Assembly: GCA_024644875.1 (NCBI GenBank)
Contig: JAHEGY010000030.1
Location: 1-44,257 of the forward strand
From: Cyclobacteriaceae bacterium
Lineage (GTDB): Bacteria > Bacteroidota > Bacteroidia > Cytophagales > Cyclobacteriaceae
DNA length: 44,257 nucleotides
Direction of reading: 5' to 3'
The notes beneath the pieces are model-generated. The model had not been told where the DNA came from. It made no database searches and was given only the letters and a program-made list of their open reading frames with translations. Position numbers and translations under genes: made by a program. Every line of letters begins with the position of its first letter. The stretch's first letter is position 1. This document shows positions 1 to 44,257 of this stretch, piece after piece.

Positions 1-14
1 CTCAATTAAGAGAA

Positions 15-1055
15 ATGAAAAACAAGAAAACATCCTCATTTATTATTGCTGCGGCGATAATCATCGTTATTGCAGGACTGATGCAAGCCCAGAGCATAGT
101 TATACCTATCCTCCTTTCATTATTTATAAGTATAGTATGTACCCGACCCATCCTATGGCTTTCCAGGAAAAAAGTACCTTTTACGATTGCTGTTATTCTG
201 GTCTTAATGGGAATATTATTAATATTCCTGCTGATTGGCAGTTTGATAGGTGAATCTTTGGCAGAATTTGCAATGGATGCACCAAAATATGAAGATCGGC
301 TGAAAACAATTTTTCAAAATATAATGGTTCAACTTAACCAGGTAGGTATACAAGTAAAGTCGGAACAATTACTACAGATTTTGAACCCAAGCAAGATCCT
401 AAATTTTTCTGCAAATATGGTTGGGCAACTCGGTGGGATTATGTCAAACTCCTTCCTGATCATGTTGATTACCATTTTTATCCTTTTAGAAATTAACGCG
501 TTCGTATTAAAGGCCGATGTAATCGAATTAAAACATGGGAATTCCCTAAAATATTTAAATAAGATTGGTGAAAGCATACGGAATTATCTCAGTATTAAAA
601 CGATTGTCAGTCTTTTAACCGGAGTATTAATAGCTGTATATCTATTCATTATCGGTGTCGATTATGCCATACTATGGGGAGTCATTGCCTTCATGTTGAA
701 TTATATTCCCAATATCGGTTCCATCATCGCTGCTGTTCCAACCATGCTATTGGCACTCGTACAATTGGGTTTTGGTGGTATGCTTTGGACAGGTGTTGGA
801 TATCTGGCTGTAAATATGATCATTGGAAACTTCGTGGAACCAAAAGTTATGGGCAAGGGACTTGGACTTTCAACCCTGGTTGTTTTTCTCTCTCTTATAT
901 TCTGGGGCTTTATTTTCGGCTCTGTAGGCATGTTCCTTTCTGTTCCCTTAACCATGACAATAAAAATCATACTTGAATCCGATAAAAAGACAAGTTGGAT
1001 GGCTGTACTGCTGGGTACAGAGGAAGAGACTAAAAGAATTCTGGATGAATCATGA
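15..1055 (+). CDS. AI-2E family transporter (PerM/TqsA-like membrane protein)
   Basis: A 346-residue polytopic inner-membrane protein. The N-terminus has two or three hydrophobic segments (about residues 8-75), then a soluble stretch (about 80-130), then further membrane segments to about residue 330. That is the usual layout of the AI-2E exporter family (PF01594). The conserved core near residues 220-310 is visible, with the motif LNYIPNIGSIIA followed by GNFVEPKVMGKGLGLS. Members export small molecules or ions; the substrate of this one cannot be read from sequence. The ATG at 15 follows a purine-rich AAGAGA, and length matches the family. It stands alone, tail to tail with the TonB receptor gene. 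Confidence 0.9.
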   Translation: MKNKKTSSFIIAAAIIIVIAGLMQAQSIVIPILLSLFISIVCTRPILWLSRKKVPFTIAVILVLMGILLIFLLIGSLIGESLAEFAMDAPKYEDRLKTIFQNIMVQLNQVGIQVKSEQLLQILNPSKILNFSANMVGQLGGIMSNSFLIMLITIFILLEINAFVLKADVIELKHGNSLKYLNKIGESIRNYLSIKTIVSLLTGVLIAVYLFIIGVDYAILWGVIAFMLNYIPNIGSIIAAVPTMLLALVQLGFGGMLWTGVGYLAVNMIIGNFVEPKVMGKGLGLSTLVVFLSLIFWGFIFGSVGMFLSVPLTMTIKIILESDKKTSWMAVLLGTEEETKRILDES

Positions 1056-1172
1056 AGGAGTATTAAAATAAAGCTATCCGAAAGATATTTTTTCAGGATC
1101 TTAAATCTGGATTCGTTTAGCAGAGCAGTGTGAGGGAAAGTTTTGGAGATCAAATATTAATATAAGGTACAT

Positions 1173-3689
1173 TTAAAAATTGACCCGGAACATTATATTG
1201 GGAGTAAAACTTAAAGCATATTGTTGAACTTCATTAATATCAGAATCTGAATCCATCTGATAAAAGATATTTAATATATTCTGCTTATTTATAAGATTCC
1301 ATACCGATGCCCCCAACTCTGCATTTACACTTTCACTTATTCCTATTTTATATTTTGCAGAAATATCTACACGTAAATACTCATCCAACCGGGATGTATT
1401 TGGATCATTATATAAAATATCTTCTCCGGATGTACCCGCTGGTTCAGTATAGGGTTTTCCGGTCCTCCAGTTCAGACCAGCTGATAATTGAAATTTCTGT
1501 GTATGATAACTTGCACCACCGGATACAATATGCCTATTATCAATATTATTGGGGAATACAGATGGTGTGAATTCCGGGAAATAATATTCATTTTTAGCGA
1601 GGGAATAGCTTAGCCACAAATTGAATGCCTTGATTCTTTTATTAAATAGAAAATCCAAACCATATACTTCATAATCGCCAGTGCTTCGTACAAACTGATA
1701 TTGATTCTGAAAGCCCTGGCTTGAAGATGTTATTCCTTCGACTTGTTTAAGATAACCTTCTACACTGATTAATGTCCCGGATTTCTGAAAATGAATACCT
1801 GCTGATAACTGCTTACTCTTCATGATTGGTATGTCCTCGTTATTTGCAAGTATCCATCTTCTTTTCTCCACTCCAAGAAAATCATTTTGTAAATCTATGA
1901 TTTGTGCCGTGGCCTGACTCTTGAATTCGCCAAGGACTTCAAGCGAAAAATATTTGAGGAACTTTTGGTTAAAAGCAATCCTGGGCTCAACGGTCCATTC
2001 ATAGAATTTCTGAAAATAGTTAATTCTAAAACCACCCCTTATGTTTGTGTTTCCGGAATTTGAAATATAATTGGCTTCGGCGAAAAGACTATGGCTTAAC
2101 AAAACCCTTTTAATATATCTCCGGAAAAGAGGATTGTTGATCTCAACAAGATTCCCAATACCTGTTTCTATTAGTTGGTATCCACCGAAAATATCCCAAT
2201 TATTAGAAAAGAGGTATCTCGCATCCAGTTTCAATCCTTTTTCCAACACTTCATTTTCCTGTATCAATCTTTGATCATTATAGAGATCGAAATTAACTGC
2301 AGCCAGATCATAATCAGAAAGATACAGTTGAGCGTTCGTTCTCAATTTTTCATTCCATAATCGATTGTAAACCAGGCCGGCGGCCATACTTGTTTGCTCC
2401 AGTCCGCTTGTTTTTGACTCATTTTCCCCATTAAGAACAGCATTTTCCTGATATTCTATATCATTATAGATTCTCAGGAAACTCAATTCCACTTTATCCT
2501 TGCTAGTTATATTGTAATTATAATTTATACTCAAATCGTGGAACTCAAAATTCTCATCAGAATTTATGAGCGAATCAGGATTATCAGTTGGATTTAGAAC
2601 TTCTGTGTTTCTGAAAACCCTGTCAAAATAACTTTTATATGTAGGGGTTTCTACCAGGTCAGCAATTGACCTTCTCGCAGAGATCTGAAGAGTGGATTTT
2701 TTAAACAGGGGTATATTTATATTTGCATCTGCATTTATCATATTAATGCCGGCACTGCCTGTAACTTTTTGTTTCACCTGGTGATCCGTTTCAATACTGA
2801 GTGTACTTGAAACCGCATCACCTAAAAAGGCACTGGAACCATTTTTTGTAAGGCTCACCCTGTTTGTAATATATGGATTAAAGGCAGATATAAGGCCAAA
2901 AAAGTGACCTGACTGGTACATTTTGATACCGTTCCAAAGAATCAGATTCTGATCATTAGTCCCCCCCCTGACATTTATATCAGATACCGTTTCATCTATA
3001 CTGATTATTCCCGGCAAGTATTGTATAGTATGTAAAACATCCGGATCGGTAAGCCCCGGAAGGATTTCAAGTATTTCTGCATCGATCGTATATACTCCTT
3101 CAGCATCCTTTTCAATTCCTTCTGAAATAAAATTTGTTATAACCAGTTCCTTAAGTTTTATTCGTTGTTGATCTAATTTTATAGTATCACATCTATCTTT
3201 TGAAAACTGGAATGCTGGTTTAATGAGATACTCGTATCCCAAATATCGAAAAAGTACAGAATCCCTACGAGTTAAACCTGTAAGCCTGAATCCCCCGCTT
3301 TCATTGCTGACCGTAAATTTTGATGGCCCTTGAATAGTCGCACCATGAATGACACGACCATTTTTACTGTCCACAAGAATTCCGCATAAGGTAATATTAT
3401 TCGTTTCAACACGATTAATAGTTATGAACCGATCACTAAGCCGTTGAATGTTTAGGCCGGTTTTATTTTTAAGATATTGAATTGCCTCAGGGAGATCAAT
3501 ACCAGCGGATGGGGGTTTTAAAAATATACCATTGATATCCTCATCCACAAAAGTAAATGATACTTGATATCTTTCTTCCAGATCAACAAGAATGGCTCCC
3601 AGTGATATTTCCCCATCTTCCTGAGCAGCAATTGAAATATGGATCAAATAGGGAATAATAAATAGAAGAATGTATTTATTCAACTTCAC
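1173..3689 (-). CDS. TonB-dependent outer-membrane receptor with N-terminal STN signalling domain
   Basis: An 838-residue outer-membrane receptor. In order it shows a signal peptide (1-22, ending SIAAQ), an STN/secretin-like domain (about 25-92), a carboxypeptidase-regulatory-like beta domain (about 100-175), a plug (about 197-300, with INVRGG and a GxFFG segment) and a 22-strand-type barrel to the final aromatic residue (ending FRVNF). An STN domain next to FecR and an ECF sigma gene is the hallmark of a receptor that signals ligand binding inward to an anti-sigma factor. No SusD gene follows, so a glycan role cannot be assumed. The start is GTG, inside the last codons of fecR (14-nt overlap), which suggests translational coupling. 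The ligand is unknown. Confidence 0.92.
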   Translation of the reverse strand: MKLNKYILLFIIPYLIHISIAAQEDGEISLGAILVDLEERYQVSFTFVDEDINGIFLKPPSAGIDLPEAIQYLKNKTGLNIQRLSDRFITINRVETNNITLCGILVDSKNGRVIHGATIQGPSKFTVSNESGGFRLTGLTRRDSVLFRYLGYEYLIKPAFQFSKDRCDTIKLDQQRIKLKELVITNFISEGIEKDAEGVYTIDAEILEILPGLTDPDVLHTIQYLPGIISIDETVSDINVRGGTNDQNLILWNGIKMYQSGHFFGLISAFNPYITNRVSLTKNGSSAFLGDAVSSTLSIETDHQVKQKVTGSAGINMINADANINIPLFKKSTLQISARRSIADLVETPTYKSYFDRVFRNTEVLNPTDNPDSLINSDENFEFHDLSINYNYNITSKDKVELSFLRIYNDIEYQENAVLNGENESKTSGLEQTSMAAGLVYNRLWNEKLRTNAQLYLSDYDLAAVNFDLYNDQRLIQENEVLEKGLKLDARYLFSNNWDIFGGYQLIETGIGNLVEINNPLFRRYIKRVLLSHSLFAEANYISNSGNTNIRGGFRINYFQKFYEWTVEPRIAFNQKFLKYFSLEVLGEFKSQATAQIIDLQNDFLGVEKRRWILANNEDIPIMKSKQLSAGIHFQKSGTLISVEGYLKQVEGITSSSQGFQNQYQFVRSTGDYEVYGLDFLFNKRIKAFNLWLSYSLAKNEYYFPEFTPSVFPNNIDNRHIVSGGASYHTQKFQLSAGLNWRTGKPYTEPAGTSGEDILYNDPNTSRLDEYLRVDISAKYKIGISESVNAELGASVWNLINKQNILNIFYQMDSDSDINEVQQYALSFTPNIMFRVNF

Positions 3690-4587
3690 CTGTTAATATG
3701 ATCTGTTGATCTTCAGTTATTTGATAAGAAATATTTTGAGGGATAGTGATAGATTTTAAAGCAAGGATCATGTCTTCATGGGTAAATCTTCCCGTAAAAA
3801 GTACTTCCATATCCACATTTTTCGATACGATCTTTACATTATACTGTCTTTCAAATTCGCTGGTTACCTGATGAAAAGGAACACTTTTAAAGGCACTTTC
3901 ATCATTCAGCCAGACGGGTTCGAACTCATTAACAAAATTACTCCTGATTACTTCCCCATTTACAACCCTAATTGAGTGGTATGCAGGTAATTCACTTTGA
4001 TCAGCACTTGTTTTAACGCTCACAAGACCTTCATAACATACCACCTCGAAGAAATCCTGGCGTTGTTTCACATTGAATTGGGTTCCTAAAACACTTACAG
4101 TACCTGAAGAAGTCTGAACATCAAATTTTGATCCCTTTTTCACTTTAAAGAAAGCTTCACCTATAAGCTCCAGGTTTCTGTTTTTATCCCATGTCCTTTT
4201 ATTATAAGTAATTTTTGATACTGAATTCAGGATAACAACAGATGAGTCCGGAAGCAGAACTTCTTTTGATTCGGCGATGCTGGTTTCAATTGTTGCAGGC
4301 AGGTAATATGAAATAATTAAATAACCGCCTACAACAATTGTTAACATAGCTGCTACTCTGAGTAATGTTTTTCGCCATTCTATCTTTATTTGTTTTCCTC
4401 TTTTACTTTTATCCCTGTTTAGCCTTTGTAATTCTGCTTCAGTGTCATAGTCAGGAGCCCTAAATCGCTGGATCGAATCAGACAATTTCCTCAGTTCTTT
4501 GAAGGAATCCGTTTTTTCAAATCGGGATCGCTCTTCCTCAGTCAAGGTACCGTTCAACCACTTCTCTATATATTGATCAGTATTCAT
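3676..4587 (-). CDS. FecR-family anti-sigma factor
   Basis: A 303-residue single-pass inner-membrane regulator. The cytoplasmic N-terminus (1-73) has the short helical anti-sigma segment, one transmembrane helix lies at about 77-96, a periplasmic FecR domain covers about 100-195 (with GEAFFKVKKG and SVLGTQFNV), and a DUF4974-like C-terminal domain covers about 230-300. In this family the periplasmic part contacts the STN domain of the receptor and the cytoplasmic part holds or activates the ECF sigma factor. It is encoded 60 nt after the sigma gene and overlaps the receptor gene, so the three form one cell-surface signalling unit. A predicted sigma-specific promoter sits directly upstream. 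Confidence 0.92.
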   Translation of the reverse strand: MNTDQYIEKWLNGTLTEEERSRFEKTDSFKELRKLSDSIQRFRAPDYDTEAELQRLNRDKSKRGKQIKIEWRKTLLRVAAMLTIVVGGYLIISYYLPATIETSIAESKEVLLPDSSVVILNSVSKITYNKRTWDKNRNLELIGEAFFKVKKGSKFDVQTSSGTVSVLGTQFNVKQRQDFFEVVCYEGLVSVKTSADQSELPAYHSIRVVNGEVIRSNFVNEFEPVWLNDESAFKSVPFHQVTSEFERQYNVKIVSKNVDMEVLFTGRFTHEDMILALKSITIPQNISYQITEDQQIILTGEVE

Positions 4588-4606
4588 TTTAAGTGCTTTT
4601 CAATAG

Positions 4607-4636
4607 TATAACAGTTTAATGATCATTTTTCCTACC
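4607..4636 (-). promoter_or_regulatory. Predicted ECF-sigma promoter of fecR-TonB receptor operon
   Basis: On the minus strand the sigma-fecR gap contains GGTAGGAA (4636 to 4629), 14 nt, then CTGTTATA (4614 to 4607), ending 19 nt before the fecR ATG. The same two blocks with the same 14-nt spacing occur in front of the divergent lipoprotein at 5255-5284. The GGAA core resembles known ECF -35 elements. Assignment to the adjacent sigma factor is inferred from the shared sequence and context. Confidence 0.6.
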
Positions 4637-4647
4637 ATGGGACTCAA

Positions 4648-5157
4648 TTAAATTTTACCTACCTGTTCTTTTAATTTTTTTAGTGCAGTATATATTCGCT
4701 TTTCCACAGCCTTCCGTGAAATTCCCAGCATTTCAGCTATTTCCTGATGTCGTTTTCCATCAATTCGATTCAAGAGAAAGGCCGTTCTTTGTTCTTCTGT
4801 CAGGTTTTCAATGCCGGTTTTTAATTTCTCCATATATTCCTTTTCCTCTAACAGGTACTCAGGAGATTCAGTGTTATGGTCTTTGAGATCTTCCCTGCTG
4901 GAATAATTTAAAGCTGTTTTCTTCCTGGAAAGCTCATTAAGCATCAGCCGGTTGGCTACAGTGAAAAGAAATGATCTGGCCTTCCCGGGTAATATTTTAT
5001 GACAATTATCCCAAAGTTTTAAAAATGCTTCCTGGACGAGGTCTTTAGGATTATTATCCATTCCATATTTATAATACAGAAAATCATGAAGTTCCCTCGA
5101 ATGAAGCCTGAAGATCTCATTAAACTTCTCCTCTTTACATATATTATCCGTGGACAT
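4648..5157 (-). CDS. ECF-type RNA polymerase sigma-70 factor (FecI-like)
   Basis: A group-4 sigma factor of 169 residues from the ATG at 5157. An in-frame GTG at 5217 would add 20 residues, but those do not look like the family N-terminus, so I prefer the ATG. Region 2 is visible (DLVQEAFLKLW, about 39-50, then RSFLFTVANR), as is region 4 with its helix-turn-helix (GKRHQEIAEMLGISRKAVEKR, about 132-152). It would bring RNA polymerase to the promoters of the receptor operon and probably of the divergent lipoproteins. Its partner anti-sigma factor is the FecR protein encoded next. I see no copy of the predicted sigma promoter in front of this gene, so it may be made at a basal level. Confidence 0.9.
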   Translation of the reverse strand: MSTDNICKEEKFNEIFRLHSRELHDFLYYKYGMDNNPKDLVQEAFLKLWDNCHKILPGKARSFLFTVANRLMLNELSRKKTALNYSSREDLKDHNTESPEYLLEEKEYMEKLKTGIENLTEEQRTAFLLNRIDGKRHQEIAEMLGISRKAVEKRIYTALKKLKEQVGKI

Positions 5158-5254
5158 AGAGAAAATCCAATATCTTGATATAGCATTATATAAAGTGTAA
5201 ACGTATTTATTTAACACCCTATATTTAAATTTTTCTGATTTTTTTTTAGGTCGG

Positions 5255-5284
5255 GGTAGGAATTTCGTTGGTTGGTCTGTTTTA
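5255..5284 (+). promoter_or_regulatory. Predicted ECF-sigma promoter of the divergent acidic lipoproteins
   Basis: GGTAGGAA (5255-5262), 14 nt, then CTGTTTTA (5277-5284), 33 nt before the ATG at 5318. It matches the element ahead of fecR in both blocks and in spacing. A run of T residues lies just upstream. The direct observation is the match. Control by the adjacent sigma factor is inference. Confidence 0.6.
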
Positions 5285-5317
5285 TTATCGATTTTGAAAC
5301 TAAAAAACTAATTGCAC

Positions 5318-6751
5318 ATGAAAACTAGCTTAAGATTACTCACGCTTGTATCAATGATCGGCCTGTTGCTTTTCTTTGGATGTCAGCAGGATGTTACAGA
5401 GATCATTGAGGCTCCAACCGCAGAGGTTATCACACCTGACTCAAAGGTGGCAGAACTTGTTCAACGTACCGCGATGAGAGACGGATCCGAAGATAATATT
5501 ATTGATAAATCCAGTTGTTCATCAATCGTATTACCAATAACTGTCGTAGTTAATGGATTGGAAATACACCTTGATTCAGAGGAAGATTTAGTAACTGTGG
5601 AGAAAATTCTTGATCAATTCGAATGGGACGATGATATCATAGAAATTCTTTTCCCGATAACTGTTATACTCGCTGATTACACTGAACTTGTAATCAATAG
5701 TGATGACGACCTGGAGACACTCTGGGAATCATGTGGTGAAAATGAAATTGATGATGATATTGAATGTATAGACTTTGTTTATCCTTTCACCATTTCAGTA
5801 TTCGATTCTGAGAACCAGCTATCGGATGTAACCACCGTAGAGAACGATGAACAACTCCATTATTTCTTTAAAGAATTTGAGGACGATGAGGTAGCCAGTA
5901 TTAATTTTCCTATTACTGTTGTCCTTTCAGATGGTTCAGAATATGTTGTTAACGATCATGACGAACTGGAAAACCTGATAGATGCTGCAAAAGATGATTG
6001 TGATGAGGATGATGACAATGATTACAATGACGATGATGTGGACGACTCAGACTTGCGCCAAGTATTGGTAGATGGCCTGTGGGAAGTCACAAAATTCATG
6101 GATGAAGAAGACGAGACGGCAATATTTGATGGATTCGTTTTCGATTTTCTTGAAAATGGTGTCGTTGAGGTAAGCAAAAATGGTCAGGGATACCGTGGTG
6201 AGTGGACAACCTATGGGGATGAGGGTACATTGGAACTGGAACTGTTTTTTGGTGATGAATACCCTTTGGCAGAAATCGTTGATGACTGGGACCTCATAGA
6301 ATTTGATGGAAATATTATAAAGCTAAAAGACATAAGCGGTGGAGATGGTTCTGTTGAATACTTGACCTTTGAACGTCCTACCGACAATGGAGGAGGAGAA
6401 CCAAATGCCTCTTTATCCGATATCTTAATCGAAGGTACCTGGGTGGTAGCTAAATACAATGACTCCGGGGATGATGAAACATTGGATTATAACGGATTCT
6501 CCTTTGATTTCTTGGAAAATGGCACTGTGGTAGCTACAAAAAATGATGATGTTGTAGAGGGAACCTGGTCAGTAAATACAGATAGCGGTCAGGAAAAGTT
6601 TATACTGGATTTTGGAGAAACACTTCCTTTGAATGAATTCAATGATGATTGGGATATTGAGGATGTATTGGAAAACCGTGTGGAATTTCACAGCATAAGT
6701 GGGGGTGATGGCACCTTGGATGTTCTTGTTTTCGAAAAAGAAACAATGTAA
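5318..6751 (+). CDS. Acidic lipoprotein with four PITV-type repeats and two lipocalin-like repeats
   Basis: A 477-residue secreted lipoprotein of unknown function. The signal peptide ends at LLFFGC, placing the lipidated Cys at 22. Residues 70-225 hold four related units of about 30-45 residues, each opening with a beta-strand motif (LPITVVV, FPITVIL, YPFTISV, FPITVVL) and followed by a D/E-rich element such as NSDDDLE. An Asp-rich linker (about 226-246) follows. Then come two copies of a roughly 105-residue lipocalin-like domain (about 246-352 and 365-473), each with a GxW start, a FDFLENG strand and an ISGGDG turn. The start is ATG 5318; a TTG 6 nt earlier is unlikely. It is divergent from the sigma-FecR-receptor operon and carries a matching promoter, so it is probably part of the same response. 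Strong acidity suggests binding of cations or basic ligands, but that is inference. Confidence 0.85.
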   Translation: MKTSLRLLTLVSMIGLLLFFGCQQDVTEIIEAPTAEVITPDSKVAELVQRTAMRDGSEDNIIDKSSCSSIVLPITVVVNGLEIHLDSEEDLVTVEKILDQFEWDDDIIEILFPITVILADYTELVINSDDDLETLWESCGENEIDDDIECIDFVYPFTISVFDSENQLSDVTTVENDEQLHYFFKEFEDDEVASINFPITVVLSDGSEYVVNDHDELENLIDAAKDDCDEDDDNDYNDDDVDDSDLRQVLVDGLWEVTKFMDEEDETAIFDGFVFDFLENGVVEVSKNGQGYRGEWTTYGDEGTLELELFFGDEYPLAEIVDDWDLIEFDGNIIKLKDISGGDGSVEYLTFERPTDNGGGEPNASLSDILIEGTWVVAKYNDSGDDETLDYNGFSFDFLENGTVVATKNDDVVEGTWSVNTDSGQEKFILDFGETLPLNEFNDDWDIEDVLENRVEFHSISGGDGTLDVLVFEKETM

Positions 6752-6801
6752 ACGTTTATAGTATCAAAAAAGAAAAAAAGTATTAAACAATAAAAAACAG
6801 T

Positions 6802-7641
6802 ATGATGAAAAATTTGAAAAACCTGATTCCATTATTATTAATCATTATTGGATTATTCCTGACCAGTTGTGGAGAGGATGTTGATCCCAACCTGGCAGAT
6901 GTTCAGCTGAAGATTAAAGCTACTTCGAATGTTGGTGAATTTGACGCCAGGGGAAGGACCCTGGAAGATCATATTACATTCAACCAGGTTCTGCTGGGTG
7001 TTACAGAGATTGAATTTGAATCAATTATTGACGACCATTCAGATGATCACAGTGGAAGTGATAATAGTGGCGACGATGATGATTCTGATGATGACAGCAA
7101 TGATGACTCCAGCGATGATGATTCGAGTGATGACGATTCTGATGACTCTTTTGACGATTCTGATTTCGATATAGAATTTGAAGGAAAATTCGTGGTAGAT
7201 CTGATTGCAGGAACCAGCAATCCTGATTTTGGTGTTGCGGATGTTTTACCGGGTGTATATAAGGAAATTGAATTAAAGCTGGAACCGATCCTTGAAAATG
7301 GCCATTCAATCTATATTGAATTGACGTATAATGTCGATGGTTCTGAGCCTGTAGTTATTCAGTATTCTAGTGACAGGCATATCGAGTTCGAAATTGAACG
7401 TAAGACAGGGATTCATATTGATGGTGGGGCACTAAATCAGATACTGATATTATTCGATCTTGACCACTTCCTGGAAAGTATAAATATCAATGAAGCAAGT
7501 GCAGATATAGATGGAATTGTCAGAATAAATAGTAATTCCAATTCAGATATTGCGGCAGCTATATGGTCCAAGCTTAATTTAATGCTGGATGCTGGAGAAG
7601 ACCACGATGGGGATGATGATTTTGATGATGATGAGGATTAG
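6802..7641 (+). CDS. DUF4382-like acidic lipoprotein
   Basis: A 279-residue lipoprotein with lipobox LTSC (Cys 23). After a first beta segment (about 33-75) there is a tract of almost only Asp and Ser (about 77-122). A beta-sandwich half follows (about 124-245) with VVDLIAGTS and LPGVYKEIELKLEP, the pattern of DUF4382-type extracytoplasmic domains. The C-terminus is again poly-Asp. The gene lies 50 nt after the preceding lipoprotein gene with no terminator between, so the two are probably co-transcribed. A strong hairpin terminator follows. Function is unknown; the acidic tract may bind calcium or other cations or act as a flexible spacer. The start is the first of two adjacent ATG codons. 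Confidence 0.82.
   Translation: MMKNLKNLIPLLLIIIGLFLTSCGEDVDPNLADVQLKIKATSNVGEFDARGRTLEDHITFNQVLLGVTEIEFESIIDDHSDDHSGSDNSGDDDDSDDDSNDDSSDDDSSDDDSDDSFDDSDFDIEFEGKFVVDLIAGTSNPDFGVADVLPGVYKEIELKLEPILENGHSIYIELTYNVDGSEPVVIQYSSDRHIEFEIERKTGIHIDGGALNQILILFDLDHFLESININEASADIDGIVRINSNSNSDIAAAIWSKLNLMLDAGEDHDGDDDFDDDED
7030..7167 (+). repeat. GAT/GAC/AGT-rich microsatellite-like tract in coding sequence
   Basis: Repeating Asp and Ser codons (GATGATGAC, GATTCTGAT and variants) fill about 138 nt and encode the acidic tract of the DUF4382-like lipoprotein. Units of 3, 6 and 9 nt recur, so in-frame length change by slippage is plausible. Confidence 0.7.
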
Positions 7642-7664
7642 TTGCTCATTTGGTTAATCCAAAA

Positions 7665-7690
7665 AAAATCCCGCTATTTCGCGGGATTTT
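7665..7690. terminator. Bidirectional intrinsic terminator
   Basis: Perfect 10-bp stem AAAATCCCGC / GCGGGATTTT with a 6-nt loop, an A-run before and a T-run after. It sits between the convergent lipoprotein gene (ends 7641) and the small minus-strand gene (ends 7696), so it can serve both. Confidence 0.9.
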
Positions 7691-7695
7691 TTATT

Positions 7696-7965
7696 TTAGT
7701 TCAAGTGTAATCGCATTTGTATAGAACCTGAATCATTACAGGCAAAGCCATGCTTTACAAGTGATTTTACTAAACCACGACTAAGATTCCTGAAAATAGT
7801 TATGGTATCTGATCTTCTTTTTAACCTGACATACATATCAACAGAATAGTCCACATAAATATTGATGAAAGGAATATCATTATAATATTCCAGAAAAGCC
7901 TCAGCAATAACTTCGTCGTTTAGAATAAATACCTTGCTGCTATCCAGGTTATCGTAATCTTTCAT
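7696..7965 (-). CDS. Small protein of unknown function
   Basis: An 89-residue protein that I do not recognise. It has no signal peptide and no membrane segment. The sequence alternates short strands and helices (AFLEYYNDIPFINIYVDYS, then a basic RLKRRSDTITIFRNLSRG), consistent with a small alpha/beta cytoplasmic protein. The ATG at 7965 is preceded by TAGGAT. Its stop lies right beside the shared terminator at 7665-7690, which supports it as a real transcription unit. Upstream lie about 225 nt with nothing I recognise. Confidence 0.6.
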   Translation of the reverse strand: MKDYDNLDSSKVFILNDEVIAEAFLEYYNDIPFINIYVDYSVDMYVRLKRRSDTITIFRNLSRGLVKSLVKHGFACNDSGSIQMRLHLN

Positions 7966-8190
7966 ATCCTATTAACGCAGGATCCGGCTTATTAATATAT
8001 TCTTGTATAAGACTAATCCGAAAATTTTACAGTGGGATTAAATAATTGTAATATAAGGAGTCCGATTTGCATTATTTGGATAGGCCGTGAACTTTTTCTA
8101 TGTTTACTTCTCCAAGATAACATTTCAAATACTTAAAATTAGAATTATTTTAGGTAGGTATTTATCTAGGGATAAATACAAAAGCAGATA

Positions 8191-9522
8191 TTACTCTTCT
8201 ATAATATGAAAAGGTATGTTGGCTACAGCTGAATGGTTGTGCCCATCATTGACATAGACGAACAATCTGAAATTTCCACCCATTTCATTCGGAGATATAA
8301 ACTTTACCAGACTTCCACCTTCCAGTTTTTCCTTGATAACTCCAATAAGAGGTGATGGCTTAGTTTCACCCTGCCCTGCATATGCTCCGAATTTTTTGTT
8401 TTCCGGTACTAGTTCCCACTCTATTGTCAGTTTATCACCATCCGGATCACTTACATGAACCTTTGCCTGATATATGGTGGAGGTCATCAATAGTATATTA
8501 TCCTCCGCATTCAATCCATTAATCTGTAATGAATCGATTACCGGTGTTCTGTTGTCCGGCCACTTGCCAGTCCATTCATAGTGCATTACTTCCACAGGCC
8601 CCTTTTCAGATCCATCATCATGAAACATGTTATACCAGGTATGTGTCCTTTCCTGCCTGTTGCTAGTCCACAGAAAAACGTAAGATCCTATACACCATGG
8701 TTCTGATTTGATTACTTTTTCATAACGCTCTTTATAGACCCCGGCTTTTTCAGTACTGGTCTCTTCTATTACCACGCCCCATTTGGTTCTGGGAACCTGC
8801 CAGTGACCACTTGGTCCCCATTCCGTAACTGCAAAGGGCTTGTTCCAATTGTACTCACGTAACCAGTCAGGAATTTCCCAGATATCAGCATAGGTGTTGA
8901 TACCTAATAGATCGACATCTTTACATCGCTCTACAATATCCTTCATTTTGGTATTATTTCCCCTTCCAACTACCGCCATGGCAGGGTGATTTCCATCATC
9001 GTCATGTATCATCCTTGCAATATCATTGACCGCATCCCACATTTCGAGATTATAATTGTCATTTCCAGGAATATGATCCAACTCATTCCCGATGGCCCAC
9101 ATAAGGAGGGCCGGATGGTTTTTGTATGTCCGGACAATCTCTTCCATCCTGTTGAACTGTTCTTTTACAGCAGTCTTGTTCCCGTAATCAAATCCATTTC
9201 TTTCAGCCTGAACGGGTAGGCCAAACAATACAGTTAAGCCGAGCCGGTGGGCTTCATCCATTACTTCTCCAACATTTTCCCGGTAACCGATCCGGACAGC
9301 ATTTCCACCATATTCAGCCACTTTATCCATATACTTCGTGCCAATAGTTCTGGCTCCTTTAATAAAGGATGGTTCATTATTTATGAACAATTGAAAACCG
9401 TCACCTTCTTTTTTGATTTCAACCTTTAAAGGAGAATCTCCTGAACTATGTTCTTTTGAATTTTCATTACAGGAAAAAAGAAAAATTACTGTCACGAACG
9501 AGATTAAGATAGCTTGTTTCAT
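8191..9522 (-). CDS. GH2-like (TIM-barrel) glycoside hydrolase lipoprotein
   Basis: A 443-residue lipoprotein (lipobox LFSC, Cys 18). Residues about 40-320 form a TIM barrel like the catalytic domain of glycoside hydrolase family 2. WAIGNELDH gives the Asn-Glu pair with acid/base Glu 147, and VTEWGP gives the likely nucleophile Glu 234. The opening strands (FLINNEP-like LFINNEPSFIKGA, then GGNAVRIGY) also fit. The jelly-roll and immunoglobulin-like domains that normally precede a GH2 barrel are absent. A C-terminal beta-sandwich of cadherin/PKD type (about 332-443, with VSDPDGD and VYVNDGH) is present instead. It probably acts on a beta-linked sugar at the cell surface or in the periplasm; specificity cannot be told. 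There is no PUL partner nearby. Confidence 0.8.
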   Translation of the reverse strand: MKQAILISFVTVIFLFSCNENSKEHSSGDSPLKVEIKKEGDGFQLFINNEPSFIKGARTIGTKYMDKVAEYGGNAVRIGYRENVGEVMDEAHRLGLTVLFGLPVQAERNGFDYGNKTAVKEQFNRMEEIVRTYKNHPALLMWAIGNELDHIPGNDNYNLEMWDAVNDIARMIHDDDGNHPAMAVVGRGNNTKMKDIVERCKDVDLLGINTYADIWEIPDWLREYNWNKPFAVTEWGPSGHWQVPRTKWGVVIEETSTEKAGVYKERYEKVIKSEPWCIGSYVFLWTSNRQERTHTWYNMFHDDGSEKGPVEVMHYEWTGKWPDNRTPVIDSLQINGLNAEDNILLMTSTIYQAKVHVSDPDGDKLTIEWELVPENKKFGAYAGQGETKPSPLIGVIKEKLEGGSLVKFISPNEMGGNFRLFVYVNDGHNHSAVANIPFHIIEE

Positions 9523-9894
9523 TATTACAGAATTATACTAAAAAAAATTGCTAATGCAGAATGCACAACAAGATAAGACAAATTTAAGATTTTATTTAAA
9601 ACTTAATATTTAGAATCGAAACTCGATGAAAATCTGATGATTCTTCCAGGTGGATCTGATAGGTTAATCCAGAAACATAATGTAAGAACTAAATGAAAAC
9701 TTACAATACAAAAAAAGGCACTTAAATATTAATATAACTGTAATTGGCGCATAATCGCGCTAATGGCGAAACAGGATCCTTGGAAACGTTGACCCTTTCT
9801 GCTTCTGTGAAAAGACATTTGCCATAAAATTAATACTAAATCCGGTCAGGTAGAACAATAAAAAACCTCCCAGGCTTATCCTGGAAGGTTTCTG
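9523..9894. other. Intergenic region with weak promoter element and one hairpin
   Basis: No gene is seen in these 372 bases. On the minus strand TAAATTTG (9586 to 9579) matches the Bacteroidota -7 consensus TAnnTTTG and could start the GH2-like gene about 50 nt downstream, but I see no good -33 partner. A GC-rich hairpin (ATTGGCGC 9743-9750 / GCGCTAAT 9757-9764, one G-U pair) lies in otherwise AT-rich DNA and has no T-run. The tRNA terminator is at the right edge. Confidence 0.5.
9864..9890 (-). terminator. Intrinsic terminator of tRNA-Ala
   Basis: On the minus strand an 11-bp stem (arms 9880-9890 and 9864-9874, one G-U pair, 5-nt loop) is followed by a run of T residues (9865 to 9860). It begins 5 nt after the tRNA 3' end. 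Confidence 0.85.
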
Positions 9895-9968
9895 TGGAGC
9901 ATAACGGATTCGAACCGTTGACCCCCACGCTGCCAGCGTGGTGCTCTAGCCAGCTGAGCTAATGCCCC
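9895..9968 (-). tRNA. tRNA-Ala (anticodon GGC)
   Basis: A 74-nt cloverleaf on the minus strand. The acceptor arms GGGGCAT / ATGCTCC contain the G3-U70 wobble pair that is the alanine identity element. The D stem is GCTC / GAGC. The anticodon stem is CCACG / CGTGG with loop CTGGCAG, giving anticodon GGC, which reads GCC codons. The T arm is AACGG-TTCGAAT-CCGTT. The discriminator base is A; CCA is not encoded (the next bases are CAG). It is a single tRNA gene between two minus-strand lipoprotein genes, with its own promoter and terminator. Confidence 0.97.
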
Positions 9969-9982
9969 AAACAACACACGTG

Positions 9983-10013
9983 CAAAGATATTTCAAATTC
10001 CGGAGATTTAAAA
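9983..10013 (-). promoter_or_regulatory. Predicted promoter of tRNA-Ala
   Basis: TATCTTTG on the minus strand (9990 to 9983) is an exact TAnnTTTG -7 element, placing the start about 8 nt before the mature tRNA. At the -33 position, 19 nt upstream, is TTTT (10013 to 10010) rather than TTTG. The element overlaps the end of the NlpC/P60 gene. Confidence 0.55.
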
Positions 10014-10481
10014 CTTAGGCCGGCGTGCTTTCACAAATAATTTCTGATAATAATCCACAAAAAATTCTGTCTCTACTACCCCAAGTTTGGTGGAAGCATG
10101 TATAAAAGTCACCGAATTTCTTCCTTTTACCTGAGTTACAAGACCAACATGTGTGATCTTCCTTCTCCATTTTTTGCTTGAGAAAAATATCAAGTCTCCC
10201 TTCTGAAGTTCATTCTTCCCAACCGCCTTCCCATATTTTGACTGCTCCTTGGAGGTTCTGGGAATGCTTTCACCGGCAGACTCAAAAGACCTGACCAGCA
10301 ATCCGGAACAATCCATTCCGGTACGATTCATCCCTCCATACCTGTATGGTGTACCCGTATAGGATCTGGCTTCCATAATGACCCTGTTGATTTTCTGAGT
10401 CCTGGCCTTTTTTGATGAAGAACAGCTGAAAATGAACAAAGCCAGAACAATCAATACACTATGACCAATAAACTTCTTCAT
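10008..10481 (-). CDS. NlpC/P60 family lipoprotein (cell-wall endopeptidase)
   Basis: A 157-residue lipoprotein starting at ATG 10481; a TTG at 10496 would add five residues ahead of a clear signal peptide and is less likely. The lipobox is FIFSC (Cys 20). The NlpC/P60 papain-like domain covers about residues 33-150: GTPYRYGG, then MDCSGL with catalytic Cys 58, then ITHVGLV with His 111, then FIHAS with His 128. Members cut peptide cross-bridges of peptidoglycan, typically gamma-D-Glu-meso-DAP bonds, and Spr/MepS-like ones help wall growth. It is a compact single-domain form with no binding domain. It is divergent from asnB, with 79 nt between them. Confidence 0.9.
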   Translation of the reverse strand: MKKFIGHSVLIVLALFIFSCSSSKKARTQKINRVIMEARSYTGTPYRYGGMNRTGMDCSGLLVRSFESAGESIPRTSKEQSKYGKAVGKNELQKGDLIFFSSKKWRRKITHVGLVTQVKGRNSVTFIHASTKLGVVETEFFVDYYQKLFVKARRPKF

Positions 10482-10560
10482 AGGTTTCAGCCTCAATTAT
10501 GCACATAATTTTTAAATAATACGTAAAATTGGTCTCGAATATTAACTTATGATATAATTC

Positions 10561-12462
10561 ATGTGTGGTATCACAGGTATATATGCCTTTAATGAAGCAG
10601 GAAGATTCCATTTGATCAACCTTCAGAGGGCTGTGGATGTATTAGAACACCGGGGTCCTGATACACAAGGCACATTTATTGAAGACAGGATCGGGCTTGG
10701 GCACAGACGGCTTTCAGTTATTGATATCAGCCCAAAAGGAAATCAACCCATGAAAGATCCATCAGGTCGATATACACTAGTGTTCAATGGTGAGATTTAC
10801 AATTACCTGGAATTGAGGAAGATCCTGGAAGAAAGGCACCAGGTACAATTCAGATCCGAATCGGATACAGAAGTTTTACTTTATGCCTATATCATTTATG
10901 GGGAAAAATGCCTTCAGATGCTGAATGGTTTTTTTGCTTTTGGAATTTATGATAAATCTGAAAATGAATTTTTTATCGCCCGGGACAGGTTCGGGATAAA
11001 ACCATTATACTATTACCTGGATGAGGACAAATTCCTTTTTGCCTCAGAAATGCGTTCGATCCTAGCGTATGGGATCCAGAAATCCATCCATGTGGAAAGC
11101 CTGGTTATATACCTTCAACTCAATTATATTCCGGCCCCGCTGTCAATCCTGAAAGGCGTTTCTAAACTTCTGCCCGGTCATTCTATCAGGATCAGGAATA
11201 AAGAAATAAGGATATCAAAATTTTATGAGCTGGAAAAAGAGATATATGAACCAGTTACTCTTAACAGCGGTACAATTAAGGAGATGCTCCTGGAGAAACT
11301 TGAGGAATCAGTAAAAAAAAGACTGGTTTCAGATGTTCCGCTTGGAGTTTTTCTTAGCGGAGGAATAGATTCATCGATCATTACCGCCCTTGCCTCGAGG
11401 CATCAGGGAAATCTTCGCACTTTTTCAATCGGATATAAAAACTCAAAATTCTTCGATGAGAAAAAATATGCCCACCAGGTGGCGATGCATTTTAAAACCG
11501 ATCATACTACTTTTGATATAACAAATGAAGATCTGCTCGATCATCTTCCTGAGATTCTGGATCATTTTGATGAACCATTTGCAGACTCATCTGCAATCCC
11601 AGTAAATCTTCTGAGCAAATTAACCAAAGAAAATGTAACTGTTGCACTCTCCGGCGATGGAGCTGATGAGATCTTTACCGGTTATAATAAACACATGGCT
11701 TTTGTAAATGCAAAAGAAAGTAACCTGGTAAATCAAATGATTAAGGCACTGCATCCGTTCTGGAAGTTTTTGCCTAAATCCAGGAACAACCACATGTCCA
11801 ACCGTATCAGGCAATTGGACAGATACGCCAGGGGATTGAAACTTCCTCCGGATGAGCGTTACTGGCTCTGGGCTTCTTTCCTGGATGAACAAAAAGCCCT
11901 ATCCTGTTTCACAAAAGGTTTCCTGGAGGATTACAATGGTCAGAAAATAAATGAAATTATACATTTGATGACTTCCCACCTAAAATATGATGCCTCCATA
12001 AATGACATCCTTATGGCGGATACCCGGTTGGTATTGCCCAATGATATGCTGTATAAGATTGACTTAATGAGTATGGCCCATGGTCTTGAAGTGAGGGTAC
12101 CTTTCCTGGACCATAACCTGGTGGAATTCGCTATGACAATTCCCGAAAAATTTAAGATCAATTCACATGAGCAGAAAATTATCCTTCGGGAGATATTGAA
12201 GGACCTGCTTCCGGGGAAATTACATCGAAGGCCAAAGCATGGATTTGAGGTTCCCTTGCTAAACTGGTTCAGGAAAGACTTGAAAAACCTGATAAAAAGA
12301 GATCTGCTGGCTGACCATTTTATCGAGGACCAGGGCATTTTTGATTCAGGAGCCATTAGGAAATTAAAGAAAAGATTGTATTCACCAAATCCAGGCGATG
12401 CACATGCACATATCTGGGCATTAATTGTTTTCCAATCCTGGTGGAAGAAATATTTAGGATAG
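10561..12462 (+). CDS. asnB: Asparagine synthetase, glutamine-hydrolysing
   Basis: A 633-residue cytoplasmic enzyme making asparagine from aspartate, ATP and glutamine. The N-terminal Ntn glutaminase domain (about 2-215) starts MCGITG, with Cys 2 as nucleophile after Met removal, and has HRRLSVID and NGEIYN. The synthetase domain (about 235-600) has the pyrophosphate loop LSGGIDSS near 263-270 and ALSGDGADE near residue 362. Length is typical of AsnB. It is followed 63 nt later by the FAD/Fe-S dehydrogenase on the same strand. No linked amino-acid or surface-polysaccharide genes are present, so plain asparagine synthesis is the best reading; related AsnB-like enzymes can amidate other substrates. 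Confidence 0.93.
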   Translation: MCGITGIYAFNEAGRFHLINLQRAVDVLEHRGPDTQGTFIEDRIGLGHRRLSVIDISPKGNQPMKDPSGRYTLVFNGEIYNYLELRKILEERHQVQFRSESDTEVLLYAYIIYGEKCLQMLNGFFAFGIYDKSENEFFIARDRFGIKPLYYYLDEDKFLFASEMRSILAYGIQKSIHVESLVIYLQLNYIPAPLSILKGVSKLLPGHSIRIRNKEIRISKFYELEKEIYEPVTLNSGTIKEMLLEKLEESVKKRLVSDVPLGVFLSGGIDSSIITALASRHQGNLRTFSIGYKNSKFFDEKKYAHQVAMHFKTDHTTFDITNEDLLDHLPEILDHFDEPFADSSAIPVNLLSKLTKENVTVALSGDGADEIFTGYNKHMAFVNAKESNLVNQMIKALHPFWKFLPKSRNNHMSNRIRQLDRYARGLKLPPDERYWLWASFLDEQKALSCFTKGFLEDYNGQKINEIIHLMTSHLKYDASINDILMADTRLVLPNDMLYKIDLMSMAHGLEVRVPFLDHNLVEFAMTIPEKFKINSHEQKIILREILKDLLPGKLHRRPKHGFEVPLLNWFRKDLKNLIKRDLLADHFIEDQGIFDSGAIRKLKKRLYSPNPGDAHAHIWALIVFQSWWKKYLG

Positions 12463-12525
12463 GGTAAGGACAAGCTATTGGCCTTTATCGTATATTTGAA
12501 CCGGGGAAATAAATTTTTTATTCTT

Positions 12526-15483
12526 GTGTTGAAGAAAGAATTATTTGCTGACCTGGACAAATCAATTCAGGGGGATGTTTTTACAGATGATAAACTGAAA
12601 GCATTGTATGCTACCGATGCTTCAGCTTATCGTGAAATCCCTTCTGCAGTTGTCATTCCTAGAGACAAATCTGATTTAACGCGGATTATCAGTTTTGCAC
12701 GTGACCATAAGACCTCACTGATACCCCGAACTGCCGGGACTTCTCTGGCTGGGCAGGTGGTCGGACCAGGCATTGTAGTTGATGTATCCAAACAAATGAA
12801 CAAGATACTGGAATTCAATGAAAAGGAAAGATGGGTAAGCGTAGAACCCGGAGTAATTAGGGATGATCTGAACGTCTTTCTGAAAAAATATGGCCTGTTC
12901 TTTAGCCCTGAAACATCAACGGCTAACCGGGCTATGATCGGTGGTATGGTCGGGAATAATTCATGCGGATCTAACTCAGTGGTCTATAAAAGTACCCGTG
13001 AGCACTTGATATCGCTTAAAATGATCCTTGCCGACGGAGAAGAAGTTGAATTTAAAGAACTATCCCTTACAGAATTTGAAGACAAAGTTTCAGGTTTGAC
13101 CTGCACCTCAAAACTTGAACAGAATATTTATTCAACCATAAATGATATTCTTACTGACAAGGAAAATCAGAAGGAAATAATATCCTGGTTTCCAAAACCC
13201 TCCGTAACCCGGAGAAATACAGGATATGCTATTGACCTTTTGATGCGTATGGAGCCATTTTCCGGCAAAGGAGAAAAATTCAATATGTGCAAACTGGTAG
13301 CCGGTTCAGAAGGTACCCTGGGATTTATCACAGAAATTAAACTGGATATTGATCCTTTACCTCCCAAGCACAATGCTTTGATCTGTATTCATTTTGAATC
13401 CCTGTATGAATCACTGGAAGCAAACCTGATAGCATTGAAATATCATCCATATGCCAGTGAATTGATCGATCATTATATTCTTGAATGCACCAAGGAAAAT
13501 ATTGCCCAAAGTAAAAACCGTTTCTTTATCCAGGGAGATCCCAAGGCCCTCTTAATTGTAGAGATAGCGAAGAATAATCCAGATGATCTCGATAAGACCG
13601 TAAAAAAATTAATCGCAGAGCTTAAAGCCAATAAATACGGCTATCATTACCCGGTATTGAGGGGCCATGATATTGGGAAGATCTGGTCCCTGAGAAAGGC
13701 TGGTCTTGGTCTGCTATCCAATATACCCGGGGATGCGAAGCCTGTTCCGGTTGTTGAAGATACCGCTGTGGATGTAAACGATTTGCCGGCATATATCCGG
13801 GAATTTAATGACAATCTAAAAAAGCATAACCTTTATTGCGTCCATTATGCTCATGCCGGATCCGGAGAGCTGCATCTCAGACCAATAATAGATCTGAAGA
13901 CATCAGAAGGTCAGCAATTATTCAAAACCGTTCTCAGTGAAGTTGCCAGGTTGGTCAAGAAATACGGCGGATCCCTGAGTGGTGAACATGGTGATGGGCG
14001 ACTGAGAGGGGAGTTTATCCCGTTTATGATTGGGGAGAAAAATTATGCACTCCTTGAAAAGATCAAATTCAGCTGGGACCCGGATAATATTTTTAATCCC
14101 GGCAAGATCGTTCGCACTCCATCTATGAATACATTTTTACGGTATGAGGCTGACCAGAAAACAAGAAAGGTCAATACATATTTTAACTTCTCTAAAACCC
14201 AGGGAATACTAAGAGCCGCCGAAATGTGCAATGGATCTGGTGATTGCAGAAAGACGGTCCTTTCGGGAGGCACAATGTGTCCGAGTTATATGGTAACCAG
14301 AAATGAATATGACACGACCAGGGCCAGAGCGAATATTTTACGGGAGTATCTGACACATTCACCAAAAAAGAATCCTTTTGATCATACAGAAATTAAGGAG
14401 GTGCTTGACCTTTGTCTTTCGTGTAAGGGATGTAAATCAGAATGCCCTTCAAACGTGGACATGGCCAGGCTGAAAGCAGAATTTCTTCAAAATTACTATG
14501 ACTCGAATGGCATTCCTCTAAGGTCCTGGCTGATTGGTCACATCAACAAGATCAATGCAATCGGGATACATATTTCCGGTATATACAATTTCTTTGTTAC
14601 CAATAATATTTTCAGTTCCCTCTTTAAGAAGTTATCTGGTTTTGCCATAAAACGGTCTTTCCCAAGGCTAAATAAGCAAAGCCTGAGAAAATGGATTAAA
14701 AAGAATCCAGGCCGGTTACTTCCTGATCCTGAAAATCAACAAGGGTCAGTTTACCTGTTTGTGGATGAATTCACTAATTATACTGATGTTGATCTTGGTA
14801 TTTCCACGATATTGCTCCTGGCGCAACTGGGTTATGAAGTAAAAGTTATAGCACATCCTGAGAGTGGGCGGGCCTTCCTCTCAAAAGGCCTGGTCAAAAA
14901 AGCGAAAAAATTTGCTGAACAAAATATTAATGTATTCTCGGGTCTAGTCAGTCAAAAACATCCATTGGTCGGGATCGAGCCTTCTGCTATTCTTAGTTTC
15001 AGGGATGAATATCCTGATCTTGTATCAGAGGAACTCAGACAAAAAGCCAGAGAATTATCCGGTAATGCATACACTATTGAAGAGTTTCTTGCGCACGCTT
15101 TGGAAGGCGGTGATATAGTGGATAAAGACTTTACAACTGAGCCGAAGGACATTTATTATCATGCCCACTGTCACCAGAAATCCTTATCATCGTTTGAATT
15201 TACAGAAAAGATCCTGTCACTCCCTGAGAATTTTAAAGTTCACGAGATCCCATCGGGATGTTGTGGCATGGCCGGATCATTTGGCTTTGAAAAAGAGCAT
15301 TACCAGTTATCTATGGATATTGGAGAACTGGTTTTATTTCCCACAATAAGAGATATTAATGAGAAGTCCCTCATAGCTGCCGCAGGTACGAGTTGCCGTC
15401 ATCAGATCCGGGATGGAACGGGTCGTAAGGCATTGCACCCGGTTGAGATTTTATGGAAGGCCCATATTATAAACAATGGATAG
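12526..15483 (+). CDS. FAD-linked / Fe-S D-2-hydroxyacid dehydrogenase (YdiJ-like GlcD-GlcF fusion)
   Basis: A fusion of about 985 residues. The N-terminal half is a FAD-binding PCMH domain with its C-terminal oxidase cap (PRTAGTSLAGQ near the start, SGEHGDGRLRGEFI near residue 485). The C-terminal half has a two-cluster ferredoxin segment (Cys motifs near 566-590 and CLSCKGCKSECPSNVD near 628) and two cysteine-rich CCG motifs (HCHQKS near 879 and SGCCGMAG near 908). This is the architecture of E. coli YdiJ, a D-2-hydroxyglutarate dehydrogenase, and of GlcD/GlcF or D-lactate dehydrogenases. It oxidises a D-2-hydroxyacid and passes electrons to a carrier or quinone. No ATG fits the family N-terminus. 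GTG 12526 or TTG 12529 gives the expected LKKELF start; TTG 12478 would add 16 odd residues. It overlaps the next gene by 8 nt. Confidence 0.87.
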   Translation: MLKKELFADLDKSIQGDVFTDDKLKALYATDASAYREIPSAVVIPRDKSDLTRIISFARDHKTSLIPRTAGTSLAGQVVGPGIVVDVSKQMNKILEFNEKERWVSVEPGVIRDDLNVFLKKYGLFFSPETSTANRAMIGGMVGNNSCGSNSVVYKSTREHLISLKMILADGEEVEFKELSLTEFEDKVSGLTCTSKLEQNIYSTINDILTDKENQKEIISWFPKPSVTRRNTGYAIDLLMRMEPFSGKGEKFNMCKLVAGSEGTLGFITEIKLDIDPLPPKHNALICIHFESLYESLEANLIALKYHPYASELIDHYILECTKENIAQSKNRFFIQGDPKALLIVEIAKNNPDDLDKTVKKLIAELKANKYGYHYPVLRGHDIGKIWSLRKAGLGLLSNIPGDAKPVPVVEDTAVDVNDLPAYIREFNDNLKKHNLYCVHYAHAGSGELHLRPIIDLKTSEGQQLFKTVLSEVARLVKKYGGSLSGEHGDGRLRGEFIPFMIGEKNYALLEKIKFSWDPDNIFNPGKIVRTPSMNTFLRYEADQKTRKVNTYFNFSKTQGILRAAEMCNGSGDCRKTVLSGGTMCPSYMVTRNEYDTTRARANILREYLTHSPKKNPFDHTEIKEVLDLCLSCKGCKSECPSNVDMARLKAEFLQNYYDSNGIPLRSWLIGHINKINAIGIHISGIYNFFVTNNIFSSLFKKLSGFAIKRSFPRLNKQSLRKWIKKNPGRLLPDPENQQGSVYLFVDEFTNYTDVDLGISTILLLAQLGYEVKVIAHPESGRAFLSKGLVKKAKKFAEQNINVFSGLVSQKHPLVGIEPSAILSFRDEYPDLVSEELRQKARELSGNAYTIEEFLAHALEGGDIVDKDFTTEPKDIYYHAHCHQKSLSSFEFTEKILSLPENFKVHEIPSGCCGMAGSFGFEKEHYQLSMDIGELVLFPTIRDINEKSLIAAAGTSCRHQIRDGTGRKALHPVEILWKAHIINNG

Positions 15484-16444
15484 ATTCAGGTTTCCGTGGG
15501 GTGATGAAAGGCGCTATAATGCCAATTCAAATCGCATCAAAGAAAAATATGGTGGCAGAATACAGAAAGTATCAGTAAACGCCGGTTTTACTTGTCCGAA
15601 CCGTGATGGTACCAAAGGAATTGGGGGATGCGTCTATTGTAATAACCAGAGCTTTACGCCTTCTTATTGTGTTGATGTGGAAGACATAAAAGGACAGATT
15701 GACAAAGGGATCAAGTTCCTTGAGAAACGCTATAAAAGTCCCAAATTTTATGCAGCCTATTTTCAGTCTTTCTCAAATACCTACAAACCACTAAAAGAGC
15801 TAAGATCAATATATTCTGTTGCGCTGAAACATGAGAGGCTCTCTGGCCTGGTGGTGTCTACCCGACCTGATTGTGTGGATGATAATGTTCTGGATTATCT
15901 CGCAGAACTATCCAGGGACTATTATGTGTCTATTGAGTTAGGTATTGAATCTTGTTATGATGACACCCTTCAGTGGATTAACAGAGGGCATACTTTTAAT
16001 GATACGAAGAGGGCTATCAATATGACCGCTGAAAGAGGACTGGAAGTTACCGGTCATCTATTATTTGGATTACCCGGGGAGTCGCGGGAAGATATGCTCA
16101 ACCAGGCAGATATATTATCAAAACTGCCCCTGAATGCTTTAAAACTACATCACCTTCAAATCATGAAGAATACTAAGCTTGCCGGGTTATACCTGGAAAC
16201 TCCAGCGATGTTTTCTCTATTCTCAATGGAGGAATATATCGAATTCATAATTCGATTTTTAGAAAAAATGAATCCTGATATTGCTATAGAACGAATGGTA
16301 AGTGAGGCACCTCCCGCACATCTCGTCAATCCGGGTTGGGGTAATAAAAGGGCTGACTGGGTGCAAAAAAAAATTGAAAGCGTTATGGAAGAAAAAGATA
16401 CGTGGCAAGGCAAACAGTTTAAAAAATCCCAAAAGTTCCTATAA
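15476..16444 (+). CDS. TIGR01212-family radical SAM protein (YhcC-like)
   Basis: A 322-residue radical SAM enzyme. The cluster-binding cysteines are Cys 40, Cys 52 and Cys 55 (FTCPNRDG ... GGCVYC), the spaced pattern of the YhcC/Elp3-like group. The barrel carries STRPDCVDD, then SIELGIES, then a GHLLFGLPGE strand, all typical of TIGR01212. The reaction is not established for this family. The ATG at 15476 overlaps the end of the upstream dehydrogenase gene by 8 nt, so the two are translated from one message. A functional link between them is not obvious. Confidence 0.9.
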   Translation: MDRFRFPWGDERRYNANSNRIKEKYGGRIQKVSVNAGFTCPNRDGTKGIGGCVYCNNQSFTPSYCVDVEDIKGQIDKGIKFLEKRYKSPKFYAAYFQSFSNTYKPLKELRSIYSVALKHERLSGLVVSTRPDCVDDNVLDYLAELSRDYYVSIELGIESCYDDTLQWINRGHTFNDTKRAINMTAERGLEVTGHLLFGLPGESREDMLNQADILSKLPLNALKLHHLQIMKNTKLAGLYLETPAMFSLFSMEEYIEFIIRFLEKMNPDIAIERMVSEAPPAHLVNPGWGNKRADWVQKKIESVMEEKDTWQGKQFKKSQKFL

Positions 16445-16894
16445 CATTAAAAAATCCACGAACTATCACCAAACGCTTTCAATCTAAATGTTGATAACCA
16501 CCGCTCTCCCACTTCCTTCCTTTCCTGGCAATTATCAGTTATCAAATTATCTAAAGCAAAAAATCTTTAATTTCTAAAGGCTAAAGATATTGAACCACTA
16601 AACCAAACAACGAGATAAAGATAGTGTATATATGACAATTATTAATCCAACAAATATCATGACAAAATATGATATTTGTCATGTATTATAAATATGTCAT
16701 TTATGGCTTAAATATTTACAAATAATTGAAAAACATTACCCTTGGTCCACGATTTTATTAACAAACAGAAATACTAGTTATTTGAATATATGGTCAAATA
16801 TCAAAGTTTATCAATTAAGATTTGAGGATAAAATCCATTAACACACACTATGAGAAAATGTGCACCTCTTGCTACAGGTTGAAAAATAATCTGT
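16445..16894. other. 450-bp AT-rich convergent intergenic region
   Basis: Both flanking genes end here (YhcC-like from the left, aldose epimerase from the right). I see no open reading frame of quality, no RNA gene and no convincing intrinsic terminator. The only structure is the cluster of ATGACA repeats at 16632-16700, listed separately. Confidence 0.6.
16632..16700. repeat. Cluster of four ATGACA hexamers with an inverted repeat
   Basis: ATGACA occurs at 16632-16637 and 16659-16664 on the plus strand and as TGTCAT at 16677-16682 and 16695-16700. The middle two extend to a perfect 8-bp inverted repeat, ATGACAAA (16659-16666) / TTTGTCAT (16675-16682), with an 8-nt spacer. The last two hexamers are exactly 18 nt apart. 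No promoter is nearby. It could be a protein-binding site or chance in AT-rich DNA. Confidence 0.5.
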
Positions 16895-18031
16895 CTACTC
16901 GACCAGGAATTTGTAAATGGTCGTTTGATCATACACTTCTCCGGGATTCAGGACCGTTGTCGGGTATTCCGGATGATTTGGCGAGTCCGGATAATGCTGT
17001 GCTTCCAGGCAGAAGCCATATCTTTTGTGATATATTTTACCATCTTTTCCTTTAATACTCCCATCGAGGAAGTTACCGGTATAGAATTGGACTGCCGGTT
17101 CGGTTGTCCATACCTCCATGATTCTTCCGGAAGCCGGCTCCCGGACTGTGGATGCAAGTTTCAACTCTTTATCATACCCTTCAACAACAAATGAATGGTC
17201 ATAACCGCCGCCATTTCTGATCTGTTCATCATCAGCATCAATATCATTGCCGATAAGCTTTGGCTTAAGAAAATCAAAGGGAGAATTTTCAACATTCATT
17301 AATGGGCCAAGAGGAATAGAGGTGCTGTCAATGGCCACTATTTCCCTGGAATTGAATTGAATTTCATGGTCAAGTATATCTCCATTGCCATGTCCTTTGA
17401 GATTAAAATAGGAATGATGTGTTAAATTTAAAACCGTTTTTTTATCAGTCCTTGCATTAAAAGTAAGGATAAGTTCATTATCATCATTAAGCGTATATAC
17501 TGCTTCAACATTCAGGTTTCCCGGGTAGTTTTCTTCACCATCAGGACTTAAATAAGTCAATTTCAGGGCTGCTCCATCATCTTGTGTGATCATTTCCGGG
17601 GTCCACACTTTTTTGTCGAATCCTACCAATCCTCCATGAAGATGGTTTGGCCCATTATTAATGGCCATCTGGTATTCTACCCCATCCAGTGTGAATTTCC
17701 CCTTAGCGATCCGGTTTCCAAATCTCCCCACAAGACATCCGAAATGCGGGCTTTTCTCAAGATATTCTTCCAGGGTGTAAAAACCGAGTACTATATCCTC
17801 AAAGTTTCCATTTTTATCAGGAACCTTGAGTGTCGTTATTATACCTCCATAATTGGTGATCTGAGCTGAAGCTCCGTTAATATTTGTTAGTGTAAAAAGT
17901 TCAACAGGTGTGCCATCTGGTGCTTTACCAAAAGGCTCTGATTTAATTCTTTCCAACTTATTATTATTTATTGTACACTGAAAAAATAGGACTGATATGC
18001 CAAAGAGAAAAATAAAAATTCTGAATTTCAT
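16895..18031 (-). CDS. Aldose 1-epimerase (galactose mutarotase), lipoprotein form
   Basis: A 378-residue GalM-type enzyme that interconverts alpha and beta anomers of aldoses. A signal peptide with lipobox LFFQC (Cys 19) places it outside the cytoplasm, as is common in Bacteroidota. Family motifs are clear: NHLHGGLVGF, LTHHSYFNLKG with the catalytic His, and GFCLEAQHYPDSPNHP with the catalytic Glu near the C-terminus. It lies 55 nt downstream of crtZ on the same strand with no terminator in between, so read-through from the carotenoid operon is possible, but a shared role is unlikely. There are no sugar kinase or transporter genes around it. Confidence 0.92.
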   Translation of the reverse strand: MKFRIFIFLFGISVLFFQCTINNNKLERIKSEPFGKAPDGTPVELFTLTNINGASAQITNYGGIITTLKVPDKNGNFEDIVLGFYTLEEYLEKSPHFGCLVGRFGNRIAKGKFTLDGVEYQMAINNGPNHLHGGLVGFDKKVWTPEMITQDDGAALKLTYLSPDGEENYPGNLNVEAVYTLNDDNELILTFNARTDKKTVLNLTHHSYFNLKGHGNGDILDHEIQFNSREIVAIDSTSIPLGPLMNVENSPFDFLKPKLIGNDIDADDEQIRNGGGYDHSFVVEGYDKELKLASTVREPASGRIMEVWTTEPAVQFYTGNFLDGSIKGKDGKIYHKRYGFCLEAQHYPDSPNHPEYPTTVLNPGEVYDQTTIYKFLVE

Positions 18032-18086
18032 TAGACCAAAATAAATTTACCGTTCTAAAGATAGTTATTATATCTAAACGGTTATT

Positions 18087-18530
18087 CTATTTTTTAGGTG
18101 AATATTTCTTTGGTGCATATAAAAACCCGAATGCCTCAGCCCCCTCCTTAGTATGCTTGTTATGATGGATATAATGGGCATTCATAATTCGTTTCATGTA
18201 CTTTGATTTTGCCTTGAACTTGATCTGTATTCGTCGATGCACTATTATATCATGAAAAATCACGTAGAAGATCCCATAGGCTGTTATTCCAAAACCAATG
18301 AACATGATCTCCGGGATGGAAAAATAACTTCCCAGAATAATTAATACTATGGCAGGAATACTGAATACAATTGCAAAAAGGTCATTCTTTTCAAAAATTC
18401 CCTTTCGTATTTTGTGGTGTGATTCATGCCAGGTCCATAATATACCATGCATGATATACTTATGAGTAAACCAGGCGACAAACTCCATAAAGAAAAAGGT
18501 GAGGACCAATAAGGTAAGATTAAGCCACAT
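18087..18530 (-). CDS. crtZ: Beta-carotene hydroxylase, CrtZ type
   Basis: A 147-residue membrane di-iron hydroxylase of the fatty-acid hydroxylase superfamily. It has about four membrane segments and the full set of histidine boxes: His 23/His 28 (HxxxxH), His 35/38/39 (HxxHH), His 93/His 98 (HxxxxH) and His 119/122/123 (HxxHH). CrtZ adds 3-hydroxyl groups to the beta-ionone rings of beta-carotene, giving zeaxanthin. Its start overlaps the end of ispH by 11 nt, and it is the last gene of the sigma-crtI-crtB-ispH-crtZ run. A lycopene cyclase is needed to supply its substrate and is not in the window. Length and context favour CrtZ over other family members. Confidence 0.9.
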   Translation of the reverse strand: MWLNLTLLVLTFFFMEFVAWFTHKYIMHGILWTWHESHHKIRKGIFEKNDLFAIVFSIPAIVLIILGSYFSIPEIMFIGFGITAYGIFYVIFHDIIVHRRIQIKFKAKSKYMKRIMNAHYIHHNKHTKEGAEAFGFLYAPKKYSPKK

Positions 18531-19383
18531 TATTCAGATTAAAGTTTAAAATTCTCTGTTTCACTTCTTCCATCAACCACATGGGTGTGGATGTTGCCCC
18601 GCAAATACCTACCGTAACATTTGAGCCAAACCATGAAATTTCAAGATCCTCCGGGTCAGAGATAAAATGTGTATTTGGATTCCGATCCTTACATACCTGA
18701 TACAGGACCTTACCGTTGGATGATTTAGTTCCGGAGACAAATATAATTATATCATATTTACTTGCGAAATCCCTAAGTTCCTTATCGCGGTTTGAAACCT
18801 GACGGCAAATGGTATCATTCTCATTCACTTCTAATCCTGCCTTTTGTAATTCACTTGAAATGCCATAAAAGGAATCCATACTTTTAGTGGTCTGACTGTA
18901 AAGTGAGATTTTATCCGGCATTTTAGAAATATCAAGTTCTTTTATATCTGAAAAGACAGTAGCTTCATTCTTGGTCTGTCCCAGGAGACCCAAGACCTCG
19001 GCATGACCATGCTTTCCATAAATATATATTTTTTCATCCCGGTCATGGGCTTTTTTAATTCGGTTCTGTAATTTGAGCACCACAGGACATGATGCATCTA
19101 TCAATTCAAGATTGTTTTCAACCGCTAGTTTATAGGTTTCAGGAGGTTCGCCATGGGCTCTAATCAGGACTCTTTCGTTCTTGAGTGTTTTGAGAAATTT
19201 ATGATCAATGATTTTTAGACCTTTTTTTTCAAGTCGTTTTACTTCCGCATCATTGTGCACAATATCACCAAGACAGTAAAGATATTCCTGCTCATCAAGT
19301 ATTTCTTCTGCCATATCAATGGCGTAGACCACTCCGAAGCAGAAACCTGAATTAATATCAATATCAACCTTTATGTTTTTCAT
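18520..19383 (-). CDS. ispH: 4-hydroxy-3-methylbut-2-enyl diphosphate reductase
   Basis: A 287-residue Fe-S enzyme, the last step of the MEP isoprenoid pathway, making IPP and DMAPP. I place the start at ATG 19383; upstream in-frame codons run into crtB and give a poor N-terminus. The three cluster cysteines are Cys 15 (GFCFGV), Cys 99 (ASCPVV) and Cys 193 (DTICRQVSNR). The substrate-binding His in RAHGEPP is present. It sits between crtB (1-nt gap) and crtZ (11-nt overlap), so precursor supply is induced together with carotenoid synthesis. Whether another ispH copy exists elsewhere cannot be seen. Confidence 0.94.
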   Translation of the reverse strand: MKNIKVDIDINSGFCFGVVYAIDMAEEILDEQEYLYCLGDIVHNDAEVKRLEKKGLKIIDHKFLKTLKNERVLIRAHGEPPETYKLAVENNLELIDASCPVVLKLQNRIKKAHDRDEKIYIYGKHGHAEVLGLLGQTKNEATVFSDIKELDISKMPDKISLYSQTTKSMDSFYGISSELQKAGLEVNENDTICRQVSNRDKELRDFASKYDIIIFVSGTKSSNGKVLYQVCKDRNPNTHFISDPEDLEISWFGSNVTVGICGATSTPMWLMEEVKQRILNFNLNNVA

Positions 19384-19384
19384 A

Positions 19385-20236
19385 TTATCTTGAAAACTCC
19401 GGTGAGGATAAATTGTTTGAAACAAGCACAGGAAGCAATAAGGCAAATTTGGTAATATCAGGGATTCTGACCCGCTCCGAAAGTATCTTAGAGGCGGGTA
19501 ATTTTTTAATTTTATGGAATAATTTCAAATAATAAATATATGCCAGGTAAACGCCCTTCCTGCTGCCTTTAGGTAATTTAATAATCCCATTATAAGCAGC
19601 TATGAAGTCTTCCTGAATATCCTTTTGGATCAAATCTTTTTCTGTATTTTTAAAATGCTCGAAATCGATCCCGGGAAAATACACCCTTCCCCTTTCCTGG
19701 TAATCACTTTGTATGTCCCTGAGAAAATTAACTTTCTGAAAGGCAGCACCTAACCTCCTGGCAGGTTCCTTAAGTTCCTCATATAATTGTCCATCTCCAT
19801 TAACAAATACCCTGAGGCACATTAAACCGACTACTTCCGCAGATCCATAAATGTATTTTGTATATGTTGCTTGGTTATGTTCATTTTCAGAAAGATCCAT
19901 TTCCATGCTAAGTAAAAATGCATCAATTAATTCCCTTTCTATTCCATATTGATTAACTACTAACTGGAAAGCATTTAAGATCGGGTTTAAACTGATCCTT
20001 TTATTTATGGCCTGATAAGTATCTTTTTTGAAAGAATCCAGTAATGTCTTTTTGTCAAAATCATGGAAAGTATCTACGATTTCATCAGCCAGTCTGACGA
20101 ATCCATAAATGCTGTAGACTGGCATTCGGTACTTTTTGTGCAACGTACGGATGCCCATCGAAAAAGACGTACTGTAGTGGTTAGTAATTACCTTACTGCA
20201 AACTTGTGAAGATATATCGTAGAGTTGTTTAGTCAT
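19385..20236 (-). CDS. crtB: Phytoene synthase
   Basis: A 283-residue trans-isoprenyl diphosphate synthase of the squalene/phytoene type. It condenses two geranylgeranyl diphosphates head to head to phytoene. The two Asp-rich metal-binding motifs are present: DEIVD at 51-55 and DIQSD at 173-177, the latter within FLRDIQSDYQERGRVYFP. YSTSFSMG near residue 21 is the expected N-terminal motif. The gene starts 1 nt after the crtI stop and ends 1 nt before ispH. CrtM-type dehydrosqualene synthases are similar, but pairing with this crtI and crtZ favours phytoene. Confidence 0.94.
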   Translation of the reverse strand: MTKQLYDISSQVCSKVITNHYSTSFSMGIRTLHKKYRMPVYSIYGFVRLADEIVDTFHDFDKKTLLDSFKKDTYQAINKRISLNPILNAFQLVVNQYGIERELIDAFLLSMEMDLSENEHNQATYTKYIYGSAEVVGLMCLRVFVNGDGQLYEELKEPARRLGAAFQKVNFLRDIQSDYQERGRVYFPGIDFEHFKNTEKDLIQKDIQEDFIAAYNGIIKLPKGSRKGVYLAYIYYLKLFHKIKKLPASKILSERVRIPDITKFALLLPVLVSNNLSSPEFSR

Positions 20237-20237
20237 A

Positions 20238-21710
20238 TCAATGTACCAGATCTTTTATTACCTCCCTGGCTACCACTTCACCTGAGATAAGAGATGGGGG
20301 CACTCCCGGACCGGGAACGGTAAGTTGCCCTGTATAATAAAGATTATTGACCTTTCTGTTTTTAATGCTTGGTTTAAGTATGGCCGTTTGTCTTAAGGTA
20401 TTGGCCAGCCCATATGCATTTCCCTTGAAGGAATTATAATCTTTTATAAAGTCTTTCCTTGTAAAACTACGCTTGTATATGATATGATCCTTAATTTTAT
20501 CGCCGGTATATTTTTCTATCCTTTCTATTACCTGATTAAAATATTGCGTTATGATATGGTCAGTCTCTTTTAGCCCTGCTGCAACCGGGATCAGAATAAA
20601 CAGATTTTCCATTCCTTCAGGTGCAACAGAAGGATCTGTTTTTGAAGGAGCACAAGCGTAGAACAATGGCTTTTCAGGCCACTCGGGATTGGTATAAATT
20701 TCTTCTACATGTGCTTCAAAGTCAGCATCAAAGAACAAATTATGATGGTTTAAATTCTTGATTTTTTTATTCACACCCAAATAAAAGATCACTGCACTGG
20801 GCGCAAAAACTTTTTTATTCCAATAATCCTCACCGTAATTCTGATATTGTTGTGTCAGTATTTTATTGTCAACATGCTGGTAATCAGCAGCGGCTACCAC
20901 CATGTCTGCAGAATACGATGCATTTTGCGTATGGATGGTTTGAATATTTTTATCTTCAATTTCAAATTTCCGGACTTCCTGTTCTGTTTTGAAGGTAACA
21001 CCTTTCTCTTTGGCAAGGTCAACCATTCCTTCTATTATTTTATTCATACCACCCATAGGATACCAGGTACCCAACTTTATATCTGCATAATTCATAAGAG
21101 AATACAGAGCCGGTGTATTTTTAGCAATAGCACCCAGGAATAAAATGGGGAATTCCATTAACCTGAGAATTTTCTCATGATGGAAAAACTTTTTAATATG
21201 TTTTTCATACGACATGAAAATGTCCATCCTGATTACATCAAACAAAAGCTTCAGGTTAATAAACTCAGTAATCGAACGGCTGGGTTTCTGGACCAGATTA
21301 TTTATTCCCTGATCGTATTTATATGCAGCTTGTTCAAGGAATTTATCCAGGTTTTCACCTGCTCCCATCTCAATGGTTTCCACCATTTCCTTGAATAATT
21401 CATAATTAGCCGGAATATCAATAGCATCACTCGACCCAAAGACAACTTTATAAGAAGGATCAAGTCTTACAAGGTTATAATAATCAGAAGCAGACTTACC
21501 AAAATTGTTAAAGTATCTTTCGAAAACATCCGGCATCCAGTACCAACTTGGCCCCATATCAAACATAAATCCCTTTTCCCGGAAGATCCTTGCTCTTCCT
21601 CCCAGGGAGTCATTCTTTTCGAGGACTGTAACTTTCAGACCGCCATTTGCAATGTGTGTTGCAGCCGATAAACCTGAAAATCCGGAACCTATGACGAGTA
21701 CTGTTTTCAA
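20238..21710 (-). CDS. crtI: Phytoene desaturase, CrtI type
   Basis: A 490-residue FAD enzyme converting phytoene to lycopene. The N-terminus has the dinucleotide-binding motif VIGSGFSGLSAA (about 5-16) with the matching acidic residue at VLEK. The C-terminus has the CrtI signature YYTGQLTVPGPGVPPSLISG, which closes the FAD site. The start codon is TTG at 21710, only 3 nt after the sigma-factor stop. No ATG or GTG is available before the Rossmann fold, so initiation probably depends on translational coupling. It is the first enzyme gene of the carotenoid operon. Confidence 0.94.
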   Translation of the reverse strand: MKTVLVIGSGFSGLSAATHIANGGLKVTVLEKNDSLGGRARIFREKGFMFDMGPSWYWMPDVFERYFNNFGKSASDYYNLVRLDPSYKVVFGSSDAIDIPANYELFKEMVETIEMGAGENLDKFLEQAAYKYDQGINNLVQKPSRSITEFINLKLLFDVIRMDIFMSYEKHIKKFFHHEKILRLMEFPILFLGAIAKNTPALYSLMNYADIKLGTWYPMGGMNKIIEGMVDLAKEKGVTFKTEQEVRKFEIEDKNIQTIHTQNASYSADMVVAAADYQHVDNKILTQQYQNYGEDYWNKKVFAPSAVIFYLGVNKKIKNLNHHNLFFDADFEAHVEEIYTNPEWPEKPLFYACAPSKTDPSVAPEGMENLFILIPVAAGLKETDHIITQYFNQVIERIEKYTGDKIKDHIIYKRSFTRKDFIKDYNSFKGNAYGLANTLRQTAILKPSIKNRKVNNLYYTGQLTVPGPGVPPSLISGEVVAREVIKDLVH

Positions 21711-21713
21711 AAA

Positions 21714-22223
21714 CTATCTTTTACTGTAAGCCTTAAGATAACCTTTTAATTCCTTACGTGCAATATGAATACGATTCTTGACAGTTCCAATCGGAATATC
21801 CAATTTTTCTGCTATTTCAAAATATTTAAATCCCCGGAAATGCATCATAAAAGGTTTCCTGTATATTTCATCCAGTTTGTCAATTGCCTTTTTAATGTCT
21901 TTCATGGCAAAACTGGAATATGCCAGATTCTCGGTGATGTTATCCGTGCTATTAATATAGTGAAGATTATCCGTAGTATCAATGAAAGTGTTTCTTCTTA
22001 CCATTCTTTGATAATTGGTAATAAAGGTATTCTTCATGATGGTGAATAACCAAGCTTTCAGGTTAGTACCTTCGGCAAATTTTTCCCTGTTAGAAAATGC
22101 TTTGAAAACAGTTTCTTGAACGAGGTCTTCTGCATCCTCATTGTCTCTTGTAAGTCTGTAAGCAACCGGTTTTAAGGATTTGGTCAGATTGCTGATGCTG
22201 TAACTAAATTCTAAAGCTGTCAT
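21714..22223 (-). CDS. ECF-type sigma factor heading the carotenoid operon
   Basis: A 169-residue group-4 sigma factor with no anti-sigma gene beside it. Region 2 shows DAEDLVQETVFKAF (about 30-43) and LKAWLFTIMKN. Region 4 has FRGFKYFEIAEKLDIPIGTVKNRIHIAR (about 131-158), the helix-turn-helix. It starts at ATG 22223 and ends 3 nt before the TTG of crtI, so sigma factor and crtI are made together. In other Bacteroidota a MerR gene and an ECF sigma gene also neighbour crt genes. The predicted upstream promoter is of the housekeeping type, so the sigma factor may be switched on by derepression and then act on other promoters; this is inference. Confidence 0.9.
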   Translation of the reverse strand: MTALEFSYSISNLTKSLKPVAYRLTRDNEDAEDLVQETVFKAFSNREKFAEGTNLKAWLFTIMKNTFITNYQRMVRRNTFIDTTDNLHYINSTDNITENLAYSSFAMKDIKKAIDKLDEIYRKPFMMHFRGFKYFEIAEKLDIPIGTVKNRIHIARKELKGYLKAYSKR

Positions 22224-22261
22224 ATTTTCTTTTGTTTAATGTTTCTTTTTAAATACTTAGA

Positions 22262-22294
22262 CAAATATAAACCATTTTGTTTATTATTTACAAA
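22262..22294 (-). promoter_or_regulatory. Predicted promoter of the sigma-crtIB-ispH-crtZ operon
   Basis: Read on the minus strand: TTTG (22294 to 22291), 21 nt, then TATATTTG (22269 to 22262), an exact match to the Bacteroidota -33/-7 consensus. Start would be near 22255, about 32 nt before the sigma ATG. An inverted repeat is centred on the -33 element. Confidence 0.65.
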
Positions 22295-22311
22295 TATTTA
22301 TTAAACAAAAT
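22274..22311. repeat. Inverted repeat overlapping the carotenoid operon promoter (candidate operator)
   Basis: ATTTTGTTTA (22274-22283) and TAAACAAAAT (22302-22311) are perfect 10-bp arms with an 18-nt spacer. On the minus strand the -33 TTTG lies in the spacer and one arm lies between -33 and -7. A protein bound here would block the promoter. The same 9-bp core recurs at 22232-22240 and in the pair at 22405-22446. The MerR-family protein encoded upstream is the obvious candidate, by inference. Confidence 0.6.
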
Positions 22312-22404
22312 ATTAAGAAAATATTGCTGAATTATCAATATTTATACCTATTAAATTGATTATCAGTATTTTATGGCAATTATTGTTTTTAGAAAAAAAA
22401 TTGA

Positions 22405-22446
22405 TTGTTTAATTATTTTCCATAAATGTTATAAAAAATTAAACAA
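22405..22446. repeat. Second TTGTTTAAT inverted repeat upstream of the carotenoid operon
   Basis: TTGTTTAAT (22405-22413) and ATTAAACAA (22438-22446) are perfect 9-bp arms, 24 nt apart. The core is the same as in the promoter-proximal repeat, where equivalent 9-mers are 14 nt apart, so the spacing differs by 10 nt or about one helical turn. Confidence 0.55.
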
Positions 22447-22498
22447 ACGAAGGGATTAATCGGTGTGCAACTTTGGTTTCGTTTAACTATTAAGAACT

Positions 22499-22557
22499 TA
22501 GACAGGTTATCAAAATCCTGTGCTAAAGGAATAGACAGATTTTTGGTATCCTGTGCT
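22499..22557. repeat. Two-copy 33-bp-period tandem repeat
   Basis: Two 26-nt units at 22499-22524 and 22532-22557 share TAGACAG at the left and ATCCTGTGCT at the right, with 20 of 26 positions identical. Each is also a weak inverted repeat (ACAG ... CTGT). It lies in the merR 3' region ahead of the carotenoid operon. Role unknown. Confidence 0.6.
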
Positions 22558-22753
22558 CAGGTTACAATGAATGATACGAAGATAACCTATAATGGTTCTG
22601 CTTAAAATCTAAAAATTATTTTTTAACTGTATTAAAAAGTCATTTTGGAATGAATTCAATTGGATAGATCATAATAAGAGTATGGATGAAATGAATATTA
22701 AGTAGAATTAATTATGAAGCGGTCTGGATTTAGTGATCAAACAGAAAATAGTC

Positions 22754-23644
22754 TTATTCTCCATTTTGCTCATCTACAAATTCAATAAGGTCTTCTAATC
22801 TATATAATAGATTGATATTTGTGCCAGTTTCGAGATCCTCCTCTAAAAGCTGGCGTCCGGAGATTAAAATTTCAGTATTATGAAATGTCTGGCTTAACTT
22901 GTCAAGATAGGGTTGCAAATCACAGGGTTGTGGATGAGCCGTAATAACTGTCAGCAGAAAATCGGGCTTTTGTTGGTTATAAACTTTAATTACATCTTCA
23001 AAGGGTGTGTTCTGACCAATATAAACGACTTTATTCTTCCTCGATTTTATAATATATGATGAAAATAATAGTGATAATTCATGCATTTCTTCCTCCGGGA
23101 GAAAAAGAAGGTATTTTTTCCGGTATTCAGTAGCTGGAATAAAAAGGCCATCAATCGCAACGATAATTTTCTGCCTGATAAGATTGGAGATAAAATGCTC
23201 CTGGGAAGGTGTTATAGCACCTGTCTGCCATAGTATCCCGATCTTGACAAGAAAAGGATAAATAACTTTCACCATGGTCATTTGAAAACCAAGTTGCAGG
23301 ATTATGGTAGACATGATTTTTTCAAAGCGTTCCTCATCATGATCTATCATAGCCAGCGTTAGGGAATGTATCTGCTCAGGATAGCTTAGTTTTTTTTCGG
23401 TAAGCTTGATAACCTCATTTTGCATATCATCATATGGCATCCTAGAGATTTTGCTGATTTTATGACCATTCTCTTTGAGCAGTGATACATTCAATATCAA
23501 TTTGAGATCACGGTCATCGTAGTACCTTATATTCGTTTCTGTTCTTTTGGGCTTGATAAAGTCATACCTTTGCTCCCATATCCTCAGGGTATGAGCCTTG
23601 ATCCCCGATAACTGTTCTAAGTCTTTTATAGAATATGTTGACAA
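22754..23644 (-). CDS. MerR-family regulator with B12-binding-like domain (CarH/LitR-like)
   Basis: A 296-residue regulator. The N-terminal MerR winged helix (about 1-72, YSIKDLEQLSGIKAHTLRIWEQRY) is followed by a four-helix segment (about 85-165) and a Rossmann-like cobalamin-binding domain (about 175-295). The segment keeps the W-x9-EH motif of CarH photoreceptors (Trp 139, Glu 149, His 150), and EEEMHELS keeps the lower-ligand His (His 188). The residue after Trp is Gln rather than the His used in the light state of Thermus CarH, and the Gly after the His ligand is Ser. CarH proteins repress carotenoid genes in the dark with adenosylcobalamin and release DNA in light. The start is TTG 23644, the only one fitting the MerR N-terminus. 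A half-site TTGTTTAAA lies 48 nt upstream, hinting at autoregulation. Confidence 0.87.
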   Translation of the reverse strand: MSTYSIKDLEQLSGIKAHTLRIWEQRYDFIKPKRTETNIRYYDDRDLKLILNVSLLKENGHKISKISRMPYDDMQNEVIKLTEKKLSYPEQIHSLTLAMIDHDEERFEKIMSTIILQLGFQMTMVKVIYPFLVKIGILWQTGAITPSQEHFISNLIRQKIIVAIDGLFIPATEYRKKYLLFLPEEEMHELSLLFSSYIIKSRKNKVVYIGQNTPFEDVIKVYNQQKPDFLLTVITAHPQPCDLQPYLDKLSQTFHNTEILISGRQLLEEDLETGTNINLLYRLEDLIEFVDEQNGE

Positions 23645-23811
23645 GATAATTTTGCGTTAAATGATATTTGGGTAACAAGTCCTGTTCCTTTTTGTTTAAA
23701 ATTTGTTACAAAAGGATACAGATTTAGCAGATATTTGCTCATGTCAGCAGATAGTAAACCACAATATTCCAATTTATGCGAAAATTTTTAAATAATCAAA
23801 ATACTTCTTGA

Positions 23812-24117
23812 ATGATCTTATATAATATAACCTACAACATAGACAAGGATATTGAAACTGAATGGACCAACTGGATGAAGACAGATTATATTCCCAGGTT
23901 AATGAATACCGGATATTTTTCTTCCGTGCGATTTTTCCGTTTGTTAAATGTTGAGGATGAGGGCTCAACTTTTTCAATTCAGCTTATGGCCAATACATTA
24001 GAACTGATTCAGGAATTTCTGGATAAATCAGCACATAAATTAGCAGAGGAGCATATCCTAAGATATAAGAACAAGCATGTTGCTTTTCAGACTGTACTTC
24101 AGGAACTCGATTTATAA
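23812..24117 (+). CDS. DUF4286 family protein
   Basis: A 101-residue cytoplasmic protein matching the small DUF4286 family seen across Bacteroidota. The N-terminus MILYNITYNID and the WTNWMKTDYIPRLMNTGYF segment are characteristic, suggesting a ferredoxin-like alpha/beta fold similar to dimeric barrel proteins. Function is unknown. The ATG at 23812 is divergent from the merR-like gene, with 167 nt between them. Its last 19 nt overlap the end of the convergent acetyltransferase gene. Confidence 0.85.
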   Translation: MILYNITYNIDKDIETEWTNWMKTDYIPRLMNTGYFSSVRFFRLLNVEDEGSTFSIQLMANTLELIQEFLDKSAHKLAEEHILRYKNKHVAFQTVLQELDL

Positions 24118-24572
24118 TTATCCAATTGTTGCTTTTCAATTCTGAAATTAATCCATTCGGCATCCCGGGCAGGATTATATTTCTCGTAAAACTTAATTGC
24201 AGGTTCATTCCAGTCCAATACCTGCCATTGCACGCCATTACAGTTCTGCTTTCTTGCTTCCTCAAATGAAGCCTCCATTAAGCGGGATCCTGCTCCACTT
24301 CTTCTGTATTTTTCGGAGACGATTAGGTCTTCAATATACAATATCTTCCCCTTCCATGTTGAATACCTGTAGTAATATAAAGACATTCCAATGATGCCAT
24401 TATCATTTTCAGCGACAAAGAAATCAAATACAGGATTCGAACCAAACCCATCCTTTTCCATTTCTTTTACTGTGTTTTTAACTTCATGAAGTGCATTTTC
24501 GTAAACAGCCAGCTCCTTTATCAATTCCATTGCACTTTTCAGGTCCTCCTTTCTGCCCTTTCTTACAATCAT
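24099..24572 (-). CDS. GNAT family N-acetyltransferase (SAT/thialysine acetyltransferase-like)
   Basis: A 157-residue acetyl-CoA-dependent acetyltransferase. The GNAT core is clear: LYIEDLIVSEKYRRSGAGSRL (about 78-98) contains the acetyl-CoA loop R-R-S-G-A-G-S, and WQVLDWNEPAIKFYEKY (about 115-131) is the signature of the spermidine/thialysine acetyltransferase subgroup. The natural substrate is probably a small amine or diamine but cannot be fixed. The gene starts 11 nt... after the serS stop region on the same strand, so it may be co-transcribed with serS. It overlaps the DUF4286 gene tail to tail by 19 nt. Confidence 0.88.
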   Translation of the reverse strand: MIVRKGRKEDLKSAMELIKELAVYENALHEVKNTVKEMEKDGFGSNPVFDFFVAENDNGIIGMSLYYYRYSTWKGKILYIEDLIVSEKYRRSGAGSRLMEASFEEARKQNCNGVQWQVLDWNEPAIKFYEKYNPARDAEWINFRIEKQQLDNYKSSS

Positions 24573-24583
24573 CCTTGTCAGAT

Positions 24584-25858
24584 TTATTTAATTACCTGAA
24601 ATCCGGTATACTTCTGAAGGACACCCGGTATCCTTATTCCATCTTCTGTCTGATTATTTTCCAAAATGGCGGCAACAATTCGCGGTAAAGCAAGGGCACT
24701 ACCATTTAGTGTGTGCAAAAGGACGTTCTTACCATTATCATCCTTATACCGTAATTTCAAACGATTGGCCTGGTAAGTTTCGAAATTACTTACCGAGCTT
24801 ACTTCCAACCATTTTTGCTGACCTGCGGAAAACACTTCCATATCGTAAGTCATAGCTGATGTAAATCCAAGATCGCCACCGCATAACCTGATCATACGAA
24901 AAGGCAACTCCAGCTTAATCAAAAGACCTTTGACGTAATCACACATTTTATCCAGCGCCTTGTATGATTCATCCGAGGTATGTATTTCCACAATTTCAAC
25001 CTTATCAAACTGGTGTAATCGATTAAGACCCCGAACATGTGCCCCCCAGGACCCGGCTTCCCTTCTGAAACAAGTAGTAAAGCCCACATTTTTGATTGGC
25101 AAATCATCACTGCTGATTATAGAATCCCTGTATATATTGGTAATCGGCACCTCTGCGGTCGGTATCAAATAATATTCCTCATCTGTAAGCTGGTACATTT
25201 GTCCTTCCTTATCTGGCAGCTGTCCTGTGGCACGGCCAGATTCCGCATTTATAAGTACTGGAGGTTGTATCTCCATATATCCAGCCTTTTCGGCTTCTTC
25301 AAGGAAAAAACTTACCAAGGCCCGTTGAAGTTTGGCTCCTTTTCCTTTATAAACCGGGAATCCAGCTCCTGTTATCTTATTACCAAGCTTAAAATCTATT
25401 ATATCATATTTCTGAATCAGGTCCCAATGCGGTAAGGCGCCATCACCTAGAACAGGAACATCTCCCCATTCAAACAGGGTGAGATTATCTTCAGGTTTTA
25501 CCCCCTCGGGAACATCTTCATGAGGAATATTTGGGATCGTATAGAGTAATTCCTCAAGTTGGCCCTGTGCTTCAGCCATACTATCACTTAATATTTTACT
25601 CTTCTCTTTAAGTTCCCTGGTTGTCTTTTTGGCCAGCTCAGCTTCTTCTTTTTTCCCCTCTTTCAATAAGCTTCCGATCGAACGTGAAATCTGGTTCAAC
25701 TCATTCAAAAGAGAATCCAGGTCTGACTGTAAAGCTCGTCGCTTGTCGTCCAGTTCGATCACTTGTGATATGGTAGCCTCAGCATCAGGAAATCTCTTTT
25801 TCCCCAGCCCCTTTATTACGTCCTCTTTCTTACTTCTTATATGCGTTAGTTGAAGCAT
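24584..25858 (-). CDS. serS: Seryl-tRNA synthetase
   Basis: A 424-residue class II aminoacyl-tRNA synthetase charging tRNA-Ser. The N-terminal coiled-coil arm (about 30-100, rich in K, E and L) binds the tRNA long variable arm. The catalytic core has motif 2 (CFRREAGSWGAHVRGLNRLHQF, split here as CFRREAGSWG then RGLNRLHQF, about 265-286) and motif 3 (NGSALALPRIVAAILENN, about 385-402). Length matches bacterial SerS. ATG 25858 is preceded by a good housekeeping promoter. The GNAT gene follows 11 nt downstream. Confidence 0.97.
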   Translation of the reverse strand: MLQLTHIRSKKEDVIKGLGKKRFPDAEATISQVIELDDKRRALQSDLDSLLNELNQISRSIGSLLKEGKKEEAELAKKTTRELKEKSKILSDSMAEAQGQLEELLYTIPNIPHEDVPEGVKPEDNLTLFEWGDVPVLGDGALPHWDLIQKYDIIDFKLGNKITGAGFPVYKGKGAKLQRALVSFFLEEAEKAGYMEIQPPVLINAESGRATGQLPDKEGQMYQLTDEEYYLIPTAEVPITNIYRDSIISSDDLPIKNVGFTTCFRREAGSWGAHVRGLNRLHQFDKVEIVEIHTSDESYKALDKMCDYVKGLLIKLELPFRMIRLCGGDLGFTSAMTYDMEVFSAGQQKWLEVSSVSNFETYQANRLKLRYKDDNGKNVLLHTLNGSALALPRIVAAILENNQTEDGIRIPGVLQKYTGFQVIK

Positions 25859-25881
25859 ATTGTATCAATTTATTCTTTGTG

Positions 25882-25909
25882 CAAATGTAAGAGGAATTAT
25901 TGTTAACAA
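25882..25909 (-). promoter_or_regulatory. Predicted serS promoter
   Basis: On the minus strand TTG (25909 to 25907), 17 nt, then TACATTTG (25889 to 25882), which matches TAnnTTTG. The start would fall about 17 nt before the serS ATG. Confidence 0.6.
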
Positions 25910-25975
25910 TAAAAAAATTTATTTTTTCGAAATAAAATTTTAAAATATTTGTTTAGATAAAATAAATGTATATTC

Positions 25976-26002
25976 TTGACAATTAAGGGTATGTGATATA
26001 AT
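25976..26002 (+). promoter_or_regulatory. E. coli-like -35/-10 pair upstream of rho (weak call)
   Basis: TTGACA (25976-25981), 15 nt, then TATAAT (25997-26002), leaving a 5' leader of about 120 nt before rho. Both hexamers are perfect for E. coli sigma-70, but the spacing is short and this is not the usual Bacteroidota consensus. It may be chance in AT-rich DNA. Confidence 0.3.
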
Positions 26003-26127
26003 ATTGTACCATCAATTCATCTGTGGACTATAGAGATAGCCCATTCTGAGAGTAGAAATTCATTATTCTTTTTCATAACTGTTCAATAAGATCAAAACAA
26101 ATCCTAGATTACTTTTAATACCTTATT

Positions 26128-27726
26128 ATGTATAATATTGATGATTTAAATGTGAGGCTTCTTTCTGAGCTGAAAGAAGTTGCGGAGGGATTGGGAATTA
26201 AAAATTTTAAAAAACTTCCCAAGAAGGAATTAATTTATAAAATTCTTGATTACCAAGCCGCCAACCCACAAACTAAAAAAGAAAAGAGCAAGAAGGAAAC
26301 TGCGAAGAAAGAACCGGTTAGTGAACCGAATATTACCGCAACCATTGCTAAAAGAGAAAATGTAAAAGAAATAGAGTCAAAAGATGCAGCTAATAAAACA
26401 GCTGATGAATTGCTTGAATCTTTTGACATGGAATTGGATGAAACCTTCGGGAAATTCGGAGGAGATGAATCTAAAACTGCTAAAAAGCGTGAGAAACCTG
26501 AAAGAGCTGAAAAAGCTGAACATAGAGGTGGAGACGAACCAAGGAAAGATCATAGAAGGGATCGTAAAGATGACCAGGGCCATAAAAAGCCGGCAATTAA
26601 AGAATTTGATGGAGTTATTGAGAATGAAGGTGTTCTTGAGATCATGCAGGATGGCTATGGCTTCCTCCGCTCATCAGATTATAATTACCTGGCCAGCCCG
26701 GATGATATTTATGTATCACCCTCACAGATTAAACTGTTTGGATTAAAAACCGGCGACATTGTACATGGCCAGATCCGACCACCAAAGGAAGGAGAGAAAT
26801 ATTTTGCCTTGCTGAGGGTTGAAAATGTGAATGGAAAGACTACGGAAGAAATAAGGGACAGGGTACCATTTGAGTACCTCACTCCGTTATTCCCGGAAGA
26901 GAAAATAAACCTTGCAACAAAGGCTGATCCTGGAAATTATTCCATGAGGATACATGATTTATTCGCCCCGATAGGTAAAGGTCAGCGTGGAATGATCGTT
27001 GCGCAGCCCTATACAGGTAAAACGGTATTGTTGAAGCAGATAGCAAATGCCATTGCGGAAAACCATCCTGAAATTTATCTGATGATTCTGTTGATAGATG
27101 AGAGACCTGAGGAAGTTACCGATATGGCACGTTCTGTTAAAGCAGAAGTTGTTTCTTCAACATTCGACGAACAAGCAGAAAGACATGTCAAGGTTGCGAA
27201 CATTATTCTGGAAAAGGCCAAACGAATGGTAGAATGTGGGCATGATGTGGTTATCCTTCTGGATTCTATTACCAGGTTAGCAAGGGCTCATAACACTGTG
27301 GTTCCATCCTCAGGAAAGATATTGTCCGGGGGTGTTGATGCAAATGCATTACACAAGCCAAAAAGATTTTTTGGTGCCGCAAGAAATGTTGAAAATGGTG
27401 GATCTCTGACCATTATCGCAACTGCCCTGATAGAAACTGGTTCAAAAATGGATGAAGTTATCTTTGAAGAATTTAAAGGAACAGGTAATATGGAATTACA
27501 ACTGGATCGTAAGTTATCCAACAAGCGGATATTCCCTGCACTTGATGTTCCTGCTTCAGGTACAAGAAGAGAAGATCTGCTGCTTGATAAGGAAACACTC
27601 CAGAGAATCTGGATCCTGCGTAAATTTATTCAGGACATGAACTCTAATGAGGCCATTGAATTCCTGATAGAGAGAATGAAGGGTACAAGAAATAATGAAG
27701 AGTTTCTATTGACAATGAATAGTTAA
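26128..27726 (+). CDS. rho: Transcription termination factor Rho with charged insertion
   Basis: A 532-residue hexameric RNA helicase that ends transcription at Rho-dependent sites. Order: Rho N-terminal helical domain (1-43), a Lys/Glu/Asp-rich low-complexity insertion (about 47-157), a cold-shock-like RNA-binding domain (about 160-235), and the RecA-like ATPase. The ATPase shows a P-loop (AQPYTGKT), [11 protein letters not shown], the Q-loop/R-loop region ([21 protein letters not shown]) and [13 protein letters not shown]. coli Rho is 419 residues; the extra length is the insertion, which is typical of Bacteroidota and forms a disordered region that in Bacteroides thetaiotaomicron Rho promotes phase separation. 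It is monocistronic with its own terminator. Confidence 0.97.
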
Positions 27727-27745
27727 TACCTGAATACAAAACACC

Positions 27746-27787
27746 AATCCCGTCTCAGTCTGAAAAATGCCTGGGATGGGATTTTTT
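27746..27787. terminator. Intrinsic terminator after rho
   Basis: A 13-bp stem (27746-27758 / 27771-27783, two G-U pairs) with a 12-nt loop is followed by T residues. It overlaps the stop codon of the convergent oxidoreductase gene by two bases. Confidence 0.8.
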
Positions 27788-29003
27788 ATTTCCTGCCATA
27801 TACGAATTCATGGAGATAATTATACCTGGGGGTAAGCTCACCATTATCGGTTATGGTTGCTCTTTCGATCATTTCATCTTTATCTCCGTAAACCATATTC
27901 GGAAAAACTTTTTCAATCAATGCACGTCCGAAAGAATTAGAAGCTTCCCTTGGAAGTTCGTTTGGTAAATTATCAACAGCCATTACCGAAATGTTTCCAT
28001 CATCTGAAAAAGGAGGTTTTTCGCAGGATTCGACGGGATCAAAATCATAAAATGGAGCCTCAATAGTACTTGCTCTTAAGGTCGATGGGATCGGGCCCCC
28101 TATGTCGCAGGAAATATCCGCTATGATGTTGATATTAAAATCGTCATGCAGCATATCAGCTATGCTGAAATAGCGGTCTGCACCCTGATTCCAATATGTT
28201 CCATTAATAAAAATATCAGCTTTCCTGGCAAACTTGATAAAATCAGACTTATAAAAATGTGGAGACCTGTGAAATTCTTCACGATCAAAATCCGCATCAT
28301 CAAATCGTTTGTAATAATCTCTGGAGTGCAACTGGGTAAAAACCGGATCTTTTAGCTCATGGGTCATAAAATCATAAACTGTTACTTCTTTTATTCCCAT
28401 ATTCTCAAGAACCTCCCTGGCACCATGACCAACGCTTCCATGTCCGGTAAGGACAACTTTTATCGGGGGAAGCTGCATCTTTTTATATTCGTTTTTCAGC
28501 TCAATATAGGAACTGCATTGATAGGCTGGCTTTATATGGTATAGGTTAAACTTTTTCCCATAACCTAAAAGGCCATTGTAGGCGCCCACTATGCCTGCAA
28601 ACCGCCCGAAAGCTATTACCCGCTTTCCAAATTTATCAGTCAGGCATTCGTATTCAATAAGCTTTATTCTATTGTCAAGGATGGATCTGAGTAATTTTCT
28701 GTTATAGGACTGCTTTTTAATAGTATGAGAAAAGAATAAATAGGTCTTTTCTGGTATCAGATCTTTATCCTGAAACTCTTTTATGCCAAGAATAATATCA
28801 CAATCATCCAGTTTCTCTACAACAGGAATATTCAGATCTGAATACGAGGTGTCTGCAAAACAGCGTATGCCGGAGGTTTGTACGACAATTTCAAAAGCAG
28901 GGAAAATATTCTGTGCCTCTATGACTTCCCAGGGTGTTAAGGGAACCCGGTTATCCGGAGGGATTTTCCCTTCTCTTGCAATTCCAATTTTTATTTTGTT
29001 CAT
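27786..29003 (-). CDS. Saccharopine dehydrogenase-like NAD(P) oxidoreductase (AlaDH/PNT superfamily)
   Basis: A 405-residue two-domain dehydrogenase. The N-terminal AlaDH/PNT domain has the substrate Arg motif NRVPLTPWEV (about 18-27) and FFSHTIKKQSYN (about 90-101), a variant found in lysine-forming saccharopine dehydrogenases (LYS1/LKR type). The Rossmann domain begins VVLTGHGSVGHGAREVL (about 184-200), followed by acidic Asp after VTVYD. The likely chemistry is NAD(P)-linked oxidation or reduction at an amino-acid secondary amine. Whether the product is lysine/saccharopine or another opine-like compound is open, because no partner gene is nearby. The ATG at 29003 gives a full-length protein. 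Confidence 0.8.
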   Translation of the reverse strand: MNKIKIGIAREGKIPPDNRVPLTPWEVIEAQNIFPAFEIVVQTSGIRCFADTSYSDLNIPVVEKLDDCDIILGIKEFQDKDLIPEKTYLFFSHTIKKQSYNRKLLRSILDNRIKLIEYECLTDKFGKRVIAFGRFAGIVGAYNGLLGYGKKFNLYHIKPAYQCSSYIELKNEYKKMQLPPIKVVLTGHGSVGHGAREVLENMGIKEVTVYDFMTHELKDPVFTQLHSRDYYKRFDDADFDREEFHRSPHFYKSDFIKFARKADIFINGTYWNQGADRYFSIADMLHDDFNINIIADISCDIGGPIPSTLRASTIEAPFYDFDPVESCEKPPFSDDGNISVMAVDNLPNELPREASNSFGRALIEKVFPNMVYGDKDEMIERATITDNGELTPRYNYLHEFVYGRK

Positions 29004-29081
29004 TTTTGTATAAAATCAAAAACAGGTATCAGGCTAGCTGATACGGGATATTAATATAAAATAATTATTTAACAAATTGCA

Positions 29082-29705
29082 ATGGCATCCATTCTAAAAC
29101 TGATCTTATTCTGGATATTATATTTCACGATTCATAGCTTATTTGCCTCCACAATTGTAAAAACGAAATTTCGGAAGATGTTTCCTCGTTTAAACAGGTT
29201 TTACAGAGCCATATATGTGTTCTTTTCCATTGGAGGATTGGCAGTCATTTTCCTGTTTCAATCCTCTCTTCCTTTTTCAATCCTGTATGACAGGAATACG
29301 CTCTCAACAGGTATTGGATTATGCCTTGCCTCAGTTGGATTGCAAATTATTTTGGAATCCTTTTCATTTTACGATACCGCAGAATTTCTTGGGTTCAGAC
29401 AAGCCAAAGGGATTCTGGAAGAACAGGGATTCATAAAGAAGGGTATCTTAAAATATGTTAGACATCCATTGTACAGCGGTTCCATGCTTTTTTTGATTGG
29501 GTATCTGATCTTTGCTCCAAATATGGTCAACCTGGCGTCTGTTCCATTAATGATCATCTATTTTATTATTGGTTCTTATTTTGAAGAGAAAAAACTGATC
29601 AAATCATTTGGTAAAGCTTATTCTCAATACAGATCGGAAGTACCCGCCTTCATCCCAAGACCGGGTATGCTGTTCAAAGGTTCACGAAAAGCTAAAAATC
29701 TATAA
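29082..29705 (+). CDS. ICMT/PEMT-like membrane methyltransferase family protein
   Basis: A 207-residue membrane protein with about five hydrophobic segments. The C-terminal half carries the isoprenylcysteine-methyltransferase-like signature: KYVRHPLYSG (about 125-134), then after two membrane segments YFEEKKLIKSFGKAYSQYRSEVPAFIP (about 166-192, His/Arg/Glu/Tyr pattern that binds S-adenosylmethionine). NnrU-like proteins share this fold. The methyl acceptor is unknown. It is divergent from the oxidoreductase gene, with 78 nt between them, and 70 nt ahead of the glycogen synthase gene. Confidence 0.8.
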   Translation: MASILKLILFWILYFTIHSLFASTIVKTKFRKMFPRLNRFYRAIYVFFSIGGLAVIFLFQSSLPFSILYDRNTLSTGIGLCLASVGLQIILESFSFYDTAEFLGFRQAKGILEEQGFIKKGILKYVRHPLYSGSMLFLIGYLIFAPNMVNLASVPLMIIYFIIGSYFEEKKLIKSFGKAYSQYRSEVPAFIPRPGMLFKGSRKAKNL

Positions 29706-29775
29706 ATACTTTCAACATGAATAATTATTTAATTAATTTATGGAGTAATTGTTTTTTATTCATCAGAGTAAGAAT

Positions 29776-31626
29776 ATGAAAAAAACACACCCTCCAAAAT
29801 CTGATGTGGTTAAGAAGATCACCAAGAGAGAAATATTTAACACCTTGCTGGTAGAAGTAGCCTGGGAAGTCTGTAACCAGGTAGGTGGAATTTATACAGT
29901 AATCAGGTCAAAAACTCCTACACAAGTGAATAAATGGGGGAGAAACTATTGTACCGTCGGGCCATATATACATCAATATGCAATCTCTGAGTTTGAAGAG
30001 ATTACTGATTCGCCGGATCCATATTGTCAGGTTGTTCAGAAATTAAAGGAATTGGGCTTTGATGCGAAGTACGGAAAATGGCTGGTTACCGGCCGACCGA
30101 ATACTGTCCTTTTAAATCCATATTGTGTCTATGACCGACTAGGTTCAATCAAATATGAAATATGGGACCACCACGATATTTCTTTCCCGGAAGGCGATGA
30201 GCTTTTAGATAAAGTCATCGCTTTTGGTTACCTGGTCCAGGTCTTTTTTGCACATCTGGCAATGGATGGCTTTACCAGCAATAAGATCATCGGTCATTTT
30301 CACGAATGGATGGCCGGAACGGCAATCCCGGAAATCAGGCATGAAAATATACCCGTCAGAACGATCTTTACTACCCATGCAACCATGCTGGGCAGGTACC
30401 TGGCCATGAATGATCCGCAGTTTTATGAGCATTTACCATTTTTCAACTGGTTGGATGAAGCCAGAAAATTCAACATTGAACCTCAGGTCCGGATAGAAAG
30501 ATCAGCAGCACACGGAGCCCATATATTTTCAACAGTAAGTGAGGTTACAGGCCGTGAATGCGAACATTTAATAGGTCGAAAGCCCGATTACATTTTACCC
30601 AATGGAATAAATATTCAAAGATTTACGGCTTTGCATGAATTCCAGAACCTACATAAGGAGTTTAAGGAAAGAATCAATGAATTCATCATGGCGCACTTTT
30701 TCCCTAGTTATACCTTCGACCTCGACAAAACACTTTATTTCTTTACCTCAGGAAGATTCGAATACCGGAACAAAGGATTTGACCTGACCATTGAGGCATT
30801 ATCAAGACTTAACTGGAAACTAAAACGGGCAGGTGATGATGTTACCGTAATTATGTTCTTCATTACAAAGCAACCTTTTCATTCCATCAACCCTGAGATT
30901 TTACATTCAAAAGCTGTTCTGGAGGAATTGAGAAATACCATAGATACAGTGAAGGAACAAGTCGCACAGCGACTCTTTTATGCTGCAGCAACTAGCGAGG
31001 ATCAACGCCTTCCAATACTGAATGACTTTGTTGATGATTACTGGAGACTCCGATACAGAAGAACGCTCCAATCATTCAAGAAGGCCTCACTCCCACCAAT
31101 TATTACACATAACCTGATCAATGACGGAGATGATCCCATATTGAACTTTCTAAGGTCCACCAATCTCATCAATAATTTGGATGACCGGGTAAAGATCGTT
31201 TACCATCCAGATTTCATTAATACTACGAACCCTCTTTTTGGTATAGAATATGACCAGTTTGTCAGGGGTTGCCACCTGGGCATATTTCCTAGCCTGTATG
31301 AACCATGGGGTTATACTCCCCTGGAATGTCTTGCCAGGGCGGTCCCTGCAATAACGAGTAATCTTTCAGGATTCGGGGACTATGTTGTAAACCACATTAA
31401 GCCGATCAATAAGAAACCGATTTATATAACAAATAACAAGACACAAGATTTTGACCAGGCAGCCAACCAACTGGCCAATCAAATGCTGCAATTCGTGAGG
31501 TTAAGCAGGCGGGAAAGGATAGATCTTCGTTACAAAGCCGAAAATGCCTCCGTTCATTTTGACTGGAATAACCTGATCAGCTATTATGATACTGCATATA
31601 AAGATGCAATTTCAATTGATGACTGA
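29776..31626 (+). CDS. Glycogen synthase, GT3 family (eukaryotic type)
   Basis: A 616-residue glycosyltransferase that extends alpha-1,4-glucan from a nucleotide sugar. It belongs to GT3, the yeast/animal type, rather than the GlgA GT5 type. Visible features are EVAWEVCNQVGGIYTVIRSK at the N-terminus, GHFHEWMAG, FTTHATMLGRYLA, the hinge YILPNGINIQRF, FTSGRFEYRNKGFD and the donor-site FPSLYEPWGYTPLECLARAVP. The GT3 type is frequent in Bacteroidota. The start at ATG 29776 is preferred; a TTG at 29749 would add nine residues with no family support. No other glycogen genes are close. Confidence 0.93.
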   Translation: MKKTHPPKSDVVKKITKREIFNTLLVEVAWEVCNQVGGIYTVIRSKTPTQVNKWGRNYCTVGPYIHQYAISEFEEITDSPDPYCQVVQKLKELGFDAKYGKWLVTGRPNTVLLNPYCVYDRLGSIKYEIWDHHDISFPEGDELLDKVIAFGYLVQVFFAHLAMDGFTSNKIIGHFHEWMAGTAIPEIRHENIPVRTIFTTHATMLGRYLAMNDPQFYEHLPFFNWLDEARKFNIEPQVRIERSAAHGAHIFSTVSEVTGRECEHLIGRKPDYILPNGINIQRFTALHEFQNLHKEFKERINEFIMAHFFPSYTFDLDKTLYFFTSGRFEYRNKGFDLTIEALSRLNWKLKRAGDDVTVIMFFITKQPFHSINPEILHSKAVLEELRNTIDTVKEQVAQRLFYAAATSEDQRLPILNDFVDDYWRLRYRRTLQSFKKASLPPIITHNLINDGDDPILNFLRSTNLINNLDDRVKIVYHPDFINTTNPLFGIEYDQFVRGCHLGIFPSLYEPWGYTPLECLARAVPAITSNLSGFGDYVVNHIKPINKKPIYITNNKTQDFDQAANQLANQMLQFVRLSRRERIDLRYKAENASVHFDWNNLISYYDTAYKDAISIDD

Positions 31627-31774
31627 TTTTTTCTATCTCTGAATCTCAGATTTTATAAGATTTAATAGCTCATGCATAAATCTGGATTCTAAATAATCTG
31701 AATTCATTAATAAGCCAATCTGGCGCAAATTCATCACTTATGTGTTCAAAAACGGACATTTTGGCATAATTGCT

Positions 31775-31805
31775 TTTCAAATTTAAAATGGTTTGAAATT
31801 TGAAA
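31775..31805. repeat. 10-bp inverted repeat upstream of clpB (candidate operator)
   Basis: TTTCAAATTT (31775-31784) and AAATTTGAAA (31796-31805) are perfect arms with an 11-nt spacer, ending 36 nt before the clpB ATG. TTGAAA-type hexamers repeat three times just here. It is not the CIRCE element (TTAGCACTC). A role in heat-shock control is inference. Confidence 0.5.
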
Positions 31806-31841
31806 CATTGAAAATGTACATATAAGAAGGAGAAACTAGAT

Positions 31842-34469
31842 ATGAATTTTGAAAAATATACCATTAAATCTCAGGAAGCAATTCAGAAGTCTGTACAGGT
31901 TGCCCAGGAAATGAGCAACCAGGTCATTGAACCGGCTCATTTATTTAAAGGCATCATTGATACGGATGAGAATGTAGCTTCCTTCGTCTTAAACAAACTC
32001 GATGTAAACATTGACCATCTGCATACCAAGCTGATGGAATTGATGGAAAGCTATCCAAAAGTTAGCGGTGGTCAGCAACCTTATTTGTCAAATGACAGTT
32101 CATCTGTTTTGCAGCATGCTGAAAATTTCAGCAAAGAATTAAAAGATGAATACATTTCCATAGAGCACTTACTCCTGGGCATACTCAAGGGTAAGGACAA
32201 AATGGCCCAGATCCTGAAAGATGCAGGAATCAATGAAAAAAACCTTAAAATGGCTATTACCGAGCTAAGAAAAGGGAACAGGGTAAATGATGCAAACGCA
32301 GAGGGCAAATACCGTTCATTAGAGCGATATAGTAAGAATCTTAATGAGATGGCCCAGAATGGCAAGATCGATCCGGTGATTGGCAGGGATGATGAAATTC
32401 GAAGAGTTTTACAAATCTTATCAAGAAGAACTAAGAATAATCCGATCCTGCTTGGCGAACCTGGAGTGGGCAAAACAGCCATTGTCGAAGGGATGGCACA
32501 AAGGATGGTTGATGGTGATGTTCCTGAAAATCTTAAGTCAAAGTCAATCATATCTCTGGATATGGGACTACTCGTAGCTGGTGCCAAATACAAGGGAGAG
32601 TTTGAAGAAAGATTAAAATCAGTAATCAAAGAAGTTACCGATTCAGATGGGGAGATCATTTTGTTTATTGACGAGATACATACCTTGATTGGAGCTGGTG
32701 CAGGTGAAGGTGCAATGGATGCTGCAAACCTGTTAAAACCAGCATTGGCCAGGGGCGAGTTACATGCTATCGGCGCAACTACGCTGAAGGAATATCAGAA
32801 ACATATAGAAAAAGACAAGGCCCTTGAACGACGGTTCCAGAGCGTTATGGTTAATGAACCTTCTATGCAGGATTCTATTTCCATTTTAAGGGGGATTAAG
32901 GAAAAATATGAAGTCCATCATGGGGTGAGGATTAAAGATGACGCGGTTATCGCCTCAGTAGAATTAAGCGATCGATACATTTCAGACCGTTTCCTTCCCG
33001 ATAAGGCCATAGACCTGATGGATGAAGCAGCTTCAAAATTAAGGATAGAAATCAATTCACTTCCCGAGGAACTGGATGAGTTGCAAAGGAGGATCATGCA
33101 ACTTGAAATCGAACGGGAGGCGATCCGGAGGGAAAAGGATAAAGAAAAAGAAAGGTCTCTCTCAAAGGAAATTGCCAATTTATCTGAGCAAAGAAATGAG
33201 CTCAAAGCTAAGTGGGAAAGTGAAAAGGAAGTGATAAAAGGTATCCGGGAAGAAAAGGAAAAGATAGATCAGTTCAAGCATGAGGCGGAACAGGCTGAAA
33301 GAGCAGGTGATTTTGGCAAAGTGGCAGAAATACGATATGGTACGATTGTGGAAAGCGAGAAAAAACTGGAAGAATTCAATGCGCGTATGGAAGAGATGAA
33401 AGGCAATTCCCCCTTGTTAAAGGAAGATGTGGACAGCGAAGATATTGCAGAAGTGGTGGCTAAGTGGACTGGTATTCCGGTATCCAAAATGCTTCAGAGT
33501 GACCGGGAAAAATTATTGCTGCTTGAAAAGGAATTAGGGAAACGTGTGGCCGGGCAGGAGGAGGCGATCCGGGCACTGTCTGATGCCGTCAGAAGAAGCA
33601 GGGCAGGATTACAGGACCCAAGGCGGCCTATTGGTTCCTTTATATTTCTGGGGACGACGGGTGTTGGAAAGACCGAATTGGCAAAATCACTAGCTGAATT
33701 TCTGTTCAATGATGAAAATGCCATGATTCGCATCGATATGTCGGAATACCAGGAAAGACATACAGTAAGCAGGTTGATAGGAGCACCTCCGGGATACGTT
33801 GGTTACGATGAAGGGGGTCAGTTAACAGAAGCTGTAAGAAGAAAGCCTTATTCTGTAATTCTGCTAGATGAAATAGAAAAGGCCCATGCGGATGTTTTCA
33901 ATATATTGTTGCAGGTTCTTGACGATGGCCGGTTGACAGATAATAAAGGCCGGGTTGCAAACTTCAAGAATACCATAATAATAATGACCACCAATATAGG
34001 ATCCCATATCATCCATGAAAAGTTTGCCGGGCTTACCGAAGAAAATGAGGTGAAGGTTCTTGAAGATACACAAAAGCAGGTTTTCGATATGTTGAAACAA
34101 ACCTTCCGACCTGAATTCCTGAACAGGATTGACGAAGCGATTATGTTCAAACCTCTATCCAAGAAAGATGTCCGAAAGATTGTTGGAATTCAATTCAGGA
34201 ATATCCAGGAGATGCTTATGTCAAATGGAATAAAACTGGAGGCATCTGATCAGGCCCTTGAATATATAGCTGAGATTGGATTTGATCCTCAATATGGAGC
34301 CAGACCATTAAAACGAATATTACAGAGAGAAGTACTTAATGAGCTTTCCAAAGAGATCTTATCCGGAGATATCCGTAAGGATTCTATTGTCGGAATTGAT
34401 CTCGACAAGAACAATCATATAAAGTTTATAAATCTGGATAATGTAAAAATTGAAGGATCAACGACTTAA
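31842..34469 (+). CDS. clpB: ATP-dependent disaggregase ClpB
   Basis: An 875-residue AAA+ chaperone that, with DnaK, solubilises aggregated proteins. Clp N-domain repeats cover about 1-145. AAA1 has Walker A GEPGVGKT near residue 203 and Walker B ILFIDEIH. The long M-domain coiled coil (about 400-530), which separates ClpB from ClpA/ClpC, is present. AAA2 has [14 protein letters not shown] near residue 603 and [11 protein letters not shown], and the C-terminal ClpB D2-small domain follows. A strong Shine-Dalgarno AGAAGGAGA (31825-31833) precedes the ATG, unusual in this window and consistent with high expression. The 3' end overlaps the convergent lipoprotein gene by 12 nt. Confidence 0.97.
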
Positions 34470-34865
34470 GGTAAGTTGTATATCATCCATCAATAGAAGT
34501 GTAAGTTTATCAGGTAGTTTTTCTTTTATCCTGTAAGAGAAAACTACCTCTTTTTCCTTGTTAATTAGGTTTAATATACTGTCCTGAAACTCAAAATGTA
34601 ACATGTTCATGGCCGTATCGGAAGTAAAAACGCAACCCTCAAATCCGTAAGCTATTATCTCCACGGTATGGTCCCGGTCAATTACAACCTGACCATTCAT
34701 TGTGATATCAGATTCCGAAAACATTCCATGCATATCTTCATCAACAAGATACCATTCAGCTTCCCAGATACCTGTGAAATAATTTTCTTCAGATTCCTTC
34801 TCTGTTGCACACTGATTGAATATCAATAATAAAACCCCTGAAATAATAATAAAAAATCTTCTCAT
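34458..34865 (-). CDS. Small lipoprotein, lipocalin-like, unknown function
   Basis: A 135-residue predicted lipoprotein with lipobox IFNQC (Cys 19). The mature part begins [12 protein letters not shown] and continues as alternating beta strands ([19 protein letters not shown], then FSYRIKEKL and [14 protein letters not shown]), the look of a small lipocalin-like barrel. I recognise no specific family. It is convergent with clpB and shares 12 nt with its end. The next gene on the same strand (34939-35586) starts upstream of it and may be in the same transcript, with a 73-nt gap. Confidence 0.72.
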
Positions 34866-34938
34866 AAAAGCCCGTCACTAAACAGCTAAAATATAAACGT
34901 GAGGATTTTATAATAATTGTTTCCGGATCTCCTAAAAA

Positions 34939-35586
34939 TTACTTTTTCTTCAGGTCCCCTCTTTTCAGGGATTTGAAGAAGTCTGCCCAGGCTAATGGGT
35001 TGAGGAGGGCATTATATCGAGGTCCTATAGCATCATTCCAGTATGTAAGACGCTGGTTCATATAATACTTGTAATTCTGGCTTCCATCCATAGGCATGGT
35101 CCGGAACATTTCAGCCATGATCTGTTCATTTAGATTCTGGTTTATGGCATTATAATCCCTTGCATTTGGCAGGCGCATGGCAAGTATGGCCTCTTTCAGT
35201 AATTCCTCCGTTGGGTAAGGGAATACCTCTATTTCTGGCAAAATAATCGTATCTTCTTTCAGGGGAATAATTACAGTTATAGCATCTCCCTGATCTTTGG
35301 GAACAATAAAATGTTGTTTTTGATAGCCAATTGCACTGATCACCACGCTGTCGCTAACAAGCGTTGGCATTGAAAAGTAACCGAATTGATTAGTTGTTGT
35401 ACCCCTGCCGGCCTTTGGAACATATACATGCACCCCCAGCACGCCACCAGTACTGTCAGGTCGTAGAACTACCCCGGAAAACTGGATAATCTCCAATTCA
35501 CCTCCCTGTGCACGGGCATCTTTCCCATTCAGAAGAGAAAGGGTTAATAACACAATTCCCAGGACTATTTTTATTCGCCAACTCAA
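34939..35586 (-). CDS. Exported protein with carboxypeptidase-regulatory-like domain
   Basis: A 215-residue exported protein. The signal peptide ends near DARAQG, then a carboxypeptidase-regulatory-like beta domain (about 35-112) shows FSGVVLRPDS, VPKAGRGTTTNQFGYFSMP and VISAIGYQKQ, the same fold that starts many SusC-type receptors. A helical C-terminal part (about 125-215) holds YNAINQNLNEQIMAEMFRTMP and ends in a Lys-rich tail. There is no receptor plug or barrel, so this is a short stand-alone protein, probably periplasmic or outer-membrane-attached. The start codon is TTG at 35586; no ATG or GTG lies between it and the upstream stop. Function is unknown. Confidence 0.78.
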   Translation of the reverse strand: MSWRIKIVLGIVLLTLSLLNGKDARAQGGELEIIQFSGVVLRPDSTGGVLGVHVYVPKAGRGTTTNQFGYFSMPTLVSDSVVISAIGYQKQHFIVPKDQGDAITVIIPLKEDTIILPEIEVFPYPTEELLKEAILAMRLPNARDYNAINQNLNEQIMAEMFRTMPMDGSQNYKYYMNQRLTYWNDAIGPRYNALLNPLAWADFFKSLKRGDLKKK

Positions 35587-35642
35587 TCCAAAGCTTGAAT
35601 TATATATCCAAAGATGAATAATATGACTACAATTCTACTCAT

Positions 35643-35661
35643 TTTAACAATCTTTAACAAT
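35643..35661. repeat. Tandem TTTAACAAT repeat in divergent promoter region
   Basis: Two identical 9-mers TTTAACAAT at 35643-35651 and 35653-35661, exactly one helical turn (10 bp) apart, between an exported-protein gene and the divergent ArsR-like regulator. A binding site for the regulator is possible but unproven. Confidence 0.4.
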
Positions 35662-35698
35662 TAAATATCATTGAGTGGCACTTAATCGTCTAAACAAT

Positions 35699-35706
35699 TA
35701 TATTTG
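35699..35706 (+). promoter_or_regulatory. Predicted -7 element of the ArsR-like gene
   Basis: TATATTTG matches TAnnTTTG and lies 18 nt before the ATG at 35725. No good -33 partner is visible (the nearest TTG is 25 nt upstream). Confidence 0.35.
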
Positions 35707-35724
35707 AACTTTCATCCTGATTTT

Positions 35725-36108
35725 ATGCGTTTAAAGAACTTTTCCCTAGTATTTGGCGTTCAGCTTTTCAAAGCACTATCCGAAGAACCACGGGTTAGAA
35801 TTTTGAATTTAATGTTTATGAAGGGTGAGATGTGCATCACAGATCTCGAGATCATCCTGGAATTTACCCAGGCGAAAACATCCCGGCACCTGTCCTACCT
35901 CAAAAATTCAGGGATTGTTAACTCAAGAAAAGCAGATCAATGGGTTTTTTATTCGATAAAAGAAGAAGTAACTGACCTGATAAAATTGATCTTTGACTAT
36001 TTCAATAAGGACCACCTATTAAAGAAGGATCTTGAAAATTTCGAAACCTTTCTGAAACAGGATGAACTGGCTAAATTCCATCAGAAGGAAAGAAGTTACT
36101 TAGAGTAG
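35725..36108 (+). CDS. ArsR-family winged-helix transcriptional regulator
   Basis: A 127-residue regulator of the ArsR/SmtB type. The ATG at 35725 is preferred; a TTG at 35704 lies inside the predicted promoter. The fold is clear: LFKALSEEPRVRILNLMF (helices 1-2), MCITDLEIILEFTQAKTSRHLSYLKNSGIV (recognition helix) and a wing with RKADQWVFYSI. Typical metal-binding Cys pairs are lacking (only one Cys, in MCITDL), so the signal may not be a metal. It lies 25 nt before the nucleotidase gene on the same strand and divergent from the exported protein gene, its possible target. Confidence 0.88.
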   Translation: MRLKNFSLVFGVQLFKALSEEPRVRILNLMFMKGEMCITDLEIILEFTQAKTSRHLSYLKNSGIVNSRKADQWVFYSIKEEVTDLIKLIFDYFNKDHLLKKDLENFETFLKQDELAKFHQKERSYLE

Positions 36109-36133
36109 ATATAAACGCTGTTAAATCTTCGAT

Positions 36134-36826
36134 ATGAATTACTCTCATTTACTGTTTGACCTGGACCACACGCTTTGGGATTTTGAAAGAAATTCAAGTG
36201 AGGCTTTGAATGAAGTTTATTCCATCTTTAATATGCAGCGTTTTAATGCATTCAGTAGCCGGGAATTCGTGGATAAATTCAAGGAAGTAAATACAATATT
36301 ATGGGAGAAGTATGACCATGATGAGATTGACAGGGAATATATAAGGACAAAAAGATTTGAAATGGTTCTTTCCCAACTTGGAATAAAAATTGAAGATATA
36401 CCTGAAGACATAAGTAGTACCTATCTCAGCATCTGTCCAACCAAAGGGAATGTGATCCCTGACGCATTCGAAGTACTTGATTATTTAAAAGGATCATATG
36501 AAATGCATATAATCACAAATGGATTCGATGACATTCAGGATACCAAGTTGAACAGCAGCAATCTCCGCGGATATTTTGACAGGATATTTACATCAGAGGC
36601 AGTAGGGTATAAAAAACCCAGTAAGGAAATGTTCAATAAGGCAGTTGAAATGATTGGTATGGATAAAAAGTCCTGCCTTATGATAGGCGACAACCTTGAA
36701 ACGGACATAAAGGGTGCCCTAAATGCTGATCTGGATGTGGTTTTTTTTAATCCGGACAATCTGGACCATAACCTCCCTGTCACCTTTGAAATCAGGAAAT
36801 TAATCGACCTGAAAGCAATACTGTAA
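36134..36826 (+). CDS. YjjG-type HAD family 5'-nucleotidase
   Basis: A 230-residue haloacid-dehalogenase superfamily hydrolase. Motif I is FDLDHTLWDF with nucleophile Asp 9 and Asp 11. Motif II is the Thr in HIITNGF. Motif III is the Lys in VGYKKPSKEMF. Motif IV is MIGDNLETDIKGA. The DHTLWDFERNS opening is characteristic of the YjjG family (TIGR02254), which dephosphorylates nucleoside monophosphates, including non-canonical pyrimidines in E. coli. It probably cleans up damaged nucleotides. The gene is 25 nt after the ArsR-like gene and probably co-transcribed with it. Confidence 0.88.
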   Translation: MNYSHLLFDLDHTLWDFERNSSEALNEVYSIFNMQRFNAFSSREFVDKFKEVNTILWEKYDHDEIDREYIRTKRFEMVLSQLGIKIEDIPEDISSTYLSICPTKGNVIPDAFEVLDYLKGSYEMHIITNGFDDIQDTKLNSSNLRGYFDRIFTSEAVGYKKPSKEMFNKAVEMIGMDKKSCLMIGDNLETDIKGALNADLDVVFFNPDNLDHNLPVTFEIRKLIDLKAIL

Positions 36827-36851
36827 TTGCCTTGTTTTGCCTTTCCTAAAA

Positions 36852-36882
36852 TGGGGAATTTGAAGTATATTACTTACTTTTG
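36852..36882 (+). promoter_or_regulatory. Predicted promoter of the P5C dehydrogenase gene
   Basis: TACTTTTG (36875-36882) is an exact TAnnTTTG element 46 nt before the ATG at 36929. The -33 position (36852-36855, TGGG) is a poor match. Confidence 0.45.
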
Positions 36883-36928
36883 CAATCCTGAAAAGAATAC
36901 GTTTTTTTTAACATAAACCCATAAAATT

Positions 36929-38560
36929 ATGTCAAAAGGATTTTACAATACACCTATCCCAATCAATGAACCTGTAAAATCTTATCTGCCGGATTCTCCG
37001 GAAAGAAAGGAATTACGCAAGGCAATTGATGCATTAAGGTCAGAGGTGATCGACATACCTATGTTCATAGGTGGCAAGGAAGTAAGAAGCGAAAACAGGA
37101 GACCTATTTCTCCACCACATGACCATAAACATATTATTGCCAATTATCATCAGGGAGACAAATCGCATGTGGAACTTGCCATCAATGCTGCTATGGCGGC
37201 TAAGCCGGATTGGGAGGCACTTCCCTGGGAACAAAGGGCAAGTATCTTCCTGAAGGCTGCAGAACTTATTGCAGGGCCATACCGGGCTAAGATAAATGCA
37301 GCCACGATGCTGGGACAATCTAAAAATGTATTTCAGGCAGAAATCGATTCAGCCTGTGAAATGATCGATTTTCTGAGGTTTAATGTATATTATATGACGG
37401 AAATATACAAACAACAACCTGGTTCAGCCCCCGGAATGTGGAACAGGCTTGAACAGCGCCCACTGGAAGGTTTCGTGTTTGCGTTAACACCCTTTAATTT
37501 TACCTCCATAGCTGGTAATTTGCCAAGTGCACCGGCTATTATGGGGAACACGGTGGTCTGGAAAGCCTCAACAACGGCCATATACTCTGGTCATGTTTTA
37601 ATGGAAGTGTTCAGGGAAGCAGGCGTGCCTGACGGTGTGATCAATCTGATACTTGTTAGTGGTCCTGTTGCCGGAGATACGATCTTCAGTCATCCGGATT
37701 TTGCCGGCATCCACTTTACAGGTGGCACTGCAGTATTCCAGCATATCTGGAAGACCATTGGACAGAATATCGCAAGCTACAAATCCTATCCCAGGATCGT
37801 TGGAGAAACTGGCGGGAAGGACTTTATTCTGGCTCATCATTCTGCCGATGCAAAAGAAGTGGCCACTGCTATAACCCGCGGTGCTTTTGAATACCAGGGA
37901 CAAAAGTGTTCAGCCGCTTCCAGGACTTATATCCCCGATAACTTATGGCCTGAAGTAAAAGAATATGTATTACAGGATCTGAAAGATATGACCGTAGGCC
38001 CCGTGGAGGATTTCAGCAATTTCTTTAATGCCGTCATAGATGAGAAATCTTTTGACAGCATCGCACAATATATTGACGACGCCAAGGAAAATAAAACCAC
38101 CAGCATTATTGCCGGGGGAGGTTATGATAAATCCCAGGGCTATTTTGTGGAACCTACTGTGATTTTAACTGAAGATCCACAGTATGTCACCATGTGTGAG
38201 GAGATCTTTGGACCTGTAATGACAATATATGTTTACAATGCTAACCGGTTCGAGGAGACCCTAGAGTTGGTTGACAGCACATCACCATATTCCTTAACAG
38301 GTGCTATATTTTCAAAGGATCGATATGCTATAGACATGGCCACCAAAGGACTGGTGAATGCTGCAGGGAATTTCTATATTAATGATAAGCCAACAGGAGC
38401 AGTAGTGGGTCAGCAACCTTTTGGAGGGGCCAGGGCATCCGGAACAAATGACAAAGCTGGTTCTATGATCAATCTTTTAAGATGGGTTTCTCCACGTACC
38501 ATAAAGGAAACTTTCGTGCCACCGATGGATTTCAGATATCCATTTATGGAGAAAGATTGA
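36929..38560 (+). CDS. pruA: L-glutamate gamma-semialdehyde (P5C) dehydrogenase
   Basis: A 543-residue aldehyde dehydrogenase, second step of proline breakdown: glutamate semialdehyde + NAD+ gives glutamate. Catalytic residues are visible: Glu 293 in VGETGGKDF and Cys 327 in YQGQKCSAASR. The C-terminus has QQPFGGARASGTNDKAG, typical of the mitochondrial-like P5CDH group (TIGR01236). Length fits that group, not the bifunctional PutA. No proline dehydrogenase gene is adjacent, so the first step must be encoded elsewhere. The gene ends ahead of a strong bidirectional terminator. Confidence 0.95.
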   Translation: MSKGFYNTPIPINEPVKSYLPDSPERKELRKAIDALRSEVIDIPMFIGGKEVRSENRRPISPPHDHKHIIANYHQGDKSHVELAINAAMAAKPDWEALPWEQRASIFLKAAELIAGPYRAKINAATMLGQSKNVFQAEIDSACEMIDFLRFNVYYMTEIYKQQPGSAPGMWNRLEQRPLEGFVFALTPFNFTSIAGNLPSAPAIMGNTVVWKASTTAIYSGHVLMEVFREAGVPDGVINLILVSGPVAGDTIFSHPDFAGIHFTGGTAVFQHIWKTIGQNIASYKSYPRIVGETGGKDFILAHHSADAKEVATAITRGAFEYQGQKCSAASRTYIPDNLWPEVKEYVLQDLKDMTVGPVEDFSNFFNAVIDEKSFDSIAQYIDDAKENKTTSIIAGGGYDKSQGYFVEPTVILTEDPQYVTMCEEIFGPVMTIYVYNANRFEETLELVDSTSPYSLTGAIFSKDRYAIDMATKGLVNAAGNFYINDKPTGAVVGQQPFGGARASGTNDKAGSMINLLRWVSPRTIKETFVPPMDFRYPFMEKD

Positions 38561-38626
38561 TCCCTCACGGTCTGTTGAAATCACAGCCCCATGATCTCCG
38601 GGGAATTCCCAAGGTAAAAACAAAAA

Positions 38627-38650
38627 AAAATCCCGCTATCGCGGGATTTT
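38627..38650. terminator. Bidirectional intrinsic terminator
   Basis: Perfect 10-bp stem AAAATCCCGC / GCGGGATTTT, loop TATC, with A- and T-runs outside. It separates pruA from the convergent rplU-rpmA operon. The stem sequence is identical to that of the terminator at 7665-7690. Confidence 0.9.
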
Positions 38651-38672
38651 TATATATAATTATAAAATATTT

Positions 38673-38930
38673 TTATTCTGCTGATGTCACAGATACAAAA
38701 GACCTGTCTTTCTGTCCCCTTTTAAACTCTACAACGCCATCGGTCAATGCAAACAGCGTGTGATCTTTACCCATCCCGACGTTCTTACCAGGATGATGCT
38801 TCGTTCCTCTCTGTCTGACAATGATGTTACCGGCTTTGGCAAATTGCCCGCCATAGATTTTTACGCCCAGTCGTTTGCTTTCTGATTCACGACCATTTCT
38901 TGAACTACCGGCTCCTTTCTTATGTGCCAT
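38673..38930 (-). CDS. rpmA: 50S ribosomal protein bL27
   Basis: An 85-residue ribosomal protein near the peptidyl-transferase centre. The conserved N-terminus [16 protein letters not shown] starts directly, with no cleavable extension of the Firmicutes type. [13 protein letters not shown] and [12 protein letters not shown] are the family core. It is 6 nt after rplU in the standard L21-L27 operon. Confidence 0.98.
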
Positions 38931-38936
38931 ATTAAT

Positions 38937-39245
38937 TTATTTTATTTCTTCAATTAATAATTTTGTATAAGCCTGACGGTGACCATTCTTAACTTTGTAT
39001 CCTTTTCTTCTTTTTTTCTTGAATACGATCACCTTATCGCCTTTCAGGTGTTCCACAATTTTTCCGGAAACTTTTGCTCCTTTTACTGTTGGGTTGCCCA
39101 CTTTAACCTTACCATCATTATCAACAAGTAAGACCTCCTTGAACTCAATCTTATCCCCTGCTTCGCCACTTAACCTGGGAGCAAAGATCTGCTGATCCTT
39201 TGTTACCTTGAACTGCTTACCTGCAATGTCTACTATAGCGTACAT
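38937..39245 (-). CDS. rplU: 50S ribosomal protein bL21
   Basis: A 102-residue ribosomal protein binding 23S rRNA. It starts MYAIVDIAGKQFKV and carries KKRRKGYKVKNGHRQ, the basic bL21 signature. It is the first gene of the operon with rpmA and has an almost ideal housekeeping promoter. Confidence 0.98.
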   Translation of the reverse strand: MYAIVDIAGKQFKVTKDQQIFAPRLSGEAGDKIEFKEVLLVDNDGKVKVGNPTVKGAKVSGKIVEHLKGDKVIVFKKKRRKGYKVKNGHRQAYTKLLIEEIK

Positions 39246-39270
39246 TGATTCTAATTTTTAAAACGGACTG

Positions 39271-39301
39271 CAAAAGTAAATTTTTTTTATAAACTCGCAA
39301 A
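39271..39301 (-). promoter_or_regulatory. Housekeeping promoter of rplU-rpmA
   Basis: On the minus strand TTTG (39301 to 39298), 19 nt, TACTTTTG (39278 to 39271): both match the Bacteroidota consensus with ideal spacing. The start is predicted near 39264, about 19 nt before the rplU ATG. Confidence 0.78.
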
Positions 39302-39410
39302 GGATTCGGAGATTATAATTCCTGAACGGATATTAAATATTCATGTAAAATTACAATGAAGGATAAATCCGGCATAGCTCTAAGACAAAAAATCCTCAAA
39401 ATGAGAGAAT

Positions 39411-40808
39411 TTAAAGTTTCAATTTCAGGCTGAACATAGGCAATCCCATGTTCTGAGGTAGTTCTATGGAATTATCTCCTCCATTTCCAGGATTTCCCAG
39501 TCGTTTGTTAATAAAGTAATTCTGAGGTGTAAAACTAAATGACATGTCTGCCCATTTTTTACTGTTCTTTCGGGAAGTCCACGATTGTTCTTTTTTATAC
39601 TTGGCTACAAATCCTGCCCATACAGCCGTACCTGTCGCTACCGGGAGCAACAAATAAACATGATGAGAATCGGATGGTATAAAAAGGGCAACCAGGAAAC
39701 CAATTGCAGAACCAGCCATGGTTGCATAATTTGTATTCAGACCTTGTTTCCTGTTGAATTTTGTATTCTTAAAAATCCTGTGACCTGCATAAGTGCCACC
39801 AATTGCAGTAATAGCCGGAAAAATAAAATGCCATGGTTCTTCCATCGGGGAAATCCCAAAACCGAGGCCTGTTGTAAGCAATCCAAAGGAAGAAGTAGCA
39901 AGCATATCTCCTCTGGTGAATTTGTATTTATCATATACTTTCCCGGCAAACCAATAACTTGCTGCACCGGCTGCCAGCACTGAGGCACCATATACCCTTG
40001 GCTCCTCAACATTCCCAGCCACCAACCCCGAGAAAGTCAAAAACGGTATTAGTAAACTGTAGTATTTGAAGGCAGCTACCTTTCCTTCAGGAAATTCTTT
40101 CTTCTTACCAACATGAAAGCCCACCTCCCCAAGTGCAATGCTTGATGCGATCATAGTGGCCGCAAAGGCTTTGCCTTTCCAGGGATCTTCCCCAATATCC
40201 CCATATAATAGAAAACCAAGGGCGGCACCGTCCAGCAATCCTATGAATTTACCATGCCGGGTCATCATAATTGTGCTGAAGTCTATTCCCTGATACTTTT
40301 TTTTGTTAATGGCTGGATAAGCCAGTGAAACTCCTAAGGACAATATTGGTAAAGCTGCCGCTCCTGCCCCATCAAGCTGGAACAGGAATATGGATGTTAT
40401 TCCATAACCCAATCCATATAATCCATTATTAAGGTAAAATTTCCGCTCCGGATTACTACCCACCGGCGTAATATCAAATGAAGTTGTGTCTTTGCTGACT
40501 GATTTCTTTTTTGGCTCACCCGCCCATTTCACCTTATTCTTCCGGTATTTTTCCTTTTCTGAGTCAGAAAGATTTTGATAGAAATTCGACAGATAACTCT
40601 CGTATTCCTCCAGGTACTTGAATTCCTCCCGGGTAAGGGCTTCATCCTTTTCAACTTTCTTTACCAGGGATAAATAGGTGCTGTTATGCTCTGCTTCAAA
40701 ATATGCCCTGGCGTTATAAGGAGATTCCTGGCCCTGAACCTTAAAGTTAAACACACATAGTATGAAGCATGCTATATAAGATAAGATCTGTCTTTTAAAA
40801 AATATCAT
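39411..40808 (-). CDS. Exported multi-pass membrane protein of unknown function
   Basis: A 465-residue protein that I cannot assign to a family. A signal peptide covers about 1-26. A charged helical stretch follows (about 30-105, with KVEKDEALTREEFKYLEEYESYL). Then come at least eight short Gly/Ala-rich hydrophobic segments (about 128-400), several with GYGITSIFLF-, GLLTTGLGFG- or GSAIGFLVAL-like patterns. The C-terminus (about 430-465) is beta-like, ending FSLKLKL. The signal peptide followed by many glycine-rich segments could be an inner-membrane protein or an unusual envelope protein. It lies between rplU and corA with a promoter region of its own, and is probably monocistronic. Confidence 0.7.
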   Translation of the reverse strand: MIFFKRQILSYIACFILCVFNFKVQGQESPYNARAYFEAEHNSTYLSLVKKVEKDEALTREEFKYLEEYESYLSNFYQNLSDSEKEKYRKNKVKWAGEPKKKSVSKDTTSFDITPVGSNPERKFYLNNGLYGLGYGITSIFLFQLDGAGAAALPILSLGVSLAYPAINKKKYQGIDFSTIMMTRHGKFIGLLDGAALGFLLYGDIGEDPWKGKAFAATMIASSIALGEVGFHVGKKKEFPEGKVAAFKYYSLLIPFLTFSGLVAGNVEEPRVYGASVLAAGAASYWFAGKVYDKYKFTRGDMLATSSFGLLTTGLGFGISPMEEPWHFIFPAITAIGGTYAGHRIFKNTKFNRKQGLNTNYATMAGSAIGFLVALFIPSDSHHVYLLLPVATGTAVWAGFVAKYKKEQSWTSRKNSKKWADMSFSFTPQNYFINKRLGNPGNGGDNSIELPQNMGLPMFSLKLKL

Positions 40809-41127
40809 CCCGGATTATAAAGCCACATTAGAACTTCTCTATCGATCTTTAAGTTGAATTCTCGATTCGTAATTTAAATAAAGACCCTGATTGTTTAAAA
40901 ATAGTTGCCGGTAAAAATCTTTAGTTCGTATCAGAAGAGCATCCAGAACATTTGTTTCTATCGATGGAAGAATTTACTTAAATATCAAAATTGTCCAGTT
41001 TGCTCTTCTAAGAGCCAGATATGATTTAGGAATTCAAAGATGTTATCCTGCAAAAGAAAAATCGAATATTTTCTATATATTTAAAAAAGGAAATATACAA
41101 TTTGATTTCAAAGTAAACTCATAATAA
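40809..41127. other. 319-bp divergent promoter region between the unknown membrane protein and corA
   Basis: No gene is seen. AGAAGAGC (40933-40940) is the exact inverse of GCTCTTCT (41002-41009), and GCTCTT (41002-41007) also pairs locally with AAGAGC (41010-41015), so two alternative pairings exist. I see no known magnesium riboswitch pattern and no clear -33/-7 promoter. Confidence 0.45.
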
Positions 41128-42219
41128 ATGCCTATCATCAATCCACTATCAGCCATTAAAAAGTCTCTGTTCAAAAAAAAGATCGGAAGCGCTCCGGAAG
41201 ACCTGGTATATATGGGGGATCAGGATCAGCAAATTCAGATTACCCTGATAAAATATGATGAGCAAACAGCAGAAAGCATTGAAATAAAGGATATTGAGGA
41301 TTTGAAAGAAGAGTTTGATCAGGAAAAGATAAACTGGATCAATTTAGATGGTGTTGGAAACAGTGAGATAATGAAAGAACTTGGAGAGTATTTCAAGTTT
41401 AATGACCTGATGACCTCGGATATAATGAATACGGAACATCATCCCAAATCTGAGGAATTTGATTATCACTTGTTCACAATCCTGAAAATGTTATGGCTGA
41501 CAAAAGAAAACAATGATATACAGATCATTCACGAACATCTAAGTTTAGTTTTAGGCAAAAACTATGTAATATCCTTTCAAGATAAAGTTGAGGGTGATGT
41601 TTTCAGCACTGTTCGTCAGCGTATTTTACTCAATAAGGGAAAATTACGGCAAAAGGGAGTGGACTTTCTATTATATAAACTTATAGACAGCATTATTGAC
41701 CAGTTGTTCCTGGTAATGGAATATATCCGGGAGGAGATAGAAGATCTGGAGGATGTTATCCTCTCCAATCCATCGAAAAACATGAACGAAAAGATTCTCC
41801 CGCTTAGAAGAAAAATCTCGGAATTACGGCGTATGATTGTTATGATACAAGGCGCTGTCAAGCATATAGTTTCAGACAGCAGTAACTTTATAAATGAGGA
41901 TATAATAGTATATTTTAAGGATGTATTAGATCATACAACTCATCTGAGTTCCGATTTTGAATCTTTCAGGGATTATGTTACCTCGATCATGGATATTTAT
42001 ATGTCTAATTTGAGCAATAACCTCAATATCATTATGAAAACCCTGACCATTTTCTCTCTCTTTTTTGTACCGCTTACCTTTCTCGCAGGAATATATGGGA
42101 TGAATTTTGACTATATGCCGGAATTACATCAAAAATGGGGATATCCAGCCATTCTGGTGGTCATGCTGGTCGTTATTATAGTTATGTATTTATTCCTGAA
42201 GCGAAAAAAGTGGATATAA
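41128..42219 (+). CDS. corA: CorA-type magnesium/cobalt transport protein
   Basis: A 363-residue divalent-cation channel of the CorA/MIT family, working as a pentamer in the inner membrane. The long cytoplasmic alpha/beta domain and coiled stalk (about 1-290, with LRRKISELRRMI) precede two C-terminal membrane helices. The family motif Gly-Met-Asn is at about 324-326 in AGIYGMNFDYMPEL, followed by the second helix and a basic tail (KRKKWI). Mg2+ uptake is the likely role; Co2+ or Ni2+ can also pass in this family. ATG 41128 gives the full length. It is convergent with queG, 31 nt apart. Confidence 0.94.
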   Translation: MPIINPLSAIKKSLFKKKIGSAPEDLVYMGDQDQQIQITLIKYDEQTAESIEIKDIEDLKEEFDQEKINWINLDGVGNSEIMKELGEYFKFNDLMTSDIMNTEHHPKSEEFDYHLFTILKMLWLTKENNDIQIIHEHLSLVLGKNYVISFQDKVEGDVFSTVRQRILLNKGKLRQKGVDFLLYKLIDSIIDQLFLVMEYIREEIEDLEDVILSNPSKNMNEKILPLRRKISELRRMIVMIQGAVKHIVSDSSNFINEDIIVYFKDVLDHTTHLSSDFESFRDYVTSIMDIYMSNLSNNLNIIMKTLTIFSLFFVPLTFLAGIYGMNFDYMPELHQKWGYPAILVVMLVVIIVMYLFLKRKKWI

Positions 42220-42250
42220 TAAGGCCAAATATTCTACCTTTGATTGATTA

Positions 42251-43180
42251 TCAGGATCTATTGAATCTGATATTCCGCATCAGTCCTTTGTATTTTGTAC
42301 GCTTCACGGCACTTTTCCGAAATACATCCTTAAAAACTTCTTCGGTCATTTCAATCCATTCATTTCGGGACATTCCTTTCAATTTTTCGACCGGATTAAA
42401 ATACGGCTCTTTATGCGGTTCCGAAAAACGGTTCCATGGACAAACTTCCTGGCAGATATCACATCCAAAGATCCAATCTTTCATTTTCCCCTGGAATATC
42501 GCAGGTATATCATCTTTTAATTCAATGGTAAGATAGGAAATACATTTAGAAGCATCCATCTGGTATGGTGTTAGTGCTTGTGTCGGGCAGGCATCAATAC
42601 ACTTCGAACAAGTCCCGCAAAAATCACCAACAGGATTATCGTATTCCAATTCAATATTCAGGATCACTTCGGCAATAAAAAAATAGCTGCCTGAATTTTT
42701 ATTGATCAGCATGGTATTCTTCCCGATCCAGCCCAATCCACCCCGGGCCGCCCATTGCCGCTCAAGTACAGGGGCCGAATCTACAAATGCCCGCCCTTCA
42801 ACATCTTTGATATGTCCCTGGACCTGCTTTAGCAAATCCTTTAGTTTATCCTTTATCAGATAATGGTAATCTTTACCATAGGCATATCGTGCAATCTTAT
42901 AGGAATCATCAGAATCAATCTCTGATTCAGGATAATAATTATACAATAAACTGATGACTGATTTTGCGTTTTCTACCAGTACTGTGGGATCCAGGCGCTT
43001 ATCAAAATGATTGGCCATGTAAGCCATTTTCCCATGGTGATTTTTCTCCAGCCATTTTTTCAAACGGGGTGCTTCTTCCCGTAAATGTTCAGCCCTGGAA
43101 ATACCGCAGTATTCGAATCCCAGTTTCTTTGCAGTATTTTTTATTAAGGCAGTATTCTTTAAAATGTCAGTATTTGTCAT
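42251..43180 (-). CDS. queG: Epoxyqueuosine reductase
   Basis: A 309-residue cobalamin- and Fe-S-dependent enzyme, last step of queuosine synthesis in tRNA. ATG 43180 is chosen because it lies just after the ruvB stop (1 nt apart) and gives the family start MTNTDILKN; a start at 43216 would overlap ruvB. The DUF1730 region (about 50-160) carries [25 protein letters not shown]. Two 4Fe-4S motifs follow: [16 protein letters not shown] and [11 protein letters not shown]. The form lacks the C-terminal HEAT-like repeats of the longer E. coli type (about 379 residues), as in many Bacteroidota. It is probably co-transcribed with ruvB. Confidence 0.95.
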
Positions 43181-43181
43181 C

Positions 43182-44207
43182 TTAAAACAGAGTGCCGGTG
43201 TTACCAGGCGGTACAATTTTCAGATGTTTATATGCGAGCTCAGTTGCTTCCCTGCCCCTGGATGTTCTTTTAATATATCCTTCCTGGATAAGAAACGGTT
43301 CATAAACTTCTTCAATAGTATCAGATTCTTCGCTACAGGCTGTGGCAATGGTACTCAAACCGACAGGACCACCTTTGAATTTCTCAATAATGGTCGTTAA
43401 GATCCGGTTATCCATTTCATCCAATCCATTCTGGTCTACTTCAAGCGCCTGCAGGGCAATTTCAGCGATCTCTTTCGTTATGATTCCTTTTCCCTTGATA
43501 TCTGCAAAATCACGCGTCCTTCGAAGTAAATTATTTGAGATCCTCGGTGTACCCCGGCTTCGCCTGGCGATTTCAACCGCTGCATCCTTTTCGATCGGGA
43601 CGTCCAGTATCCCCGCTGAACGATTCACAATCTTTGATAATAAATTGGCCTGGTAATATTCCAGTCTTGAGTTGATCCCGAATCTTGACCGGAGGGGAGA
43701 AGTCAATAAGCCAGCCCGTGTAGTGGCACCGACCAGTGTAAAAGGATTTAATTTAATCTGCACTGACCTTGCATTTGGGCCGGAATCCAGCATAATGTCT
43801 ATTCTAAAATCCTCCATGGCGCTGTACAGATATTCTTCCACCACCGGATTAAGCCTGTGGATCTCATCGATAAATAAAACATCCTGTGGCTCAAGGTTGG
43901 TCAATAATCCGGCAAGATCGCCCGGTTTGTCTAATACCGGGCCTGAAGAAACTTTAATATTGGCCCCCAGTTCATTTGAGATGATATAAGACAGGGTGGT
44001 TTTGCCTAATCCCGGTGGGCCATGGAGCAATACGTGGTCTAAGGACTCACCCCTCTTCTTTGCAGCCTGAACAAATATCTTCAGGTTTTCAACGACTTTT
44101 GCCTGTCCAGTAAAATCCTCAAAAGTCAAAGGTCTGAGGGCCTGCTCTATCTCCTGATCTTCAGGACTTAAAAATGATTTATCGCCATGGAGGAAATCCT
44201 CTCTCAT
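43182..44207 (-). CDS. ruvB: Holliday junction branch-migration helicase RuvB
   Basis: A 341-residue AAA+ motor that drives branch migration with RuvA during recombination and repair. Walker A is GPPGLGKTT (about 63-71), Walker B is [10 protein letters not shown], sensor 1 is [19 protein letters not shown], with arginine finger nearby, and a C-terminal winged helix (about 265-335) has [17 protein letters not shown]. The N-terminus [11 protein letters not shown] is standard. ATG 44207 gives a normal length. No ruvA or ruvC is present in the remaining 50 nt. Confidence 0.98.
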
Positions 44208-44257
44208 ATTCTGTATAAAGTTTATACTAAAATAATGACACGCATTCTAAAATACGC

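Follow-up and report, generated by a model that had tools for sequence, protein, structure and literature searches.

Among described systems, the nearest in wiring to the locus presented here is Has (HasI-HasS-HasR) of Serratia marcescens, in which the sigma factor drives the anti-sigma gene and the receptor gene, and not its own gene (PMC9249621). Other iron-uptake sigma factors, according to the same review, drive neither their own gene nor that of the anti-sigma factor (PMC9249621). The Fec system of Escherichia coli (FecI-FecR-FecA) likewise consists of an ECF sigma factor, FecR and a TonB-dependent receptor with a signalling domain. Its sigma gene is also not autoregulated (PMC9249621), and fecIR are read from one housekeeping promoter, the sigma factor not driving fecR. 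In turn, the polysaccharide loci of Bacteroides under ECF/anti-sigma control, such as PUL24 (BT1877-BT1876-BT1875), have a Bacteroidota ECF/FecR-type pair encoded beside a TonB receptor. A promoter inside this gene set is suspected to be that of the sigma factor, and a 5' end was mapped downstream of the anti-sigma gene (PMC11501099).

The window, by which we mean the whole 44,257-nucleotide stretch of Cyclobacteriaceae DNA analysed here, encodes the same three component types as Has, and, as in FecIRA-type loci, the ECF sigma gene adjoins the gene of a FecR-type anti-sigma factor (Table 1). In contrast to Has, no haemophore or secretion genes were seen in this locus, its outputs are lipoproteins, and both the promoter sequence and the phylum are different. 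The locus departs from Fec in that fecR has a predicted sigma promoter of its own, and from PUL24 in that the site lies upstream of fecR. No SusD family member was found among five window proteins, and the locus was thus not classed as SusC/SusD. Neither the motif nor the locus was named in the open-access titles and abstract openings covered by our search.

Table 1. Coordinates of the predicted signalling locus and its promoter elements in the window
Feature	Position	Strand	Evidence and remarks
TonB-dependent receptor, 838 aa ORF	1173..3689	-	Plug 5.8e-8
fecR, anti-sigma factor	3676..4587	-	FecR 2.1e-19, FecR_C 4.6e-10
Predicted ECF promoter, fecR-receptor	4607..4636	-	Upstream block GGTAGGAA 4636-4629, -10 block CTGTTATA 4614-4607
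ECF sigma factor	4648..5157	-	ATG 5157 (longest ORF from 5217); Sigma70_r2 + r4_2
Predicted ECF promoter, LpA-LpB operon	5255..5284	+	Upstream block GGTAGGAA 5255-5262, -10 block CTGTTTTA 5277-5284
LpA lipoprotein, 477 aa	5318..6751	+	Alignments, structure model, fold matches to barrels
LpB lipoprotein, 279 aa, beta-sandwich	6802..7641	+	DUF4382-like relatives; fold nearest MbnP
Terminator-like hairpin, 12 pairs, strong	7663..7692	+	Closes the LpA-LpB operon

The first-pass annotation had placed the pattern GGTAGGAA-N14-CTGTTnTA on both sides of the sigma gene with identical spacing, and we found exactly this. The window holds two exact copies, GGTAGGAAAAATGATCATTAAACTGTTATA at 4607-4636 (minus) and GGTAGGAATTTCGTTGGTTGGTCTGTTTTA at 5255-5284 (plus), both composed of an 8-mer, 14 nt and an 8-mer, and each oriented to the gene that it precedes. 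The blocks are identical and the 14-nt spacers differ. One element lies inside the 60-bp gap between the end of the sigma gene (4648) and the start of fecR (4587), and the other upstream of the divergent LpA gene with its ATG at 5318. A third match in the window (41181) has 3 mismatches. Shuffled windows also give matches of this quality (at up to 3 mismatches a mean of 1.16, with 3 matches reached in 11 of 100 shuffles), so the evidential weight lies with the two exact copies.

A genome-wide scan, proposed earlier as a way to reveal the regulon, returned the two sites of the sigma locus as the only exact copies in the source genome (G000; 5,061,810 bases, 254 contigs) and no convincing additional members. 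At 2 mismatches 13 more places were found, against 12 for the reversed control pattern. The relaxed pattern gave 6 one-mismatch sites against 16 for the control, none in convincing surroundings, and further regulon members in this genome were therefore rejected. The other four FecR loci of the same genome carry no motif copy within 1 mismatch, one of them (L060) ending with its contig before the fecR start.

Conservation of the motif upstream of homologous fecR and lipoprotein genes had been suggested as a check, and the promoters proved to be kept before both. The original pattern was matched exactly in 4 of 98 genomes, the source genome among them (reversed control, 0 of 98), and all three foreign matches are at the orthologous locus, which encodes the same ECF, FecR and lipoprotein. 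With A or G allowed at position 8, the pattern gave 45 sites in 30 of 390 family genomes (6 sites for the control). The sigma locus accounts for 31 of these, and five precede separate lipoproteins (in G058, G154 and G056, and in G228 and G245, which are closely related), homologues of which are found in or beside the LpA operon elsewhere. Five more lie within ORFs, probably by chance, and the remaining four, in G410, G198 (twice) and G237, are ambiguous. The G410 site is at most a doubtful regulon member, as that genome gave no LpA match at E 1e-20 and the homology is weak (27% identity). The exact motifs of G198 (G198:C26:262925 and 263487) and G237 (G237:C82:21385), loci L024 and L025, share a neighbourhood away from the sigma locus and may mark a further regulon member.

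We also sampled loci without the motif, gathering them by the LpA protein. The search yielded 47 matches in 42 of 390 family genomes (E 1e-20), and a scan of named genomes at least 544 LpA relatives, strains of Flavivirga, Maribacter and Winogradskyella among them; of these relatives we kept the best 80. The resulting LpA-drawn set comprises 126 loci, with 13 contigs present twice (e.g., L096 and L133). A site with at most 2 mismatches to the GGTAGGR or TCAGGR form, both derived from these loci after viewing them, is found before fecR in 112/115 loci, before LpA in 119/126 and before the sigma gene in 1/118. The chance of such a site in shuffled windows, for the GGTAGGR form only, is 0.7% (380 nt) or 0.28% (180 nt). 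By comparison, therefore, a sigma-dependent promoter is predicted before the receptor operon, as in FecIRA-type systems, and its position directly before fecR together with the near absence of sites before sigma corresponds to Has-type wiring. When spacers of 11–19 nt were allowed and contigs present twice were included, a distance of 15 nt from 7-mer to 8-mer was the sole best in 155 of 157 GGTAGGR-form sites, with one tie and one site where it was beaten. The GTT of the -10 block is invariant. Between the site and the called start lies a median of 17 nt at fecR and 13 nt at LpA; since starts were taken from the longest ORF, some are called too far upstream. In three of the 126 loci (L124, L126, L195) a poor LpA site accompanies a good or fair fecR site. 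A receptor-drawn set (52 receptor places, 35 fetched, 29 with ECF and FecR) was weaker, with sites before fecR in 22/29 and before LpA in 20/25.

In L097 (5471-8667; G009, contig shared with L156), LpA has a promoter at 1 mismatch and no adjoining cognate ECF gene; the closest ECF and FecR there are related only distantly (63 and 109 bits). In L046 and L047 (G042, G041), distant LpA-like repeat proteins are encoded directly upstream, on the same strand, of another ECF-FecR pair, and the motif is absent.

As for the sigma gene itself, its product matches TIGR02985 (6.2e-31, 107.8 bits) below the cut-off of 126.4. The first-pass annotation had argued from the autoregulation typical of ECF sigma factors. 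This premise failed, as no motif copy precedes the sigma gene in the window and the regulon includes fecR and the receptor; for the main family, autoregulation was rejected on the count of 1/118 given above. Instead, TAnnTTTG, the Bacteroidota housekeeping box (PMC9723704), is present before sigma in 32/118 loci, against 15.4 expected from shuffles, and is depleted before LpA (8/126, expected 21.4) and fecR (7/115, expected 12.0). No exact TAnnTTTG was seen in the stretch of the window checked by eye. Judging from these counts, the sigma gene is probably read by the housekeeping sigma factor and stands outside its own regulon. In two of the 29 receptor-drawn loci, the divergent paralogues L233 and L234 (G448:C11, G770:C6), a motif-like site precedes sigma; thus, autoregulation may have arisen there.

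The conserved sites fall into four variants: GGTAGGA, GGTAGGG, TCAGG..GTTGTT and TTTGGGAC..GTTGTT. After removal of repeated site pairs and of loci without a variant at up to 2 mismatches at both sites, 92 distinct loci were left, and in 88 of them the fecR and LpA promoters are of the same variant (permuted mean 37.6, maximum 53, in 10,000 permutations that ignore kinship). On a tree built quickly from 107 sigma sequences, the distribution of the variants requires 9 changes, against 46 when the labels are shuffled; GGTAGGG accounts for 2 changes, of which well-supported branches force just 1. The variants are also mirrored in region 4 of the sigma factor, where residues 147, 150 and 153 are S, A and K with GGTAGGA and GGTAGGG (few exceptions) and T, V and Y or H with TCAGG and TTTGGGAC. 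From an alignment with a solved SigE and the sigma-H sequence, we take residues 153 and 157 to be the counterparts of S182 and R186 of Mycobacterium tuberculosis sigma-H. In sigma-H, S182 and R186 contact G-33 and G-34 of a GGAA-type -35 element, and the -10 element is also GTT (PMC6411747). It appears from these comparisons that in many Bacteroidota the promoter variants have changed together with the sigma factor that would read them. Such matched changes of promoter and recognition helix provide a natural series for studying how ECF sigma factors read DNA and could be useful for building non-interfering sigma-promoter pairs. A loose parallel is the TGTT near the -10 position of two SigW-1 promoters of B. 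thetaiotaomicron (PMC12596196). According to the start-site study of Flavobacterium psychrophilum, the role of its seven ECF sigma factors in its one ECF-type motif has yet to be determined (PMC9723704).

The receptor is taken to consist of an N-terminal signalling domain, a CarboxypepD_reg-like domain, a plug and a barrel. Among its relatives, Plug was matched in 16/16, FecR_C (STN-like) in 8/16 and STN in 2/16 at E 0.01, and all seven relatives scanned at E 1 gave an N-terminal signalling match at about residues 27-95. The window receptor gave no Pfam signalling-domain match at E 1 and aligns with the relatives over that part. Its gene directly follows fecR in 105/115 loci, and the family is present in 42 of 395 genomes of the phylum. 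The receptors of L148 and L206 (782-783 aa) are without the CarboxypepD_reg-like domain and keep the N-terminal signalling domain. The source genome has a second receptor (L213, G000:C29:2-1288; 428 aa, 60.5% identical to that of the window), truncated where its contig begins; a second LpA did not turn up in the same assembly.

LpA is the most constant partner of the signalling genes and is divergent from sigma in the protein-gathered loci that have both; further lipoproteins vary. As modelled (pLDDT 87.9, pTM 0.51), it is a repeat protein of an undescribed kind that ends in lipocalin-like barrels: four beta-beta-beta-alpha repeats (~68-225) with conserved cysteines and acidic stretches are followed by an acidic linker and two barrels (~244-355 and ~364-477). 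The barrels match 4nw4 in Foldseek (1.1e-9) and reach Z values of up to 10.8 in structure alignment on residues 241-477, so that by predicted fold the C-terminal part qualifies as an eight-stranded lipocalin-like barrel. The bacterial lipocalin-like lipoproteins DUF4822, DUF4847 and potempin E match both C-terminal barrels, and LpA differs from them in its added four-repeat N-terminal part. The window LpA has no Pfam lipocalin match and no Pfam family over the repeats; its relatives show weak matches to assorted Pfam families in up to 5 of 52. L008, L113 and L119 have another C-terminal part, which by eye is DUF4382-like. Acidic residues after the lipobox cysteine are a surface export signal, and from the lipobox and such residues in these lipoproteins we infer that they are probably surface-exposed.

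Both lipoproteins had been assigned to the regulon. The assignment is supported for LpA, which has its own predicted promoter; LpB (6802) has no motif copy of its own in the window and is a member by operon position. We place it in the LpA operon because the gap between the two genes is 50 bp and a terminator-like hairpin is found only after LpB. Elsewhere, among the matches listed, an LpB homologue has its own motif copy in G055, G153, G198 and G237. The LpB model, of modest confidence (67.9), matches MbnP, a protein of the methanobactin operon (PDB 7l6g), with Z 11.5 over 180 residues, the next entry scoring 6.8. Window LpB matches no Pfam family at E 1, and of its relatives L008 matches DUF4382 above the cut-off (2.6e-29) and L171 below it (2.1e-4). 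A copper role suggested by the MbnP match was considered and rejected: the copper ligands of MbnP make His, Met and Trp the residues to compare, and none of these is invariant in nine LpB sequences, so a copper site is not indicated. The window protein also has a long Asp/Ser-rich low-complexity stretch (7040-7165), which most of eight aligned relatives lack or have in a much shorter form.

Comparison establishes that the sites are conserved, oriented and fixed in spacing, that they are coupled to the sigma tree and that they are absent before sigma. This makes a strong comparative case that the promoter pair is real and belongs to a conserved signalling system. Both elements are very probably promoters recognised by the ECF sigma factor whose gene separates them, within a surface-signalling system; direct sigma binding, the start sites and the direction of the signal are what we infer from this. 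The TonB-dependent receptor would sense an outside ligand and signal through its N-terminal domain to FecR. The loaded receptor would make FecR permissive, and FecR would release or activate sigma, which would then transcribe fecR and the receptor gene from 4636-4607 and the divergent LpA and LpB from 5255-5284. Since the receptor and the FecR brake would be co-made under induction, the switch would be self-limiting and reset once the ligand is gone.

A two-block element with fixed spacing would equally suit a transcription factor, and the elements, instead of being sigma promoters, could serve a separate DNA-binding regulator as operators. We regard this as improbable, as their spacing and placement fit a promoter (GTT invariant; 17 nt to the fecR start, 13 nt to that of LpA), no such element precedes the sigma gene, the variants follow the tree and recognition helix of the neighbouring sigma, and the loci inspected, among those listed, have no other regulator gene in common. 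That the pair is due to chance or to a recent duplication, i.e., functionless copied DNA, is scarcely credible: the relaxed pattern does yield chance matches (5 of the 45 sites within ORFs; 6 sites in all for the control pattern), yet in the window the spacers differ where the blocks are identical, and many genera retain the pair.

With the elements taken as sigma promoters, the role of the lipoproteins is less certain. Our preferred guess, a tentative one, is that they capture or handle the ligand of the receptor. It is also possible, and hardly less likely, that they bind the receptor or FecR and tune signalling without ligand capture; LpA as the most constant partner, divergent from sigma, with variable further lipoproteins, would fit such feedback. 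Against this, other regulon lipoproteins are encoded away from the signalling genes (G228, G245, G058, G056), as expected of outputs, and the predicted lipocalin-like barrels suggest small-molecule binding, even if a shared fold shows no function. Extending the preferred guess of ligand capture, we may speculate, with similar reserve, that the locus represents a widespread undescribed Bacteroidota module in which a modular LpA, with a four-repeat scaffold and exchangeable lipocalin-like or DUF4382-like heads, captures ligand for a non-SusC/SusD receptor, and in which sigma has split into several specificities (GGTAGGA, GGTAGGG, TCAGG, TTTGGGAC), so that paralogous systems in one cell could run without cross-talk. 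From this analysis come a promoter code, a regulon and a wiring scheme, all open to testing, for an ECF system found in Cytophagales and Flavobacteriaceae; several unknown families of lipoproteins are thereby linked to a single receptor.

Other genomes add a PepSY-domain lipoprotein and a lipoprotein of ~145 aa to the regulon. In other loci LpA is followed by stand-alone small lipoproteins (36, forming one cluster), which by eye resemble the C-terminal part of LpA. In Flavobacteriaceae, the genes after LpA were considered as functional clues and dismissed: their 442-aa and 292-aa products resemble Ffh and FolD by eye and are therefore ordinary neighbours. In Lutibacter (L137, L138, L141), the genes after LpA encode a product of 764-776 aa and one of 121-122 aa that, by eye, is response-regulator-like.
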